This document shows, one piece after another, positions 1-62,191 of a stretch of 62,191 nucleotides of DNA. Below the pieces are notes generated by a model. The model was not told the DNA's origin. It worked only from the letters and a program-made list of their open reading frames with translations, and did no database searches. This stretch comes from Deltaproteobacteria bacterium (GTDB lineage Bacteria > Desulfobacterota > Syntrophia > Syntrophales > UBA2210): positions 1-62,191 of the forward strand of contig JAFGBH010000007.1 of assembly GCA_016933215.1 (NCBI GenBank), read 5' to 3'. The translations under genes were made by a program, and so were the position numbers. The stretch's first letter is position 1. Each line of letters opens with the position of its first letter.

Positions 1-3000
1 ACTTTCCTGACACCCACTCCTGCGCATCGTCAAGCATGAGGTAAACCACGGGGACGACCAGAAGCGTCAGAAGCGTCGATGAAATCATCCCTCCGATTAC
101 GGCAATGGCCATAGGGGCCCGTGTTTCACCACCCTCACTGAGAGCCAGTGCCACCGGTACTACACCAATTATCACGGCCGATGCCGTCATCAGAATTGGT
201 CTGAGTCGAATGGGCCCTGCCGTGAGCATCGCCTGAACCTTGTCCATACCCTTTCGTCGCTGCTGATTGGCAAAATCAACGAGAAGAATGCCGTTTTTAG
301 TAACAATACCCATGAGCATGATGATGCCGATAAAGGAGAAGATGTTCAGCGTTTTGCCCGTCAGGAGAAGGGCACCGAAGACGCCAACCATGCAGAGCGG
401 CAATGCGAGCATCATCGTAAAGGGGTGGACAAAGGACTCGAACTGGATGCAGAGAATCATGTAAATCACGAGCACGGCTATCAGCAGTGCCTGAAACAGA
501 TACTGGAAAGATTCTTTGAAGACCTGGGTTTTTCCCACAAGAGCTGTGTCCCAGTTCCCATCTTTCGGCAGATATTTACCGATAATCTCTTCTGCCTTCA
601 CGAGGCCTTCTCCGACGGAAATCTTTTCCACATCAGCATAGAGGGTGAGCGAACGCATACGGTCAAACCGGTTGATGACGTTCGGTCCCATGCTTACCTC
701 CTGGGTAATCAGGTTTGAGGCTTCGATAAGGCGACCGTCTCGGGCTCGAACCGAGATGATCTCGAGGCCTGAGGGGTCCGTTCTGAATTCGGGAAGTGCT
801 TTTACACGGATATCGTATCGATAACCCCCTTCTTTGAACTTTGCCGCATCGGTTCCTCCGAAGAGGATATAGATTTCATCGGAGATGGATTTGACATCAA
901 CACCGAGATCGTCGGCGAGATCCCGGTTGATATGAACCTTGACATCCGGTTTGGTAATGCGAAGGTCCGTATCGACTCCCACAAAGATATCCTGTGATCT
1001 CAGATCCGCGACAATCTGCTCACTCACCCGTGCCAGCTCTTCTACGGAAGGGCCTTTGATGACAAGATCAACATCGGCGTAGCGTCTGCCCCCTCCAATC
1101 TGCTCGAGGTATTCAACGGAGGAGATCATGTCTTTGTAAGCATCAAGTTTTGTTCGCATTCTTCTCATGATTTCCCGCTGGCTCTCCTTGCGTTCTCCTT
1201 TGGGAAGAAGATTTACGATCATGACACCCTTGTTTACTTCTGAACCTCCCCCGACGCCGATCGCACCGAAGTATTGTTTTGTCTCGGGTTGAGCTGCAAC
1301 AATTGTTTCAAGTTCATAGAGCCTTTTTGCCGTTTCTTCAATCGAGGTGCCCGTGGGAAGTTCAAATCCGATCTTAAACTGGGCCGAGTCGGCCTGGGCA
1401 ACGAACTCGGTTCCTATAAACCGCACCAGATATATTCCGATAACAAAGGTGGTAACCGCAATGAGAATAACCGTCCAGCGATATGTAACTGCCCATTCCA
1501 GGGCCCTTCGATAGCCGCGCTCTACAGCCAGAAAGGCATTTTCAAGGATTATGTAGAGTTTTTTGTGAGATCTCTGGTGGTGGAGCATGCGTGAGCAGAG
1601 GAGGGGTGTCAGCGTCAGAGAGACAAGTACCGAAATGATGATCGTGAGTGCGACCGTCATGCCGAACTGGTAGAAAAAGCGACCGATCAACCCTTTCATA
1701 AAGGCCACGGGAATGAAAACCGCCGCCACGGAAGAGGTGGCGGCAATGACGGCAAGACCCACTTCGCCGGTTCCCACACTGGCGGCATTCATTGGATCTT
1801 CGCCAGCCTCCACATGACGAAAGATGTTTTCCATTACCACGATAGCGTCATCGATCACCATTCCGACAGAGAGCGACATGGCAAGCATAGTGAGATTGTT
1901 GACGGTAAATCCCAGGGCATTCATGAGGACGAAACCGCCGATGAGCGAGATGGGGATTGCCGTGACGCTGATGAAGGTGACTCTGATATTCCTGAGAAAG
2001 AGGTACATGATAAGGGCGGTGAGAATGACACCAAATATAATGTCAAACCGCACCCCTTCCATAGATTCCTTGATAAATCCCGAGGTGTCGAGGGCAATAC
2101 CGATAGAAATGCCTTCGGGGGCGTCTTTCTTGATTTTCTCCAGTTTTGCCTTCACGGCATCGATAACTTCCGTCGTATTGGTGCCGGACTGTTTTCTGAT
2201 TCCGAGCCCTATTGCGGGGAGACCGTTAAAACGGGCAATATTTCTCAGGTCCTCAAATCCATCGTCTACTTTTCCCAGTTCCTTCAGGCTGATCGTAGTA
2301 CCGTCTCGCTCGGCCACCACCAGATTTTTCAGCTCTTCAACAGAGGTGAATTCGCCTTTGACCTTGACGCTGTATTCCTTCTCCTTCGTTTCGATCCGGC
2401 CGCCCGGCATTTCAAGGTGCTTCGATTTAATGGCGGCTACCACGTCCTGGGCCGTGAGCCCTCGTGCCTTCAATTTTTCCGGATTGAGCCAGACGCGTAT
2501 TTCCCGTTCTCTCAGTCCTCCCAGCTGGATGTTTCCCACGCCGCTTATCGATTGCAGCTGTTCCTTCAGTACCTTGTCGGCATAGTAGGACATTTCGCCG
2601 TAATCGGCGCTTCCGTAAACGGTGATCCACATAACGGCGTTTGACGCCGTATCCATTTTGTCAACCACGGGCTTTTCCACGTCATCGGGAAGATCTCTCT
2701 CGGCGAGGTTTACCTTTGCGCGGACCTCCTGGGCAGCCACATCAACATCCTTTTCCAGCTCGAATTCGACGGCAATAATGGAAAGGCTTTCGTAGCTCTG
2801 AGACATGAGAAATTTGATACCGCCAATGGTCTTGATCTGTTCCTCCAGGACATCAGTGACATCGGCATCGATGACCTCGGGACTGGCACCCTCGAGAACC
2901 GTTTGCACAGTAACGACGGGAAAATCGATTTCGGGAAAGAGATCGATGCCCATGCTCTTATAGGCAATCCAACCAAAGATAAGAATGGCTGCCATGATGG

Positions 3001-3046
3001 TCAGTGTCATGACAGGGCGTCGTATGGAAGTATCCGAAATCAGCAT
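1..3046 (-). CDS. RND efflux permease, HAE1/AcrB type (partial: C-terminus off window)
   Basis: Inner-membrane proton-driven permease of a tripartite efflux pump. The frame is open from the ATG at 3046 to base 1, about 1015 codons against roughly 1040 usual for the family, so only a short C-terminal tail is missing. The N-terminus has the family form (ISDTSIRRPVMTLTIMAA, then IDLFPEIDFP). Around residues 390-405 the TM4 motif GMVIDDAIVVMEN carries the paired Asp (399/400) that relay protons in AcrB. The visible end LLVVPVVYLMLDD is the usual last transmembrane segment. The same frame holds at both landmarks, so I see no frameshift. It lies 44 bp after the channel gene and is probably cotranscribed with it. 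Substrate cannot be told from sequence. Confidence 0.93.
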   Translation of the reverse strand, partial: MLISDTSIRRPVMTLTIMAAILIFGWIAYKSMGIDLFPEIDFPVVTVQTVLEGASPEVIDADVTDVLEEQIKTIGGIKFLMSQSYESLSIIAVEFELEKDVDVAAQEVRAKVNLAERDLPDDVEKPVVDKMDTASNAVMWITVYGSADYGEMSYYADKVLKEQLQSISGVGNIQLGGLREREIRVWLNPEKLKARGLTAQDVVAAIKSKHLEMPGGRIETKEKEYSVKVKGEFTSVEELKNLVVAERDGTTISLKELGKVDDGFEDLRNIARFNGLPAIGLGIRKQSGTNTTEVIDAVKAKLEKIKKDAPEGISIGIALDTSGFIKESMEGVRFDIIFGVILTALIMYLFLRNIRVTFISVTAIPISLIGGFVLMNALGFTVNNLTMLAMSLSVGMVIDDAIVVMENIFRHVEAGEDPMNAASVGTGEVGLAVIAATSSVAAVFIPVAFMKGLIGRFFYQFGMTVALTIIISVLVSLTLTPLLCSRMLHHQRSHKKLYIILENAFLAVERGYRRALEWAVTYRWTVILIAVTTFVIGIYLVRFIGTEFVAQADSAQFKIGFELPTGTSIEETAKRLYELETIVAAQPETKQYFGAIGVGGGSEVNKGVMIVNLLPKGERKESQREIMRRMRTKLDAYKDMISSVEYLEQIGGGRRYADVDLVIKGPSVEELARVSEQIVADLRSQDIFVGVDTDLRITKPDVKVHINRDLADDLGVDVKSISDEIYILFGGTDAAKFKEGGYRYDIRVKALPEFRTDPSGLEIISVRARDGRLIEASNLITQEVSMGPNVINRFDRMRSLTLYADVEKISVGEGLVKAEEIIGKYLPKDGNWDTALVGKTQVFKESFQYLFQALLIAVLVIYMILCIQFESFVHPFTMMLALPLCMVGVFGALLLTGKTLNIFSFIGIIMLMGIVTKNGILLVDFANQQRRKGMDKVQAMLTAGPIRLRPILMTASAVIIGVVPVALALSEGGETRAPMAIAVIGGMISSTLLTLLVVPVVYLMLDDAQEWVSGK

Positions 3047-3090
3047 AGTCTGTTATCCTCTCACCCCTTCTGTAAGATACTCTATGAAAC

Positions 3091-4539
3091 TCAATTCCTG
3101 ATCGCTTCTGTCCCCTGAGGTTTTTCGTCACTGGAAAGAATTCCCATTGCCATATGAAGATCGAGCCGGGCAAGCGCATGGTCAAAGAGGCTCTTGTAAT
3201 AAAGGAGTTGTGCCTTTGTCAGGGCGGAACGTGCATCGAGCACCGAAACCTGATCGAGAATACCCTCTCTGTAGCCCACCTCGGCAAGCCGGAGACCCTC
3301 CTGCGCCTGTTCAACCGTCAGTTTCTGAACGTTAACGGATTCGTCGGCATCCCTGAGATTCAGAATGGCAGTCCGCACTTCAAAAAGTGCCCGTTCACGG
3401 GCGTCGACAAGCCCGATTTCTCGCTTCCTTACCGAGGCCTTTTCCTGGGTGACTCGACCCTCCCGTACCAGACCGTCAAAAATGGGAATCGTGACGTTGA
3501 TTCCGGCAAACCACGCGTTTTCCCAATCGTCATTTGTAAGAATGTAGGGATCCGGTTTTCCCATAACATAGTTATAGAAGGCATTTATCTGAGGCAGGTA
3601 CCCGCTCTTTGCCACATTCAGGGATTCATTCTGCAGTTGTAACGACAGGTCGGCGGCGGCGAGATCGGGTCTGTTTCTGAATGCCTCGTGAATTGCCGTC
3701 TCCTCTTCAACGGTGAGGGGTTCGTACACGAGGCTTTCCGTCGGTTCGATTCTGCTTTCCTGGGACATTCCTATTACCTGAAGAAGATTGACCACTGCCG
3801 TGTTATATTTATTCTGAAAAGAGATCATTTCGGCCTGCGCATTCGATAGATCGACCTGTGATCGGAGCACATTAAAATCTGAGGCCGTACCGAACCTTCT
3901 TTTTACTGTGACGTCTTTCAGGTGTGCCTCGGCGAGCGCGACATCCGCGGTGGTGACTTTCATCTGCTCGCGGACAAGCTGCGTCTGGCGGTAGGCCCTG
4001 ATCGTTTCATACATTGTTTTTTGAACTGCGCCCCTCACGTTCTCGTCCGTCAGCGCATCGTAGAAACGGGATGCCCTCAGGGCGGCAGTTGCCGCCCCCC
4101 CCCGGTATAAGGGTTGTGTGACCGAAAGGACGCCCTCGTAGTTGTCCTTCTCGCCAAGAGGGTAGGTAGTTCCTTCTATCTTTTTGCTGTCCCTGTCCTG
4201 ACGAGTGTAGTTTCCGTTCAGCGTGACGTTGGGCAGCACTCCTCCGTATGCCTCGAGGATTCGACCCTTCGCCACATTTTTTTCTTCTACTATGGCCTGC
4301 AGTTCGCGATTATACGTGAGGGATAGTTTGAGGGCCTTTTCGAGTGATAGAGGACCCTGAATGATTGTTGTCTTATCACCTGTTGCCTTTTTCTGATGCT
4401 GCCACTCCTTAAAGGCCGCTTCCCCCGTCGCGGTCAGGTTCTTGTTGATGTCCTGCCTGGTCGCACAGCCGCAGAGGATGAGAAAAATAACGACGCAATA
4501 TGCAGTGTTTTTCATGGTGGTGATGGATGCCTTTTGCAT
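3091..4539 (-). CDS. TolC-family outer-membrane efflux channel, lipoprotein
   Basis: Outer-membrane factor of the adjacent RND pump (OEP family, 482 aa). The N-terminus is a lipoprotein signal with lipobox LCGC, acylated Cys25. The family motif PLYRGG sits near residues 143-148, and two long helical repeats with alternating Ala/Leu/Val heptads fill the rest (for example TAALRASRFYDALTDENV). The ATG at 4539 follows GGGGG at good distance; Met9 lacks a ribosome site. The PLYRGG codons contain an unbroken run of nine G on the coding strand (4095-4103), which could slip. It lies between the TetR gene (49 bp) and the permease (44 bp). No membrane-fusion protein gene sits between them, which is unusual. 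Confidence 0.92.
   Translation of the reverse strand: MQKASITTMKNTAYCVVIFLILCGCATRQDINKNLTATGEAAFKEWQHQKKATGDKTTIIQGPLSLEKALKLSLTYNRELQAIVEEKNVAKGRILEAYGGVLPNVTLNGNYTRQDRDSKKIEGTTYPLGEKDNYEGVLSVTQPLYRGGAATAALRASRFYDALTDENVRGAVQKTMYETIRAYRQTQLVREQMKVTTADVALAEAHLKDVTVKRRFGTASDFNVLRSQVDLSNAQAEMISFQNKYNTAVVNLLQVIGMSQESRIEPTESLVYEPLTVEEETAIHEAFRNRPDLAAADLSLQLQNESLNVAKSGYLPQINAFYNYVMGKPDPYILTNDDWENAWFAGINVTIPIFDGLVREGRVTQEKASVRKREIGLVDARERALFEVRTAILNLRDADESVNVQKLTVEQAQEGLRLAEVGYREGILDQVSVLDARSALTKAQLLYYKSLFDHALARLDLHMAMGILSSDEKPQGTEAIRN
4095..4103 (-). repeat. G9 homopolymer inside the efflux-channel gene
   Basis: Nine consecutive G on the coding strand (C on the plus strand) encode the Arg-Gly-Gly of the conserved PLYRGG motif. 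Loss or gain of one base would shift the frame near codon 147. The frame is intact as read here. Confidence 0.8.
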
Positions 4540-4588
4540 TATACTGTTAACCCCCGGCCACGTTTGGTTGTAATGCTAAAATCATATT

Positions 4589-5197
4589 TCATGACTTTCC
4601 AATTCCCCGCATTATAATTCCGTTGATGAGCGTAACATCATCGTCGATTGGCGTCGTGACATCACTGAAAAGGCGTTGAATCGCCACACCGATAATTGCC
4701 TCAATGAGGATTGCAGCAGCTTTTGTTGCATCCACCGGTCGAAAAAGGTCCTGTGAGATTCCCTCCTCCACAATTGCCGAAATCTTTTTAATAGTGCCCT
4801 TATATTCACTTGAATGGTAACGGTTTCTCCCGTCATGGGCTGAATTACGGTTATAGAGGAGAACGCGATGGAACTTCTTATGCCTGTTGAAGAAATCGAG
4901 ATGACTTCGAATAATGTTTTCGAGCTTTTGGTCGGGAGGAAGATCACTTTCACATATGTACGACAGTTCCTCGAGGAGGGGCACGACACTCTCTTGAATC
5001 GCCGCCTCGAATATCTGTTTCTTGTTTTTGAAGTGTGTGTAGAGGGTGCCCTTGGCGACGCCCGCTTCCGCCGCGACGCGGTCCATGGTGAGATTCTGAA
5101 CACCCTTCGTAGCTATAATATCGATGGCCGCCTTGAGGATGTCCTTTTTTGTATAGGCCTGGATTATTTTCTTTCTCGCCAGTTTTTTGTCTTCCAT
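4589..5197 (-). CDS. TetR/AcrR-family transcriptional repressor
   Basis: 202-aa one-component regulator, first gene of the efflux operon. Residues about 16-62 form the TetR helix-turn-helix (TMDRVAAEAGVAKGTLYTHF with KKQIFEA following). The rest is the helical ligand-binding and dimer domain, unassigned. The ATG at 5197 is preceded by GGAG. Upstream lie a near-consensus promoter and a 16-bp palindrome with the TGACCG/CGGTCA half-sites common for this family, so autorepression together with the pump genes is likely (inference). It is separated by 49 bp from the channel gene and reads in the same direction. The ligand is unknown. Confidence 0.93.
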   Translation of the reverse strand: MEDKKLARKKIIQAYTKKDILKAAIDIIATKGVQNLTMDRVAAEAGVAKGTLYTHFKNKKQIFEAAIQESVVPLLEELSYICESDLPPDQKLENIIRSHLDFFNRHKKFHRVLLYNRNSAHDGRNRYHSSEYKGTIKKISAIVEEGISQDLFRPVDATKAAAILIEAIIGVAIQRLFSDVTTPIDDDVTLINGIIMRGIGKS

Positions 5198-5212
5198 GGA
5201 GGGCTCCGAAAT

Positions 5213-5228
5213 ATGACCGATCGGTCAT
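5213..5228. promoter_or_regulatory. Likely TetR operator O1 (16-bp perfect palindrome)
   Basis: ATGACCGATCGGTCAT is a perfect palindrome between the tetR start and its promoter, at about +12 to +27 of the predicted transcript. TetR-family regulators commonly bind such TGACCG...CGGTCA sites. Confidence 0.75.
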
Positions 5229-5246
5229 TATTTGAACCATCGGTGC

Positions 5247-5275
5247 ATAATATGGACTGGCTGGTCATAAGTCAA
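5247..5275 (-). promoter_or_regulatory. Sigma-70-type promoter of the tetR-channel-permease operon
   Basis: On the minus strand the -35 is TTGACT (5275-5270), the spacer exactly 17 bp and the -10 TATTAT (5252-5247). It is the best promoter match in this part of the window and points at the TetR gene. The spacer is filled by a second operator-like sequence. Confidence 0.75.
5252..5268. promoter_or_regulatory. Second operator-like site within the promoter spacer
   Basis: ATGGACTGGCTGGTCAT is an imperfect palindrome whose right half (TGGTCAT) resembles the CGGTCAT half-site of the perfect palindrome 24 bp away. Occupancy would cover both promoter boxes. Assignment is by resemblance only. Confidence 0.45.
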
Positions 5276-5647
5276 GAAAAAAGTTTCGTCCATTCTATGG
5301 TTTTCGAAGTGAGATATCATGTAGTCGTACGATATCTCCTGTCGGTACATATGAAGCTTCAGAATTTATTCGGGAAAATCAGGCGAATGATGAAAAAATG
5401 GATGAGCTTTAATGTAACAGCTGCGCACTGAGATATTCCCTCTCTTTTTTGTATCTTACCCCGCGTCAATGTAGCACCATATGATGCAATTTTTTGATCG
5501 ATACCGCAACTTTTTTATTTTTCAGACCGGGATAAAAAATTATTTGAACTGAACAGCGAGCGCATTCCCCGTTGCTTGCAGCGGGGTTAGCGAGCGAATA
5601 AAAATAAAATATTCCTTAATCCCGACAATCGGGATAAGTGCGTTAAC

Positions 5648-5685
5648 GAATTTATTTTCTGCCGGAAAACACAGAAAATAAATTC
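5648..5685. repeat. 14-bp perfect inverted repeat
   Basis: GAATTTATTTTCTG (5648-5661) and CAGAAAATAAATTC (5672-5685) pair perfectly around a 10-nt loop. It is AT-rich, unlike the GC-rich hairpins around it. Confidence 0.8.
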
Positions 5686-5770
5686 TAACTTACTAAACAA
5701 TCGGAGATTCCCCGCAACTGTCGCAGCAAAAGTGGAGATCCCGCTTATACGGGATTGCGGGGAGCTTCAA

Positions 5771-5804
5771 CAGAGGTTTAGGGAAGACTTCCCCTAAGCC
5801 TCTG
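5771..5804. repeat. Long hairpin within repeat locus A1
   Basis: CAGAGG-TTTAGGG pairs with CCCCTAA-GCCTCTG over about 14 bp with one wobble and one bulge. It lies downstream of the uspA stop and could end or protect that transcript, but no T-run follows, so I list it as a repeat and not a terminator. Confidence 0.7.
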
Positions 5805-5870
5805 TTTGAGTGACTACCTGTCTGGCCGGGGGCGCACCCGCAAGCCCCGCCCTGTGGGCGGGGAGCTTCA

Positions 5871-6305
5871 TTATCTTTTTATGACATGAACGGGCTTTTT
5901 GGCTTTTCGTATTACCTTTTCCGAGACGGAGCCGAGAAACATTTCCTCTATGTTGCTTACTCCGTGAGATCCTATGGCCATGCTGGAGACATTCTCTTCT
6001 CTTTCCACTCTCAATATTTCGGTGAAGGGGTCTCCTGTTTCAATCCGCACCTTGACCTTGAAGCCCAGATCCTTCAGTTCTTTTTCGATTGGTTCTATCT
6101 CGCTTGTTACTTCTTTTAAGAGATCCCTTTTCATTTCGGGTAGGTCCTTTGTGGTGTACCAGGCTATAGCGTCAAAGAATCTTTTGTCAATGACATGAAG
6201 GATGACAACCTCTTCTGCGCCTGCGTTTTTAAGTTCTTTGATGAAATCGAGGGCCTTTTGTGCCACATCCGAGAAATCTGTGGGATAGAGAATTTTCTTG
6301 AACAT
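5871..6305 (-). CDS. Universal stress protein, UspA family
   Basis: 144-aa cytosolic protein of the Usp fold. The start MFKKILYPTDFSDVA is the classic first strand and nucleotide-contact Asp. Residues 112-126 give the ATP-binding signature G-x2-G-x9-G-S (GSHG, then GS), so it belongs to the ATP-binding subgroup. It is the last gene of an eight-gene minus-strand run, 25 bp after the release-factor-like gene. Its stop abuts repeat locus A1. A role in stress physiology is inferred from family only. Confidence 0.93.
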   Translation of the reverse strand: MFKKILYPTDFSDVAQKALDFIKELKNAGAEEVVILHVIDKRFFDAIAWYTTKDLPEMKRDLLKEVTSEIEPIEKELKDLGFKVKVRIETGDPFTEILRVEREENVSSMAIGSHGVSNIEEMFLGSVSEKVIRKAKKPVHVIKR

Positions 6306-6330
6306 TTATCTTCTCCTTGGTCAATTTATA

Positions 6331-7428
6331 TCAGTACCGGAAAATAGCGGCCACGGTTGAGCCATGTGGTACTTCTTTTGGGTCAACGGCGTACACCGTT
6401 CCTCCATTCAATAAAGTTTCGATCGCTGCGAAGTCCAAAAGATCCTCATTGCCCATTTTTGCACGCTTGCTGAGATGAACTTCATCGGTGTCGGGATTAA
6501 AGGTGCCCCATTGCTGTATACCGACGGGGACAAACAATGTTCCAATCCTTCCATGATAGGATGAGCGCACTATCTCTTCGATATTATCGGACGCGAGTCC
6601 CGTGCCGGCATTTTGAGAGTATTGTGCCATCTTATCAGCCTTTTCCTTCTCGAAAATCGGTTCGACGATTGGCCAGGCAAGCTTATGCAGTTCCTCTGCG
6701 CTCAATCCCTCAGGATTCCCGGAAATCCCTCGTTCAACAAGATAGGGATAGGTATTGGCTTCACTGTAAATTGTATAGAGATAGTCCACGCCGGCAAAGA
6801 CAAGGGCCGCTTTTTTGCCTTTCAGATATTTCCGCAGCCCCCTGTCGACACTCTTGAAGTACTGAAGTATATTCGTCTTGGTGTCTTCCGAGCCTGTATG
6901 GAGCTGCAGGTGCTTTTCAAAGTCATCGAAATTGAGGGCCTCGGAGATATTTTCGGGAATTCCGCGTGGCCTTGTCTCTTTCGACTGATAGCGTGAACAC
7001 TCAAAGAATCTGACCTTATTCTGACTGATGGCGAGAATGTAAAACTCGACGTTGCTGCTTGTCATGGGAATAAGCGGCTTCAAGTGAAAACGGTCGGTTA
7101 TCACTATCAGTTCCTTAAACTTTCTGGGTAAGCGGTAATATCTGAACAACTCCTCTGATATGAAAAGGGCAAGTCCATCTTTCTGGTTTCGCCAGAAGGG
7201 AACATCTCCCAGGAGTTCCTGTGCCGGTGTCATGAGATTTTCTGCCTCGGAGGGGCGCAGGTCACTTGAAATCAGGCTCTCTTCTATTTTTTTCAGAAGG
7301 TTCTTATATCGAATCTGGTTTTGCTGTATCTCCGTCCCCTTTCGAAGTGTTGGCATATAGACCGAGACACATATCCCCATCTGCCTGTGCATCAGGGGTT
7401 CCAATATATCGCCTGTTAATATATCCAT
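6331..7428 (-). CDS. eRF1-like protein, bacterial archaeo-eukaryotic release factor (BAERF) type
   Basis: 365-aa protein that I place in the bacterial relatives of the archaeal/eukaryotic release factor 1 middle and C-terminal domains. Supporting stretches are GLALFISEELFRYYRLP, FYILAISQNKVRFFE and KAALVFAGVDYLYTIY, the RNase-H-like alternation of strands in the family, and a C-terminal SSYHGRIGTLFVP and NGGTVYAVDPKEVP region. I see no GGQ, so peptide release is not expected. The ATG at 7428 follows GGAG. Function in translation stress is proposed for the family, not shown. It is 39 bp after the aminotransferase and 25 bp before uspA, so cotranscription is likely. Confidence 0.72.
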   Translation of the reverse strand: MDILTGDILEPLMHRQMGICVSVYMPTLRKGTEIQQNQIRYKNLLKKIEESLISSDLRPSEAENLMTPAQELLGDVPFWRNQKDGLALFISEELFRYYRLPRKFKELIVITDRFHLKPLIPMTSSNVEFYILAISQNKVRFFECSRYQSKETRPRGIPENISEALNFDDFEKHLQLHTGSEDTKTNILQYFKSVDRGLRKYLKGKKAALVFAGVDYLYTIYSEANTYPYLVERGISGNPEGLSAEELHKLAWPIVEPIFEKEKADKMAQYSQNAGTGLASDNIEEIVRSSYHGRIGTLFVPVGIQQWGTFNPDTDEVHLSKRAKMGNEDLLDFAAIETLLNGGTVYAVDPKEVPHGSTVAAIFRY

Positions 7429-7467
7429 ATAAACAAACTCCCTTCCGTACTTATTGCGACTATGTAA

Positions 7468-8580
7468 TTATAGTAGCTTATTTAAGGCAAAAAGGATCAG
7501 GTCCACGTTTTCTTTTGTGCATGAATGACCCATAAGGCCGATTCGCCAGATCTTTCCTTTGAGCGGCCCCAGGCCGCTTCCTATCTCAATATTGTATTCG
7601 TTCAGGAGTTGCTGCCTCACCGAGGCGTCATCCGCCGTTTCCGGTATGATGACGGAGTTCAGCATCGGAGTGCGGTACTTCTCTTCCACGAGCATCGATA
7701 ACCCAAGTTTTTCAAGTCCCGATACAAGATCGTTATGATATTTCCTGTGTCTCTTCCACCTCTTTTGCAGGCCTTCTTCGAGCACCAGACGGAGTGATTC
7801 CCTGAGCGCGTAGATCATGCTAATGGGGGCGGTGTGATGATAGACCCTTTCAGGTCCCCAGTATTTTTCGAGCATGGTCATGTCGAGATACCAGGACTGG
7901 ACGGCTTCTTTTCGATTCCTCAGCTTTTCGATGGCACCGGCACTGAATGTAATGGGGGCTAATCCGGGGGGACAACTCAGACATTTCTGAGTTCCCGAGT
8001 AGCAGACATCAATTCCCCAGTCATCAATTTTTACCTCAGTGCCACCGAGTGACGTCACGGCATCCACGATGAGAAGAGATCCATGTTCATGAACAATCCG
8101 TGATAGTTCTTCGAGTGGCTGTAATACTCCCGTTGATGTTTCGGCATGGACGACGGCAACAATCCTGGCGGGAAAATCTTCCAGTGTCTGGCGGACAAGC
8201 TCAGCGTCAATAGGCCTTCCCCACTCGGCATCGATTCTCTTCAGAACACCGCCGCATCGCTCGACGATATCGCACATTCGTGTTCCGAAAACGCCGTTTA
8301 CGCAGACCAGTACAGGGTCTCCCTTTTCTATGGTGTTAACGAGGGCTGATTCCATGCCCGCGCTTCCCGTTCCCGATATGGGTATGGTAAAGCGATTCTC
8401 AGTCATAAAGACACTGCGCAGCATCTCTTGAACTTCCTCCATAATGGCAAGGAAGACTGGGTCAAGGTGCCCCACCATGTTTTGTGACATGGCATTTGAT
8501 ATGCGGGGCGAGATATTGCTCGGTCCGGGACCAAGCAATATCCGTTTGGGAATAGATAAATCTTGATACTTTATTGTCAT
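7468..8580 (-). CDS. Class V aminotransferase, alanine-glyoxylate/serine-pyruvate type
   Basis: PLP enzyme that moves amino groups between alanine or serine and glyoxylate or pyruvate. Motifs: LLGPGPSNISPRI near the start, SGTGSAGMESAL phosphate-binding loop, LLIVDAVTSLGG with the cofactor Asp (about 173), and SGTQKCLSCPPGL with the Schiff-base Lys (about 199). I use the ATG at 8580 because GGAAAGGAGG sits directly upstream; a 10-codon longer start at 8610 has no such site. The result is 370 aa, a normal length. It is 68 bp after panE. Substrate specificity cannot be fixed by eye. Confidence 0.9.
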   Translation of the reverse strand: MTIKYQDLSIPKRILLGPGPSNISPRISNAMSQNMVGHLDPVFLAIMEEVQEMLRSVFMTENRFTIPISGTGSAGMESALVNTIEKGDPVLVCVNGVFGTRMCDIVERCGGVLKRIDAEWGRPIDAELVRQTLEDFPARIVAVVHAETSTGVLQPLEELSRIVHEHGSLLIVDAVTSLGGTEVKIDDWGIDVCYSGTQKCLSCPPGLAPITFSAGAIEKLRNRKEAVQSWYLDMTMLEKYWGPERVYHHTAPISMIYALRESLRLVLEEGLQKRWKRHRKYHNDLVSGLEKLGLSMLVEEKYRTPMLNSVIIPETADDASVRQQLLNEYNIEIGSGLGPLKGKIWRIGLMGHSCTKENVDLILFALNKLL

Positions 8581-8648
8581 GGATACCTCCTTTCCATATA
8601 GTTTTTTCAAAGATACTACTTCCTTTGATTCACCGTCATCAAATACCC

Positions 8649-9566
8649 TTACGTCCCGGTAAGGACAGAGAGAATCTCCTCATAAAGCGGCGTTGCAATT
8701 CCTAGTGTCTTTCCCGTTTTGACGATGTATCCGATGAAGGTATCCACCTCCATCGGATTTCCCTTTTCCCGGTCCAGCTGCAGGGAAGTCTTCGTGTCGT
8801 AGGGGAAATTATTTGTCATAGCCAGCGAAGAACTTACGATATTGCCGGGAAGATCTATCCCCTGTGCCACGGCAATGGACGCCACTTCTTTCATCATTCC
8901 TTCGAGCATCCTACGGTTTTTCTCATCTTCCATGATTGCCCCGAGCGGCAGTTGGAGAACCGCGGAGAGCCCTGCCACCGGACCGATAAAAATATACTTG
9001 GTCCATACGTCAACGGCGATATTCTCTGAGAGGGAGGCGTTGATGCCGGCATTCACGAGAAGGTCCTCGATATCTTGATAGACCTCGGAAGAGTTATTTT
9101 CGGGGCCGAAGAGGAGCTTGCATGATCCTCCCGTCTGCTCAATAACGCCCGGTTTTTCTATATGAGAGCTGATGTAGACGCAGCCGTTCATAACAATCCC
9201 CTTCTTTAAGACGTTTCGTATCCTCTCGGCATTGTCCACACCGTTCAAGAGGGGAATGACGATACTGTCTGCGTGAATGTTGGGACCGATCAGGCGGACG
9301 GCATCTTCGAGGCCGTAGCCCTTGACACAGAAGAGCACCAGGTCGAGGGGCCCTAGTTCTTCCGGGTTATCCGTTGCCGCGTCGGGTGCCGATGTAAACC
9401 TTTCCGTTGGAGTTATAAGGGTCAAACCCTCCTTCCTTATTGCTTTTAAATGTTCGCCTCTGGCTATGAAGAAAATCTGATGTTCGTCAGAGGAGGCGTA
9501 TGACGAGGCCAATTTTCCTCCATAGTAACCTCCAACCCCTCCAACTCCCATAACTGCAATTTTCAT
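8649..9566 (-). CDS. panE: 2-dehydropantoate 2-reductase (ketopantoate reductase)
   Basis: NADPH-dependent reductase making pantoate for pantothenate and coenzyme A. The Rossmann motif GVGGVGGYYGG is at residues 7-17. PLLNGV (Asn108) and DVWTKYIF (Lys190, the catalytic Lys position) are in place, as is a C-terminal LDREKGNPMEVD helix that binds substrate. Length 305 aa is standard. It starts 2 bp after the preceding membrane-protein gene, so it is translated from the same message. Some family members act on other 2-oxoacids, so pantoate synthesis is likely but unproven. Confidence 0.9.
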   Translation of the reverse strand: MKIAVMGVGGVGGYYGGKLASSYASSDEHQIFFIARGEHLKAIRKEGLTLITPTERFTSAPDAATDNPEELGPLDLVLFCVKGYGLEDAVRLIGPNIHADSIVIPLLNGVDNAERIRNVLKKGIVMNGCVYISSHIEKPGVIEQTGGSCKLLFGPENNSSEVYQDIEDLLVNAGINASLSENIAVDVWTKYIFIGPVAGLSAVLQLPLGAIMEDEKNRRMLEGMMKEVASIAVAQGIDLPGNIVSSSLAMTNNFPYDTKTSLQLDREKGNPMEVDTFIGYIVKTGKTLGIATPLYEEILSVLTGT

Positions 9567-9568
9567 TA

Positions 9569-10255
9569 TTATTCCTTTCCTTTCTTATTATATAAACTCC
9601 CGAAAATATTTACTATCAGCTCATAAACCGGTTTCAAATGTCTGGCCACTTCACCTTCCTGTGGAATCATGAATATGAACCCTTTTCTCTGATCCGGCAG
9701 GATTGCAACGTGTCGTATGTTACCAGGATCGGGGGTGGTTCCTATAAACTCCATTAAACGGCGGTACATGTTCATCTGTTCATAATAGAGATAATACTCA
9801 TATTGTCCCCATCGAACTTCTTCCCTGTAAAGGCGAGGGGCATTTGTAATTTTCGGTCCGCGAAAACCGGCGTATTCCTTTTCAATCAGATGACCTTCAC
9901 CGGGTGGTGAGCATCGCATATATAATGAGATAAATAATCTGTCATTTCCCATAAGGAGCCGTGATATCGGCATATAGAGAGGGGCATGTCTCGGGAGCAG
10001 GGTGATGGTGGCGTCTATTTCACTGACAACGTCTTTTTCTTCGAAGCGGAAGTTGGCGTGATGACCGACGAAACCGCCGATATTGGTGAATGTCTGGTCA
10101 TCTGGTTTGAATATCTCCGCGAGATCCTGAAACGCAGATATGTATATTTTATTATTATTTTTTCTACCCCTGGAATAGCCGAGCGCAATAAAGGCACTTA
10201 ACGCAATAACAAGTAAGAGAAGGGGAAAACCTGTTACGTATGAATAAACAGCCAT
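9569..10255 (-). CDS. Membrane-anchored protein of unknown function, paralog 1
   Basis: 228 aa, not recognised. One N-terminal transmembrane segment (about 8-27) is followed by a basic stop-transfer (SRGRKNNNK) and a soluble domain, so it is probably cytosol-facing. It shares with the upstream neighbour (10290-10955) the strings KPDDQTFTNIGG, DATITLLPR, KITNA, GFIFMIP and LKPVY, clearly by tandem duplication. Between them the conserved core spans nearly the whole soluble part. It is 34 bp after its paralog and 2 bp before panE, in the run headed by the ArsA-like ATPase. The conserved DATITLLPR and HLIE segments may mark a beta-rich fold; no catalytic motif is evident. Confidence 0.85.
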   Translation of the reverse strand: MAVYSYVTGFPLLLLVIALSAFIALGYSRGRKNNNKIYISAFQDLAEIFKPDDQTFTNIGGFVGHHANFRFEEKDVVSEIDATITLLPRHAPLYMPISRLLMGNDRLFISLYMRCSPPGEGHLIEKEYAGFRGPKITNAPRLYREEVRWGQYEYYLYYEQMNMYRRLMEFIGTTPDPGNIRHVAILPDQRKGFIFMIPQEGEVARHLKPVYELIVNIFGSLYNKKGKE

Positions 10256-10289
10256 CGTGTTACCCTGGATGGATCTGTATGTCTCTTTT

Positions 10290-10955
10290 TCAACTATTTA
10301 TCAGCCTCGGTATATAATCATAGACCGGTTTGAGATATCGGGCGACCTCATCCTTTCTTGGAATCATAAAGATAAAACCGCTCTTCTGTTCGGGTACGAG
10401 CGCGATATGCCGTATGGTACCAGGCTCGGGATGTGTCTCTATAAACTTCATTATTTTGTCCCGCATCGCTGTGCTTCCATAATAGCAGTGAAAGTCCATA
10501 TCGCCCCACGTTATGTCTTCCCTGTTCAGCCTGTCTGCGTTCGTAATTTTAGATTTTCTGAATCCGTCGTAGCGATGTTCTATCAGATGAACCTCTTCCG
10601 GGAGAGGATGTTTCATATGCAATGTTATAAATAACCGGTCGTATCGCCGTATAAGTTTTGATATGGGTAAATAGAGCCACGACTGCCTCGGTAGCAGTGT
10701 GATCGTGGCATCGACTCGGGATATGGGGAACCCTTTCTTTTTTATATGGAGATTGGCGTGATACCCGATAGCCCCTCCTATGTTGGTAAAGGTCTGGTCG
10801 TCCGGTTTCACTACCTTCAAGAGATCGTCAAAGGCGGAGAGGAAAATCTTTCGGTTGTATCTTCGTCCCCGGAAGTATCCCCATGTGAGGAGGAATGAGA
10901 ATGCGACAAATAAAAAGAAAACGGGCTGCGTTATAAGATGTTCGTATTTAAGCAT
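10290..10955 (-). CDS. Membrane-anchored protein of unknown function, paralog 2
   Basis: 221 aa, not recognised. It has the same plan as its downstream paralog: an N-terminal transmembrane helix (about 10-27), a basic patch (FRGRRYNRK), then a soluble domain with KPDDQTFTNIGGAIGYHAN, DATITLLPR, KITNADRLNRED, PGTIRHIALVPEQ and GFIFMIP. The identical blocks are spread over the whole soluble region, so both copies are under constraint. The gene starts 12 bp after the ArsA-like ATPase stop, which suggests a functional tie to that ATPase. There is no signal peptide cleavage motif and there are no cysteine pairs. Confidence 0.85.
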   Translation of the reverse strand: MLKYEHLITQPVFFLFVAFSFLLTWGYFRGRRYNRKIFLSAFDDLLKVVKPDDQTFTNIGGAIGYHANLHIKKKGFPISRVDATITLLPRQSWLYLPISKLIRRYDRLFITLHMKHPLPEEVHLIEHRYDGFRKSKITNADRLNREDITWGDMDFHCYYGSTAMRDKIMKFIETHPEPGTIRHIALVPEQKSGFIFMIPRKDEVARYLKPVYDYIPRLINS

Positions 10956-10967
10956 TGACCTTTTCTG

Positions 10968-11894
10968 TTATAAGAATGCCGAGGCGATATCTTCGTCTAT
11001 ATCGTATAACTTGTTTTCCTTGCCGTCAAGAAGTACCTTTGACAGAGCAATCCTTTTTATGGGGATATCCCGGGCCATTGTTCCCATCCTTTCATCGACA
11101 TAGTCCGACATTCTCTCGTTGTCCCCGGTGACTTTGTTGTTAATAAACAAGCGAAGGGGGAGATTCAGGTCATGAAGACCTTCTATAAGCCGTCCCGATT
11201 CTCTCAGTGAGAGGATGTCCGGATTATAGACCAGTACGACGGCAGAATCTTTCCCCTGTAATATCGCGTTGAGTGACTGGTAGTTGTCATTCAGCCTCTT
11301 GAGCCTCTTCAGCACATCGTCATCTTCTTCACTGTAATCGAGTATGGTTTCTTTATCATCGAGGGTTCCCCGTATGCGATGTATGGTGTGCCGTTTTTCC
11401 AAGATCGTCCGCCGTATCTGGATGAGCCTGTCGATCCAGGTGATGGTAATACTCGGGAGTGCCAGAAATCGCAGTGTCAGTCCCGTGGGAGGGGTGTCGA
11501 ATATTATGAAGTCAAAATCCTTTTCTTCCCGTATTGTTTTTTCGATGCTGGTGAGTAGTGCATATTCTTCGATACCTGGTGAGTACTTCAAAACGGAGAA
11601 GTAATTATCGAGATTCAGCGTCTGAAGGTATCGGTACGTATCGGTGAGAACACTGATTTCCCTCTTAAGATATTCCTTCGAGAGCTTTCGCAGGTCTATC
11701 TCTTTGAGAAAGAGGCTTTCGGCGTATGGTATCTTTTTATCCCCGATGGTGACACCAAATATATCTCCCAGGTTGTGTGCCGGATCGAGAGAAACAATCA
11801 GCACCCGCTTTTTCTGAGAGAGCTGCCAGGCCGCCGCTGCCGCCATTGTCGATTTTCCGACGCCCCCCTTTCCGGTGAAAAAAAGAATCTTCAT
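10968..11894 (-). CDS. ArsA/Get3-family ATPase
   Basis: 308-aa single-domain P-loop ATPase of the SIMIBI class. Residues 7-16 (TGKGGVGKST) are the deviant Walker A with signature Lys, LDPAHNLGD (36-44) is switch I, and FDTPPTGLTLRFL (about residue 129 on) is switch II. It contains no cysteine at all, so neither the arsenite site of ArsA nor the zinc CxxC of Get3 is present; arsenite pumping and a Get3-style zinc dimer are unlikely. Its ATG directly follows the stop of the small upstream gene (TAAATG), and the two membrane-anchored paralogs follow at 12 and 34 bp. It may drive their assembly or targeting (inference). Confidence 0.9.
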   Translation of the reverse strand: MKILFFTGKGGVGKSTMAAAAAWQLSQKKRVLIVSLDPAHNLGDIFGVTIGDKKIPYAESLFLKEIDLRKLSKEYLKREISVLTDTYRYLQTLNLDNYFSVLKYSPGIEEYALLTSIEKTIREEKDFDFIIFDTPPTGLTLRFLALPSITITWIDRLIQIRRTILEKRHTIHRIRGTLDDKETILDYSEEDDDVLKRLKRLNDNYQSLNAILQGKDSAVVLVYNPDILSLRESGRLIEGLHDLNLPLRLFINNKVTGDNERMSDYVDERMGTMARDIPIKRIALSKVLLDGKENKLYDIDEDIASAFL

Positions 11895-12176
11895 TTAGTC
11901 AATACCTATGGTGCCGCACATTTCGGCGAACATGTCACTGCTGTCTTTTGCCCTCTTGTTCAGAATTCTGAGCTCTTTCTCCATAAAAGGCAAAAGTTCC
12001 ACGGCAAGAAATGTGGGGGGTGAGGGAAATCCCACAAAAGAGCCGAGGAGCAGCAGGGCAAAGATATTTTCCAGTTCTTCCACCTCAAAGACAGTCAGTG
12101 CCACGGCATTATTACGATGTACCGCGGCGACCCCTTTGAATAACTGTCTGAAAAAATCAGGAATTAAAAATTTCAT
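11895..12176 (-). CDS. Small protein of unknown function upstream of ArsA-like ATPase
   Basis: 93 aa from the ATG at 12176 (MKFLIPDFFRQLFKGV). The frame stays open upstream to a GTG at 12218, but that codon lies inside a strong inverted repeat, so I prefer the ATG although its ribosome site is weak. The stop codon TAA touches the ATPase ATG, a layout for coupled translation. The middle (VEELENIFALLLLGSFVGFP) is hydrophobic and could form one membrane or buried helix; the C-terminal half is helical (LLPFMEKELRILNKRAKDS). I do not recognise a family. The position suggests a partner or regulator of the ATPase. Confidence 0.65.
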   Translation of the reverse strand: MKFLIPDFFRQLFKGVAAVHRNNAVALTVFEVEELENIFALLLLGSFVGFPSPPTFLAVELLPFMEKELRILNKRAKDSSDMFAEMCGTIGID

Positions 12177-12208
12177 GTAGGTGGATTGCACGTACTGCCA
12201 ATGGTTAG

Positions 12209-12242
12209 ACCGGTGCACGACCCCTGAGGGCCGTACACCGGT
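12209..12242. repeat. Inverted repeat between cstA and the ArsA-like operon
   Basis: ACCGGTGCACG and CGTACACCGGT pair over 11 bp with one G-T type wobble around a 12-nt loop. No T-run follows on either strand, so it is not a textbook terminator. It could be an operator or an RNA element separating the two transcription units. Confidence 0.65.
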
Positions 12243-12264
12243 GAAACAGATTAACCTCTGTGAG

Positions 12265-13998
12265 TTATTTTTCTACTTTATACGCCTTTGTCCTGATAAA
12301 GTCCGCGATAAAGACGAAATTCAGGATCAGCATAATGACCAGTATTACCATAACCGTCCATCCGCGGCCCGGTTTGGCAGCAATTGCTCCCGGCTGGACC
12401 ACTGCGATGAACCAGACAAGTGCAGCGGTTACGGTAATCCAGAGGAGCCAGGCTGGGATGACGGCCGCATTAACAAAGGAGGATTTCAGCTTCTTGGCGA
12501 CAAAGGCGGCACCCGTCATAAGCGCTATCGATGCGATCAACTGATTTGCAGCTCCGAAGGATCCCCAGATGATGAGCCAGTTTCCTGAGGCCGCGAGCCA
12601 GATCCCTATCGCCGCAGGGATGATAGAGGCGACCCAGCGGTTGGTCAGAATATTATACAACCCTTCCGCCTTTTCCTTGAAGGGAAGCGCCATCTCGGAG
12701 AGACAGTAACGGGCCAGGCGGTTCGTGGTGTCAAGGGTAGTCATGGCAAAGGAGGCAACCCACATGCCGGCGATAACCTTGACGAATTTAGTGGGGATAA
12801 AACCGAGCCACGTAGTCCCCACCATATCCGTATAAGATTGTACAAAAAGGTTTGCCGCTGAAAGTTTTACCGATGCCGATGTCTTGGTAAACATGGCGCC
12901 CCAATTGCCCGGGTTCAATGTTTCGGTGGTGACTCCTGCAGTTTGGAGGGCCGTATAACCGAACCCGGCAATGGAAACGACAACGATGGTGGAGAGAAAG
13001 CCCTCCGTAAACATGGCGCCATACCCGATGAAAAGGCCGCTGCTCTCCTTGTCCAGCTGCTTTGATGTGGTTCCCGAGGCGACGAGGGAATGGAATCCAG
13101 AGAGGGACCCGCAGGCGATGACAAGGGGGATTGCCGGCCAGAAGGGGGTCGGTTTGCCGCCCAGAAGTACGGGAGAGAAGGTCGAAAATGCGGGGACTTC
13201 AAATCCCCTGAAGGCGAAAATGGCGGCGATAAATCCCAGGATCAATCCCGCATAGAGGAGCCAGGAATTAAGGTAGTCTCTCGGCTGCAAAAGGACATTA
13301 ACGGGAATGGCAGCAGCGATAATGATGTAGAAGAAGAATACCCACATCCAGGTCATATAGGTCATCGTTACCGGGAATTGAACTCCCAACCAGATAGCGC
13401 CCGCGAGCATGATAATACCGATGATAGTTGCCACACCGAAATTCAACTTCACTCGGTACAGAAGAACACCCAGAATCAGAGCGGCCACGATCTTGAATAT
13501 ATAGGAAGATGCAATGGCGCCACCGTCTGTTCCGACAAACATTTTTCCCACAATGGCGGCGAAGGCCGCTACGACGAGGATGAGGAGGAAGAAAACGATC
13601 CAGTAGAAGGCGTATCCGGTTCTCTTTCCCATGAGGTCGGTGGCGACGAACTGAACCGACTTTCCATCGTAACGCACCGAAGCCATGAGCGAAAGATAGT
13701 CATGGACAGCCCCGATGAAGATGTTGCCGAACCAGACCCAGAGGAGAGCGGGTGCCCATCCCCAGCATATTGCCAGGGCGGGACCTATAATGGGTGCGGC
13801 ACCGGCAATCGAGGCGAAATGGTGTCCAAAAAGGACCTCTTTCCTCGCCGAGATGTAGTCGACCCCGTCATAGAGACGCTGTGACGGGGCCTCGTTGTTA
13901 TCTGAGGCCATCACCACGTCCCGTTCCAACTTCTTGCCGTAGGTAAAGTAAAGTATCAGGTAGATCAGAAAACCGATAACGATGATTAAAGTTGTCAT
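12265..13998 (-). CDS. cstA: CstA-family carbon starvation protein (peptide/pyruvate transporter)
   Basis: 577-aa polytopic inner-membrane protein. Family blocks: an early GVDYISARKEVLFGHHFASIAGAAP (shortened here to DYISARKEVLFGHHFA), then GPALAICWGWAPALLWV, FIGAVHDY, ACGSLSGFHSLVASGTTSKQ and ASFAMTTLDTTNRL. About 15 transmembrane segments can be seen. It is the short CstA type lacking the long C-terminal domain of E. coli CstA. The start is preceded by AAAAGGAGG. E. coli members import peptides or pyruvate on nutrient limitation; here, next to a 2-oxoacid:ferredoxin oxidoreductase operon read the other way, pyruvate uptake would make sense (inference). Confidence 0.92.
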   Translation of the reverse strand: MTTLIIVIGFLIYLILYFTYGKKLERDVVMASDNNEAPSQRLYDGVDYISARKEVLFGHHFASIAGAAPIIGPALAICWGWAPALLWVWFGNIFIGAVHDYLSLMASVRYDGKSVQFVATDLMGKRTGYAFYWIVFFLLILVVAAFAAIVGKMFVGTDGGAIASSYIFKIVAALILGVLLYRVKLNFGVATIIGIIMLAGAIWLGVQFPVTMTYMTWMWVFFFYIIIAAAIPVNVLLQPRDYLNSWLLYAGLILGFIAAIFAFRGFEVPAFSTFSPVLLGGKPTPFWPAIPLVIACGSLSGFHSLVASGTTSKQLDKESSGLFIGYGAMFTEGFLSTIVVVSIAGFGYTALQTAGVTTETLNPGNWGAMFTKTSASVKLSAANLFVQSYTDMVGTTWLGFIPTKFVKVIAGMWVASFAMTTLDTTNRLARYCLSEMALPFKEKAEGLYNILTNRWVASIIPAAIGIWLAASGNWLIIWGSFGAANQLIASIALMTGAAFVAKKLKSSFVNAAVIPAWLLWITVTAALVWFIAVVQPGAIAAKPGRGWTVMVILVIMLILNFVFIADFIRTKAYKVEK

Positions 13999-14162
13999 TC
14001 CTTACCTCCTTTTATTAGTTAGATTTGATAAAGCACTTATCGAATATTACATTACAAAATCTTGGCAAATTAGAACTGAGAGAAAAAGAAAAACCGGTGA
14101 TGCTCTGTAAAGGAGGCCAAAGAAACCACAATAGAAGATCACTGGCCCTCTTTGAATGAACA

Positions 14163-14885
14163 TTAATGTTGCCTCCAATGGTGAAACCAGAATACATCAG
14201 GGCTTTTTTTACGAACCCACATTTGTACCCAGCCACCCGGGTGAACCTTAACCGTCATTCCGGATATTTTTATTGTACCGAGTGCCTGACACTGGCCCAG
14301 GTTCTCACAATTGCCCCCATATTTGATTTCCGCTTCCCATTCATGAAGCGATGCCATTACTAACCCTGGAAAATATATCTTTAAGAAAGGTTCTCCACCG
14401 GTATACCAGTAAGCACCACCCTTTCCGGTTGGTATGTCAACTTCAGCATCTCCGCTTCTTATAATTTTTTCAGCGTGTGTATCGACGGCAACGCAGCCAG
14501 CTGTTGTATTTGGAAAATGACGGTTACTTTTATCAGCCAATCCGTCACTGTCACAGGTACAGTAAGAATAATCATGTGTTTCCAGGAAATAGGGGGATAT
14601 CGGTGGAAACAATGCCAAAATATCTTCGTATACTATCTTTGCAACAGGGGGATCTTTTTCCGCTTCAAATGTTATCCATTCTACATCAAACCACACGGGA
14701 GCCGGTCGGATCGGAAGCGAATATATTCTGAACCATGTCGGTGGTGCAGGGGTCCAGCTTATGGACATATTGTTGCCCATCGGTTTCATTTTGGCAGAAG
14801 ACGAAAATGGGAGGCAAAAAATTACAACAATGAGAAGAGGGATGATAACCAAACAAAGGCGTGATGTTTTCGTATAAAAATTCAC
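14163..14885 (-). CDS. Secreted protein of unknown function
   Basis: 240 aa beginning at GTG 14885 after AGGG. The N-terminus is a clear Sec signal (hydrophobic LCLVIIPLLIVVIFCLPF, then SSSA, cleavage near residue 31). The mature part has several Cys (YCTCDSDG, TTAGCVAV, GGNCENLGQCQALG), suggesting disulfides and so an exported location. Many Trp and Tyr and a C-terminal beta pattern (GTIKISGMTVKVHPGGWVQ) are visible. No family recognised. It lies 164 bp upstream of cstA in the same direction, so it may have its own message. Confidence 0.75.
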   Translation of the reverse strand: MNFYTKTSRLCLVIIPLLIVVIFCLPFSSSAKMKPMGNNMSISWTPAPPTWFRIYSLPIRPAPVWFDVEWITFEAEKDPPVAKIVYEDILALFPPISPYFLETHDYSYCTCDSDGLADKSNRHFPNTTAGCVAVDTHAEKIIRSGDAEVDIPTGKGGAYWYTGGEPFLKIYFPGLVMASLHEWEAEIKYGGNCENLGQCQALGTIKISGMTVKVHPGGWVQMWVRKKSPDVFWFHHWRQH

Positions 14886-15221
14886 GCAACCACCCTTATC
14901 GAAAGCCCCCGCTAATAACTGAAAGGAACAGGGGGCTATGCCTTTTAGACTTTATAATCATAGTATTTTTACTCTCCAATACATTGAAAGTCAAACTTTT
15001 TTTATTTCTTCCTTCCGGGAGCAATGTGGCTATAGTAAACTGTACTCATAATAATCTTGACAAAACGAGTATTATGTTTATTATTGCAAATACATTATAA
15101 ATAGTCGGAATTCTATTCTATTAACCATTTGTCTTCACGTCGTTTTTGTAATATTTCTTAGCTTTTCATCGGTACATTGATGTTTGTCATAGTGTAAAAA
15201 TCCGCTTTTTGGAGTGAAAAA
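14886..15221. other. AT-rich divergent intergenic region
   Basis: 336 bp between the divergently read secreted-protein gene and the XRE-cupin gene. The only structure I see is TTGACA at 15057-15062 flanked by an inverted repeat CATAATA (15047-15053) and TATTATG (15070-15076). A weak -10 (ATTATT, 15080-15085) follows at 17 bp. This could be the promoter and operator of the XRE-cupin operon. Confidence 0.4.
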
Positions 15222-15824
15222 ATGATGAAGAAAAAAGGTCTTGATTCGGGCGAGATTGAAGGGCTCAAAATCGGGCATAAAATCAGAGAGCTGAGACAGA
15301 AAAGACATTATACGGTGGAGGATCTCGCCACGAAAACGGACCTTCCGAAGGCCCTTTTAGCAGAGATAGAAAGTGGTGAAGTGAGTCCTCCTATCGCCAC
15401 ACTGATTAAACTGGCCAAGGCCCTGAACGTAGGTATGGCTTATTTCTTCGATGAGGTGGAGAGGGCTGTCCATATATCGGTGACGCACGCCGGTGAGAGG
15501 ATTGTGGTGAAGCGACGGCCCCACCATCACGAGGGGGAAGTAGATTATATTTACGAATCCCTTGAGATGAACAAGCCCGATAAACATATGGAGCCCTTTC
15601 TTGTGGAATTCAAGCCGATGGACAGGAGCGACATGATCTTTATGTCTCACCGTGGCGAGGAATTTCTCTATCTTCTCGAAGGGGATCTTGAGTTCAGGAC
15701 CGATGATAGAGTGGAGGTTCTTACCCCCGGTGATGCGATCTATTTTGAATCTGAAATCAATCATAGTTTTCGAGCCCTGAAAAAAAAGGCGCGTGCCGTC
15801 GTTGTCGTATGGAGCGAAATGTAA
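15222..15824 (+). CDS. XRE-family transcriptional regulator with C-terminal cupin
   Basis: 200 aa. Residues about 17-72 are a Cro/CI-type helix-turn-helix (KIRELRQKRHYTVEDLATKT, then LLAEIESGEVSPP). Residues about 120-195 form a cupin sensor (SHRGEEFLYLLEGDLEF and PGDAIYFESEINHSFRA), whose His and Glu could hold a metal or small ligand. The ATG follows GGAG. Such XRE-cupin regulators often head keto-acid:ferredoxin oxidoreductase operons in anaerobes, and the porG-like gene begins 20 bp after the stop. It probably senses a substrate or product of the oxidoreductase and controls its own operon (inference). Confidence 0.92.
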   Translation: MMKKKGLDSGEIEGLKIGHKIRELRQKRHYTVEDLATKTDLPKALLAEIESGEVSPPIATLIKLAKALNVGMAYFFDEVERAVHISVTHAGERIVVKRRPHHHEGEVDYIYESLEMNKPDKHMEPFLVEFKPMDRSDMIFMSHRGEEFLYLLEGDLEFRTDDRVEVLTPGDAIYFESEINHSFRALKKKARAVVVVWSEM

Positions 15825-15844
15825 TCATCGTGGAGTTATAGAAT

Positions 15845-16417
15845 ATGCTGGAAATACGATTCCATGGTCGTGGCGGACAGGGAACCGTCGTTGCCACTAT
15901 CTTGCTTGCCAAGGCCTTCTTCCGGGCCGGGTATCAGGTCCAAAGCTTTCCCGTATTCGGCGTGGAGCGAAGAGGAGCTCCCGTTGAGGCCTATATACGC
16001 CTGGACAGGGAAAAGATACTCACGAGAACGAATGTCTACACTCCCGATCACGTGGCGGTTCAGGATCGGACGCTTCTGCAGAATGTTGATGTGACGAAAG
16101 GTCTCAAGCCCGGGGGATGGATTCTTATCAACAGCCACGCCATTCCCGACGACGTAAGCCCCTTTCGTAATTTTCGTCTCGCCTTCGTCGATGCAAACAG
16201 TATCGCCCTCGACCACCGCCTCGGTTCGCGAACCCAACCCATTGTCAATACATCAATGATCGGCGCCTTTGCACGTATATTGGAAATGCCCCCTATTGAT
16301 TCGATAGCTGAGGCCATTACGGAAGAGATAGTCGCAGGATATGAGGCAAATATAGAAGCTGCGAGGGATGCCTATAATAAGGTGCAAACAGTGGGTATGA
16401 TACCGGAAACAGGGTAA
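15845..16417 (+). CDS. 2-oxoacid:ferredoxin oxidoreductase, gamma subunit
   Basis: 190 aa, PorG/IorB-like domain that helps bind coenzyme A in pyruvate-type ferredoxin oxidoreductases. The opening RFHGRGGQGTVVATILLA is the family hallmark, followed by FPVFGVERRGAPVEAYIRL. Length is normal for a separate gamma subunit. It is the first structural gene of a four-gene unit (gamma, flavoprotein-delta fusion, alpha, beta) with gaps of 5, -1 and 3 bp. The exact oxoacid (pyruvate, 2-oxoisovalerate, 2-oxoglutarate) cannot be decided by eye. Confidence 0.92.
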   Translation: MLEIRFHGRGGQGTVVATILLAKAFFRAGYQVQSFPVFGVERRGAPVEAYIRLDREKILTRTNVYTPDHVAVQDRTLLQNVDVTKGLKPGGWILINSHAIPDDVSPFRNFRLAFVDANSIALDHRLGSRTQPIVNTSMIGAFARILEMPPIDSIAEAITEEIVAGYEANIEAARDAYNKVQTVGMIPETG

Positions 16418-16422
16418 TAGCT

Positions 16423-18177
16423 ATGGCGAAAGGCAAAGAGATGATGGGTCCTCCTTCGATATTGATCCCCTGCTCTTATATAAGTACGGAGAGTAATAAG
16501 ACAGGGGCATGGCGTTTCCTCAGGCCCCGCTATGAGGAAAAGACATCCCCCTGCAGCGCTGCATGCCCGGCGGGAGAGGATATCGGCCGGATCGAGATGC
16601 TCGCGACCCAGGGGTTATTTAAAGAGGCATGGGAGACAATCCTTTGGGAGAATCCCTTTCCCGGTGTCTGCGGTCGTGTCTGCTACCATCCCTGTGAGCG
16701 TGCCTGTAACCGGGGTGAATTTGACGAGGCAATTGCAATACACACCATAGAGCGTTTTCTCTCCGATACGGCGGCACGCAATGATTTCAAGCCGGTCCTT
16801 GAAAGGCTTCCCGCACGGAAAGAGAAGATCGCCATAATTGGTTCGGGACCTGGTGGGCTTGCCGGTGCCTATTTTCTGGCGCTTTTAGGATATGGCTGTG
16901 ATGTTTTTGAGTCGATGCCTGAACCGGGGGGGGTGCTGAGGTGGGGGATTCCTTCCTATCGCCTCCCTCTTTCGGCCCTGAGAAATGATGTATCTCAGAT
17001 AGAATCTCAGGGGGTCCGGATATATACGGGAAGGCGAATAACCCGCGATTTGCTTGAGGATATGTACGGTACATATGACGGTGTCTTTGTCTGCTGCGGA
17101 CATTCGGCCTCGAGAAGTCTCGGTATTCCGGGCGAGAATCTGAAAGGGGTCACAAACGGTCTCGATTTTCTGAGGCGTGTCCGTGAGGGAGAAATTCCTT
17201 CGGTCGAGGGGTTATCCGTCATAATCGGGGGAGGAAATACGGCCGTCGATGTGGCTCGAAGTGTTATCAGGTTTGGAGGAAAAGCGCTGATCGCCTACCG
17301 GAGGAGACGCCAGGATATGCCAGCCTTTGAAGACGAGGTTGCGATGCTTCTTGATGAAGGCGTTGAGCTGAGGGAACTTGTGGCGCCGATAACAATCACG
17401 GAGGAAAGTGGAGAGTATGTCCTGACTCTCGGTTCTATGAAGGTCGCAGGCGAGGATACTGACGGAAGGGCACGTGTTGAAAGGGATGGCGATACAACCG
17501 AGGAGATAAGGGTAAAAAGGGTATTTAAAGCAATAGGGGAGGTGGCTGCTGAATCGTGGTTCGAACCTCCGGAAAAGGGTACTGACATAAAGATCCTTAA
17601 TACCTGTGTCATGGTTAATCGGCCTGATCATCCTGCAGTGGTTTTCGGCGGTGATCTGACGGCAGGGTTCAAAAGCGTTGTTAATGCAGTGGCCTCAGGT
17701 AAAGAGGCTGCCATTGCACTCGATATAGTATTCAGAAAAGGCCTGGATTCTGTTGATGAAGGGCTGGCGGATTGTATGGTGGGAGATGGTCCCGCTCACT
17801 CCATGGAGATCCACATGAAAGGGGAACGGTACAAGAGAAGCTCACATATCGTACCCTATGAAGAGATAAACACCGATTATTTCAGCTTTACTCAGGGAAT
17901 AACGCAGCCGCGTCTTCTGAGGGATGAGCGCCTTACTTCCTTCGAGGAGGTCGATCTCAAGATTTCAGCGAGCGTGGCAATGAGAGAGTCGGAGCGATGC
18001 TTTAACTGCGGACTCTGCAACCAGTGTGATAACTGCTATATCTATTGTCCCGATATGTCAGTCGTTCATGACAGCAGTATACAAGGCCGTCATGTAGATT
18101 ATGATTACTGTAAGGGCTGTGGCATCTGCGTGGTCGAATGTCCCCGGAACGCAATGAGTCTGGAGGAGGAAGATTGA
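16423..18177 (+). CDS. GltD-type FAD/NAD(P) oxidoreductase fused to a PorD-like 2[4Fe-4S] ferredoxin domain
   Basis: 584 aa, three parts. Residues about 40-100 carry the GltD-type Cys cluster (CSAACPAGEDI, GVCGRVCYHPCERACNRG). Residues about 135-460 have two dinucleotide-binding motifs, IIGSGPGGLAGAYF for FAD and IIGGGNTAVDVARS for NAD(P)H, plus the FGGDLTAG FAD-closing motif. Residues about 525-580 are a two-cluster ferredoxin (CFNCGLCNQCDNCYIYC, CKGCGICVVECPRN) like the delta subunit of pyruvate:ferredoxin oxidoreductase. It probably links 2-oxoacid oxidation directly to NAD(P). Its stop overlaps the alpha-subunit start (TGATG). A run of eight G (16926-16933) lies in frame. Confidence 0.9.
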   Translation: MAKGKEMMGPPSILIPCSYISTESNKTGAWRFLRPRYEEKTSPCSAACPAGEDIGRIEMLATQGLFKEAWETILWENPFPGVCGRVCYHPCERACNRGEFDEAIAIHTIERFLSDTAARNDFKPVLERLPARKEKIAIIGSGPGGLAGAYFLALLGYGCDVFESMPEPGGVLRWGIPSYRLPLSALRNDVSQIESQGVRIYTGRRITRDLLEDMYGTYDGVFVCCGHSASRSLGIPGENLKGVTNGLDFLRRVREGEIPSVEGLSVIIGGGNTAVDVARSVIRFGGKALIAYRRRRQDMPAFEDEVAMLLDEGVELRELVAPITITEESGEYVLTLGSMKVAGEDTDGRARVERDGDTTEEIRVKRVFKAIGEVAAESWFEPPEKGTDIKILNTCVMVNRPDHPAVVFGGDLTAGFKSVVNAVASGKEAAIALDIVFRKGLDSVDEGLADCMVGDGPAHSMEIHMKGERYKRSSHIVPYEEINTDYFSFTQGITQPRLLRDERLTSFEEVDLKISASVAMRESERCFNCGLCNQCDNCYIYCPDMSVVHDSSIQGRHVDYDYCKGCGICVVECPRNAMSLEEED

Positions 18178-19334
18178 TGAAACGTGTCGTTGAAGGGAGC
18201 GAGGCTGTTGCCGAGGCTGTCAGGCTCGCGCGGGTTAATGTGATATCCGCCTATCCGATTACACCGCAGACACATATCGTGGAATTTCTCTCGGAATACT
18301 GTGCCAACGGGACGATGGATGCACGTTTCCTGCGCGTCGAAAGCGAACATTCCGCACTGGCCGCGCTGATCGGAACGGCAACGACAGGGGTGAGATCTTT
18401 TACCGCCACATCCGGTCAGGGGCTCGCCCTGATGCATGAACTCCTCCACTGGACATCGGGTGCCAGACTTCCGATTGTTATGGCCGAGGTAAACAGAGCG
18501 CTTGCGCCCGGCTGGAATATCTGGGTCGACCAGACTGACAGTCTTGCGCAGAGAGATACGGGGTGGATCCAGTTATACTGCGAAGACAGCCAGGAGGTCC
18601 TCGATACCATCATTCAGGCATATCGTCTGGGTGAACTGGTGGATCTGCCCGTCATGGTGGTCCTGGACGCCTTTTTCCTTTCCCATACCTATGAGCCCGT
18701 CGATGTTCCGGACCAGAAACTCGTCGACGATTATCTCCCGTCCTGGGAGCCGAAGTTTCAACTCGATACGGAAAAGCCCTGTGCCTTCGGACCTCTGGTA
18801 ACGCCGGCCTTTTACATGGAGATGCGACACGCCATTGCCGGTGCAATGGAAGATGCCCTGGAGGTATTTCCGCGGGTTGAGGACGAATTCGAGAAGATTT
18901 TCGATAGGCGTTACGGGGAGATAGAGGCCGTTTCCTGTAACGATGCGGAGATTATCCTGGTTACCTCGGGAACGGCGACAAGTACGAGCCGCCTGGTAGT
19001 TGAGAATTTGCGGGCAAAGGGGGAAAAAGTCGGGCTCCTCAAGATCAAATTGTTCAGGCCCTTTCCCGTCGAACTTGTTCGCAAGGTGCTCGCTCCCGCA
19101 AAGAAAGTTGCCGTCATTGACAGGAATTTTTCCTTCGGTGCAAGCGGTATCTTCGCCCAGGAGATACGCGCCGCTCTGTGTAATACGATGAAGCACCCGC
19201 CCGTTTTCGGATACGTCGCGGGGATAGGTGGTCGTGATGTAACCGCCGATGTCATCGAGGACATATACCGCCGGGCAAAAGCGAGCGATTTTCCCGAGGG
19301 GGAAAGTGTGTGGGTGGGGCTTCAGGAGAATTAG
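18177..19334 (+). CDS. 2-oxoacid:ferredoxin oxidoreductase, alpha subunit
   Basis: 385 aa. Carries the pyrimidine-binding domain (ISAYPITPQTHIVEFLSEY, then RVESEHSALAALIGTATTGVRSFTATS) and the C-terminal transketolase-like domain II (ILVTSGTATSTSRLVVENL). The ATG at 18177 overlaps the TGA of the preceding gene and follows GGAGGAAG; an in-frame start 39 bp upstream would read through the previous gene and is not chosen. With the beta subunit it forms the thiamine-diphosphate site for anaerobic decarboxylation of a 2-oxoacid to acyl-CoA. It ends 3 bp before the beta gene. Confidence 0.93.
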   Translation: MKRVVEGSEAVAEAVRLARVNVISAYPITPQTHIVEFLSEYCANGTMDARFLRVESEHSALAALIGTATTGVRSFTATSGQGLALMHELLHWTSGARLPIVMAEVNRALAPGWNIWVDQTDSLAQRDTGWIQLYCEDSQEVLDTIIQAYRLGELVDLPVMVVLDAFFLSHTYEPVDVPDQKLVDDYLPSWEPKFQLDTEKPCAFGPLVTPAFYMEMRHAIAGAMEDALEVFPRVEDEFEKIFDRRYGEIEAVSCNDAEIILVTSGTATSTSRLVVENLRAKGEKVGLLKIKLFRPFPVELVRKVLAPAKKVAVIDRNFSFGASGIFAQEIRAALCNTMKHPPVFGYVAGIGGRDVTADVIEDIYRRAKASDFPEGESVWVGLQEN

Positions 19335-19337
19335 ATT

Positions 19338-20207
19338 ATGGAACAAACTATGCACGAAAACGAATATCTCTACTCGGGTCATGTTGCCTGCTCCGGTTGT
19401 GGTGCCGCCATAGCCATGAGGTTTTTATTAAAAGCCCTCGGCGAAAAGACCATCATCGTGCTTCCCGCCTGCTGCTGGTCTATTATTGCGGGCCCCTATC
19501 CCCAGTCATCTCTCAAGGTTCCCGTCATACACAGCGCATTTGAAGCGGGAGGGGCCGTGGCGAGTGGGGTGAGGGCGGCCCTGGATGTGAAGGGCGACAC
19601 GGAGACCACGGTTGTTACATGGGCCGGTGACGGCGGAACCTTTGATATAGGTTTTCAGGCCCTCTCCGGTGCCGTGGAAAGAAACGAGGATTTCATTTAT
19701 GTCTGCTATGACAATGAGGCATACATGAATACGGGAATTCAGCGAAGTTCTTCAACACCTTACGGGGCCTGGACTACCACGACGCCGGGTATTGAATGGA
19801 AGAAACTGAGGAAGAAAAACATCGTGGAAGCCCTCGTTGCGCACCGCATCCCCTATGCGGCGACGGCGAACATCGCCTTTCCGGAGGATCTCGTTCGAAA
19901 GGCCAAAAAGGCGAAGGAGATCAAGGGGTCGAGGTTTCTCCATATCTATTCGAGCTGTCCTACGGGATGGCGCATTCCCTCGGAGATGTCCATCAAGATA
20001 GCCCGCATGGCCGTTCAGACGAATATCTTTCCCCTCTACGAAGTCGAGGACGGTGTCAACTATACCATTAATTATAAGTCGAAGGAGTATCCAGTCCGCG
20101 AATACTTCAAACTTCAGGGCCGTTTTAAGCATCTCTCTGACAAAGACCTGGAACAGATTCAGGAGATGGTGAACGAAGACTGGCAGCGTCTCCTTAAAAA
20201 GGCCTGA
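19338..20207 (+). CDS. 2-oxoacid:ferredoxin oxidoreductase, beta subunit
   Basis: 289 aa, thiamine-diphosphate-binding subunit with one [4Fe-4S] cluster. HVACSGCGAA gives two cluster Cys, ACCWS another in the early region and YSSCPTGW one late in the chain. The Mg-diphosphate motif is WAGDGGTFDIGFQ, continued by CYDNEAYMNTGIQRSS, which is the PorB pattern. It is the last gene of the unit; the following murI is convergent 48 bp away. I see no T-rich terminator hairpin in the gap. Confidence 0.94.
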   Translation: MEQTMHENEYLYSGHVACSGCGAAIAMRFLLKALGEKTIIVLPACCWSIIAGPYPQSSLKVPVIHSAFEAGGAVASGVRAALDVKGDTETTVVTWAGDGGTFDIGFQALSGAVERNEDFIYVCYDNEAYMNTGIQRSSSTPYGAWTTTTPGIEWKKLRKKNIVEALVAHRIPYAATANIAFPEDLVRKAKKAKEIKGSRFLHIYSSCPTGWRIPSEMSIKIARMAVQTNIFPLYEVEDGVNYTINYKSKEYPVREYFKLQGRFKHLSDKDLEQIQEMVNEDWQRLLKKA

Positions 20208-20255
20208 GAGAATCCCTGAGATATTTCCTGTTTCATATGAACCGGTGAGTTGTGA

Positions 20256-21095
20256 TTAGGGAAGGGTAACCCGATCCGACCTGGTCGTTTCGTCCATAAA
20301 AATCCGCGCCTGTGAGTCGAAAACCTCAGCCGAATCGGTCGTGCAATACTTGTAAATCCCCGATTTGCTGCATTGAGCCATGATTTCCCGATGACGTTCC
20401 AGGTAATCCGCGAGGCTTCTCGCCACCAGTGTGCCTTGGGAAATTATCTGTACCGACGGGGGTAAAAAACGACGTATTTTATTGATGAGAAGCGGGTAGT
20501 GGGTGCATCCCAGAATCAGGGCGTCGATTTCAGGATCCTTGCGAAGCAGGTTGTCGATATGCTTTTTTATGAAGTAGTCGGCGCCGGGACTTTCGTGTTC
20601 GCAATTTTCTACGAGGGGGACCCAGAGGGGACAGGCCTCCTGAGTGACCGTGATGTCGGGAAAAAACTTCTGTATCTCGATCGGGTAGGATTGTGATTCC
20701 ACGGTTCCCACCGTTCCCAGAATTCCGATGTGCCCTGTTTTCGTATAAGAACCGGCCTGTTCCGTGACCGGCCTTAAAACGCCGAGGACCCGTCTTGCAG
20801 GGTCGATTCGGGGAAGATCCTTCTGCTGGATAGTTCGGAGGGCCTTTGACGATGCCGTGTTGCAGGCGAGTATGACCAGGTGAGATCCCCGGTCAAAGAA
20901 CCATCTGACCGCCTCCACGGTATAGTGATATACGCTTTCGAATGATCGGGGACCGTAGGGAGCCCGCGCATTATCACCCAGATAGAGGTAGTCGTAGTCG
21001 GGAAGTTCTTTGAGAATTTCTTTCATGACCGTAAGGCCGCCATAGCCCGAGTCAAAAATGCCGATCGGGTGGAGAGGCTGCATGGTATTTCTCAT
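20256..21095 (-). CDS. murI: Glutamate racemase
   Basis: 279 aa. Makes D-glutamate for peptidoglycan. The start IGIFDSGYGGLTVMKEI is the family signature, and the two catalytic Cys lie in ILACNTASSKAL and ILGCTHYPLLI. LGDNARAPYGPRS is also conserved. Length is normal. It follows the beta-helix lipoprotein gene by 32 bp on the same strand. It is the first of several peptidoglycan-precursor genes in the area (alanine racemase and two ligases begin at 23.8 kb), though read in the other direction. Confidence 0.96.
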   Translation of the reverse strand: MRNTMQPLHPIGIFDSGYGGLTVMKEILKELPDYDYLYLGDNARAPYGPRSFESVYHYTVEAVRWFFDRGSHLVILACNTASSKALRTIQQKDLPRIDPARRVLGVLRPVTEQAGSYTKTGHIGILGTVGTVESQSYPIEIQKFFPDITVTQEACPLWVPLVENCEHESPGADYFIKKHIDNLLRKDPEIDALILGCTHYPLLINKIRRFLPPSVQIISQGTLVARSLADYLERHREIMAQCSKSGIYKYCTTDSAEVFDSQARIFMDETTRSDRVTLP

Positions 21096-21127
21096 AGGTC
21101 ATCTCTCATTTAAATGATTCTGTCAGG

Positions 21128-23239
21128 TTACCGTTCAATGGCACCGATCTCACCAAGGCCGTTTTCAGGTCGTGGGGTTCCGATCTGATCCACATCGAGC
21201 AAGGAGATGCTGTACGGTATGGAACGGATACTGAAGTCGATAGCGGTGTTCTCCGTGAGGAGACCGTCATCGAAAAGGTCGTCCCATTCGGTGTCGCCGA
21301 TAAGCTCGTCACCAAGACCCGGAACCGCATCTTTAATCGCGGTATCGAACTGGTGCCAGAAGAGAATCAGCGGGTAGTTTTCGGGCTCTTTGACCCAGGT
21401 CTCGGCGGGGCCGAAGAAGGCCGTATCCGCAACCGTCAGGATGGGATCACCCAAAGGATCGTAGGAATCGTAGTAGGGATCAGGTTCGGGGTCATTGTCG
21501 GGTTCACTGTTATCATCCGTGTCGGCGTCGTGGTTGGCGAGGAAGTCTTCGAAGTCGTCGGTGAAACTATCGGCAAAACCTGAAATTCCAAAATGGTCTT
21601 CAACGCGTGCAAGAAAAATCTCGAGAAAGTCGTCATCCCCTCCGTCGACGTTGTACTCGGCTAAGATTTCTTCGACGGTGTTTGACAGCGGAATCTGATC
21701 AACGGCGCCACCCGCGGGCTCGTAATAGAGAAGGGCGAAATCACCAGCGTCGACGCCCATCGATCGGGCCACCGTCGAATAGGTGCCATCGTTCGTATCC
21801 AGAACCTCGCTCAGATCATTTACACTCTGGTCACCTTCCTTTGGATAGTGCCGTCTGCAGAGCGACCACCAATCATGCGCACCGACGGGCACGAGCATCT
21901 GTGAGAAGTCGATGACACCGATCCGGTTGTAACCGCGGCTCTTGAAATAGAGGAGCGAACCGGTGAAGATGTCCTGGTCATAGGTACCTTTCTCGCTGCC
22001 GATCGCCTCGACGGTATTTCCCGCGATGATAGAGTGGCCAATGGTCATGCTCTCGACAGCGTGGGCCAGGCCAATCGTGGCCGCAACACCCCCCGCAAGA
22101 CTGCACTTTCCGAGCAGGTCTTCGCGCCAATAACCGGCAACTTCATTTTCGACGATGGTGCAGGCCTGTAATTCCATAAAGCCGTTCGACATATAAATCG
22201 CGCCGCCGCGCCAATACCCATAGGGCGAATAAGCACTTGCCCTGACGACGTTCCGAGCGACGGTGCAGTTGCTGAGTCTCAGCGTCTTTGACTTGCCGAT
22301 TCCGCCGCCGTCGGAATAGACGCCGGCACCATAGGCAGAGCTGGCTTCGAGCAGATTGCCCGTTACGGCACAGCGATCGAGAGTCGACACCGATGCCGAG
22401 TGCTCGGCCCCTCCAACGACGAAGACACCGCCACCGGAAACGCCCGAGCCGACGCAGGAATTGCCCGAGATAACACAGTCGTCGAGATCGACAACGTCCG
22501 CATAGATTCCGCCACCGAAGGCACCCTGATCTCGCTCCGATGCAGTATCGTTGCTCTTGTCGCACTGATTGTCATGGAGTGTACAGTGACTCAATCGTGC
22601 CAGACCCCAGACGGCAAGGCCGCCGCCGCGGGCAAGGGTTGCCGTCTGCGTTGTCGGATTGTTGCCGTCCATCACCTCTGCGACGCTCCGCCCCCCGCTA
22701 ATGGTAACGTTTGACATCGTGAGGTCGCCGTAGACGGCGAGGACCCTGGCATTGACGCCGCCGGGATTGGCCCAGGCAATCGTAATGCCATTTGGTAGGT
22801 TCGAGGCGTCGATGACGATATCTTTGTGCGCATAAAGTGCAGACTTGCCGAAGTCACGATCGAAATAGCCGAGCAGTTCGGTGATCATTACACCGGCGCC
22901 GGGATCGTAATACATTTCCATATATTCGCCGACGAGGACACTATGTTCGTCGCCTACGATGGTAAGCTCGATGGTGCCGCCATCAAGAGATTCATCGAAG
23001 GTTATCTTCCCGCCCGAAGCAACGTCTTCAAGGGCCGATCTCAGTGTCACCGTGCCCCATGCCGGAGCTTCTATATCTTCAAGAGAATTAACTTTTGTCT
23101 TTGAGTAGTCGTCTCCATTGCTGCAACAGGTCAATGAAAACAAAAGAAAGAGGCACAGAATAGTCGCGAATACGATGAAGACCTGTCTGCGATTTTCGAA
23201 TATCTTATCCCTGCTCAGCCCCTCATTTTTTCTTTGCAT
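21128..23239 (-). CDS. Exported right-handed beta-helix lipoprotein (parallel beta-helix repeats)
   Basis: 703 aa. The N-terminus has a signal (VFIVFATILCLFLLFSLTCC) ending in a Cys pair that looks like a lipobox, though not canonical. From about 150 to 430 short repeats of the type LSHCTLHDNQC, LDDCVISGNSC, LDRCAVTGNLLE, LSNCTVARNVV and LQACTIVENEV recur, each separated by GG(G/A)-(V/I)Y segments. This is the pattern of polymorphic-outer-membrane or pectate-lyase-like beta-helices. Residues about 570-600 are an Asp/Pro-rich stretch (DADTDDNSEPDNDPEPDP) like calcium-binding type 3 repeats. The gene is noticeably richer in G+C than its neighbours and sits beside tRNA-Thr, so acquisition is possible. 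Substrate unknown. Confidence 0.85.
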   Translation of the reverse strand: MQRKNEGLSRDKIFENRRQVFIVFATILCLFLLFSLTCCSNGDDYSKTKVNSLEDIEAPAWGTVTLRSALEDVASGGKITFDESLDGGTIELTIVGDEHSVLVGEYMEMYYDPGAGVMITELLGYFDRDFGKSALYAHKDIVIDASNLPNGITIAWANPGGVNARVLAVYGDLTMSNVTISGGRSVAEVMDGNNPTTQTATLARGGGLAVWGLARLSHCTLHDNQCDKSNDTASERDQGAFGGGIYADVVDLDDCVISGNSCVGSGVSGGGVFVVGGAEHSASVSTLDRCAVTGNLLEASSAYGAGVYSDGGGIGKSKTLRLSNCTVARNVVRASAYSPYGYWRGGAIYMSNGFMELQACTIVENEVAGYWREDLLGKCSLAGGVAATIGLAHAVESMTIGHSIIAGNTVEAIGSEKGTYDQDIFTGSLLYFKSRGYNRIGVIDFSQMLVPVGAHDWWSLCRRHYPKEGDQSVNDLSEVLDTNDGTYSTVARSMGVDAGDFALLYYEPAGGAVDQIPLSNTVEEILAEYNVDGGDDDFLEIFLARVEDHFGISGFADSFTDDFEDFLANHDADTDDNSEPDNDPEPDPYYDSYDPLGDPILTVADTAFFGPAETWVKEPENYPLILFWHQFDTAIKDAVPGLGDELIGDTEWDDLFDDGLLTENTAIDFSIRSIPYSISLLDVDQIGTPRPENGLGEIGAIER

Positions 23240-23458
23240 CGCTTTTTCCCCCTCGTTTTATGGATTCAATCAGGTAGATATCCAGATCAGTTGTTCCCGT
23301 AGTAACGGGACACCCACAAGATGTGTTCTTTATTAATTTAACCGAACGAAGATAAAAAAACTCTATTTTGTCAGATATGTATAGAAATAATGGAATTCCA
23401 TGTCAACAGGAAAAACAGGCAATGCCTGGAGGAGAGAAAGTGTTGGAAAGAAGATAGA

Positions 23459-23495
23459 AAACAAAAACGCCGCTTAGAAGACCTGTCTAAGAGGC
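23459..23495 (-). terminator. Rho-independent terminator of tRNA-Thr
   Basis: On the minus strand GCC-CTTAGA pairs with TCTAAG-GGC (23495-23469, ten-position stem with one mismatch, seven-nt loop). GTTTTTGTTTT follows. It lies 12 bp beyond the tRNA CCA end. Confidence 0.8.
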
Positions 23496-23507
23496 TATTT
23501 TTATTAC

Positions 23508-23583
<76 letters not shown>

Positions 23584-23606
23584 TCATCAAAATAATGTTT
23601 CCGTCA

Positions 23607-23633
23607 TTTATATCAACAGATTTTCCTTGTCAA
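23607..23633 (-). promoter_or_regulatory. Promoter of tRNA-Thr
   Basis: On the minus strand TTGACA (23633-23628) is followed after 15 bp by TATAAA (23612-23607), about 25 bp before the mature tRNA 5' end. Spacing is short but the boxes are near consensus. Confidence 0.6.
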
Positions 23634-23672
23634 GAGTAATCCAATACAATCTGTGATGGAAGATGGTATGCC

Positions 23673-23700
23673 TTGACTTTACCCGATGTTTTGATACTAT
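23673..23700 (+). promoter_or_regulatory. Promoter upstream of the alanine racemase operon
   Basis: TTGACT, 16-bp spacer, TACTAT on the plus strand, 130 bp upstream of the racemase start. It is the best match in the gap after the tRNA and probably serves the whole alr-ddl-ddl-mla run. Confidence 0.55.
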
Positions 23701-23829
23701 CCTTTCACATCCGAAAGCGGGGCAGCTCAGATGAAAAGATTACAGCGAGGCCCTTTCATATTATCACGGTAAATGGGATAGGTTTTCTATATATAGTAGC
23801 CATCAGAGATGAGAAGGTTATTGTAAGCG

Positions 23830-25773
23830 ATGTCGACAGCGGAAGCCCAAAAATATAAAAGCTGGGTGGAAATTGACCTGGACAGCTTCAGGCATAACGG
23901 TGAGGAAATTCGGCGGCTCATAGGTCCCCGTGCCCGGATGCTGCAGGTCGTCAAAGCCGATGCCTACGGCCATGGAGCGATCGAGATATCGAAATTTGCC
24001 CTGAAAAACGGCGTATCATGCCTCGGTGTTGCCAATGCCGACGAAGGGGTACAGCTCCGGGTCAGTGGAATCGATGCACCTATCCTGATTCTCAGTCCTT
24101 CGACTGCCTCCGAGATAAACGAGATAGTAAAGTACAATCTAACCCCCTCCGTCTCCGATGTCGATTTTGCGCGGAAGCTTGACGAGCGGTTCGGAAAAGA
24201 AGGAAGGGAAATAGCCGTTCATATCGAAGTGGATACCGGTATGGGGAGGGGTGGAACATTTCACTCCGAAGCGGTTGACACGATCCGTGAGATTTATAAT
24301 CTTCCTAATGTCAGGGTGGAAGGAATATTTTCCCATCTCTCGCTGAGTGAAGAAGAGGAAGACGAATACAACAAAAGACAGTGGAAATTGTTCAAAGAGG
24401 TCCTCGAAAGACTGGAAAAAGAGGGTATCGAAATCCCCGTCAAGCATTTTTCCAACAGCGGTGCGATTCTCAATTTTTCCGATTACAATATGGATATGGT
24501 CCGTCCCGGTATCATGACCTACGGGATATATCCCTCGTTGCTGACAGAGGAAAAGGCCAACCTCCTCCCCGTCATGAGTTTCAAGACAAGCGTGGTCCTT
24601 CTCAAGGAATTCCCGGAAGGTTACAATATCGGCTACGGGAAGGCATATATTACGACGAAACCCACCACAATCGCCACGATACCGGTAGGATACGGCGACG
24701 GCTATGGTTTTATCCTCTCCAATCAGGGAGAGGCCCTTATACGGGGTAAGCGGGCCCCCCTGGTGGGACGTATCTCCATGGATATGTGTACCATCGATGT
24801 GAGCCACATACCGGAGTGCCGCGTGGGGGACGAGGTCGTCCTTCTGGGAAAGCAGGGTGATGAGTACATATCCGCCAATGAGATTGCGGAAAAGGCACAG
24901 ACAATCAGTTACGAAATCTTATGCGCCCTGGGAAAGAGAGCCCCGAGGGTCTTTGTGAACAAGGGAAAGGCCGATGCGATAGAACCGAGACTGAGAAGGA
25001 TATTTATTCCCGACGAGGAAAAGTCGATTGCGAGAATCGACAACATAATGCGGAGCTGTCTCAGGGCGAGGACGAGCAGTACCGAGCTGGGCGACGCCAT
25101 CTATTACGAGATGTTTGAAGCCCTTTTCGGAAAGGAGAACCGGAGACTGGAACTCAGGACCGGATTCAAATACAACATCGAGGTGGCCGAGTTTGCCGTA
25201 GATGAGGCCTTTGAGGATTATTTCAGGATAAAAACCCATATCGAATATATCAAGACCCTCAGGAATGATCTTTTTATTATAGGATGTGCGTTGAATAACG
25301 ATCAACTCTCGGCGCTCTTCGAGGAGGAGCTCTGTGAATATCGATGGCTTTTGAACGGACCGGGCGATCTTTTCAGGGAGAATGCCTTTAAGGTGGATTG
25401 CGTCCGGATTGATAATGAAAAAGTGCCGATTATCAAGAGCGAAAATACCGAACGGGGCTTTGAGGTATTGTGTGGGGGAGATCAGCTCAAGGAGAAATTG
25501 AACAGGCCGGTAAAGATCGAGATAGAGATCGTCACCATGAAAAGCAGGAGGAGCAATATCCTCTCCGTCTATTTGGTCTATCCCACGAGGGGGCTTGAGG
25601 TATCTTTCAACTATGGCGGCGTTGATCTGAAAAACGTTCGGGAGATCAGTTTCTTCTCGGGGAAACATCCCTATCCCGAGGTGAAAAAAGAGTGGGGCAG
25701 GTCGATAAGCCTCAAGATCAGCGATGACGAGTGGGTATTCCCCACGAGTGGTGTAACCTTCATCTGGGACTGA
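23830..25773 (+). CDS. alr: Alanine racemase with a large C-terminal extension of unknown function
   Basis: 647 aa. Residues 1 to about 378 are a full PLP alanine racemase: QVVKADAYGHG with the Schiff-base Lys42, HIEVDTGMGRGG, HFSNSGAILNF, YNIGYGKAY with catalytic Tyr269, IPVGYGDGYG and GRISMDMCTIDV. It supplies D-alanine for peptidoglycan. Residues about 379-647 are an added domain, first helical, then with many alternating strands (ILSVYLVYPTRGLEV, WGRSISLKISDDEWVF, SGVTFIW); I do not recognise it. Racemases usually end near 370-390 aa. The gene opens an apparent operon with two ligases and mlaEFD; the ATG is at 23830, with a weak ribosome site. Confidence 0.9.
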   Translation: MSTAEAQKYKSWVEIDLDSFRHNGEEIRRLIGPRARMLQVVKADAYGHGAIEISKFALKNGVSCLGVANADEGVQLRVSGIDAPILILSPSTASEINEIVKYNLTPSVSDVDFARKLDERFGKEGREIAVHIEVDTGMGRGGTFHSEAVDTIREIYNLPNVRVEGIFSHLSLSEEEEDEYNKRQWKLFKEVLERLEKEGIEIPVKHFSNSGAILNFSDYNMDMVRPGIMTYGIYPSLLTEEKANLLPVMSFKTSVVLLKEFPEGYNIGYGKAYITTKPTTIATIPVGYGDGYGFILSNQGEALIRGKRAPLVGRISMDMCTIDVSHIPECRVGDEVVLLGKQGDEYISANEIAEKAQTISYEILCALGKRAPRVFVNKGKADAIEPRLRRIFIPDEEKSIARIDNIMRSCLRARTSSTELGDAIYYEMFEALFGKENRRLELRTGFKYNIEVAEFAVDEAFEDYFRIKTHIEYIKTLRNDLFIIGCALNNDQLSALFEEELCEYRWLLNGPGDLFRENAFKVDCVRIDNEKVPIIKSENTERGFEVLCGGDQLKEKLNRPVKIEIEIVTMKSRRSNILSVYLVYPTRGLEVSFNYGGVDLKNVREISFFSGKHPYPEVKKEWGRSISLKISDDEWVFPTSGVTFIWD

Positions 25774-25863
25774 TATAAGGGGATCGGGATGTCAATCCTG
25801 GCTTTGCTGGATAAAACATTTCGAAAGACGGACGGATTTAAAATTGCTGGAGACTATGTATAG

Positions 25864-26919
25864 ATGGAGAAATTGAGGGTCGGGATAATACTGGGTGGTA
25901 AGTCTTCCGAACGGGAGGTTTCTCTAAACAGCGGCAGAAATGTTTATGATAATCTTGATGATGAAAAATATGAGGGGATTCCTATATTTATGGATTACAG
26001 TGGGCAGTTATGGATTCTTCCCTGGCAGCTCATTTCCCAGAACACGACCACCGACATCGCGGAACGTCTCGAAAGGGACGGGAGGAGGATATCTTACGAG
26101 GAGTTGAAAGAGGAAATAGATTTCGCCTTTATATCGCTTCACGGGAAGTATGGTGATGACGGGTGCATCCAGGGACTTATGGAACTTCTCGGAATTCCCT
26201 ATACGGGACCGGGCGTTCTCGCTTCCGCCCTGGGGATGGATAAACACATCCAGCAAAACCTTTTGAGGTCAGAAGGGACGGAAGTTCCCAAAAGCATCGT
26301 TGTTTATGAGGATGAATGGGAAAGAGACAGGAAGGGTGTTGAAAAAAGACTCCTTGATGATATCGGTCTTCCTCTGGTGACAAAGCCTACGAGGGAGGGC
26401 TCGAGCATGGGCGTCACCATCGTGCGTGACATGGAATCTCTCGAAGCTGGAATGAGAAATGCACTCAGGTGGGATAATTCCGTCCTCGTGGAGGAATTTC
26501 TCGACGGAACGGAATTTTCCTGCATTGTCATTGATAGGGAAGATGAACCCGAAATCCTCGGAATGACGGAGATAAAGCCGCAAAGCGAATTCTATACCTA
26601 TGACGATAAATATATGCCCGGGCGATGCCGGAAGTTTACGCCTCCGAAAAATATTTCCCCCGATGTCATCGAAAAGATCGAGAGGGAAGTAATCAGGGCA
26701 TATACAACGCTTGGCTTCAGGTCCTACGGCAGGATAGACGGCTTCGTCCTCAATGGTGGAAGGGTGCTGATTACCGATCCCAATTCGTCTTCCGGAATGG
26801 CACCCGCTTCTTTCTTCTTCGAGCAGGCCGCCGAGGCGGGACTCCTTCCTTCGATGATTATATCAGAGCTTATCGAGATATCCCGGAGGATACACGAAAA
26901 AAAGAGGGGACCCCTGTAG
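25864..26919 (+). CDS. D-alanine-D-alanine ligase paralog 1
   Basis: 351-aa ATP-grasp ligase of the Ddl family. SSEREVSLNSG (Glu18), LHGKYGDDGCIQG, KPTREGSSMGV (Ser180), VEEFLDGTEFSC, EFYTYDDKYMPG (Lys249-Tyr250) and YGRIDGF are all present. Thus the Glu-Ser-Tyr triad that selects D-Ala as second substrate in E. coli DdlB (Glu15, Ser150, Tyr216) is kept. The metal-binding Glu-x-Asn appears as Asp305-x-Asn307 (ITDPNSSSGM), an uncommon change. It follows the racemase after 90 bp and precedes its paralog after 189 bp. It ends in KKRGPL, as does the paralog. Confidence 0.88.
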   Translation: MEKLRVGIILGGKSSEREVSLNSGRNVYDNLDDEKYEGIPIFMDYSGQLWILPWQLISQNTTTDIAERLERDGRRISYEELKEEIDFAFISLHGKYGDDGCIQGLMELLGIPYTGPGVLASALGMDKHIQQNLLRSEGTEVPKSIVVYEDEWERDRKGVEKRLLDDIGLPLVTKPTREGSSMGVTIVRDMESLEAGMRNALRWDNSVLVEEFLDGTEFSCIVIDREDEPEILGMTEIKPQSEFYTYDDKYMPGRCRKFTPPKNISPDVIEKIEREVIRAYTTLGFRSYGRIDGFVLNGGRVLITDPNSSSGMAPASFFFEQAAEAGLLPSMIISELIEISRRIHEKKRGPL

Positions 26920-27108
26920 GGTCGGTTTTTTCACCAACGATTTTCGGTGTGTCTCTCCTTCGGGCAGATGGTAAGAGGGGCTTACTCGAGCGAAAACCAA
27001 CCGTTAAAATATTTGTTTCTATGAAGGGAAAACCCTTTACAATACTTCTAAATAACGTTACTTTTACCGCTGATTATAAAATCTTTCTTTTTATGGAGCG
27101 TTAAGTTT

Positions 27109-28173
27109 GTGAATAAGGGAAGTTCGGACAGGATGAAAGTCGGCATCATTATGGGTGGCATCTCCTCCGAAAAGGAGGTTTCCCTCGAGAGCGGAAGAAA
27201 CATATACAGCAAGATAGATAAGAAGAAGTATGACCCCACCTCCATCTTTATGGATAGTGACGGTTCTTTATGGGAAATACCGGTTAAGCTTCTGATGCGG
27301 AACTCTACCGGGGATATCGAGATGGATCTCGAAGATGAGGCAAAGCGGATTCCCTATGAGGAATTGAAAAGGCGGGTGGATATCGTTTATATTGCCCTTC
27401 ACGGCAAGTACGGGGAAGACGGCTGTCTGCAGGGTGTTTTGGAACTCCTGAATCTGCCCTACACCGGTTCGGGTGTTCTCGGGTCAGCCCTTGGTATGGA
27501 TAAATATACATCGAGACGGATCCTTGCCATGAACGGTATCGGCGTGCCAAAAACAGTGGCTGTTTCCGCTGGGGAATGGGAAAATGGTCGTGAAACCATT
27601 CTCAAGTCCATCGAAGAAGAAGTTGGCCTTCCCTGTGTGATCAAACCCACGAGGGAGGGGTGCTCTACGGCTGTCAAGAAGGTCGTATCGATGGAGGGGA
27701 TACCCCTCGCCCTTTCAGGTGTCTTTGAATTCGATACGGTTGCCCTGGCGGAAGAGTTTGTCGAAGGTACTGAGATTACCTGCGGTGTCATAGGAAACGA
27801 CTCACCCGTGGCGCTTACGCCGTCTGAGACCATACCGACGGACGACATGCTCTCCCTGGAGGATAAGTTTCTCTATGGACAGGGTGAAAATAAGACTCCC
27901 GCGCGGGTATCGGACGATATATTAGAGCGTATTCAGAAAGTTGCCGTAAAAACCTTCGAAGCCCTGGGTCTCAAGGTCTATGCGAGAATCGATATGTTTC
28001 TCCGCGGCAACAGCGAAGTCGTGGTCCTGGAGACGAACAGTCTTCCTGGCATGACACCCTCGACGGTGCTCTTTCACCAGGCCGCGGCGTCGGGTATCAC
28101 ACAGGCGGGGCTTATCGACAGGATCATTCAATTATCCTTCGAGGCCCATTCGAAAAAGAGAGGTCCACTGTAG
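27109..28173 (+). CDS. D-alanine-D-alanine ligase paralog 2, divergent (Phe-type active site)
   Basis: 354 aa if GTG 27109 is the start (GGAG ten bases upstream); ATG 27133 gives MKVGIIMGG and is equally possible. Ddl-family ATP-grasp: SSEKEVSLESG (Glu23), LHGKYGEDGCLQG, KPTREGCSTAV, AEEFVEGTEI, ARIDMF, and an intact metal site Glu308-x-Asn310 (LETNSLPGMTPS). Two of the three DdlB triad residues differ: Ser is Cys185 and Tyr is Phe254 (SLEDKFLYG). In DdlB and lactic-acid-bacterial ligases the Tyr to Phe change favours D-Ala-D-lactate synthesis, so the product may not be D-Ala-D-Ala. It is the presumed tandem duplicate of the preceding gene. Confidence 0.87.
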   Translation: MNKGSSDRMKVGIIMGGISSEKEVSLESGRNIYSKIDKKKYDPTSIFMDSDGSLWEIPVKLLMRNSTGDIEMDLEDEAKRIPYEELKRRVDIVYIALHGKYGEDGCLQGVLELLNLPYTGSGVLGSALGMDKYTSRRILAMNGIGVPKTVAVSAGEWENGRETILKSIEEEVGLPCVIKPTREGCSTAVKKVVSMEGIPLALSGVFEFDTVALAEEFVEGTEITCGVIGNDSPVALTPSETIPTDDMLSLEDKFLYGQGENKTPARVSDDILERIQKVAVKTFEALGLKVYARIDMFLRGNSEVVVLETNSLPGMTPSTVLFHQAAASGITQAGLIDRIIQLSFEAHSKKRGPL

Positions 28174-28177
28174 GCGG

Positions 28178-28957
28178 ATGAGAAACCTGATTGTCGCGTT
28201 TGACGACCTTGGAAGATCGGTTTTGAGGACAGTGGAGGAGATGGGAAGTATCCTTATCTTTTTTGTCTCCGTCATGGTCTGGATGTTTAGGCCGCCCCTT
28301 AGGCTTCGTCTGATCTTTAAACAGATGGAGTTTGTGGGCGTTAAATCCCTCTTCGTCGTGGTCTTAACCGGTACGTTTACGGGCATGGTCATGGCACTTC
28401 AGGGTTATTACGGATTCAGGATGTTCAGTGCCGAGAGCATGGTGGGTTCCACCGTCGCTCTGGGAATGACGAGGGAGTTAGGACCCGTTCTCACCGCACT
28501 GATGGTGACGGCCCGGGCCGGATCGGCAATGGCGGCGGAGCTGGGAACGATGAAGGTTACGGAACAGATAGATGCCCTCTACGTCATGTCGGCAAATCCC
28601 ATCAAATATCTCATAGTGCCGAGGGTAATCGCCGGTGTTCTGACGCTTCCTGCCCTGACCATTGTCGCGGACTTCGTAGGAATCCTGGGGGGATATTTTG
28701 TGGGGGTGCCCGTTCTGGGAATTAATGCCGGAGCGTTCGTTAACAATATTACAATGTTGGTCGGACTTGACGATATTTATAACGGTCTCGTCAAGGCGGC
28801 CTTTTTCGGGTTCATATTATCTCTCTTCGGATGCTACAAGGGTTTCACCATGACCGGCGGTGCGGAAGGAGTGGGAAAAGCGACGACGGAGGCCGTGGTG
28901 CTCTCGTCCATATCGATTCTGGTGAGCGATTATTTTCTCACGGCGATAATGTTTTAA
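28178..28957 (+). CDS. mlaE: MlaE-family ABC transporter permease
   Basis: 259 aa. Permease of the MCE-type lipid transport system between inner and outer membrane. Family blocks: GTFTGMVMALQGYYGF, VGSTVALGMTRELGPVLTALMVTARAGSAMAAELGTMKVTEQIDAL (seen here as MTRELGPVLTALM and AELGTMKVTEQIDALYVM), then PRVIAGVLTLPAL. Five to six transmembrane segments. It begins 4 bp after the stop of ligase paralog 2 and ends 12 bp before the ATPase, so it seems to lie in the racemase-ligase transcription unit. Confidence 0.94.
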   Translation: MRNLIVAFDDLGRSVLRTVEEMGSILIFFVSVMVWMFRPPLRLRLIFKQMEFVGVKSLFVVVLTGTFTGMVMALQGYYGFRMFSAESMVGSTVALGMTRELGPVLTALMVTARAGSAMAAELGTMKVTEQIDALYVMSANPIKYLIVPRVIAGVLTLPALTIVADFVGILGGYFVGVPVLGINAGAFVNNITMLVGLDDIYNGLVKAAFFGFILSLFGCYKGFTMTGGAEGVGKATTEAVVLSSISILVSDYFLTAIMF

Positions 28958-28969
28958 ATATGGCAGAGA

Positions 28970-29722
28970 ATGTTCATGATCAAATTAGTCGATGTCCATA
29001 AATCTTTTGGCGATAACCATGTACTTCGGGGTCTCAATCTCGAAATAGATAAGGGAAAGACCACCGTCATTATAGGAAGGAGCGGCGGGGGCAAAAGCGT
29101 GCTCCTCAAGCATATAATAGGATTGTTAAAACCGGACAAAGGCCAGGTTATCGTCGACGGTGTCGATGTTGCCGGTCTGAATGATAGAGAGATGAATGAG
29201 GTGCGGAAAAATTTCGGCGTCCTCTTTCAGGGGTCGGCACTCTTCGATTCCATGACTGTGGGGGAGAATGTGGCATTTCCCCTGAGGGAGCATACGAAGA
29301 AAAAGGACAGGGAGATACGGAAAATAGTAAGTGAGAGATTACGGGCCGTGGGACTTACGGGTGTTGAAGAGATTATGCCGTCGGAACTTTCCGGGGGTAT
29401 GAGGAAGAGGGCAGGTTTGGCGAGGGCCATTGCGCTCCACCCCCAGGTTGTTCTCTTCGACGAACCCACCACCGGCCTTGATCCCGTTATGACGGAGGCG
29501 GTTAACGAGCTTATCATCAATACGCAGAGGGATTTTAACCTGACCTGCGTTGCCACAAGTCATGATATGCAGTCCATTTTTACCATTGGACACAAGATAG
29601 CCATGATCTATGAGGGAGAGGTAGTAGCCTATGGAACTCCGGAAGAAATCCGAAAATCCGAAAATCCGGTGTTGAAGCAATTTCTTTCAGGGAGTCTTGA
29701 GGGACCGATCAATATACTGTAA
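28970..29722 (+). CDS. mlaF: MlaF-family ABC transporter ATPase
   Basis: 250 aa from ATG 28970; ATG 28976 two codons on is as likely. Walker A GRSGGGKSVLLKH, Q-loop FGVLFQGSALFDSMT, signature LSGGMRKRAGLARAIA, Walker B VVLFDEPTTGLDPVM and H-loop ATSHDMQ are all intact. The LSGGMRKR form of the signature is typical of MlaF against other ABC ATPases. It powers lipid transfer by MlaE and the MCE protein. It ends 27 bp before the MCE gene. Confidence 0.94.
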   Translation: MFMIKLVDVHKSFGDNHVLRGLNLEIDKGKTTVIIGRSGGGKSVLLKHIIGLLKPDKGQVIVDGVDVAGLNDREMNEVRKNFGVLFQGSALFDSMTVGENVAFPLREHTKKKDREIRKIVSERLRAVGLTGVEEIMPSELSGGMRKRAGLARAIALHPQVVLFDEPTTGLDPVMTEAVNELIINTQRDFNLTCVATSHDMQSIFTIGHKIAMIYEGEVVAYGTPEEIRKSENPVLKQFLSGSLEGPINIL

Positions 29723-29749
29723 AATCTCAACCTAAATGGGGAGTGTGGG

Positions 29750-31174
29750 ATGTCGGTAATCAGTACGGAAGCAAAAGTTGGATTGTTCATCCTGATAGCG
29801 TTGATCATACTGGGATATATGTCCTTTCAGGTAGGAGAATACGGGTTCGGCCTCAAGAAAGGCTACCTCGTTAAGGCGGTTTTCGACAACGTATCGGGAC
29901 TGGAAAAGGACGCATCGGTCGTTATTGCTGGTGTCGAGGTGGGGAGAGTTGAGGGGGTATCGCTCGTCCATGGGAAGGCGCTGGTCCTCATGAGGATACT
30001 CCCCGAGGTAATGCTGGAAAGAGATGCTTCAGTTTCAATAAAGACTCACGGCGTTTTGGGGGACAAGTATGTGGAGATAGTGCCGGGCACGGTTGGGGAA
30101 GAGTATTTATTAGACGGAGGCGTCATTACCAATGTGAAAAAACAGGCCGACATCGACCAGCTTCTCCGGGACCTGGGCAGTATCTCCAGTGATGTGATGA
30201 AGGTGACATCTTCCCTGGAAAATGTGATCTCCGGAGAAGAGGGCGAGGCAAATCTGAAGGCTATCATGACAAATACGAGAGAATTGATGGAAAATCTTAA
30301 CAATATCGTAAAGCGAAACGATGAAAAAGTGAGTGTTATGATCTCCAATTTCAGCAATGCCTCAAAGGAGATGGAACGAGCCTTCACGTCATTGAATGAG
30401 ATTGTTGATAAGATAAACAGGGGTGAGGGGACCATAGGACAGCTGGTAAAGGACGAGGGGGTTTTCGATAATCTTGACAAGACCATTGCATCCCTTCGGG
30501 AGATCGCGGAAAAGATAAACGAGGGGAAGGGTTCGATCGGGAGACTGGTTAACGAAGAAGAGACGGTGGATAATATTAATGCAAGCCTGAAAAGCCTTGA
30601 TACCAGCATGGAGGGAATCAATAAATACATCACAAAAACCGACCAGTTTCGAACCTTTGTCAGTTACCGGGGTGAATATCTCTTTGAAGAGGATAATGCC
30701 AAGAGCTACGTCGAGTTGAAACTGCGTCCCAGGGAGGACAAATATTACATAGTGGGCGTGGTTGCCGATCCGAGGGGAAAGAGAAGCGTGACCGACCGTA
30801 CCGTGGACGGGACCACGAGCCGGATTGAAGAGTGGGACAGAAATGAACTCCTCTTCAATGCCGAGATTGCGAAGCGTTACAAAGACGTTGTCCTCAGGGG
30901 TGGGCTTCTGGAATCCACGGGCGGTGTGGGGATCGATTATTTTGCCTTTAATGATGACCTGAAGCTTACCTTTGAGGCCTTTGATTTTGATTCTGAAAGA
31001 AACCCTCATCTCAAGTTCTATGCCGAATACGGCATCTTCAATCATATATATTTATCGGCGGGTTATGACGACTTCATCAGTGACGAGGGTAACGAATCCC
31101 CCTTCGCAGGGTTTTCCATTAAATTTGAAGATGAGGATCTCAAATACCTCCTGTCGAACGTACCGATCCCGTAA
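29750..31174 (+). CDS. mlaD: MCE-domain protein (MlaD-like) with long C-terminal beta-rich region
   Basis: 474 aa, against about 180 in E. coli MlaD. One N-terminal membrane anchor (about 10-25), MCE domain about 38-116 (VFDNVSGLEKDASVVIAGVEVG, GVLGDKYVEI), then about 130-310 of helical repeats with two GEGTIGQLVKDE/GKGSIGRLVNEE-type motifs. From about 315 to the end is a beta-rich tail (YLFEEDNAKSYVELKL, KYYIVGVVAD, ELLFNAEIAKRYKDVVLRGG, IYLSAGYDDF), which resembles outer-membrane barrel strands. It may span the periplasm and touch the outer membrane (inference). The ribosome site GGGGAG is clear. A small terminator follows. Confidence 0.9.
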   Translation: MSVISTEAKVGLFILIALIILGYMSFQVGEYGFGLKKGYLVKAVFDNVSGLEKDASVVIAGVEVGRVEGVSLVHGKALVLMRILPEVMLERDASVSIKTHGVLGDKYVEIVPGTVGEEYLLDGGVITNVKKQADIDQLLRDLGSISSDVMKVTSSLENVISGEEGEANLKAIMTNTRELMENLNNIVKRNDEKVSVMISNFSNASKEMERAFTSLNEIVDKINRGEGTIGQLVKDEGVFDNLDKTIASLREIAEKINEGKGSIGRLVNEEETVDNINASLKSLDTSMEGINKYITKTDQFRTFVSYRGEYLFEEDNAKSYVELKLRPREDKYYIVGVVADPRGKRSVTDRTVDGTTSRIEEWDRNELLFNAEIAKRYKDVVLRGGLLESTGGVGIDYFAFNDDLKLTFEAFDFDSERNPHLKFYAEYGIFNHIYLSAGYDDFISDEGNESPFAGFSIKFEDEDLKYLLSNVPIP

Positions 31175-31180
31175 TATTTC

Positions 31181-31205
31181 GATCGGAGGAGCGATCTGTT
31201 TTTCT
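31181..31205 (+). terminator. Probable terminator of the alr-ddl-mla operon
   Basis: GATCG-GAGGAG-CGATC (31181-31196) followed by TGTTTTTCTT, seven bases after the MCE-protein stop. The stem is only 5 bp, so efficiency is uncertain. Confidence 0.5.
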
Positions 31206-31228
31206 TCCCGCTTTTATCCTCTTTTGTA

Positions 31229-31340
31229 TTGAAGCACCCCGCAATCCCGTATAAGCGGGATCTCCACTTTTGCTCCGACAGTTGCGGGGAATCTCCGATT
31301 GTCAAGGAAAATGTTTGTTTCTTATTTGCTCGCTGTTCAA
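31229..31340 (-). repeat. Family A palindromic repeat (locus A2, reverse orientation)
   Basis: Read on the minus strand it runs from TTGAACAGCGAGCAAATAA to TTGCGGGGTGCTTCAA. It shares the nested hairpin of locus A1 almost base for base (outer CCCCGCAA/TTGCGGGG, inner ATCCCG/CGGGAT with TTATA loop). It sits between the mla operon terminator and the promoter of the next gene. Confidence 0.85.
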
Positions 31341-31373
31341 GTCAAACCGGTAGGGTATGGTTTGAAAAGTCTG

Positions 31374-31401
31374 TTGACATGGGCGAAATAATGTATATAT
31401 T
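31374..31401 (+). promoter_or_regulatory. Promoter of the HExxH-protein gene
   Basis: TTGACA, 16-bp spacer, TATATT; the start codon is 30 bp beyond the -10. Near-consensus sigma-70 match, separating this gene from the mla operon. Confidence 0.65.
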
Positions 31402-31430
31402 AGCCGCGTTAGGAGCGAGGTATATTAAAA

Positions 31431-31976
31431 ATGTATTTCCGTCCCGCCGATATATCTCTTGTGAAGGATGTATTCAGCCATGCCGAAACCTTATCAGTGC
31501 GTCATTTCGGTCTTGGAAAGGATGGGATGAAGGATAATAGATACGAGGTAACAACGCTTGCTCATCTTGAGAATCACGAGGTAAACGAAGGGTCTTTTGC
31601 ACATCTTTGCAGGTATTTTTACCAGAAAGAAGGTGTCCCTGATCATCCAGACAACTTTTACTTCTTCAAGATATGTCTTCAGGACAATCGCATCCTCGAT
31701 GCCGTTGAGAGGGGAAGGTCATTCATAAAACTCCCCTCACTTTTGCTCTATATCGCGCTCCACGAACTGGTCCATGTGGTTCGTTTTAACAGGGGGGAGA
31801 TAGATTTTGACGCGCCCCTGGAAGAAAAAATGGAGGAAGAGGAAAAGGTCCATCTGATTACAAGAAATATTCTCAAGCCCATGGCGGACAGGGATCTCGG
31901 TCTGGTGCTTGATTGTTTCAGTGAGCGTTATCACGTTGGTGATATATTTTCGGTACCGCAGCGTATCATGAACTAA
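31431..31976 (+). CDS. Small HExxH (putative zinc metallopeptidase-like) protein
   Basis: 181 aa, not signal-bearing, so probably cytosolic. ALHELVHVVRF at residues 109-119 is an HExxH motif (His111, Glu112, His115), with an acidic helix KMEEEEKVHLITRNIL about 20 residues later that could give a third metal ligand. The family is not known to me; activity is unproven. It has its own strong promoter and GGAGCGAGG ribosome site. The FmdB-type gene begins 25 bp after its stop, so the pair is likely cotranscribed. Confidence 0.8.
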   Translation: MYFRPADISLVKDVFSHAETLSVRHFGLGKDGMKDNRYEVTTLAHLENHEVNEGSFAHLCRYFYQKEGVPDHPDNFYFFKICLQDNRILDAVERGRSFIKLPSLLLYIALHELVHVVRFNRGEIDFDAPLEEKMEEEEKVHLITRNILKPMADRDLGLVLDCFSERYHVGDIFSVPQRIMN

Positions 31977-32001
31977 TATCGATAGGCGGAGGTTATGGCG
32001 A

Positions 32002-32262
32002 ATGCCGATTTACGAATATAAATGCAGGAAGTGCGGAAAACAGTTTGAGGTTATGCAGGGCATCACCGACGATTCGGTGAAGGAATGCAAATTCTGCAAG
32101 GGGTCCGTTGACAAGTTGATCTCCCTCTCATCGTTTCAGCTGAAGGGATCGGGCTGGTATGTGACCGATTACGGCGGAAAGAAACCATCGGTAAATGAGA
32201 GCAAGGAGGAAACTTCTTCGGTACCTGAAAAGACTGAAACATCGAAGGAAGAGAAAAAGTGA
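32002..32262 (+). CDS. FmdB-family zinc-ribbon protein
   Basis: 86 aa. MPIYEYKCRKCGKQFEV opens the FmdB/CxxC_SSSS regulatory domain; two CxxC pairs (Cys8/11 and Cys29/32) form a zinc ribbon and FQLKGSGWYVTDY is the usual end of the domain. A Glu/Lys/Ser-rich tail follows. Proteins of this type lie beside many unrelated genes; the founding member was linked to formamidase expression, but the role here is unknown. GGAGG lies nine bases upstream. It is 25 bp after the HExxH gene. Confidence 0.93.
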   Translation: MPIYEYKCRKCGKQFEVMQGITDDSVKECKFCKGSVDKLISLSSFQLKGSGWYVTDYGGKKPSVNESKEETSSVPEKTETSKEEKK

Positions 32263-32379
32263 AGTCAGGCTGCTTGGAGGTGGCAACTTTTTAAGCTGAC
32301 AATGTTGATACCTTTATTACGGATGATGTGAATCAGTGAGGGGCGGGATCTTTGTGAACGGTTGAGAGGAGGTTCGGTT

Positions 32380-33708
32380 ATGTTTCGGTATCTATTGGTG
32401 AGTCTGGTGATTGTGATTTCTCTTACGACGGCGACACCGTCTTTTGCCGGGGAATTTCAGACAATCGGTTTTGAAGCGGTTTCCATGGGAGGTGCCGGTG
32501 TTGCAACGGCGAGTGGGAGTTTTGCTCCCTATTATAATCCGGCACTGCTTGCCGAGCACCGAAACAAAACAGAGGTTTCTCTCTCCGCAGGAATTGGCCT
32601 CCGGGAAATCAATGTAGCCGATTCAATCGATAATCTGGCAGACATTAATATCGAAGACACCTTAGATACATTGAGGGATGAGATAAATTCTTCTTTCCCG
32701 GATCCTCCGAGCCTGTCAAGTGATCTCGTTGATGATATCAAGGCTATCAGGAGCGAACTTTCTTCCATACCCGATACGAACGGTTTACAGGTGATGCCGA
32801 CTGTTTCGCTGGGAACGCAGATCGGGAACTTCGGATTCGGTTTCTATGGACTCTCCGAGGCGACGGCACATGCCGTTGTTGACAAGGATCGTCTTGACAT
32901 CATTATTGCAACGGGAAATCCCACAACACCGTATGTGAAATATGACGTGGGAGATGATCATTTTATTATAAGTAACCTGTCAGATTACCAGCAGTATTCG
33001 CTCCAGTATGCCCTCGATAACGGTCAGACCTACCTTGATCTGACCGGTCTCGCCTATGTGGAAGTACCCTTCGCCTATGGACATCGGTTTTCGACGAAAT
33101 TGGGAACAATAGATCTGGGCGGTGCTTTGAAATTAATGCCCGGTTATACCTTTGAAAAGAAGATTAAGATTGACACGGAATCAGGGGATATAGGAGACGA
33201 GCTTGAGGACGCCGAGGAGTCCGACTTGGGCTATGGCGTTGATCTCGGTCTTTTGTACAAGCCTCAAAAGCTGCCCAGGCTTTCCATCGGTCTCGTGGGA
33301 AAAAATCTCAACACGCCCGAATTTGACACGACGACAGGTGCGACACGTAAAGTGAAGCCGCAGGTTCGCGCCGGCACGGCATATGATTTTTTCAAGGATA
33401 AAGTAACGGTGGCCCTCGATGCAGACCTCACAAAGAACGAGACATTTATCGAGGACTACTATTCTCAATTCATCGGTGGCGGTATTGCCTACCGTCCTGT
33501 TAACTGGTGCTCGCTGAGAGCTGGTGCGATGCGGAATTTGCAGGAGAGCAACGACGGTACAATCCTCACTGCGGGCCTCGGTTTTGGCCTGAAATGGCTG
33601 CAACTCGATATCTCCGGTCAGTATTCGACGGAAGAGGGTGAATATGACGGGGATAGTTTCCCGCGATGCAGTCGCGTTGAAATTGCCCTCGTGTCACAAT
33701 GGAATTAA
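32380..33708 (+). CDS. Outer-membrane beta-barrel protein, TraF-like/FadL-like
   Basis: 442 aa from ATG 32380, which has GAGGAGG upstream; a TTG 18 bases earlier is an artefact of that site. Signal peptide MFRYLLVSLVIVISLTTA...SFA, cleavage near residue 24. The mature start GFEAVSMGGAGVATASGSFAPYYNPALL is the hallmark of the conjugal-transfer-TraF/OmpP1 barrel group (early segment VSMGGAGVATA). Many amphipathic strands follow and the chain ends in aromatic-rich IALVSQWN. No conjugation genes are near, so a porin or hydrophobic-compound uptake role is likelier than conjugation. It stands alone, convergent with the CPBP gene 34 bp away. Confidence 0.85.
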   Translation: MFRYLLVSLVIVISLTTATPSFAGEFQTIGFEAVSMGGAGVATASGSFAPYYNPALLAEHRNKTEVSLSAGIGLREINVADSIDNLADINIEDTLDTLRDEINSSFPDPPSLSSDLVDDIKAIRSELSSIPDTNGLQVMPTVSLGTQIGNFGFGFYGLSEATAHAVVDKDRLDIIIATGNPTTPYVKYDVGDDHFIISNLSDYQQYSLQYALDNGQTYLDLTGLAYVEVPFAYGHRFSTKLGTIDLGGALKLMPGYTFEKKIKIDTESGDIGDELEDAEESDLGYGVDLGLLYKPQKLPRLSIGLVGKNLNTPEFDTTTGATRKVKPQVRAGTAYDFFKDKVTVALDADLTKNETFIEDYYSQFIGGGIAYRPVNWCSLRAGAMRNLQESNDGTILTAGLGFGLKWLQLDISGQYSTEEGEYDGDSFPRCSRVEIALVSQWN

Positions 33709-33742
33709 AGTCACATGCTATTCCTGTGTGTTTGGAATCAGA

Positions 33743-34402
33743 TCAAAGACAGACAAAAACGAGACCAGACCCTAAGAGAAAGATAGCAAGGTTTCCCAGG
33801 ACGTGAATCGTGATGGGAACCATGAGGCTCCCCTCGATCTCGTAGGCCAGCGCGAAAAGAATGCCCCCCACGGTCTGCGTGACTGGAATCCTGGAAAAGA
33901 TGGCGTGGGCGAGGACAAATATGATCGTGCTCACAATGATAGCAATTACGACCCCCCACCGTCTGAAAAAGCCGTAAATTACTCCCCTGAAGATAATCTC
34001 CTCAGCCACAGGTGCAATCGTGCCACCGATGAGAAAAAAAAGAATGACCCCCAATTTTTCTTCGGGGAGCCTTGTATGGATAAGTTCGAAGGGATTTGCG
34101 CCTGCCCAAAAAAGTATCCCGAATCCCGCCGCCGCTACCAGACCGAATGCGAAGGACCAGAGAAGTCCCCTTGTCAAACCGGGGACAATTGTATCCCGTG
34201 ACAGTCCCAGCGAAACGACCCCCTTTCCCCAGATAATGACAATCATGAGAATGAGCGATATCTCGATGAGACGTGCCGCCCCGGTAAGGGCGATGGGAGG
34301 GGCAATCTCGAAAGAGGCGAGAGATCTCGTTCCCAGCTCCGTAAGAACAACAGCGGCGAGTGACAGAAGAAGTGTCTTCACATCGATTTTTTCTGTTTCC
34401 AT
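33743..34402 (-). CDS. CPBP-family intramembrane metalloprotease
   Basis: 219 aa from ATG 34402 (GAGG upstream); a GTG 33 bases earlier is possible. Multi-pass membrane protein with the Abi/CPBP motifs: EEIIFRGVIYGFFRR (EExxxR), FVLAHAIF and THVLGN-type HxxxN near the end, the residues that hold the metal in Rce1-like proteases. Substrate unknown. Its start overlaps the last 25 bases of the upstream HEAT-repeat gene, so the two are translationally coupled and may act together at the membrane. Confidence 0.9.
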   Translation of the reverse strand: METEKIDVKTLLLSLAAVVLTELGTRSLASFEIAPPIALTGAARLIEISLILMIVIIWGKGVVSLGLSRDTIVPGLTRGLLWSFAFGLVAAAGFGILFWAGANPFELIHTRLPEEKLGVILFFLIGGTIAPVAEEIIFRGVIYGFFRRWGVVIAIIVSTIIFVLAHAIFSRIPVTQTVGGILFALAYEIEGSLMVPITIHVLGNLAIFLLGSGLVFVCL

Positions 34403-35868
34403 CCAAGAGACCTCAATGCCCGGTATGCGTACCACTGAAAATACCAGTGATCGGAAGTTTCGATCCTTTTTATGATTTCATCGACAACGTCTTTCGTCCC
34501 CCGCTTTCCCAAGGCCTCGATGACCTTGCAGCGCACATTGGGATGAGGGTCGTCAAGCATTGCGAGGAGAACTCCGTATGTTTCAGGGGCCCTGCTTTGT
34601 TTCAGTACCGTTGCCAGCCAATAGCGCTCCGGTACACAGGGGCTTTCAATCATCTCTTTATAGGTCGGAAAATCGCCTATATCGATTTCGTTTTCCCCTA
34701 TTGTCTTAAGGGCGGAGACCCGTACCTGCCACTTGTCGGACTGCATGGCCCCGGCCAGATTCTCCACTCCGATATTCGTATCCCTGCCGATCTGGAAGGG
34801 AAGTAGGAGTGCAATCCCCACGGCAAAGCAGAGGAATGAAGAGATCATGGAAGAGACCCTTATGCTCAGGAAAAGAGAGAAAATCAAACGAAAGAGACTG
34901 TAAACCAGAACATACAACGTGACGGGAAATCCGACAAGAATGGAAAAAAAGGTAAATTTTCTGAAATAGCGGTACCGGTCGCTTTTTGTAGAAAATTCCT
35001 TCAGGAGGGCGGGCATTCCCGATGAAAAGTCGGCCAGTGTCGTCTGAAGAACAACCTTTCCCTCACTCTCCAGAACAATGTTCTTCCCATCCCCTCGTAT
35101 TATGAGATCTACGGTGTTTCCCTCGATCATAGGGAGATAGTCGTCGTCGATAAGTTTCCCTTCGATAAAGCGCCCCGCTCCCTTTGACGAATCGATGCTT
35201 TCGAGGCGGCAGGTCTTCAAGAGCTTGAGCCTCTCTGTCTTGAATACCTCCGCGGGATAGAGCGTGTAATCATAGTAGAATTGGTTGATCTTGTTTCCCA
35301 CCGGATTGGAAAGGAGTATATTGTCTCTGATGTCGAGAAAGAGAGCACTTCCCATCTGCGAGGCCCAGATTGCGGTGAGGAGGAGAAGGGGTATGAGAGG
35401 CAGTATCTCCCAAAGTCGCGATGCCTCCCGGCTTTTTTCCGGCATCCATTTCAGGGTTGCAACAAAGCACAGCGTCGGTATGAAAAGGAGATATGTTGTT
35501 ACCAGGGGGAGAAATCCTCGGTAATTTGCAGCGGCGAGTGCGGCTATCCAGATGAGTGCGAGGATTATGAGAAAAAACATCTTTCGTGAAAAGAGCCGAT
35601 CCCACAGCCAGGCGGCTGCAATGGCGAGCAGCGTGAGTCCAGCGCCGGTGCTGAGAGTAAAGAAGATTCCCCCGAAAAAGGCCGGTTTCAATTCGAGAAG
35701 ACGGGGCAGGATAGTTTCGTTCGGAACGATGAGATACCCCGCATCGCTTATGGCTGTGATGCTCTGGTGGAGATGGAGATTCGAGAGATAGACCTGTATC
35801 GTAGCGATGATCTGGGCGGTAAAAAGCCCGAGAAGCAGAACCCTTCCTATGAATGGTAATCTCTTCAT
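34378..35868 (-). CDS. Multi-pass membrane protein with C-terminal HEAT-like repeats
   Basis: 496 aa. An N-terminal region with about six hydrophobic segments (to about residue 185), a soluble loop with FYYDYTLYPAEVFKTE, two more membrane segments near 310-365, and a C-terminal part of HEAT-like helices (KWQVRVSALKTIGENE, VPERYWLATVLKQS, DPHPNVRCKVIEALGKRG, WYFQWYAYRALRSLGW). The repeats probably bind a protein partner. The ATG follows AGGGA. The overlap with the CPBP protease suggests that it presents or senses substrate, but nothing shows this directly. I do not recognise a named family. Confidence 0.82.
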   Translation of the reverse strand: MKRLPFIGRVLLLGLFTAQIIATIQVYLSNLHLHQSITAISDAGYLIVPNETILPRLLELKPAFFGGIFFTLSTGAGLTLLAIAAAWLWDRLFSRKMFFLIILALIWIAALAAANYRGFLPLVTTYLLFIPTLCFVATLKWMPEKSREASRLWEILPLIPLLLLTAIWASQMGSALFLDIRDNILLSNPVGNKINQFYYDYTLYPAEVFKTERLKLLKTCRLESIDSSKGAGRFIEGKLIDDDYLPMIEGNTVDLIIRGDGKNIVLESEGKVVLQTTLADFSSGMPALLKEFSTKSDRYRYFRKFTFFSILVGFPVTLYVLVYSLFRLIFSLFLSIRVSSMISSFLCFAVGIALLLPFQIGRDTNIGVENLAGAMQSDKWQVRVSALKTIGENEIDIGDFPTYKEMIESPCVPERYWLATVLKQSRAPETYGVLLAMLDDPHPNVRCKVIEALGKRGTKDVVDEIIKRIETSDHWYFQWYAYRALRSLGWKQKKSM

Positions 35869-36408
35869 TATTTTTTCCCTCAGAACCAGGTGCCCTTCGC
35901 CGGTCGGGAAAATGCCCGTGGCGAAACCCGCCCTTTGTGTTCCTCTCCGTCCTATGTCAGTATATAATGTCCTTTTATCGTCAGGATGGCCTCCTCGGGG
36001 AAAAAGGGGAACCGGCCATGATACGGAGTAGAGCCTTATAATGCTTGATAAATTTCATATGGACGCATGGTATAATCCATTCGGACAAAAATCAAATGGT
36101 AATTTGAAATATTTAAAGATGATGTCGTTTTTTACGTATAGGTAGTTGCCTGATTTATCAGGCTGCGCAATTCTCCCCGTCATTGCGAGTCCCGATAGAA
36201 TAGAGACGAAGCAATCCCGATGTTGATTGTACAAGATTGCCATGTTGTTTTGCTTCTCACAATGACCTCTCGTCACTGGTCAATTAATGCAGAACTTTCT
36301 GCTCCGCAATGATGAAGAGGCTCAATCTTACCGAAAAATCTTTTTGAAAAATCCGGATCAAAGGTGTATCGTCTGCGCACTTATCTTATCCTTGAGGAGG
36401 AATCACAG
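35869..36408. other. 540-bp divergent intergenic region with repeat C
   Basis: Between the HEAT-repeat gene and the parvulin gene. It holds a hairpin GCCTGAT-TT-ATCAGGC (36148-36163) and the 88-bp family C element (36179-36266). The rest is AT-rich with no open frame I trust; promoters for both flanking genes should lie here, but none is obvious. Confidence 0.6.
36179..36266. repeat. Family C inverted-repeat element (88 bp)
   Basis: Ends GTCATTGCGAG and CTCACAATGAC are inverted copies with one mismatch. Inner GAAGCAATC and GATTGC...GCTTC segments also face each other. It resembles the GTCATTGCGAG...GAAGCAATC dispersed element found in many anaerobe genomes; only one copy is in this window. 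Confidence 0.75.
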
Positions 36409-37314
36409 ATGAAAACGAGTCGAATTATATGTGCCTGTTTTGTATGCATGGTAATCGTCTCTCTAACTCTCAATTTAAAAGTAATTATGGCCGCGGAGAA
36501 GAAAGGTTCAAAATTGCTTGCCGAAATCGGCAAAATGAAGATCACGGACGACGACCTTGAGGCGAGAATAAGAGAACTTCCCCCTATGTATCAGGATCGG
36601 TTCAAGGGCGAAAAACAAAAAATAGCGTTTCTCGAACGGATTGTGGAAATGCAGATCCTTGCCATGGAAGCGAAAGAAGAGAAAATGGACAACGAAATGT
36701 CCGTAAAAACACGGATCGACGATGCCGTAGCGGGAATCCTGGCACAGGAATACGTGAAACGCAGGTTTTCCGATATGAAAGGGATCTCCGAGGAGGATAT
36801 CAGGAAGTATTACGACGAGCATCTGGCTGAATTTACAAAACCAGAGAGCGTAAAGGTGAATCATATCCTGATAAAGTTTGGCACGAAGGCGGGGGAGAAG
36901 GAGACATCGGAGGCGCTTGCGAAGGCAAAAGAGATCAAGGCAAAACTCGACGCCGGTGCCGATTTTGCGAAACTTGCCGCTGAATATTCCGATGACGAGA
37001 GAACGAAGAAAAAGGGAGGAGATCTCGGCTTCATCACAACGGGACGCATATCCCCTGATTTCTCGAAGGCCGCCTTTTCATTGAAGAAAGGAGAGATAAG
37101 CGACCCTGTGAAGACCCCCCTCGGATACCATATCATCATGGCGGGTGAGAAAAAAGAGAAGGAAACTCTGCCTCTTGACACGGTGAAAAAGAGAATAGAA
37201 TCACGATTGAAAAACACGATGAAGCGGGAACGTATGGAAAAAGAGGTGGCGAGACTCAAAGAAAAATACGGTGTGAAGCTTCATGTGAATCCCGAAGCCT
37301 GTAAAAGCGGGTGA
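36409..37314 (+). CDS. Peptidyl-prolyl isomerase, parvulin (PpiC/PrsA) type, exported
   Basis: 301 aa from ATG 36409 with GAGGAGG upstream; an in-frame GTG 45 bases earlier has no site. Signal or anchor CACFVCMVIVSLTLNLKVIMAA, then a SurA_N-like helical part (ITDDDLEARIRELPPMYQDR), and the parvulin domain about 150-265 (VKVNHILIKFG, AKLAAEYSDDE, GGDLGFITTGRISPDFSKAAF, PVKTPLGYHIIM). It folds exported or outer-membrane proteins in the periplasm. The C-terminal lobe is Lys/Arg-rich. It precedes mfd, with repeat locus A3 in the 362-bp gap. Confidence 0.92.
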   Translation: MKTSRIICACFVCMVIVSLTLNLKVIMAAEKKGSKLLAEIGKMKITDDDLEARIRELPPMYQDRFKGEKQKIAFLERIVEMQILAMEAKEEKMDNEMSVKTRIDDAVAGILAQEYVKRRFSDMKGISEEDIRKYYDEHLAEFTKPESVKVNHILIKFGTKAGEKETSEALAKAKEIKAKLDAGADFAKLAAEYSDDERTKKKGGDLGFITTGRISPDFSKAAFSLKKGEISDPVKTPLGYHIIMAGEKKEKETLPLDTVKKRIESRLKNTMKRERMEKEVARLKEKYGVKLHVNPEACKSG

Positions 37315-37379
37315 CAATAGAAACCCGGTCTTCGGAGAAGGCCTAAAGGAAAAAAAGGAGTTTATCATCGAACGTTGCA

Positions 37380-37620
37380 TTGAACTGAACAGCGAGCGCA
37401 TTCCCCGTTGCTTGCAGCGGGGTTAGCGAGCGAATAAAAAATAAAATTTTCCTTCACAGTCGGAGATTCCCCGCAACTTGTTGCGGGGAGCTTCAATTGA
37501 ACAGCGAGCGAATATAAAATTAAAATTTTCCTTAATAATGGAGCTCCCCGCCCACAGGGCGGGGCTTGCGGTTGCGCCCCCGGTCGGAGATTCTCCGCAA
37601 CTTGTTGCGGGGAGATTCAA
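37380..37620 (+). repeat. Family A palindromic repeat (locus A3, two tandem units)
   Basis: Unit one (37380-37496) runs TTGAACTGAACAGCGAGCG, hairpin CCCCG/CGGGG, CGAGCGAATAAAAAATAAA, TTTTCCTT, CGGAGATTCCCCGCAAC-TTGT-TGCGGGGAG, CTTCAA. Unit two joins it at TTCAATTGAAC and adds the GAGCTCCCCGCCC/GGGCGGGGC hairpin seen reversed in locus A1, then a second CTCCGCAAC/TTGCGGGGAG hairpin and ATTCAA. It fills most of the gap before mfd. Open frames across it are products of the repeat. Confidence 0.9.
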
Positions 37621-37676
37621 CCTCTTCATACCGTTGTTCAAACTCCACATCAAGGCCTGAAGCGTAGTGTCGTTCG

Positions 37677-40600
37677 GTGAGAAAACGAGTACATGCAAAA
37701 ATAGAATTTTCGGATCCTGCCCTGAGTTCTCTCGTGAACAATGTTCTTCAGGGGAACAGGGAAACGGTGATCTGCGGCCTGAATGGGTCCGCCCCCGCTC
37801 TCGTAACTTCCATCCTTTTTGATAATATCGAGAGGCCCCTTATTTACGTAAGCCTCACGGAAAATGAGGCAAAAAATGCCGTTCGCGATCTCTCCTTTTT
37901 CCTGGGAGAGGAAAAGGTCTCACTCTTCCCTTCCTGCGACATCCTCTCTCTTGACGATACCCTGTCCCATCAGCGGGATATCTCGGCACAAAGGGTAAAG
38001 ATTCTTTATCAGTTGTTGTCGGGGAGCCCCGCCGTTTTTGTGGTTCCCCTGAGCGCGCTCACGCAGAAGGTCATGCCGATGAATGCGATCATGGAGTATA
38101 CGGAGGACATTGCCGCAGGGGTATGCTTAGAGAGGGACCGGTTCATAGAAAAGCTGATAGAAGGCGGTTATGAAAGGGTTTCGCTGGTTGAAGAAATGGG
38201 TGAGTTCAGCGAACGGGGCTATATTATGGATGTTTTTCCTCCCACCGCATCAAGGCCGCTCCGGATGGAATTCGTCGGCGATGAGATTGAATCGGTGAGA
38301 GAATTTGATGCTACAAACCAGAGATCCTTGAAAGAGGTAAAGGGATTTGTGCTTTCGCCGGCGGGAGAGCTCGTAATGTCTCCCGGATCAAAAGAGCGGG
38401 CATTGAAAAACCTGAGGGGAAGGGCAGGTGATCTTGACCTTTCAAAAAAGGAGCGGGATCGCCTCTTCGGTCTCCTTGAATCTGATTCATCCGTCCTGAC
38501 AAACCTGCAGTGGTTGCCGCTCTTTTATAACGATTTTTCAGCGGGAGAAAATAACGGTCTGAATACGCTCTTTGATTATGTCTCAAAAGGGTGCCTCGTG
38601 ATGTGGGATAATTTAAATGCCATGGCCGAGGCTGACGAAAAGATCGAGAATGACCTGGATCGTTTTATGAAGCGGGCGAATGAGAGGGACACCTTCTATC
38701 TGGAACGGGAGTCTTTTCATCTTTCGGGAAAGGAACTTCTCGAAAAATATGACGGCCTGCAGAGGGTCCTCGTTGAATACCTGCCCCTGACAAGGAGTAA
38801 GGCCATTCGGTTTGGGACGGAACGGAATGTCGGCTTAAAACAGGAGATGGCACTTCTGGGAAAAGAAGACAGGATGCTGAAACCCCTCGCCGAAAAAATC
38901 AGGGAGTGGATCGGCAGGAACGATCTCGTTACCTTCCTCTGCGGTGAGGGTGAGACCCAGAAAATGAGACACCTCCTGGAGGAATACGCGCTCGAAATCG
39001 AAGATGCCCGTCCCACTTTTTTTGACGATATGACGTCACGCCCGGATGGCACGGGACGACTCGTCCTCAGAGAGGGCAAGATCACCGAGGGATTTTTCTA
39101 TCCCGACCTGAATCTGATTATCGTAAGCGAAGAAGAGATATTCGGCAAAAAGATAAAAAGAAGAAAAAGGACAAGGGTACGGGAAGGATATTTTCTCAAA
39201 TCATTCGGTGAATTAAAGGAGCGGGATTTTGTCGTACATGTCGATCACGGCATTGGAATGTACCACAAGCTCAAACGGTTGAAGATCGGGACAATTGAAA
39301 ACGATTTTCTCCTTATCGAGTACTTCGGCGGGGACAGGCTCTACATACCGGTGGACAGACTCGATCAGATTCAGCGCTATATCGGTCCCGAAGGCCATCT
39401 GCCGGGTATGGATAAACTGGGGGGGACGTCCTGGGAAGCGGTAAAGAAAAGAATAAAACAGTCGGTGAGAGAAATTGCGGAAGAACTCGTTTCCATCTAT
39501 GCTGCCAGAGAGGTGATGGAGGGGCACCGGTTTTCTCCCGCCGATAGGTATTATGAGGAGTTTGAATCCTCTTTCGAGTTCGAGGAAACTCCCGATCAGG
39601 CGCAGTCAATCATTGAAGTCAATCAGGATCTGAGCAATTCGAAGCCGATGGACAGGCTGGTCTGCGGTGATGCGGGATTCGGAAAAACGGAGATTGCCCT
39701 CAGGGCGTCTTTCAGGGTTTCCATGGATGGAAAACAGGTGGCACTCCTGGTGCCGACGACAATCCTGGCAGAGCAGCATTACCAGACCTTTCTGAAACGA
39801 TTTGAAAAATATCCTGTTCGTGTGGAAGTCCTGAACAGATTCAAGACGAAAAGCCAACAGAATAAAATTGTTGAAAATATAAACGAGGGGTTGGTCGATA
39901 TCGTGATCGGAACCCACCGTATTTTACAGAAGGACCTGCGGTTCAAAAATCTCGGCCTCGTGATTATCGATGAGGAACAGAGATTCGGGGTAAAACACAA
40001 GGAAAGACTGAAAAAGCTCCGGACGATGGTGGACGTTCTTACCCTGACGGCAACTCCCATACCGAGAACACTCCAGTTATCCCTTGTAGGGATACGGGAT
40101 CTTTCGGTTATCGATACACCGCCGCCCGACCGGCAGTCTGTTCGGGTTCATGTCTCCGAATTTGATGAGGACCTTATCAGGGAAGCCATCGGAAATGAGC
40201 TCATTCGGGGGGGGCAGGTTTTCTTTGTCCACGACAGGGTGAAATCGATATACAGTATCGCCCGTTTTGTGGAAAATCTCGTTCCCGAGGCGAAGATCGG
40301 TGTCATTCACGGCCAGATGAAGGCGAGCGAGATTGAGGATGTAATGGTGAAATTTGTTCGCAAGGAGATGGATGTCCTCGTATGCACCACGATTATAGGA
40401 TCGGGGCTCGATATACCATCGGCAAATACCATCATCATCAATCGCGCCGACAGGCTTGGATTATCACATCTTTACCAGCTCAGGGGAAGGGTGGGAAGGT
40501 CGAATGAGGAGGCCTACGCCTATCTTCTGATTCCCGAAGGGGCGATACTTTCGCGGGACGCCAGAAAAAGACTGCGCGTTGCCCAGGAGTTTTCGGAACC

Positions 40601-41219
40601 GGGGTCCGGGTTCAAGGTTGCGACCCATGATCTGGAGATACGGGGCGGAGGAAATCTTCTGGGAATCTCCCAGTCGGGCCATATCTCCGCCGTGGGATAC
40701 GAGCTCTACACGGAGCTTATGGAAAAGGCGATTGGTGAATTGAAGGGTGAGAGGCCCTCCGAAGAGGTGGTCAGCCCGGAAATTTCCTTCGGCATACCTG
40801 CCTTTATCCCCGATGACTACATCGCCGATATGCAGACCAGGCTTGTGACCTATAAAAAGATATCGATGGCATCCTCCGACGATGTCATCTTCGATCTAAG
40901 AGAGGAGCTTTCAGACTGCTACGGTTTCATACCCGAACAGGTGGAAAACCTCCTCAATATTATAGCGATACGGAATATCTTAAAGAAGGTCGTGGCGGAA
41001 AAAATGCACTACGACGGAAAGGCCATGCATATTTCCTTTCGGGAAAAGAGCCCCGTTGATCCCGCGAGGATACTTGAACTCTCAAGGGGGAAACTGAAAG
41101 GGCTCCGACTCACACCGGACTTGCGGCTCTCTGTTCCGATGCCCGGCCTTCAAGAGAGCGAGATCATTGCTCATGCCAGAAGCCTCCTGGAATCGTTGAT
41201 GAAAGAGAAGGAACATTGA
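37677..41219 (+). CDS. mfd: Transcription-repair coupling factor
   Basis: 1180 aa. Removes stalled RNA polymerase from lesions and recruits UvrA. Domains in order: UvrB-like module, about 1-330; polymerase-interacting CarD-like domain about 510-570 (RDFVVHVDHGIGMYHKL, GGDRLYIPVDRLDQIQ); superfamily 2 helicase with Walker A VCGDAGFGKTEIALR, DEEQ box IIDEEQRFG and motif III TLTATPIPRTL; RecG-like translocation motif region QLRGRVGRSNEEAYAYL; C-terminal TRCF domain (PEISFGIPAFIPDDYI). The start is GTG 37677, because a stop lies just upstream in frame and no ATG occurs early; the ribosome site is poor. uvrA lies downstream at 42.5 kb. Confidence 0.96.
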   Translation: MRKRVHAKIEFSDPALSSLVNNVLQGNRETVICGLNGSAPALVTSILFDNIERPLIYVSLTENEAKNAVRDLSFFLGEEKVSLFPSCDILSLDDTLSHQRDISAQRVKILYQLLSGSPAVFVVPLSALTQKVMPMNAIMEYTEDIAAGVCLERDRFIEKLIEGGYERVSLVEEMGEFSERGYIMDVFPPTASRPLRMEFVGDEIESVREFDATNQRSLKEVKGFVLSPAGELVMSPGSKERALKNLRGRAGDLDLSKKERDRLFGLLESDSSVLTNLQWLPLFYNDFSAGENNGLNTLFDYVSKGCLVMWDNLNAMAEADEKIENDLDRFMKRANERDTFYLERESFHLSGKELLEKYDGLQRVLVEYLPLTRSKAIRFGTERNVGLKQEMALLGKEDRMLKPLAEKIREWIGRNDLVTFLCGEGETQKMRHLLEEYALEIEDARPTFFDDMTSRPDGTGRLVLREGKITEGFFYPDLNLIIVSEEEIFGKKIKRRKRTRVREGYFLKSFGELKERDFVVHVDHGIGMYHKLKRLKIGTIENDFLLIEYFGGDRLYIPVDRLDQIQRYIGPEGHLPGMDKLGGTSWEAVKKRIKQSVREIAEELVSIYAAREVMEGHRFSPADRYYEEFESSFEFEETPDQAQSIIEVNQDLSNSKPMDRLVCGDAGFGKTEIALRASFRVSMDGKQVALLVPTTILAEQHYQTFLKRFEKYPVRVEVLNRFKTKSQQNKIVENINEGLVDIVIGTHRILQKDLRFKNLGLVIIDEEQRFGVKHKERLKKLRTMVDVLTLTATPIPRTLQLSLVGIRDLSVIDTPPPDRQSVRVHVSEFDEDLIREAIGNELIRGGQVFFVHDRVKSIYSIARFVENLVPEAKIGVIHGQMKASEIEDVMVKFVRKEMDVLVCTTIIGSGLDIPSANTIIINRADRLGLSHLYQLRGRVGRSNEEAYAYLLIPEGAILSRDARKRLRVAQEFSEPGSGFKVATHDLEIRGGGNLLGISQSGHISAVGYELYTELMEKAIGELKGERPSEEVVSPEISFGIPAFIPDDYIADMQTRLVTYKKISMASSDDVIFDLREELSDCYGFIPEQVENLLNIIAIRNILKKVVAEKMHYDGKAMHISFREKSPVDPARILELSRGKLKGLRLTPDLRLSVPMPGLQESEIIAHARSLLESLMKEKEH

Positions 41220-41345
41220 TCAATACATCGGATACTCGTACGGGGGTATAGTGGTGATTAGTAATTGAAGAGTCGTGGTTATTCTGTTAGTATCACCCGT
41301 TGAGACTGAAAATTTCGAAGATTTTCTAAAAAGCGGGGAACGAGA

Positions 41346-42311
41346 ATGAAACATGTAACAATTAGCATCATTGCCTTTATTGTATTGCTATTTTTCGTCA
41401 TATCGACACATGCCTTTGAAGATAGGATCGTTGCCGTAGTGAACAATGAGGCAATTACGCTTTCCGAACTGGATGAGGCTGTTGAGGCTTTCCTGAATGT
41501 TGTAACCCGGAGTCAACCGTCGGTAAAAAGAGAAGATATTATTGAAGAAGCACGTAAGGCGTCGTTGAACAAGCTCATCGATGGAGTGTTGCTCAAGCAG
41601 GAAGCGAGCAGGCTGAAGATAGTCATTTCCGATCAAGAAATCAGCAGGACCATGAATGATATGCTGGTGAGAAGAAATATCTCTTTTGATGAATTCAGTG
41701 AATCCCTGAAGAAAGAGGGTATGACTCTTGACGACTATAAAAAAGAGATAAGCCAGTATCTTCTTACGAGAAAAATTGTAGAGAAAACAATACGGTATAA
41801 AATAGCCGTCAGCGATGAAGAGATAGGTGATTATTATGGAAATCACCGGAATCAGTACGAGGGAAAAGAGGCAAACAGGGTACAGCAGATACTCATTGTA
41901 AAGCCGAAAGGAGCCGATCAGGAAACGGTGTCGGCATTGAGGGAAAAGGCCGAAACGATCCTGAAGAGACTAATCGAAGGGGAGCCCTTTGAGGCCTTGG
42001 CAGTCCAGTATTCGCAGGGGCCCGCCGCACAAGCAGGCGGCGATCTCGGATTTCTGGAGAAAGGCATGATGTATCCCGAGGTGGACGAAGAGGTCTTCAG
42101 ATTGAAAAAGGGTGAGATGGGCGGTGTCGTCGAGTCACCCATCGGGTTTCATATCATCAAGGTTTTAGACAAGAGGGGCGCAGGGGTGAAGCCGATTGAA
42201 GAGGTCCGCGAGGAGATCATAGGAAGAATAAGCGAAGAAAAAATAGAAGAAAAATTTCAGGAGTGGTTTAAGAAACTGAGAGAAAAATCACATATCGATA
42301 TACGATTGTAA
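41346..42311 (+). CDS. SurA-like periplasmic chaperone with parvulin domain
   Basis: 321 aa. Signal peptide SIIAFIVLLFFVISTHAF cleaved after THA. A SurA N-terminal domain follows (DRIVAVVNNEAITLSELDE, ASLNKLIDGVLLKQEASRL), then one parvulin domain about 175-275 (NRVQQILIVKPKG, FEALAVQYSQGPAAQAGGDLGFLEKG, ESPIGFHIIKVLD). E. coli SurA has two parvulin domains; the single-domain form is common in deltaproteobacteria. It escorts outer-membrane proteins. It stands 126 bp after mfd, in the same order as in many relatives, and GGGGAACGAG precedes the ATG. Confidence 0.94.
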   Translation: MKHVTISIIAFIVLLFFVISTHAFEDRIVAVVNNEAITLSELDEAVEAFLNVVTRSQPSVKREDIIEEARKASLNKLIDGVLLKQEASRLKIVISDQEISRTMNDMLVRRNISFDEFSESLKKEGMTLDDYKKEISQYLLTRKIVEKTIRYKIAVSDEEIGDYYGNHRNQYEGKEANRVQQILIVKPKGADQETVSALREKAETILKRLIEGEPFEALAVQYSQGPAAQAGGDLGFLEKGMMYPEVDEEVFRLKKGEMGGVVESPIGFHIIKVLDKRGAGVKPIEEVREEIIGRISEEKIEEKFQEWFKKLREKSHIDIRL

Positions 42312-42384
42312 TTTCTTGTGAACTTTCGGTCCAAGGTCTCGCGAGATGAAGTATCAAAATATGCTCCTCCCCTGAGGCATTAAA

Positions 42385-42500
42385 TTGAACCTCCCCGCAA
42401 CACGTTGAGGGGAATCTCAGATTGTTAAGGAAAATGATTGTTTTGTATTCTCGCTTCCCCCGCCTTAGAAAGCGGGGACCGCGCTCGCTGTTCAATTCAA
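42385..42500 (-). repeat. Family A palindromic repeat (locus A4, reverse orientation)
   Basis: On the minus strand it runs TTGAATTGAACAGCGAGCGCGG, hairpin CCCCGC/GCGGGG, GAAGCGAGAATACAAAACAA, TTTTCCTTAACAATC, then CCCCTCAACGTGTTGCGGGG and GGTTCAA. It ends ten bases before the uvrA start codon, so uvrA has no clear ribosome site of its own outside the repeat. Confidence 0.85.
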
Positions 42501-42510
42501 AGTTCGCGAT

Positions 42511-45333
42511 ATGAAATGTATAAAAATAAGGGGTGCGTCACAGCACAACTTAAAAAATATTAATGTTGATATTCCAAGGGACGAACTCGTGGTCATTACC
42601 GGTGTCAGCGGTTCCGGCAAGTCGTCCCTTGCCTTCGATACCATCTATGCAGAGGGGCAAAGAAGGTATGTCGAGTCCCTCTCGACCTATGCACGCCAGT
42701 TCATCGGTCAGATGGACAAACCGGAGGTCGAACTGGTCGAAGGCCTCTCTCCAGCAATAGCGATCGAACAGAGAACGGCAAGCCATAATCCGCGCTCGAC
42801 GGTGGGGACAATCACCGAGATCTATGACTACCTGCGTCTCCTCTATGCGAGGGTGGGAGTGCCCCACTGTTACAAATGTGGCAGAGAAATCATGTCGCAG
42901 ACCGTTGAATCGATGGTGGACAAAGTGCTCCTCCTTCCGGAGAAAGCGAAGATTAATATACTCTCTTCCATCGCCAGGGGAAAGAAGGGCGAATATCAAA
43001 AGGAACTGCGAAAACTCCGGAAAGAGGGGTTTGCACGGGTCAGGATAGACGGAGAAACCAGGGACCTTTCCGAGGAAATCGTTCTTGATAAGAACAAACG
43101 GCACGATATTGATGTGGTCATAGACAGGCTGGTAATCAAGAAGGGTATAGGTCGGCGTTTGCGGGATTCCATCGAGATAGCCCTCGGACTCTCCGATGAT
43201 ATTATCAAGGTAGACGTGGTGGGGGGCGAGGAACTCCTCTTCAGCGAGGTCTATGCGTGTCCCCTATGCGGTATCAATATGCCCGAGCTTGCCCCGCGGA
43301 TGTTTTCCTTCAACAGTCCCTACGGAGCCTGCCACGAGTGTGGAGGCCTCGGGACAAAGGTGTTTTTCGATGAAGATCTTGTGGTACTCGATCCCTCGCT
43401 TTCCATACGGGAAGGGGCCATTGCACCCTGGGATAAAAGACGTTCCGTCTACTTTCACCAGATGCTCGAATCCCTTTCAAACCATTACGACTTTGACATC
43501 AATACCCCCTACAATCAGTTGCCCGACAGGATAAAAAATATTCTTCTCTACGGGTCCGGTTCCGAGGAGATCGAATTTTACTTTGACAGAAAGAGAAAGC
43601 GGCATTTTTACACGAAACCCTTTGAAGGTGTTATGCAGAACCTTGACCGGCGCTACCGGGAGGCTGATTCTCATGATCTGAGGGTGGAACTCGCGAGGTT
43701 CATGAATATAAGGGATTGCCCCGCCTGCAATGGGGCGAGATTAAGAAAGGAAAGCCTCTCCGTCACCGTGGGGGAGAAAAATATCCATGAAGTCTGTCTG
43801 ATGTCGATCGGCGAGTGTATGGAATTTTTTGATACCCTTTCCCTCACGGAGACAGAAATTCTGATTTCCAGGAGAATTTTCAAGGAGATCAAGGAACGAT
43901 TGAGATTTCTCCTTGACGTGGGGATGGATTATCTCAATCTTGCCCGGTCATCCGGCACACTTTCAGGTGGGGAATGGCAGCGTATCCGGCTTGCAACCCA
44001 GATAGGATCGGGTCTCGTGGGGGTGCTCTACGTTCTTGATGAACCGACGATTGGCCTTCATCCCAGGGATAATGTCCGCCTCATTGCTACCCTCAAACGG
44101 CTGAAAAATATGGGGAATACGGTGCTCGTAGTGGAGCATGATGCCGAAATAATTAACGCCTCCGATACTATTATCGATATGGGCCCCGGCGCGGGATTGC
44201 ATGGAGGGGAGGTTGTCTTTCAGGGTTCGCCCGAAGAGATTCGCGCCTCCGAGACATCCCTCACGGGGAAATACCTTTCGGAAAAATTGTCAATTCCCGT
44301 ACCCGAAAAGAGACGGTCGATCACGGATACCTTTATTTTCATTGAGGGGGCCTCGGAGAATAACCTCAAGAATATCGACATAAAGATACCCGTCGGAGTC
44401 TTTACCTGTGTCACCGGGGTGTCGGGTTCCGGCAAAAGCACCATGGTAATAGAAACGCTCTACAAGGCACTTCGCAGGAGCCTGAACAGATACAGGGGCA
44501 AGACGGGGAAGTATAATAAAGTCAGAGATTACGGCGGTATCGAACGGGTCATCACCATGGACCAACAGCCGATAGGGCGGACTCCCCGATCAAACCCGGC
44601 AACCTACACGGGTGTTCTTACCTATATCCGTGACCTCTTCAGCCGCCTTCCCGAATCGAGAATGCGCGGATACAAACCGGGCAGATTCAGCTTCAACGTC
44701 AAGGGCGGAAGATGCGAGGCCTGCGAGGGGGATGGCCTGAAGCGGATAGAGATGCACTTTCTTCCTGATATCTATATAACCTGTGATGTCTGCCACGGAA
44801 AACGCTTTAACAGGGATACCCTTGAGATACTCTACAAGGGAAAGAGTATCGCCGATGTTCTCGATATGACGGTCAATCAAGCACTTCTGTTTTTCAGCAA
44901 TATTCCGGTCATAAAGACGAAGCTGCAGCTTCTCTCCGATGTGGGGCTCGGGTATATCAAACTCGGTCAATCGGCGACGACCCTCTCGGGGGGTGAGGCG
45001 CAGCGGGTAAAACTGGCGAGAGAACTGGGGAAGCGGCTTACCACCAATACGCTCTACATACTGGATGAGCCTACAATCGGCCTTCACTTTGCCGATATAG
45101 AGAAACTTCTCGGCGTTTTGATGAGACTGGTGGAGATGGGAAACACCGTCGTCGTGATAGAGCATAATCTCGATGTCATCAAGTGTGCCGACTATATCGT
45201 GGATCTCGGGCCGGAAGGCGGAGACGGCGGCGGATGGATCGTTGCGGCCGGTGCTCCCGAGAGGATCGTCAAGGTAAAAAAATCTCTTACCGGTCAGTTT
45301 CTGAAAAAGGTCCTGTCGAATGGTTCCCGGTAG
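42511..45333 (+). CDS. uvrA: Excinuclease ABC subunit A
   Basis: 940 aa, normal length. DNA-damage recognition ATPase of nucleotide excision repair, partner of UvrB and of Mfd encoded upstream. First Walker [15 protein letters not shown], first zinc site CPLC...CHECGG, first ABC signature [29 protein letters not shown]. Second ABC unit: [14 protein letters not shown], zinc finger CEACEGDG...[25 protein letters not shown] and [13 protein letters not shown]. The start [19 protein letters not shown] is canonical. It ends 9 bp before the convergent thiolase-like gene. Confidence 0.97.
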
Positions 45334-45342
45334 GGCGATTTC

Positions 45343-46845
45343 CTAAAACGTCATCATATTAGGTCCGGTTACGCCTGCGGTAATGGCCCCTTTCCTTCCG
45401 ATAAATTCCTCCCGCTCCATCGCACTGAAGAAATCCTCGTCTTTTTGCGTCTGTGCCCAGCATCGTTTGCCGTTATCAAGCCGGGCGGCAATGATGGCGT
45501 AATCGGGAGTTCCCTCACGGTCGTGCATGACGGTGTAGGTTTCAACGGATGCCCTTCCCCCTGGATGGATCTCGATTTCGGGGCCTTCCATGGTGTCAAT
45601 CCTCATCTGAATGCCTTGCAACCCTCTGCGGTCCCATGGTTTTTCAGGTTCCCGTCCCGAGTATATGCCCGCCGAGTGTTTCGTGATGAACCATCCCAGT
45701 GCCGATATGTAGCCAAAGGACTCCGGTTTTTTCCTCAATTTTTTGACAGCCTCAGCGATTGCGTGCGTTGTGTAGTTGTTACCGGGACCGCCGAAGTAGG
45801 CGAGACCGCCCGTGACAGTCAAGGGGGGGAGGTTTTCCATATCAAGTCCCAGAGATTTTGCCCCGATCACCGTTGCGCTGGGGAAACAGCTGTAGAGATC
45901 AAAGAAGTCTATCTCATTGCTCTCTAAGCCGGCCATCTGTAGGGCGGCATGGGCCACCATTTCTATTGCGGGGCTCGATGTAAAGTCGATCCGTTCCGAT
46001 ACAAACCACTTGTCGTTCGCATCGGCCCCGCCGTGGAGGTATACCCATCGGTCTTTCGGTATGGCGAGCTTCTCTGCCATTTCTGTGCTCGAAATGATAA
46101 GGGCGGCCGACTGGTTCACCTTCATGACCGGGTTCATAAATTTTGTGTAGGGAAACCCGATGATCCTGTTTTCTTCGGTGACCGTCCCGATCTCCGAGGC
46201 ACTTCTCTCTCTTTGAGACCATGCGAGAGGATTTTCCGCCGCGATCCTGGAAAATTCGGCCAAGTGGCGGCTCAGAAATTCCCTGTGTTTATCGATATCA
46301 AGTCCCCTTTCGGCCCTCAGGGCGTTTTCGAAGAGGGGATAGACCTGTATTGGGGTGTAGGCGTTGTGGGTAATTTCATAATCATTCGAGCCGAAAGGGC
46401 TGTCACCGACGGTAGGGGATGGTACGTCTCCCGGTGTCGGCCAGGGGAGAGGATACCCTTCCCGGAGTGCCCGGTAGGAAAAGTCCATAGCCTCAGCTCC
46501 CGCGACTATGGCGATTCCCGTTTTGCCCTTTGCAATTCTGTCGGCGTATCTGTTGACGAGCCACTGCGGCGTATTGCCCCCGATGCCCGTATATTCCCGC
46601 ACTGCCGGTTGTATGTCGAGCATTTCGGAAAGATGTCTCGGCGGATCTTTATAATGCCATGAGGTGATATTGACGATACCGAGGGTATCGACGTGGCGGC
46701 GAATCTTTGTGCATCGGGAGTCTTCAATCGCCGCTTCGACTGCCGATGCGGCAAGCTCGAGGGGATGGGGGGCGTTCACGAAATTCCTCTCGTGGTTCGT
46801 GACCTGACCTGCGCCGACGATTATAGGGAATCTTTTTTTTGCCAT
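45343..46845 (-). CDS. Thiolase-like protein (TLP1/SCP2-thiolase type)
   Basis: 500 aa. The N- and C-terminal thiolase folds are present: PIIVGAGQVTNHERN, a long middle, FFDLYSCFPSATVIGAKSLG with a Cys, and TGGLAYFGGPGNNYTTHAIAEAV with the GGP-N-THA active-site region. The usual nucleophile Cys near residue 90-130 seems replaced (TGIAIVAGAEAMDFSYRAL), as in thiolase-like proteins. The last 100 residues (GPEIEIHPGGRASVETYTVMH) form the OB-fold-like additional domain of TLP1. It probably handles CoA thioesters; the reaction is uncertain. It is divergent from the acyl-CoA synthetase gene 160 bp away. Confidence 0.87.
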   Translation of the reverse strand: MAKKRFPIIVGAGQVTNHERNFVNAPHPLELAASAVEAAIEDSRCTKIRRHVDTLGIVNITSWHYKDPPRHLSEMLDIQPAVREYTGIGGNTPQWLVNRYADRIAKGKTGIAIVAGAEAMDFSYRALREGYPLPWPTPGDVPSPTVGDSPFGSNDYEITHNAYTPIQVYPLFENALRAERGLDIDKHREFLSRHLAEFSRIAAENPLAWSQRERSASEIGTVTEENRIIGFPYTKFMNPVMKVNQSAALIISSTEMAEKLAIPKDRWVYLHGGADANDKWFVSERIDFTSSPAIEMVAHAALQMAGLESNEIDFFDLYSCFPSATVIGAKSLGLDMENLPPLTVTGGLAYFGGPGNNYTTHAIAEAVKKLRKKPESFGYISALGWFITKHSAGIYSGREPEKPWDRRGLQGIQMRIDTMEGPEIEIHPGGRASVETYTVMHDREGTPDYAIIAARLDNGKRCWAQTQKDEDFFSAMEREEFIGRKGAITAGVTGPNMMTF

Positions 46846-47005
46846 GGTGACCCCAACCCGCAGTTAGATTGTAAGGGTTTTATAGAAAATTGCAAGGGTT
46901 ACGGCCACGGTGCGTCCAGAAAATTGAGGAGAATGTCCATTTTATTTGATATGAAAAATTATTGGTGGTAACGTGCCCCTGTTAAAAAAGGGGGAGTTCA
47001 TTGCG

Positions 47006-48418
47006 ATGAAGGTACGCAGTCTTGCTCGGTTTCTCTATCCTGAGAGTATCGCCATATTCGGGAGTATGTTCGAGGGGTGGTTTTTCGGTCCCGGTGTGAT
47101 CATTAAAGATCTCAAGGATATCGGCTACAGGGGTGCCATATATCCCATCCATCCGAGTGCCGAGTCCATTTACGGCCTCAAGGTCTATCATGATGTCAAA
47201 GAGGTAGAGGGTGAAATAGACCTGGCCATCGTCATTACCTCCTACCGATACGTCAACGATATAATACAACAATGCGGTGAAAAGGGAGTAAAGGCGGCCG
47301 TTGTCGTCTCCGACGGGTTCGGAGAGGCGGGTGACGGGGGGAGAAGGATGCAGGAAGAACTCCTTGCGAGGGCCCGCTCTTTTGACATGAGAATAATCGG
47401 CCCCAACACGCTGGGGTTACTCAATAATGCGAAAGGTTTTACCACCATCCCCTACGAAAAGGGATATGAATACACAAAAAATGGCCCCCTTTCCATCGTG
47501 ACGCAGACGGGGATGTACGGTCCTCAGGCAATAGCGCTGGACGACTACAGCTTTGGAGTCAGCAAGATCATCGATCTCGGGAATATGTGTGACGTGGATG
47601 AGATTGACTGCCTCGAATATCTCGAGGAAGATCTTGATACAAGGGTTATTTCCCTCTATATCGAACATACGAAACGACCGCAGCGATTTCTCGATGTTGC
47701 CCGAAGAATCTCGATGAAAAAACCGATTCTCTGTCTGAAGGGAGGAATATCACCTGAAGCGGCGAAGGCGATGGCTTCTCACACGGGGTCAATGGCCGGC
47801 GACGACAGATTGTATGAGGGACTCTTTAATCAGACCGGCCTCATCAGGGTCGAAGAATACCGGGATCTCCTCGATCTGGCAAAGGCCTTCATCTATCAGC
47901 CCCTTCCCGCGGGAAACCGGCTTGGTATCATCACCTTTTCCGGCGCCATCGGCATCCACTGTGTTGATACTGCCCAGGGCGTGGGGCTTGAACTGGGAAA
48001 ATTGAGTGAGCGAAGCAAAGAGAGGCTTGTGGAGGTAAGCCACCTTCTGAACGGTCATCCCATAGACCTTGGACCCGCGTCTGCCGCAGCGGGGGCGGAG
48101 GTATTCAATTTTTATACCAAAAGTTTCGAGGTGCTCCTTGAAGACGACAATATAGACTGCATCTATCTCAACACCTATGTAAACAACCTGCTTCTGCCAC
48201 AATCCTACGAGGGACTTCTTGAAACGATGAGTAAAAACAGGACAAAACCGACGGTGTTGTGGTCCTATGGTGCATCGGAGCATTATATTAGAGAGATGGC
48301 AGCGCTTGCCGAGCACTACGGCATACCCTTTTTCTCGACCAACCAGAAGGCGATCAAGGCACTGGGACACATGAACCGGTACGTGAAATGGAAAAATGCA
48401 CGCGCCCCTGTCATGTGA
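47006..48418 (+). CDS. ADP-forming acyl-CoA synthetase alpha-type protein (no ATP-grasp part)
   Basis: 470 aa from ATG 47006 (GGGGGAG upstream); a GTG 33 bases earlier is weaker. The CoA-binding Rossmann domain opens the chain (RFLYPESIAIFGSM, GYRGAIYPIHPSAESIYGLKVY), followed by two succinyl-CoA-synthetase-like flavodoxin domains (IIGPNTLGLLNN, GPLSIVTQTGMYG, KPILCLKGG). His259 in ASHTGSMAGDD is the phospho-histidine position. The usual ATP-grasp beta subunit is neither fused nor in this window, so energy conservation would need a partner elsewhere. It starts divergently from the thiolase-like gene. Confidence 0.85.
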   Translation: MKVRSLARFLYPESIAIFGSMFEGWFFGPGVIIKDLKDIGYRGAIYPIHPSAESIYGLKVYHDVKEVEGEIDLAIVITSYRYVNDIIQQCGEKGVKAAVVVSDGFGEAGDGGRRMQEELLARARSFDMRIIGPNTLGLLNNAKGFTTIPYEKGYEYTKNGPLSIVTQTGMYGPQAIALDDYSFGVSKIIDLGNMCDVDEIDCLEYLEEDLDTRVISLYIEHTKRPQRFLDVARRISMKKPILCLKGGISPEAAKAMASHTGSMAGDDRLYEGLFNQTGLIRVEEYRDLLDLAKAFIYQPLPAGNRLGIITFSGAIGIHCVDTAQGVGLELGKLSERSKERLVEVSHLLNGHPIDLGPASAAAGAEVFNFYTKSFEVLLEDDNIDCIYLNTYVNNLLLPQSYEGLLETMSKNRTKPTVLWSYGASEHYIREMAALAEHYGIPFFSTNQKAIKALGHMNRYVKWKNARAPVM

Positions 48419-48481
48419 GATGCTCTATTTTCGAATAGAAGGGACCTGCGAATGCATATTATCTGAAATGTATCGTAAGAG

Positions 48482-48495
48482 CCGGAGATCTCCGG
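48482..48495. promoter_or_regulatory. 14-bp perfect palindrome upstream of the iron-sulfur protein gene
   Basis: CCGGAGATCTCCGG, about 110 bp before the start of the HdrD-like gene, in the 188-bp gap after the synthetase gene. Possible operator; no regulator can be named. Confidence 0.4.
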
Positions 48496-48606
48496 TAGCC
48501 TTACTTCGTGGATCTTCAATTCGCTGGATTTGCTGTGTAAGTGGGTGCTCTGAGGTATCTGCCGCAGGGCTTTTCACAAATTTTCATTGTTAAAGGAGGG
48601 TTTGTT

Positions 48607-49653
48607 ATGTTTTACGAAGAACGATGTACTCTGTGTGGAGACTGTCTCGTCAAGTGTCCCTATCTTGCCTATCCCGAGGAAAAAGCGAAAGTGGAGTTCA
48701 AAAAGCTGATAGATGGTGAGCCAACGCCTGTCACGGCAGAGTGCATTACCTGTGCCGCCTGCAACATGTTCTGCCCGGAAGGAGCAAATCCCTTTGATCT
48801 CATCAACGACCGGCAGGAGGAAACGGGAACCTTCAAGGTTACCGAACAGTCCCTCGCGATGATGGGGATGGCTGATCAACTCCCCTCGGAGGTTATTGAA
48901 GGTGATCTCGGGAAACCGGCCATGAACCTCTGCTCCGTGGGGGATTTTTTGCCCGGCGTTATCGAGGGGCAGCTCTTCGACGGGCTGACGCTTATCAAAG
49001 GGGGTGATTACTTCTGTTATGTCGGCTGGATACACGTGGGAAAACCGAGTAAGGTGAAGGAAAACGCACAGAAGTTCGTGGACAATCTGGCCGCGACGGG
49101 GGCCGAAGAGATTATCTGCTACCACGATGACTGCTATGTGATCCTCGCGAAGAAGGCGGGGGAGATGGGAATAGAAGTACCCTTCAAGGTGACCCATATA
49201 ATAGAATATCTGAGAGATTACGTGAAGGATCATGCGGAAGATGTGAGGAAACTGAACATGAAGGTGGCCTATCAGCAGCCCTGCGCCTCACGCTACACCT
49301 TTGAAAAGGATGGGATGCTCGATGAACTCTTTGATCTCATCGGCGTTACGCGGGTGGCAAGAAAATTTGATCGAACGGATTCGCTCTGCTGCGGTGGAGC
49401 AATGGCCGCCATGGTCGATGTGCCAAAAGAGGTACTGAACGGGTGGCGTATGAAAAATATCATGGATGCAAAGGATGCCGATGCGGAAGCGATGATCTTT
49501 CTGTGCCCCATGTGCGCCCTCGGCCTCAGGAACCGGTCAAAGGCAGAAGGGCTTGAGCCCTATATGCTGAGCAACCTTGTCCGTCTCGCACTTGGTGAGG
49601 AATTGGTCCACGGTGGTGCGGGGAAACGGTTCGAATTGAGCAGCGAGCGCTAA
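48607..49653 (+). CDS. Iron-sulfur oxidoreductase, HdrD/GlpC-like with CCG domains
   Basis: 348 aa from ATG 48607 after AAAGGAGGG. Two [4Fe-4S] ferredoxin motifs: Cys7/10/13/17 (CTLCGDCLVKC) and Cys46/49/52/56 (CITCAACNMFC). A degenerate first CCG region (CYVGW, CYHDDCY) and a canonical second one (QQPCASRY, SLCCGGAMA, FLCPMCALG) follow, so it probably holds a noncubane cluster as in heterodisulfide-reductase-type proteins. It would pass electrons between ferredoxin-like donors and an unknown acceptor. The last codons (ELSSER and stop) are read from repeat locus A5, so its native C-terminus may have been replaced. Confidence 0.88.
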   Translation: MFYEERCTLCGDCLVKCPYLAYPEEKAKVEFKKLIDGEPTPVTAECITCAACNMFCPEGANPFDLINDRQEETGTFKVTEQSLAMMGMADQLPSEVIEGDLGKPAMNLCSVGDFLPGVIEGQLFDGLTLIKGGDYFCYVGWIHVGKPSKVKENAQKFVDNLAATGAEEIICYHDDCYVILAKKAGEMGIEVPFKVTHIIEYLRDYVKDHAEDVRKLNMKVAYQQPCASRYTFEKDGMLDELFDLIGVTRVARKFDRTDSLCCGGAMAAMVDVPKEVLNGWRMKNIMDAKDADAEAMIFLCPMCALGLRNRSKAEGLEPYMLSNLVRLALGEELVHGGAGKRFELSSER

Positions 49654-49736
49654 CCCCGACCGCCTGCGGCGGGGTTAATGAGCGAATAAAAAACAAACAT
49701 TGCCGGGAAGCCCCGCCCTGTGGGCGGGGAGATTCA
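49636..49736 (+). repeat. Family A palindromic repeat (locus A5), overlapping a gene end
   Basis: TTGAGCAGCGAGCG, hairpin AACCCCG/CGGGGTT (loop with GCCTGC), ATGAGCGAATAAAAAACAAA, then AAGCCCCGCCC-TGT-GGGCGGGGAG and ATTCA. The first 18 bases encode the end and the stop codon of the upstream iron-sulfur protein. Confidence 0.85.
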
Positions 49737-49774
49737 CAGTGATTATAGCAATCTTTCAAAGGAGGGCGTAAAAA

Positions 49775-49972
49775 ATGGAAAAAAATGTAGGCCTTGTCGA
49801 CAAAATAGTGAGGGGTATCGTTGCCCTGGCGATCATTATCGTCTATCTTCTTGGCTGGATCTCGGGGATAGTCGGGTTGATACTGGCGGTGGGAAGCGGC
49901 ATGCTCCTCTCCAGTGTCATGTCTGGGCACTGTCCGCTCTATGCAAAACTGGGAATTAATACCAACCGATAG
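49775..49972 (+). CDS. Small membrane protein, DUF2892/YgaP-membrane-domain type
   Basis: 65 aa. MEKNVGLVDKIVRGIVALAI and SSVMSGHCPLYAKLGINT bracket one or two membrane segments, the pattern of the DUF2892 family often attached to rhodanese domains. The HCPLY Cys is conserved in that family. The ribosome site AAAGGAGGG is strong. It follows repeat locus A5 and may be expressed with the chalcone-isomerase-like gene 132 bp downstream. Function unknown. Confidence 0.88.
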   Translation: MEKNVGLVDKIVRGIVALAIIIVYLLGWISGIVGLILAVGSGMLLSSVMSGHCPLYAKLGINTNR

Positions 49973-50104
49973 CAATTACGGGCTTTACGACGCCTTTGAA
50001 AATGTGATATGGGAGCCGTGGTAGATGGTGGTGAAGCCATTATCATCTCCATGGGAGGTATTGGTTCAGGACCATTTGTCAAATTATTAGCGAGGAGGTA
50101 GGAA

Positions 50105-50668
50105 ATGCTTAAGAAATTGTTGATGGGACTTCTGGTTGTTTTCATGATGGTTTCGCTGTGCGGTGCGGCTGAGGTGGCAGGTGTTAATGTGCCCGATTCG
50201 ATAAAGGCAGGGCAGGATAGTCTCCTCTTGAACGGGGCCGGCGTGAGGACGAAGTTTTTCATGGACCTCTATGTGGGGGGGCTTTATCTGAAAGAGAAAG
50301 GAATGGATGCCGCGGAGATTGTAGCAGCGGACGAGCCGATGGCAATCAGGCTGCACATCATATCGGGCCTGATTACGAGTGAAATGATGGAAGATGCCAC
50401 CCGCGAGGGATTCGAAAATGCCACCGGTGGAAATATCGCCCCCATTCGGGATGAGATTGAGCAGTTTATCGCTGTCTACCAAGAAAAGATCGAGAAGGGT
50501 GACGTCTACGACCTTGTCTATGTGCCGGGGAAGGGCGTTGAAACCTACAAGAATGGAACCTATGCATCCGTTACGAAGGGCCTTGAATTCAAACAGGCGC
50601 TCTTCGGTATCTGGCTGGGTGATAAACCGGCCCAGAAGAGCATGAAGAAGGAGATGCTCGGTCAGTAG
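50105..50668 (+). CDS. Exported chalcone-isomerase-like protein
   Basis: 187 aa. Signal peptide MLKKLLMGLLVVFMMVSLCGAA, then the chalcone isomerase-like fold (VAGVNVPDSIKAGQDSLLLNGAGVRTKFFMDLYVGGLYL, visible as NGAGVRTKFFMDLYV and GGLYLKEK) and a final FKQALFGIWLGDKPAQKSMK. Bacterial members lack flavonoid activity and are thought to bind fatty-acid-like ligands in the periplasm. CGAGGAGG precedes the ATG. It is convergent with the lytic transglycosylase gene, 11 bp away. Confidence 0.9.
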   Translation: MLKKLLMGLLVVFMMVSLCGAAEVAGVNVPDSIKAGQDSLLLNGAGVRTKFFMDLYVGGLYLKEKGMDAAEIVAADEPMAIRLHIISGLITSEMMEDATREGFENATGGNIAPIRDEIEQFIAVYQEKIEKGDVYDLVYVPGKGVETYKNGTYASVTKGLEFKQALFGIWLGDKPAQKSMKKEMLGQ

Positions 50669-50679
50669 TCACTATCGAT

Positions 50680-51258
50680 CTATCCCTTTTTAAAGAGATT
50701 GTAGTATCGAATAACCTTTTTAACGTACAATTCTGTTTCTCTTATCGGGGGTATGGTTTGTGAGCGGCTCACATTATCCGGGCCTGCGTTGTATGCCGCA
50801 AGTGCCAGGTGAAGCTTCCCGTCAAAACGATTCAGGAGCTGTTTAAAATACCATGCCCCCGCCATTATATTTTCCCGGGGATTGAAGGGGTTCTTAACTC
50901 TCAGTGACTTGAAATTTTCGGGCATTATCTGCATGAGTCCCATGGCGCCTTTTTTCGAGACAGCCGTGGGATTGAAGTCAGACTCCACCTTCACGATCGC
51001 CTTCAGGATGGCAAAGGAGACGCCGTGTTTCTGCGACGCTTCGCTTATAAATTTGTCATACCTGCTCGTCGAGGGAACCTTCCTTTTCTTCCTCTCTTTG
51101 ATAAAGAGCTCGTAGTTGGGCTTTGCCGGGATGTCGTTGGTGAAGCAGACGGTGCCGTCTTTTTCAACGTACCGGTAAATATCAGCCGAAGCGGGTGGTG
51201 CGAGAGATATGAGAAGCATGAAAAGAGAGGCTGACCATGTGAGAGTGTCCTTCATCAT
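50680..51258 (-). CDS. Lytic transglycosylase (SLT family) with N-terminal DUF4124-like part
   Basis: 192 aa. Signal peptide ending PPASA; residues about 26-45 DIYRYVEKDGTVCFTNDIP form the small DUF4124-type domain. The goose-lysozyme-like SLT domain starts near 68 (YDKFISEASQKHGVSFAILKAI) with catalytic Glu in VKVESDFNPTAVSKKGAMGLMQIMPE and the closing LALAAYNAGPDNV. It cleaves peptidoglycan glycan strands in the periplasm. It follows nadD by 12 bp, at the end of the proA-nadD run. Confidence 0.95.
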   Translation of the reverse strand: MMKDTLTWSASLFMLLISLAPPASADIYRYVEKDGTVCFTNDIPAKPNYELFIKERKKRKVPSTSRYDKFISEASQKHGVSFAILKAIVKVESDFNPTAVSKKGAMGLMQIMPENFKSLRVKNPFNPRENIMAGAWYFKQLLNRFDGKLHLALAAYNAGPDNVSRSQTIPPIRETELYVKKVIRYYNLFKKG

Positions 51259-51270
51259 ACCGTAATTGTA

Positions 51271-51924
51271 TCAGCTTTTTTGTCGGTAGAGGGAGGTTTT
51301 TTTGATGTAATTGCCAACGGCGTCGGGAACGAGATATCGTATCGATGCCCCACGGTGTACCCTCTCTCTGATATCGGTTGAGGATATATCAAGAAAGGTC
51401 AGTCTCCTGAAGAAGACAAAATAGCCGGTCGGCCCTTCGTATCCGTCCACGCTCATATTGTATCTGAATTCTGCAGCAAAGTCGGGGGGGAATATATCGG
51501 CGAGACCCTTTATCTCGTAGCCCGGCCTCGTCATTACGACAAAGTTGCAGAGCGATAAAAGCCTCTTCCAGTCTTTCCACAATTGTATTTCCTGGAATGC
51601 ATCCTGTCCCACGATGAAATAGAGGTCAGTTATTTCATTGTAATTGTTGATAAAATAGCTCACCGTATCAACAGAGTAGGATTTGCCCTCTCTCTCGTTT
51701 TCCGTCTCTGAAAGGAAGAGGGAACCATTTTCCTCGATAGCCAACCGTACCATCTCTTTTCGATGAACGAAGGGGGTGACTTCTTTTCCCGCCTTCAGCG
51801 GCTGCTGCGATGCGGGAATCAGTATAATCCTGTCGAGGTCGAAAAGTTCGAGGATTTCCTCTGAACATCTCAGATGTCCCAGATGGATGGGATCAAATGT
51901 GCCCCCTAAGAGTCCCCACTTCAT
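51271..51924 (-). CDS. nadD: Nicotinate-nucleotide adenylyltransferase
   Basis: 217 aa. Joins nicotinate mononucleotide and ATP in NAD synthesis. [19 protein letters not shown] holds the nucleotidyltransferase HxGH motif; [17 protein letters not shown] and [13 protein letters not shown] (SSTxxR) complete the set. The start ATG overlaps the proA stop as ATGA, so translation is coupled. The proA-nadD order is common in deltaproteobacteria and relatives. Confidence 0.96.
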
Positions 51925-53177
51925 GTCCGTAATTGCCCGTCGCCGTGGATTATGAATTTCGTTGTGGTAAGCTCCTCAAGTCCCATGGGACCAAAGGCGT
52001 GAAGCTTGGTCGTACTGATACCGATCTCCGCACCCAGCCCGAGTTCAAAGCCGTCGCTGAATCTGGTGGATGCGTTGACCATGACGGTGGAGGAATTGAC
52101 CTCGTTCAGAAAGCGCTGGGAATTTTTATAGCTCTCGGTGAGAATCGATTCGGTATGGAGAGATCCGTATTTCTCTATGTGCGCGATCGCCTCGTCAATG
52201 TCATCGACGACGCGGATAGCCAGAATGAGATCGAGATATTCCTCGTACCAGTCGTCCTCTGTGGCCTCTTCTATCCCCGGGAGAATCGCCCTTGTCTTCC
52301 CGCACCCCTTCATGGTAACGCCCGCTTTTTTGAACTCCTCTGCCATCACGGGAAGAAATTGTGCGGCGATATCTTTATGCACGAGAAGGGTCTCCATGGC
52401 ATTGCAGACACCGGGTCTCTGTGTTTTGGCATTCATGCATATTCCTGTTGCCATATCGGGATCGGCACTGGCGTCAACGAAGATATGACAGACTCCCTTG
52501 TAATGCTTGAGCACCGGTATCTTTGACTGCTTCACCACCGCCCGTATCAGTTCCTCGCCCCCCCGGGGGATGATGAGGTCTATGTGTTCTTCACAAGAGA
52601 GCATTTCATTGACCGCCTGTCGATCCGTGGTGGGGATGATCTGTATAGCGGCCTCGGGTATGCCGACAGTCCGTAAAACCTCCTGGAGAATGCCGGCGAT
52701 GGCAAGATTTGAGTGTATTGCCTCCGAACCTCCCCTCATGATTACCGCATTTCCCGACTTCATGCAGAGCGCCGCTGCATCTACCGTGACGTTGGGGCGT
52801 GACTCGTAGATAATTCCTATGACGCCGAGGGGAATCCTCATCCGTCCCACTAAAAGGCCGTTCGGCCTTTTCCACATCGAGGTAACTTTTCCTACCGGGT
52901 CGGGAAGGGCCGCGATTTCCTCCAATCCCTCGGCGATTCCTCCTATGGTGGATGCACTCAAGGTGAGCCTGTCTATCATAGCACCGGAAAGGTCCTTTTC
53001 GCGGGCGTAGGCCAGATCCTTTTCGTTTTCCTCTATGAGGTAGGCTTCCCGTTCAATAAGCTTTTCAGCCATTTCCAGAAGGGCCCTGTCTTTTACTTCC
53101 GATGAGGTGCGTGCCAGTATATTTGCCGCTATCCTTCCATTTTTAGCAATGTCTATGACCTGAGTCCTTATATCCAT
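51921..53177 (-). CDS. proA: Gamma-glutamyl phosphate reductase
   Basis: 418 aa. Second step of proline synthesis, NADPH-dependent. Aldehyde-dehydrogenase fold with [26 protein letters not shown] (seen as [16 protein letters not shown]), catalytic Cys in [17 protein letters not shown], and the C-terminal [20 protein letters not shown] and [12 protein letters not shown]. Length standard. No proB is in the window; upstream is the family B repeat, so it is the first gene of this run here. Confidence 0.97.
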
Positions 53178-53287
53178 GAAATTCCCTCTCCCGGTTTCCC
53201 TGATGTGGATTTCTGTTTTATTCTTAATATATTAACATTTTATATTGAGAGAAGGTACTTTATAGTATATGAAATTCCCTGTCAAGA

Positions 53288-53443
53288 TTGATGGCTTCGT
53301 AAAAAGTCCAACTTCTGCGTTGCGCTGCATCCTTCGTCACTGCAGCGTACCATATGTACGCCTCATTCCTCAGGATTTGCGTGCCTTGAACTTGAAGCTT
53401 TTTACTTTGCCATCCATATTTGACTCTTTTACGAGTACATCAA
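53288..53443. repeat. Family B element, 156 bp with terminal inverted repeats (B1)
   Basis: Left end TTGATGGCTTCGTAAAAAGTC and right end (read inverted) TTGATGTACTCGTAAAAGAGT match at most positions. No open frame inside, so it is MITE-like. A 13-bp direct repeat TCAAGATTGATGG spans both edges (53282-53294, 53440-53452). The remaining parts of the 315-bp gap, 53178-53281 and 53453-53492, show only AT-rich sequence. Confidence 0.8.
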
Positions 53444-53492
53444 GATTGATGGGGTCTTTTCACTTTCACTATCTGGTGTATCGAGAGCGTCT

Positions 53493-54560
53493 ATGAGCGA
53501 TATAGTTGTGAGGGCAGGCAGTTCTGTTTTTGATATGATAAAAGACGGCGGATTCGATTGGAACCGCATTACCCATTATATCGGTCCCGGAGCCGGGCCA
53601 CGGTGGCTTATAGCTTCGGGTTTCGACCTGACGCTTTTAGGAAACGAGGTACTTGGAAACAGGGCTCCCATAACACTTGTGGGGTCTTCTGCCGGGGCAC
53701 TGAGATTTGCCGCCTGGATTCAACCCGAATATGAGAAGAGCTACCGGAATCTGATTGAAGCATATATTTCAATGACTTTCAGCAGACGGGATGATTCAGG
53801 ATCGATCCTGAGGGCAATCTCCACTCTCATTAATGATTACATAGAAGACGATGCCCTTCCCTTCGCGCTGGCGAGCAAGCGCTACAGGCTTGCGATAATA
53901 ACGGCGCGAGCCAGAAATCTGACAGCTTCTGAAAGGGCTCTTCTTCAGGGATTAGGTATGGGAGCGGCCTTTCTTTTCAATGCCTTCAGTCACGTAATGA
54001 TTCGGCTCTTTTTTCAGAGGGTGATCTTCTACGGCGGGGCCATACCTCCCCAGTTCTGTTTGGGAAAAGGCTTTAAAGGGAAATTTGTCCCCCTGGATGT
54101 GGTGAATTTCAAACATGTCATCATGGCCTCGTCGTCAATTCCCCTCGTTGTTGCAGGTGTCAGGGATATTTACGGGGCACAAAATGGAATCTATCGTGAT
54201 GGCGGACTTACCGATTATCACCTCAATCAGCGCTATGCCTTCAAGGAAGATGAGGTGACCCTCCTCTTCAGTCATCAGCGGCGAATAATCCCCGGGTGGA
54301 TGGACAAGAAATTAACCTACAGGAAGCCCCTCGGTGAAAATCTGGAAAATATATTGATGGTCTATCCGTCGGAAGAATTCGTTCAGAAATTACCGGGCGG
54401 CAAGGTGCCCGACCGGCAGGACTTCAAGACCTTTGTCAATGATCCGAAAACAAGGATGGAAAACTGGCGAAAGGCAGTCAAACTTTCTGAAACCCTGGGT
54501 GATGAGTTTCTGGAGATGGTGGCAAGTGGAAAGATACGCACCATCGTGAAAAAGATGTAG
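53493..54560 (+). CDS. Patatin-like phospholipase/lipid acyl hydrolase
   Basis: 355 aa, no signal peptide. The oxyanion loop GPGAGPRWLIASG (31-43), nucleophile elbow LVGSSAGALR (Ser66 in GxSxG) and catalytic Asp in YRDGGLTDYH (DG[G]) make the patatin Ser-Asp dyad. Hydrolysis of a lipid ester is the expected activity; substrate unknown. The start has a weak GAGAG site. The radical SAM gene begins one base after its stop, so they are cotranscribed. Confidence 0.88.
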   Translation: MSDIVVRAGSSVFDMIKDGGFDWNRITHYIGPGAGPRWLIASGFDLTLLGNEVLGNRAPITLVGSSAGALRFAAWIQPEYEKSYRNLIEAYISMTFSRRDDSGSILRAISTLINDYIEDDALPFALASKRYRLAIITARARNLTASERALLQGLGMGAAFLFNAFSHVMIRLFFQRVIFYGGAIPPQFCLGKGFKGKFVPLDVVNFKHVIMASSSIPLVVAGVRDIYGAQNGIYRDGGLTDYHLNQRYAFKEDEVTLLFSHQRRIIPGWMDKKLTYRKPLGENLENILMVYPSEEFVQKLPGGKVPDRQDFKTFVNDPKTRMENWRKAVKLSETLGDEFLEMVASGKIRTIVKKM

Positions 54561-54561
54561 G

Positions 54562-55527
54562 ATGAAGCCGGGCTATCAAAGACTCTATGAACAGGGTATT
54601 TTGAATGAGAGAGCAGGTACGCTGGCCCGTCTCATGAGGGACTGTACCCTCTGCCCGAGGAAGTGCCGCGTGGACCGGCTTTCAGGGGAGAGAGGATTTT
54701 GTGGTCTTGGCGGATCTGTCATCCTGAATCGTGGTCTCCCCCATCATGGTGAGGAACCCCCCATATCGGGAAGCCGCGGGGCAGGTACCATATTTTTCTC
54801 ATCCTGTAACCTCAGGTGCAGCTACTGTCAGAATTACCAGATAAGTCACAGGGCAAAAGGGAGAGTTGTCGATTCCAAGGACCTTTCCGGTCTTATGCTC
54901 TCACTTCAGGAAAGGGGATGTCACAATATCGATGCCGTTACCGCTACTCCTCACCTCGCCGGGTTTAGCGAAGCCCTTGACGATGCCTGTGGAAAGGGGC
55001 TTACGATTCCGATCGTCTATAACAGTAGCGGTTATGAAAACCCCGAGGTTGTTATGCTTCTCGATGGAATGGTGGATCTCTACCTTCCCGATTTCAAATA
55101 CGGAAACGATAATGATGCCCGTCTCTTTTCAAGTGTGGGAGATTATTGTTCCTTTGCGGTGCCGGCGCTCAAGGAAATGGTACGACAGGTGGGAGATTCC
55201 CTGGACATGGTGGATGGAATTGCACGAAGGGGAATAATCGTGCGACATCTGATATTGCCGGGGAGGGTCGAAAACAGCCTTCAGGTTCTGAGATTGATCA
55301 AAAGAAATATATCCACGTCGGTTTCTCTCAGTATCATGTCCCAGTATACACCGATTCCCGCCCTCGAGGGACACCCCCTTATGGGACGGAGGATAACGGA
55401 GGAGGAGTACGAACGAGTGGTAAACGAGGCCCTCGATATGGGATTCGATACTATCTTTGCGCAGGAGGTAAGCGACAATCATATGGCCCCCGATTTCGAT
55501 CGGGATACACCCTTTCTCTGGGGTTAA
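54562..55527 (+). CDS. Radical SAM protein, pyruvate-formate-lyase-activase-like
   Basis: 321 aa. The radical SAM cluster motif CNLRCSYC (Cys82, 86, 89) is in the compact Cx3Cx2C form. An N-terminal Cys set (Cys28, 31, 35, 47: CTLCPRKCRVDR, GFCG) probably binds a second cluster or zinc. YLPDFKYGNDNDARLFS and LSIMSQYTPIP are typical of the PflA-related uncharacterised family. Glycyl-radical partner not seen nearby. The neighbour is a patatin-like enzyme, an unexpected pairing. Confidence 0.88.
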   Translation: MKPGYQRLYEQGILNERAGTLARLMRDCTLCPRKCRVDRLSGERGFCGLGGSVILNRGLPHHGEEPPISGSRGAGTIFFSSCNLRCSYCQNYQISHRAKGRVVDSKDLSGLMLSLQERGCHNIDAVTATPHLAGFSEALDDACGKGLTIPIVYNSSGYENPEVVMLLDGMVDLYLPDFKYGNDNDARLFSSVGDYCSFAVPALKEMVRQVGDSLDMVDGIARRGIIVRHLILPGRVENSLQVLRLIKRNISTSVSLSIMSQYTPIPALEGHPLMGRRITEEEYERVVNEALDMGFDTIFAQEVSDNHMAPDFDRDTPFLWG

Positions 55528-55618
55528 ACCCCTTTATCTCCCTCTGGCTACCTGTCTCATAGTCAGTATAATCGGGACACTTCTCTTTTTCTTGTTTCGA
55601 AACAGATGATGAATTGTT

Positions 55619-56290
55619 TCAGAAGGTTTCCTGGATCTCCGCGCCTGCAGGCGGGGTAAAGTGAAAGAGGCTTTCGGGAAGGTCATTGTTGACCCTGATG
55701 TTTTTGAAGATGTATCTGTTCAAATTCCCGTACATATCTTTGAGATTATAACCGATGACGTAAAAACTCTCACCGCTTATCAGAAGTTCAAGCTCCTGTA
55801 TGCCCTCGTCATACTCTTTCGGTTTGAGTGTGATCATATAGTTTCCATCTTCGTCATGACATCGTGGTTCGGAATAGGTTATGCCGAAATTTTCCCTGAG
55901 ATTGCCGATGCCTGAGAAAAATCTTATGGCTATCTGTGAGATGAGAACGTCATCCGTCTCCTGGACGTAGACTCTGTTATCTTCGGGGATATAAAACCAG
56001 GTTTTCTCGGGGTTGATGACGAGCTTTTTCAGGGGAGGCTTCTCGTAATCCCAGCACATTCTTCCCGGTTTTTTGAAATAAAATGTACCTTCCTCGGTGA
56101 ATGTTTTGCCCGTCACCTGCAGGGGTACCTGATGGATGAACTCAGCTCGAAGATCCCCCGTCTCCTCATAGATCCCCTGGATTTTTTCTATCAGTGCATC
56201 AATATCGAGTGGTTCTGAAAATGAAGGGGGCCCGGTAAAAAGAATCACGATTATGACGGCAAGGAAACATATTTTTCGATAACACACCAT
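55619..56290 (-). CDS. lolA: Outer-membrane lipoprotein carrier LolA
   Basis: 223 aa. Periplasmic chaperone that ferries lipoproteins to the outer membrane. Signal peptide VIIVILFTGPPSFS, then the family pattern IEKIQGIYEETGDLRAEF, EGTFYFKKPGRMCWDYEKP, KTWFYIPEDNRVYV and FHFTPPAGAEI at the C-terminus. The length is usual for LolA from this group. AGG lies close before the ATG. It stands alone, 174 bp downstream of the ilvE stop. Confidence 0.94.
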   Translation of the reverse strand: MVCYRKICFLAVIIVILFTGPPSFSEPLDIDALIEKIQGIYEETGDLRAEFIHQVPLQVTGKTFTEEGTFYFKKPGRMCWDYEKPPLKKLVINPEKTWFYIPEDNRVYVQETDDVLISQIAIRFFSGIGNLRENFGITYSEPRCHDEDGNYMITLKPKEYDEGIQELELLISGESFYVIGYNLKDMYGNLNRYIFKNIRVNNDLPESLFHFTPPAGAEIQETF

Positions 56291-56464
56291 AAAAAGGACC
56301 TATTATTGTCCGCTAATCCGACGGATCAAAACCAGCGGAATAAATTCTCACTTATTGTTATGATTACTTCTGTCTGTCATCTGGCTGCTGTGCAATCCGG
56401 TATGACATATCGATATCAGGAAACCCGCATTATTTGTAAACAGGGTTATCAACAGTTCTCTTGA

Positions 56465-57538
56465 TCAGGCTATCTTTACCCTCCATCCGAAGGGGTCTTC
56501 CTTTTCACCGTATTGTATCTGGAGTATTTCATTGTAGAGCCTCTCCGTCAGGGACCCCACCTTTCCTTCATTAATTATGTGCTCATCATCCCTGAAATAG
56601 AACTGTCCAACAGGAGAGACTATTGCGGCGGTTCCCGAGGCAAAGGCCTCCTTTAAAAGGCCCTCCTTGTGGGCCTTCAGTATCTCGTCCATTGAGATCG
56701 ATTTTTGCAGGACGTTGAGATTCCATGATCTCGCGATTTGAATGACGGAATCGCGGGTAATACCGGGAAGAATACTCCCCGTAAGGGGAGGCGTTATTAA
56801 CTCATCTCCTATGACAAAGAAGATGTTGCTTGTGCCCACCTCCTCTGGATATTTCTTCTCGGCGGCGTCAAGCCAGAGGACCTGCGTATAGCCCATCTCG
56901 CTTGCTTTCTTGCTGGCGTAAAGGCTTGCGGCGTAGTTTCCCGCCGCCTTACAGTATCCGACACCGCCCAGTGATGCCCTCACGTAGTCTTCGCTCACGT
57001 AGATTTTTGTGGGGCTGAATCCCTCGGGATAATATGCGCCCACGGGCCCGACGATAATAAAAAAGAGATAACTGTCTGAGGGATGCACCCCGAGGGCCGC
57101 TTCGGTGGCGATCATCGTCGGTCTGATGTAGAGAGACGTGCCGATTCCATAGGGTATCCAGTCCTTCTCAAGGAGTACAAGTTTTTTCAATGCCTCCATG
57201 AAAATTTCACTATCGGGCTCGGGCATGCAGAGTCTCTCTGCTGAAACCCTCATTCTCTTTATATTCTCTTCAGGTCTGAAAAGGTAGATAGAGCCGTCCT
57301 TGCCCCGGTATGCCTTCATTCCTTCGAAGATCTCCTGCCCGTAGTGGAGACACATGGATGCGGGATCGAGTTCGAGCGGCCGGTAGGGTTCGATTGCGGC
57401 ATCGTGCCAGCCCCGTTCACCGCTGAACTTCATCGTAAAAAAATGATCCGTTACTAACTTTCCGAACCCCAGCATCGATTCGTCGTGCGGCTTTGGTTTC
57501 ATGTTTTCCGGGGCTATTGTGGTGACCTTGATGTCCAT
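56465..57538 (-). CDS. ilvE: Branched-chain amino acid aminotransferase
   Basis: 357 aa, class IV PLP aminotransferase. The start with FGKLVTDHFFTMKF and SMCLHYGQEIFEGMKAYRG is that of the long (type II) branched-chain transaminases; GGVGYCKAAGNYAASL holds the Schiff-base Lys and EEVGTSNIFFVIGD the cofactor loop. FASGTAAIVSPVGQ is the substrate loop. It makes Val, Leu and Ile. GGGAG precedes the ATG. It is separated from comM by 101 bp. Confidence 0.95.
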   Translation of the reverse strand: MDIKVTTIAPENMKPKPHDESMLGFGKLVTDHFFTMKFSGERGWHDAAIEPYRPLELDPASMCLHYGQEIFEGMKAYRGKDGSIYLFRPEENIKRMRVSAERLCMPEPDSEIFMEALKKLVLLEKDWIPYGIGTSLYIRPTMIATEAALGVHPSDSYLFFIIVGPVGAYYPEGFSPTKIYVSEDYVRASLGGVGYCKAAGNYAASLYASKKASEMGYTQVLWLDAAEKKYPEEVGTSNIFFVIGDELITPPLTGSILPGITRDSVIQIARSWNLNVLQKSISMDEILKAHKEGLLKEAFASGTAAIVSPVGQFYFRDDEHIINEGKVGSLTERLYNEILQIQYGEKEDPFGWRVKIA

Positions 57539-57639
57539 GTTCGAACTCTCCCTTTTATATTTATTTACTATCTTCCTGCTATAGAGTGCGGGGACAGGGT
57601 TTCAGTAAACATAATAAAATATAACTTAGCAATTTAGCA

Positions 57640-59166
57640 CTAAATTATTCTTCTATCAAGATTTCTGTATTGAATGGCCTCTGAAATGTGATGTGATTGT
57701 AACGATTTTTCTTTTTCCAGGTCGGCAATGGTTCGAGCAACCTTGAGTATTTTTGTGTATGCCCTTGCACTGAGACCCAGCTTGTCGATTGCCATTTCAA
57801 TCAATTGCTGGGACGCCTCATCAATATGGCAGTATTCCTTTATTTCTCTGTTGGTCATGAGTGCGTTGCACCGCGTCTGACTATTGAATCGCTCCTGCTG
57901 AATTGATCGAGCTTTCTGTGCCCTTTCCTTAATGGATAGTGATTTCTCTGCCCCGCTTCTCTTTGCCAGGTCCCTGTAGCGTATGGAAGGAACCTCTAAA
58001 TGTATGTCAATCCTGTCGAGAAGAGGACCGGAGATCTTGGTTCTGTATTGTCGTATCTGGTTGGGCGTACATTTACATTCCCTCTTCGGGTCTGTGAAAT
58101 AGCCGCAGGGGCAGGGATTCATGGCTGCCACAAGCATGAATCTGGCTGGATAAATTACCGTGGCCGAAGATCGCGCGATCGTAACGTGCCCATCTTCCAT
58201 CGGTTGCCTCAGAACTTCAAGGACATTCCTTCTGAATTCCGGAAGCTCGTCTAAAAAAAGGACACCGTTGTGGGCAAGGGTGATCTCTCCCGGTTTGGGT
58301 ACCTGGCCGCCACCGACGAGACCGGCATCGGAGATGGAGTGATGGGGAGCACGAAAGGGACGTGTTCCGAGAAGCGATTCTCCCTTCTTGAGGAGTCCCG
58401 CCACGGAATGCACCTTTGTCGTTTCAATGGCCTCTTCAAAGGAGGGATCAGGAAGTATCGTCAGAAACCGCTGTGCCAGCATCGTCTTTCCCGAACCGGG
58501 CGGTCCGATCATTATTACATTGTGTCCGCCCGCCGCGGCGACCTCCAGGGCTCTCTTTGCCTGTTCCTGGCCGCCTACCTCACTGAAGTCGTAGGGATAG
58601 CGACGGCTTTTCTGGAACGTTGTCGATGCATCAATTTTTGTCGGTGAAAGATCCGCCGTTCCGTTTAAAAACTCCACCACTTCATGGAGGTAATCGACGG
58701 GAATAACATCTATTCCTTCAACCATTGCCGCCTCACCCGCATTGTCCCGGGGGAGGATGATTCCCTTGAGCACCGCCTTTTTTGCATGAAACGCCTGGGA
58801 AAGGGCGCCATGCACCGCCTTTATGGTTCCGTCCAGAGAGAGCTCGCCCGTGATAATATAATCTTGAATAGTTTCGCTTTTGATGATTCCTTCGGCGGCC
58901 AGGATGGCGATAGCGATTGGAAGATCAAAGCTCGTTCCTTCTTTTTTGATATCTGCCGGTGCGAGATTAACGGTCACCCTGTTTTTGGGGAAGGGATAGC
59001 CCGAATTTTTTATGGCGGACTTTATTCTGTCTTTGCTCTCTTTCACCGCCATATCGGGTAATCCCACCGTTGAAAATTGAGGGAGTCCCGACGAGATATC
59101 GACCTCGACATCAACGGGGTGGGAATCAATTCCGATTATTGTGCTGCTTTTTATCTTGACGATCAC
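57640..59166 (-). CDS. comM: Mg-chelatase-like AAA+ ATPase, ComM/YifB family
   Basis: 508 aa. Hexameric branch-migration helicase for natural transformation in ComM; role in this lineage unproven. N-terminal Lon-protease-like domain (GLPQFSTVGLPDMAVKES), Walker A MIGPPGSGKTMLAQRF, Walker B GVLFLDELPEFRR, a Cys-rich loop PCPCGYFTDPKRECKC and arginine-finger region SGPLLDRIDIHLEV. Starts at GTG 59166 with AGGAA seven bases upstream. No competence genes are nearby. Confidence 0.95.
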   Translation of the reverse strand: MIVKIKSSTIIGIDSHPVDVEVDISSGLPQFSTVGLPDMAVKESKDRIKSAIKNSGYPFPKNRVTVNLAPADIKKEGTSFDLPIAIAILAAEGIIKSETIQDYIITGELSLDGTIKAVHGALSQAFHAKKAVLKGIILPRDNAGEAAMVEGIDVIPVDYLHEVVEFLNGTADLSPTKIDASTTFQKSRRYPYDFSEVGGQEQAKRALEVAAAGGHNVIMIGPPGSGKTMLAQRFLTILPDPSFEEAIETTKVHSVAGLLKKGESLLGTRPFRAPHHSISDAGLVGGGQVPKPGEITLAHNGVLFLDELPEFRRNVLEVLRQPMEDGHVTIARSSATVIYPARFMLVAAMNPCPCGYFTDPKRECKCTPNQIRQYRTKISGPLLDRIDIHLEVPSIRYRDLAKRSGAEKSLSIKERAQKARSIQQERFNSQTRCNALMTNREIKEYCHIDEASQQLIEMAIDKLGLSARAYTKILKVARTIADLEKEKSLQSHHISEAIQYRNLDRRII

Positions 59167-59334
59167 TGTGGCATTCCTCTTGGTTTGTTACTGATTTTAT
59201 TGGAATAAAAATATTATGGCAAGGTTTTATTGATTTTTTATTTCAGTGGCTGAAGTAAAAGAAAAAATGGAGGACATACATTTTCCCAATATACATATCT
59301 ATATTTTGATGGTAGGGATTGTCTGAAACAATAA

Positions 59335-59350
59335 TTGATGGCTTCGTAAA
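59335..59350 (+). repeat. Solo left end of family B (B2)
   Basis: TTGATGGCTTCGTAAA matches the first 16 bases of element B1 at 53288 exactly, then diverges. It lies in the 264-bp divergent gap between comM and the nitronate-monooxygenase-like gene, which holds nothing else I recognise. Confidence 0.6.
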
Positions 59351-59430
59351 TCTCGACATATCGGGACTGCATTGCCATTGAGTATCGATGTTTTAAGGGA
59401 CCGTCAATAATAAAGGAGGGGAAAATATCG

Positions 59431-60468
59431 ATGAAGACACGTATCACTGAGCTTTTTGAAATTGAGTATCCTATTCTGCTTTCCGGTATGAGCTGGATAA
59501 GTGTTCCCGAAGTTGTTGCCGCCGTTTCAAATGCGGGTGGACTCGGTATTCTTGCGACGGGACCGCTGAATCCCGACGAGACGAGACAATCAATACGTGA
59601 AGTGAGAAAACTTACCGATAAGCCCTTCGGAGTCAATGCCTCTCTGATGTTACCCGGGGGGAGCGAGAATGCGAAGGTGCTTTTGGAAGAAAAGGTTCCT
59701 GTTGTCAATTTTGCTCTCGGAAAAGGAGACTGGCTGGTAAAGGGGGTTCATGGGTATGGTGGGAAGGTAATCGCAACCGTCACCAATGCACGTCACGCAA
59801 AGAAGGCCCAGGATTACGGTACCGATGCCGTCATTGCAACGGGTAATGAGGCGGCGGGACATGGAGAGGCCGTTACATCCCTCCTCCTTATTCCGAGTCT
59901 TGCCGATGTGTTGGAGATACCGGTCATTGCGGCGGGTGGTTTTGCCGACGGGAGAGGACTGGCTGCGGCACTGGCACTCGGTGCCGAGGCAATTGCCATG
60001 GGAACACGTTTTATGACCACAAAAGAGAGTACCGTTCATGGGCGCATAAAGAGACTTTCTATTGAAAAAGACGTCTATGACACCCTCTACTCAAAACGTT
60101 TTGATGGTCTCTGGTGCCGTGTCATGGACGAGAGCGGTGCCAAGAAGATGCTGAAACGGGGCCTCAATCTGCCGGCGGCTTTTTTTAACGCCCGTGATAT
60201 CGCGAAGCAGTTGCGCCTCCCCTTTATCAAGCTTTTTATCGGTGTTATCGCTTCCGGATCGAAAAACGCCATACAGCTGGCCTATTTTGCCAATGCTTAT
60301 AAGGCGCTCCGTATTGCCACCGAGGAGGGTGATGTCGAAAGGGGAATCATCCCGGTAGGGCAGGGTGTGGGGCTTATCCACGATGAACCGACGGTTTCGG
60401 AGCTTATAGAACGTCTGGTGGGAGAGGCGCGAATGGTGAAGGAAAAAATTGCCGAAAAGCTGGCATGA
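59431..60468 (+). CDS. Nitronate monooxygenase/2-nitropropane dioxygenase family flavoprotein
   Basis: 345 aa TIM-barrel FMN protein. IEYPILLSGMSWISVPEVVAAVSNAGGLGILATG opens the family (seen as SNAGGLGILATG); ATGNEAAGHGEAVTSLLL and IAAGGFADGRGLAAALALGAEAIAMGTRF are the FMN-phosphate sites, with the catalytic-position His in AAGHGE. Some members are FabK-type enoyl-ACP reductases, so a fatty-acid role cannot be ruled out. AAAGGAGGGG precedes the ATG. moaC follows after 127 bp. Confidence 0.9.
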   Translation: MKTRITELFEIEYPILLSGMSWISVPEVVAAVSNAGGLGILATGPLNPDETRQSIREVRKLTDKPFGVNASLMLPGGSENAKVLLEEKVPVVNFALGKGDWLVKGVHGYGGKVIATVTNARHAKKAQDYGTDAVIATGNEAAGHGEAVTSLLLIPSLADVLEIPVIAAGGFADGRGLAAALALGAEAIAMGTRFMTTKESTVHGRIKRLSIEKDVYDTLYSKRFDGLWCRVMDESGAKKMLKRGLNLPAAFFNARDIAKQLRLPFIKLFIGVIASGSKNAIQLAYFANAYKALRIATEEGDVERGIIPVGQGVGLIHDEPTVSELIERLVGEARMVKEKIAEKLA

Positions 60469-60595
60469 ATTTTTTGCTTCATTGTGTGATACCGTTCACA
60501 GCATTGAACTGCCTTGACGGGGAAAATCAACTGTGTTAGCTTTCAAGCTCTTTCAGCCAGATTTTCATTATCCCTGATAGAAACGAGTTATACCA

Positions 60596-61075
60596 ATGGC
60601 GGAATTTACACACCTGGATGACAAAAATAGGGCAAGGATGGTTGATGTTACGGAAAAAGAACCGTCCCTGAGAGAGGCCGTTGCTGAAGGCACGGTCTTC
60701 ATGAAACCGGAAACCGTTCGGGAGATAGAAACCGGAAAGGTGGCAAAGGGGAATGTTTACGGCACTGCAAGAATTGCCGGTATAATGGCGGCAAAGATGA
60801 CCGGTAATATAATTCCCATGTGCCATCCCCTTGAGCTGACGGGGATTGACATTGACTTCACGGCCGACCCTGAAAGGGGAGAAATTACCATCGAGGCACG
60901 GGTAAAAACGGTGGGAAGAACAGGCGTGGAAATGGAAGCCATGACTGCTGTCAGCGTTGCGGCACTCACAATCTACGATATGTGTAAATCCGCCGACAGA
61001 GAGATAGTGCTCTCAGAGATAAAATTGTTAAGAAAAAGTGGTGGCAAAAGCGGGACCTTTGTAAGAGAAAGGTAG
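60596..61075 (+). CDS. moaC: Cyclic pyranopterin monophosphate synthase
   Basis: 159 aa, normal length. Converts the MoaA product into cyclic pyranopterin monophosphate in molybdenum-cofactor synthesis. FTHLDDKNRARMVDV, GNVYGTARIAGIMAAKMTGNIIPMCHPLEL (as AAKMTGNIIPMCHPLEL), GVEMEAMTAVSVAALTIYDMCK and VLSEIKLLRKSGGKSG are all conserved. moaA is not in the window. The ribosome site is weak. The next gene begins 31 bp after. Confidence 0.96.
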   Translation: MAEFTHLDDKNRARMVDVTEKEPSLREAVAEGTVFMKPETVREIETGKVAKGNVYGTARIAGIMAAKMTGNIIPMCHPLELTGIDIDFTADPERGEITIEARVKTVGRTGVEMEAMTAVSVAALTIYDMCKSADREIVLSEIKLLRKSGGKSGTFVRER

Positions 61076-61106
61076 GACTACTTTTTTTCAAAGTGAGATT
61101 GTAGTA

Positions 61107-61622
61107 ATGTCAGCGAATACGTACAGAGTTAGAAAACAGTTCCTGGTTCCCCTTACGCTCGATCTTGGATTGCTTTTTCTTCTTATCGCAATTTCTTTTT
61201 TTACGAATGCTACACCCGCAGAGATGGTGATACTTGTAGTAATATTTATCCCCCTTCTCTATATTTTCCTCGAATCACTTTTTCTTGAAACATCAATAGG
61301 GGATAATGGTGTCAAAATAAAAAAGTTCCTGAGGGGAAAGGAACTTTCATGGAATGACATAACCAACGTTGACACTATGACGGTGGGGAAAAAGGTCTAC
61401 CTCCTCCTTACCACAACCAGGGGGTTTCATGTCCTGTCGAATACCCATGGAGACTTCTATTCCATGGTGAGCGATCTGTCCCGGCATGTGGATGGTGAGA
61501 GAGTAGAAGAAAGTGTCAGGACTGTCGTTGAGGAACCCGTAAAAAGAAGATCGGATATAGTATCTTCATGGCTAGCGGCCATTATTCTGGTTGTGGTAAT
61601 TTGTCTGAAGATTGGTTTTTGA
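61107..61622 (+). CDS. Membrane protein of unknown function, PH-like domain
   Basis: 171 aa. Two adjacent transmembrane segments (about 14-33 and 39-57), a compact soluble part with alternating strands (TSIGDNGVKIKKFLRGKELSW, NVDTMTVGKKVYLLLTT, GFHVLSNTHGDFYSM) that resembles bacterial PH-like (bPH) domains, and a last hydrophobic segment (WLAAIILVVVICL). No specific function can be given. It follows moaC by 31 bp but is not obviously related to it. Confidence 0.8.
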   Translation: MSANTYRVRKQFLVPLTLDLGLLFLLIAISFFTNATPAEMVILVVIFIPLLYIFLESLFLETSIGDNGVKIKKFLRGKELSWNDITNVDTMTVGKKVYLLLTTTRGFHVLSNTHGDFYSMVSDLSRHVDGERVEESVRTVVEEPVKRRSDIVSSWLAAIILVVVICLKIGF

Positions 61623-61634
61623 TGTATTTTATCG

Positions 61635-61663
61635 TTGACGGCATTGTAAAAAATACGTATGGT
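61635..61663 (+). promoter_or_regulatory. Possible promoter of the Fis-type gene
   Basis: TTGACG, 17-bp spacer, TATGGT, about 170 bp before the start codon. Right boxes and spacing, but the -10 is imperfect. Confidence 0.35.
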
Positions 61664-61836
61664 CTAACCGTATTGGGTTTTTCATTTCTGCCTTTACAAT
61701 TCACCCGTCATTTGAACGTGCATACCGAAAGATTTTTAATAAAAGCTGCTGGTTTCGCAACTTTTTTGTAATAGTAAAGTCTGGTTTAGGTAGGTTGAAA
61801 GTAGGTTTTTCTTTTAGTCGAGAGAGGGAAGTTGCC

Positions 61837-62115
61837 ATGAGTTTGCGAGACGTTAAAAAAGATACTGTTTCTTCATTTTCCGTTGTTGAGTCTGTAATCG
61901 AAAAGAAACTTGATGAGATTGTTACCATCCTTGATTCGGGTAAAGGCGAAAACGGTAATTTGTACGACGAGGTTCTCTCCATGATCGAAAGAAGCCTGAT
62001 AAAGATTGCAATGAGGCGTTCGAATAATGTGAAGACATCGGCGGCAGACTTTCTCGGAATAAACAGGAATACCCTGCACAACAAGATCAACAAGCTGGAG
62101 ATCAAGTATAAGTAA
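61837..62115 (+). CDS. Fis-type DNA-binding protein (HTH_8)
   Basis: 92 aa from ATG 61837 with GAGGGAAG upstream; an in-frame TTG at 61795 is less likely. The C-terminal 40 residues are the Fis-type helix-turn-helix (RRSNNVKTSAADFLGINRN, then TLHNKINKLEIKYK) and a dimer helix precedes it (LYDEVLSMIERSLIKIAM), as in Fis and NtrC C-termini. It is probably a nucleoid-associated or regulatory protein without sensor domain. The last 76 bases of the window, after its stop, hold nothing recognised. Confidence 0.9.
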   Translation: MSLRDVKKDTVSSFSVVESVIEKKLDEIVTILDSGKGENGNLYDEVLSMIERSLIKIAMRRSNNVKTSAADFLGINRNTLHNKINKLEIKYK

Positions 62116-62191
62116 CTGATTATATAATTTATGGGTCTAGACTAGAACAGCGGTTTATTTCTGAAGTTCTTTAACAACAATTTATAGATAT

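Follow-up and report, generated by a model that had tools for sequence, protein, structure and literature searches.

What is the hairpin repeat that recurs between TTGAA and TTCAA along this DNA, and what moves it? The window, i.e. the whole stretch of 62,191 nucleotides that we analysed, is contig 60 of the host MAG (2.69 Mb, 102 contigs, 97.8% complete). An earlier note had described five loci of the repeat, here called family A, and all five are present where it placed them, as six units. Unit bounds are given without the left TTGAA-like target. Unit A1 (5549-5770, + strand) is the full-length form of 222 bp, with left hairpin, linker, middle hairpins, right hairpin region, and TTCAA end. 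Its target TTGAA (CL; 5544-5548, +) is assigned from the target logo and the empty sites described below. Unit A2 (31229-31340, − strand, 112 bp) has lost the left hairpin and has TTGAC as target (31341-31345, −). Unit A3a (37385-37496, +, 112 bp; target TTGAA (CL) at 37380-37384, +) is the canonical form, composed of the CATT left guide and hairpin, a linker, the GATT right guide and hairpin, and the TTCAA end. Unit A3b (37497-37620, +, 124 bp), which has lost the left hairpin, directly abuts A3a, and the TTCAA of A3a occupies the target position of A3b. Unit A4 (42385-42495, −, 111 bp; target TTGAA at 42496-42500, −) lies upstream of a uvrA-like gene. Unit A5 (49636-49737, +, 102 bp; target TCGAA at 49631-49635, +) is a chimera of a family A left end and the right end of a second family, family B (guide GAAG, end TTCAC).

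Family B is also present as a short single-hairpin unit beside A1 (5827-5871, +) and as a unit inverted within A3b (37539-37583, −), where the site is not a canonical B target. The CCCGCCC/GGGCGGG module that the earlier note had taken for a reversed part of the repeat belongs to family B, in the inverted unit, in the unit beside A1, and in the right end of the chimera. By ORF calls, four of the five loci are intergenic; that note had placed all of them between genes or at gene ends. At the exception, the 49636 locus, an ORF (48541-49653; 4Fe-4S and CCG domains) enters unit A5 and ends inside it, the last codons and the TAA stop being supplied by the element. Between 36364 and 45333, A units flank repair and folding genes, namely PPIC/SurA-like, mfd-like (37677-41219), and uvrA-like (42511-45333) genes. 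A tRNA is the only Rfam match in the window.

The earlier note had called for a genome-wide consensus search. With at most one mismatch, the 2.69-Mb host genome contains 156 matches to the left end TGAACAGCGAGC (4 to its reversed pattern) and 202 to the right end GCGGGGAGCTTCA (3 to its reversed pattern). Family A is present in about 200 copies in the host genome, far above chance, and about 40 of these match one 112-bp unit at 87-100% identity. Left ends that lack a right end lie at contig ends or have decayed right ends, and are not long gene-bearing copies. Several host contigs begin or end within or beside an A copy, indicating that the assembly breaks there and that an autonomous copy is easily lost.

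In the class as a whole, 69 of 155 genomes and 28 of 53 genera have a family A match. Across lineages the linker and the outer sequence vary, and the guides, hairpins, and ends persist, a pattern that fits long residence with lineage-specific bursts. A search of viral contigs with the left hairpin pattern gave no match. On plasmids of three Candidatus Manganitrophus MAGs of the Nitrospirota (L291, around 2983-3104; L292, around 1483-1604; and L293), a diverged copy that shares the guides and ends occupies one site, beside a TMEM165/GDT1 gene. A contig filed under a Dehalococcoidales MAG (L044, JAQTVR010000118) carries the element type of the three relatives discussed next and is possibly misbinned.

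A related form, TTGAA-CATGCATAGCGAGCG..., occurs in three closely related MAGs (JASEGX, QYQD, and DSAQ; G041-G043), which were searched with the joined flanks from 19 filled loci. For six of these loci, the MAGs contain clean empty sites at 92-98% identity (filled/empty pairs L063/L157, L048/L160, L050/L163, L056/L158, L031/L159, L037/L166 and L161), whereas L059 is not a clean empty site. The empty sites come from these relatives and not from the window's own copies. Family A is present at, or absent from, a fixed target between relatives and is thus mobile. The earlier note had proposed a mobile, genome-wide, hairpin-based family, set against the case of only these copies and no mobility; about 200 copies and six empty sites bear the proposal out. 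The empty sites contain TTGAA once, indicating that TTGAA is target DNA and that TTCAA is the right end of the element. Therefore, only the second of the two bounds proposed earlier is part of the repeat. As in PATEs, the target is not duplicated at the six empty sites, a 2-bp AA duplication being formally possible.

The flanks agree with this assignment of the boundaries. In a logo of 55 left ends, information in the left flank is confined to the five bases TTGAA, with none beyond. The right flank is biased at +1 only (T 36, C 7, A 4, G 0; pyrimidine in 43 of 47), and IS608 likewise disfavours purines at +1 (PMC5934647). The right end remains TTCAA where the left site varies (TGCA, TGAC), which rules out an inverted duplication of the target. 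As in PATEs, there are no terminal inverted repeats: the complementarity is limited to the target TTGAA and the end TTCAA, the former being target DNA.

The full family A form is 222-224 bp long. Its left hairpin is flanked on either side by a AGCGAGCG repeat; next come an A-rich linker and a middle hairpin region, and the form closes with a right hairpin and AGCTTCAA. Shorter forms of 189-191, 145, 111-114, 103-105, and 72-80 bp each lack one or more modules. Most other module differences appear to be internal deletions of one ~222-bp form, and the 'optional left hairpin' corresponds to a loss between the AGCGAGCG repeats. The idea that the repeat is assembled from exchanged parts therefore holds for one real A/B chimera (unit A5), most of the remaining variation being due to internal deletion or to nesting with family B. 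Family B has the same plan, TTGAC-CGGGGGCGCACCCGCAAG-hairpin ... CCGGGAAG-hairpin-AGCTTCAC. Elements range from 46 to 224 bp, too short for a transposase gene.

The left and right hairpins are direct repeats on one strand and share a CTTG loop. Over 17 diverse copies, pairing holds in 98.2% of the cells and a double change is seen in 15; no shuffle out of 500 does as well, indicating that the hairpins are maintained by compensatory changes. Both hairpins form when the element is folded as single-stranded DNA, with z-scores of -2.6 and -4.0. Palindromes with covariation are thus positioned near both termini, as in PATEs. A few left hairpins have GCTAACCCC in place of GCATTCCCC, making the palindrome longer and removing the CATT guide (L099, 49636-49680 of the window, and L040 around 3089); this has the look of a templated correction of the quasi-palindrome that followed insertion.

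IS608 has the guides AAAG and GAAT 5' of its hairpins; they pair with the cleavage sites TTAC and TCAA, respectively, and the contacts A+16:T-3 and A+17:T-4 are reported (PMC5934647). The four bases 5' of each hairpin behave likewise here. In family A, CATT pairs with TGAA and GATT pairs with TCAA; in family B, CAAG pairs with TGAC and GAAG pairs with TCAC. The last bases of guide and site also pair in IS608, consistent with both of its ends. At the hairpin foot the guide rule gives six of six Watson-Crick pairs in family A (three lineages) and in family B (two lineages; the boundary of family B was set one base to the right of the first alignment to suit the rule, the base C being conserved at both ends), as compared with at most three of six at other offsets. 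The chance of a six-of-six score for one family is 2.4e-4. Crossed pairings, A guides with B sites and B guides with A sites, give four of six. In particular, the change of the guide from T in family A to G in family B is accompanied by a change of the site from A to C.

The match extends beyond the host. Of 40 further copies, drawn from 23 genomes and 70-94% identical overall, most retain CATT/GATT and TGAA/TTCAA, some of them at no more than 70-80% identity, and the Candidatus Manganitrophus plasmids, from another phylum, have the same guides and ends. In a few copies the guides are altered, possibly by changes after insertion. Insertion 3' of a fixed 4-5-nt target that is kept at the left, together with a guide tetranucleotide complementary to the cleavage site, is what characterizes IS200/IS605 elements. 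A preference for the lagging-strand template gives a nominal signal that loses significance when the strand bias of TTGAA is taken into account (p = 0.23).

Mobility, the target site, clean insertion, hairpin conservation, and guide-site complementarity together make it very probable that A and B are non-autonomous, PATE-like IS200/IS605-type elements moved in trans by a Y1 HUH transposase via guide-site pairing. The enzyme, supplied from elsewhere, would act on single-stranded DNA, binding the hairpins that both ends carry on the same strand, and the tetranucleotide 5' of each hairpin would base-pair with the cleavage site (CATT-TGAA and GATT-TCAA in A; CAAG-TGAC and GAAG-TCAC in B). The element would exit as a single-stranded circle, at whose junction TTCAA would be joined to CTGAACAGCG, and would integrate, with no target duplication, on the 3' side of TTGAA (A) or TTGAC (B). 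The kind is ordinary (IS200/IS605-type, PATE-like), the family is new, and the guide-target match is unusually clear.

Which gene encodes the enzyme? In the host MAG, we found no match to the Y1 transposase profile PF01797, which covers RAYTs, none to a 12-sequence Y1 alignment at E<=10 (a query run without a positive control), no TnpB (PF07282), and no IS91-type Y2_Tnp (PF04986). Neither Y1 nor TnpB was found in G011, G027, G029, and G031. The autonomous IS200/IS605 elements encode their own Y1 TnpA; here no such gene lies within the element or in the host MAG. Over 41 genomes, a Y1 gene is present in 11 of 16 element carriers and 17 of 25 non-carriers, indicating no association, and the two most element-loaded genomes, G000 and G027, have no Y1 gene that we could find. 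In G000, near-identical A copies indicate recent activity, so that the enzyme gene must have been lost in assembly or binning, been lost recently, or escaped recognition. We favour loss from the assembly, because the repeats break contigs.

For an autonomous partner, A ends were sought around the Y1 genes of carriers, and we found no gene enclosed by such ends there; one RAYT-type gene has an A unit ~530 bp away (L189). In G016, the TTCAA end of one A unit borders immediately on an IS200-type tnpA element (contig C7; L088 1261-1446, L088/L211), as if that end had been used as a target or were a hot spot. Three degraded IS91-type genes in G027 (L231, L232, and L233, on C11, C28, and C16) each have an A or B unit within ~1.2 kb, in one case a few bases away; units are dense in this genome, and the proximity may be due to chance.

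The gene search bears on the alternatives. We consider it unlikely that the elements are mobilized by an enzyme that is not a recognizable Y1 transposase and yet reads IS608-type DNA guides; if true, it would explain the recent near-identical copies in Y1-less genomes and the lack of co-occurrence. The mobilizer proposed in the earlier note, a tyrosine-type REP transposase, is correct in that the anatomy points to a Y1 single-strand transposase. A REP/REPIN family spread by a RAYT (TnpA_REP) is nevertheless improbable. The elements are short, intergenic, and hairpin-based, GGAG occurs near the right hairpin of family A, and relatives commonly have RAYT-like genes of 220-350 aa. However, GGAG is replaced by GAAG in many lineages, the guides are CATT/GATT (A) and CAAG/GAAG (B) rather than the GTAG/GTGG located 0-2 nt 5' of the hairpin that defines REPs (PMC6006769), and the hairpins are direct rather than the inverted doublet of REPINs or BIMEs. 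In addition, PF01797 is missing from the host and does not co-occur with the elements, the TnpA-REP-type gene flanked by the repeat that the earlier note anticipated is not found in the host draft MAG, and RAYT gene neighbourhoods lack A ends, save the one unit mentioned above.

Still less probable are two other transposition mechanisms, which we rank equally. If the elements were MITEs mobilized by a DDE transposase that duplicates a 2-bp AA target, each would run from C to TTC between AA repeats. AA is present on both sides, and sequence alone cannot separate TTGAA|element..TTCAA from TTG-AA-element-AA. However, this reading leaves the guide rule unexplained and does not account for a right end that is constant despite a varying left site. 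Apart from 5 nt complementary to the target, the elements have no terminal inverted repeats, and their near-terminal hairpins are direct repeats. Rolling-circle elements of the IS91/ISCR type (Y2 HUH) would account for the one-sided target without duplication, and in G027 a few bases separate an A unit from a degraded IS91-type gene; but the host has no Y2_Tnp, matches are confined to 12 of 41 genomes, many carriers having none, and IS608-type guides fit without a Y2 enzyme. Finally, the elements can hardly be static regulatory palindromes (terminators, mRNA stabilizers) spread by recombination. They are mostly intergenic with stable hairpins, but recombination explains neither the clean presence and absence at a fixed target between relatives nor a logo of the target only.

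The Y1-type reading agrees with known systems. PATEs of Haloquadratum walsbyi (PMC3119063) are, like A and B, transposase-free and too short to encode a transposase, with near-terminal palindromes at both ends, no target duplication, core deletions, and many copies. As far as tested, however, the sequences of A and B are unrelated to those of PATEs, we found no IS605-type transposon that shares their ends, and their guide-site pairs can be stated explicitly, each of the two families in one genome having its own. IS608 and ISDra2 (PMC5934647, PMC8612924) likewise have same-strand hairpin ends with guides 5' of each and a one-sided target without duplication, and the right cleavage site of IS608, TCAA, is that of family A. 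Unlike these, A and B have no tnpA or tnpB inside, insert at TTGAA/TTGAC rather than TTAC/TTGAT, and have different guides. REPs and REPINs with TnpA_REP (PMC6006769, PMC8266576) are also short, abundant, intergenic hairpins tied to Y1-type enzymes, but A and B lack the GTAG/GTGG tag, have direct hairpins, are discrete two-ended insertions at TTGAA, and have no RAYT gene found in the host MAG.

The elements are widespread in one bacterial order and break its MAG assemblies. The puzzle they pose is which enzyme moves ~200 copies in a genome without a detectable Y1 gene. The guide rule is known from IS608 and its engineering; in the present, natural case, two gene-less families that share genomes differ in their guides and, correspondingly, in their target and end sites. 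The difference between A and B would thus be a natural retargeting event, and one that is directly testable.
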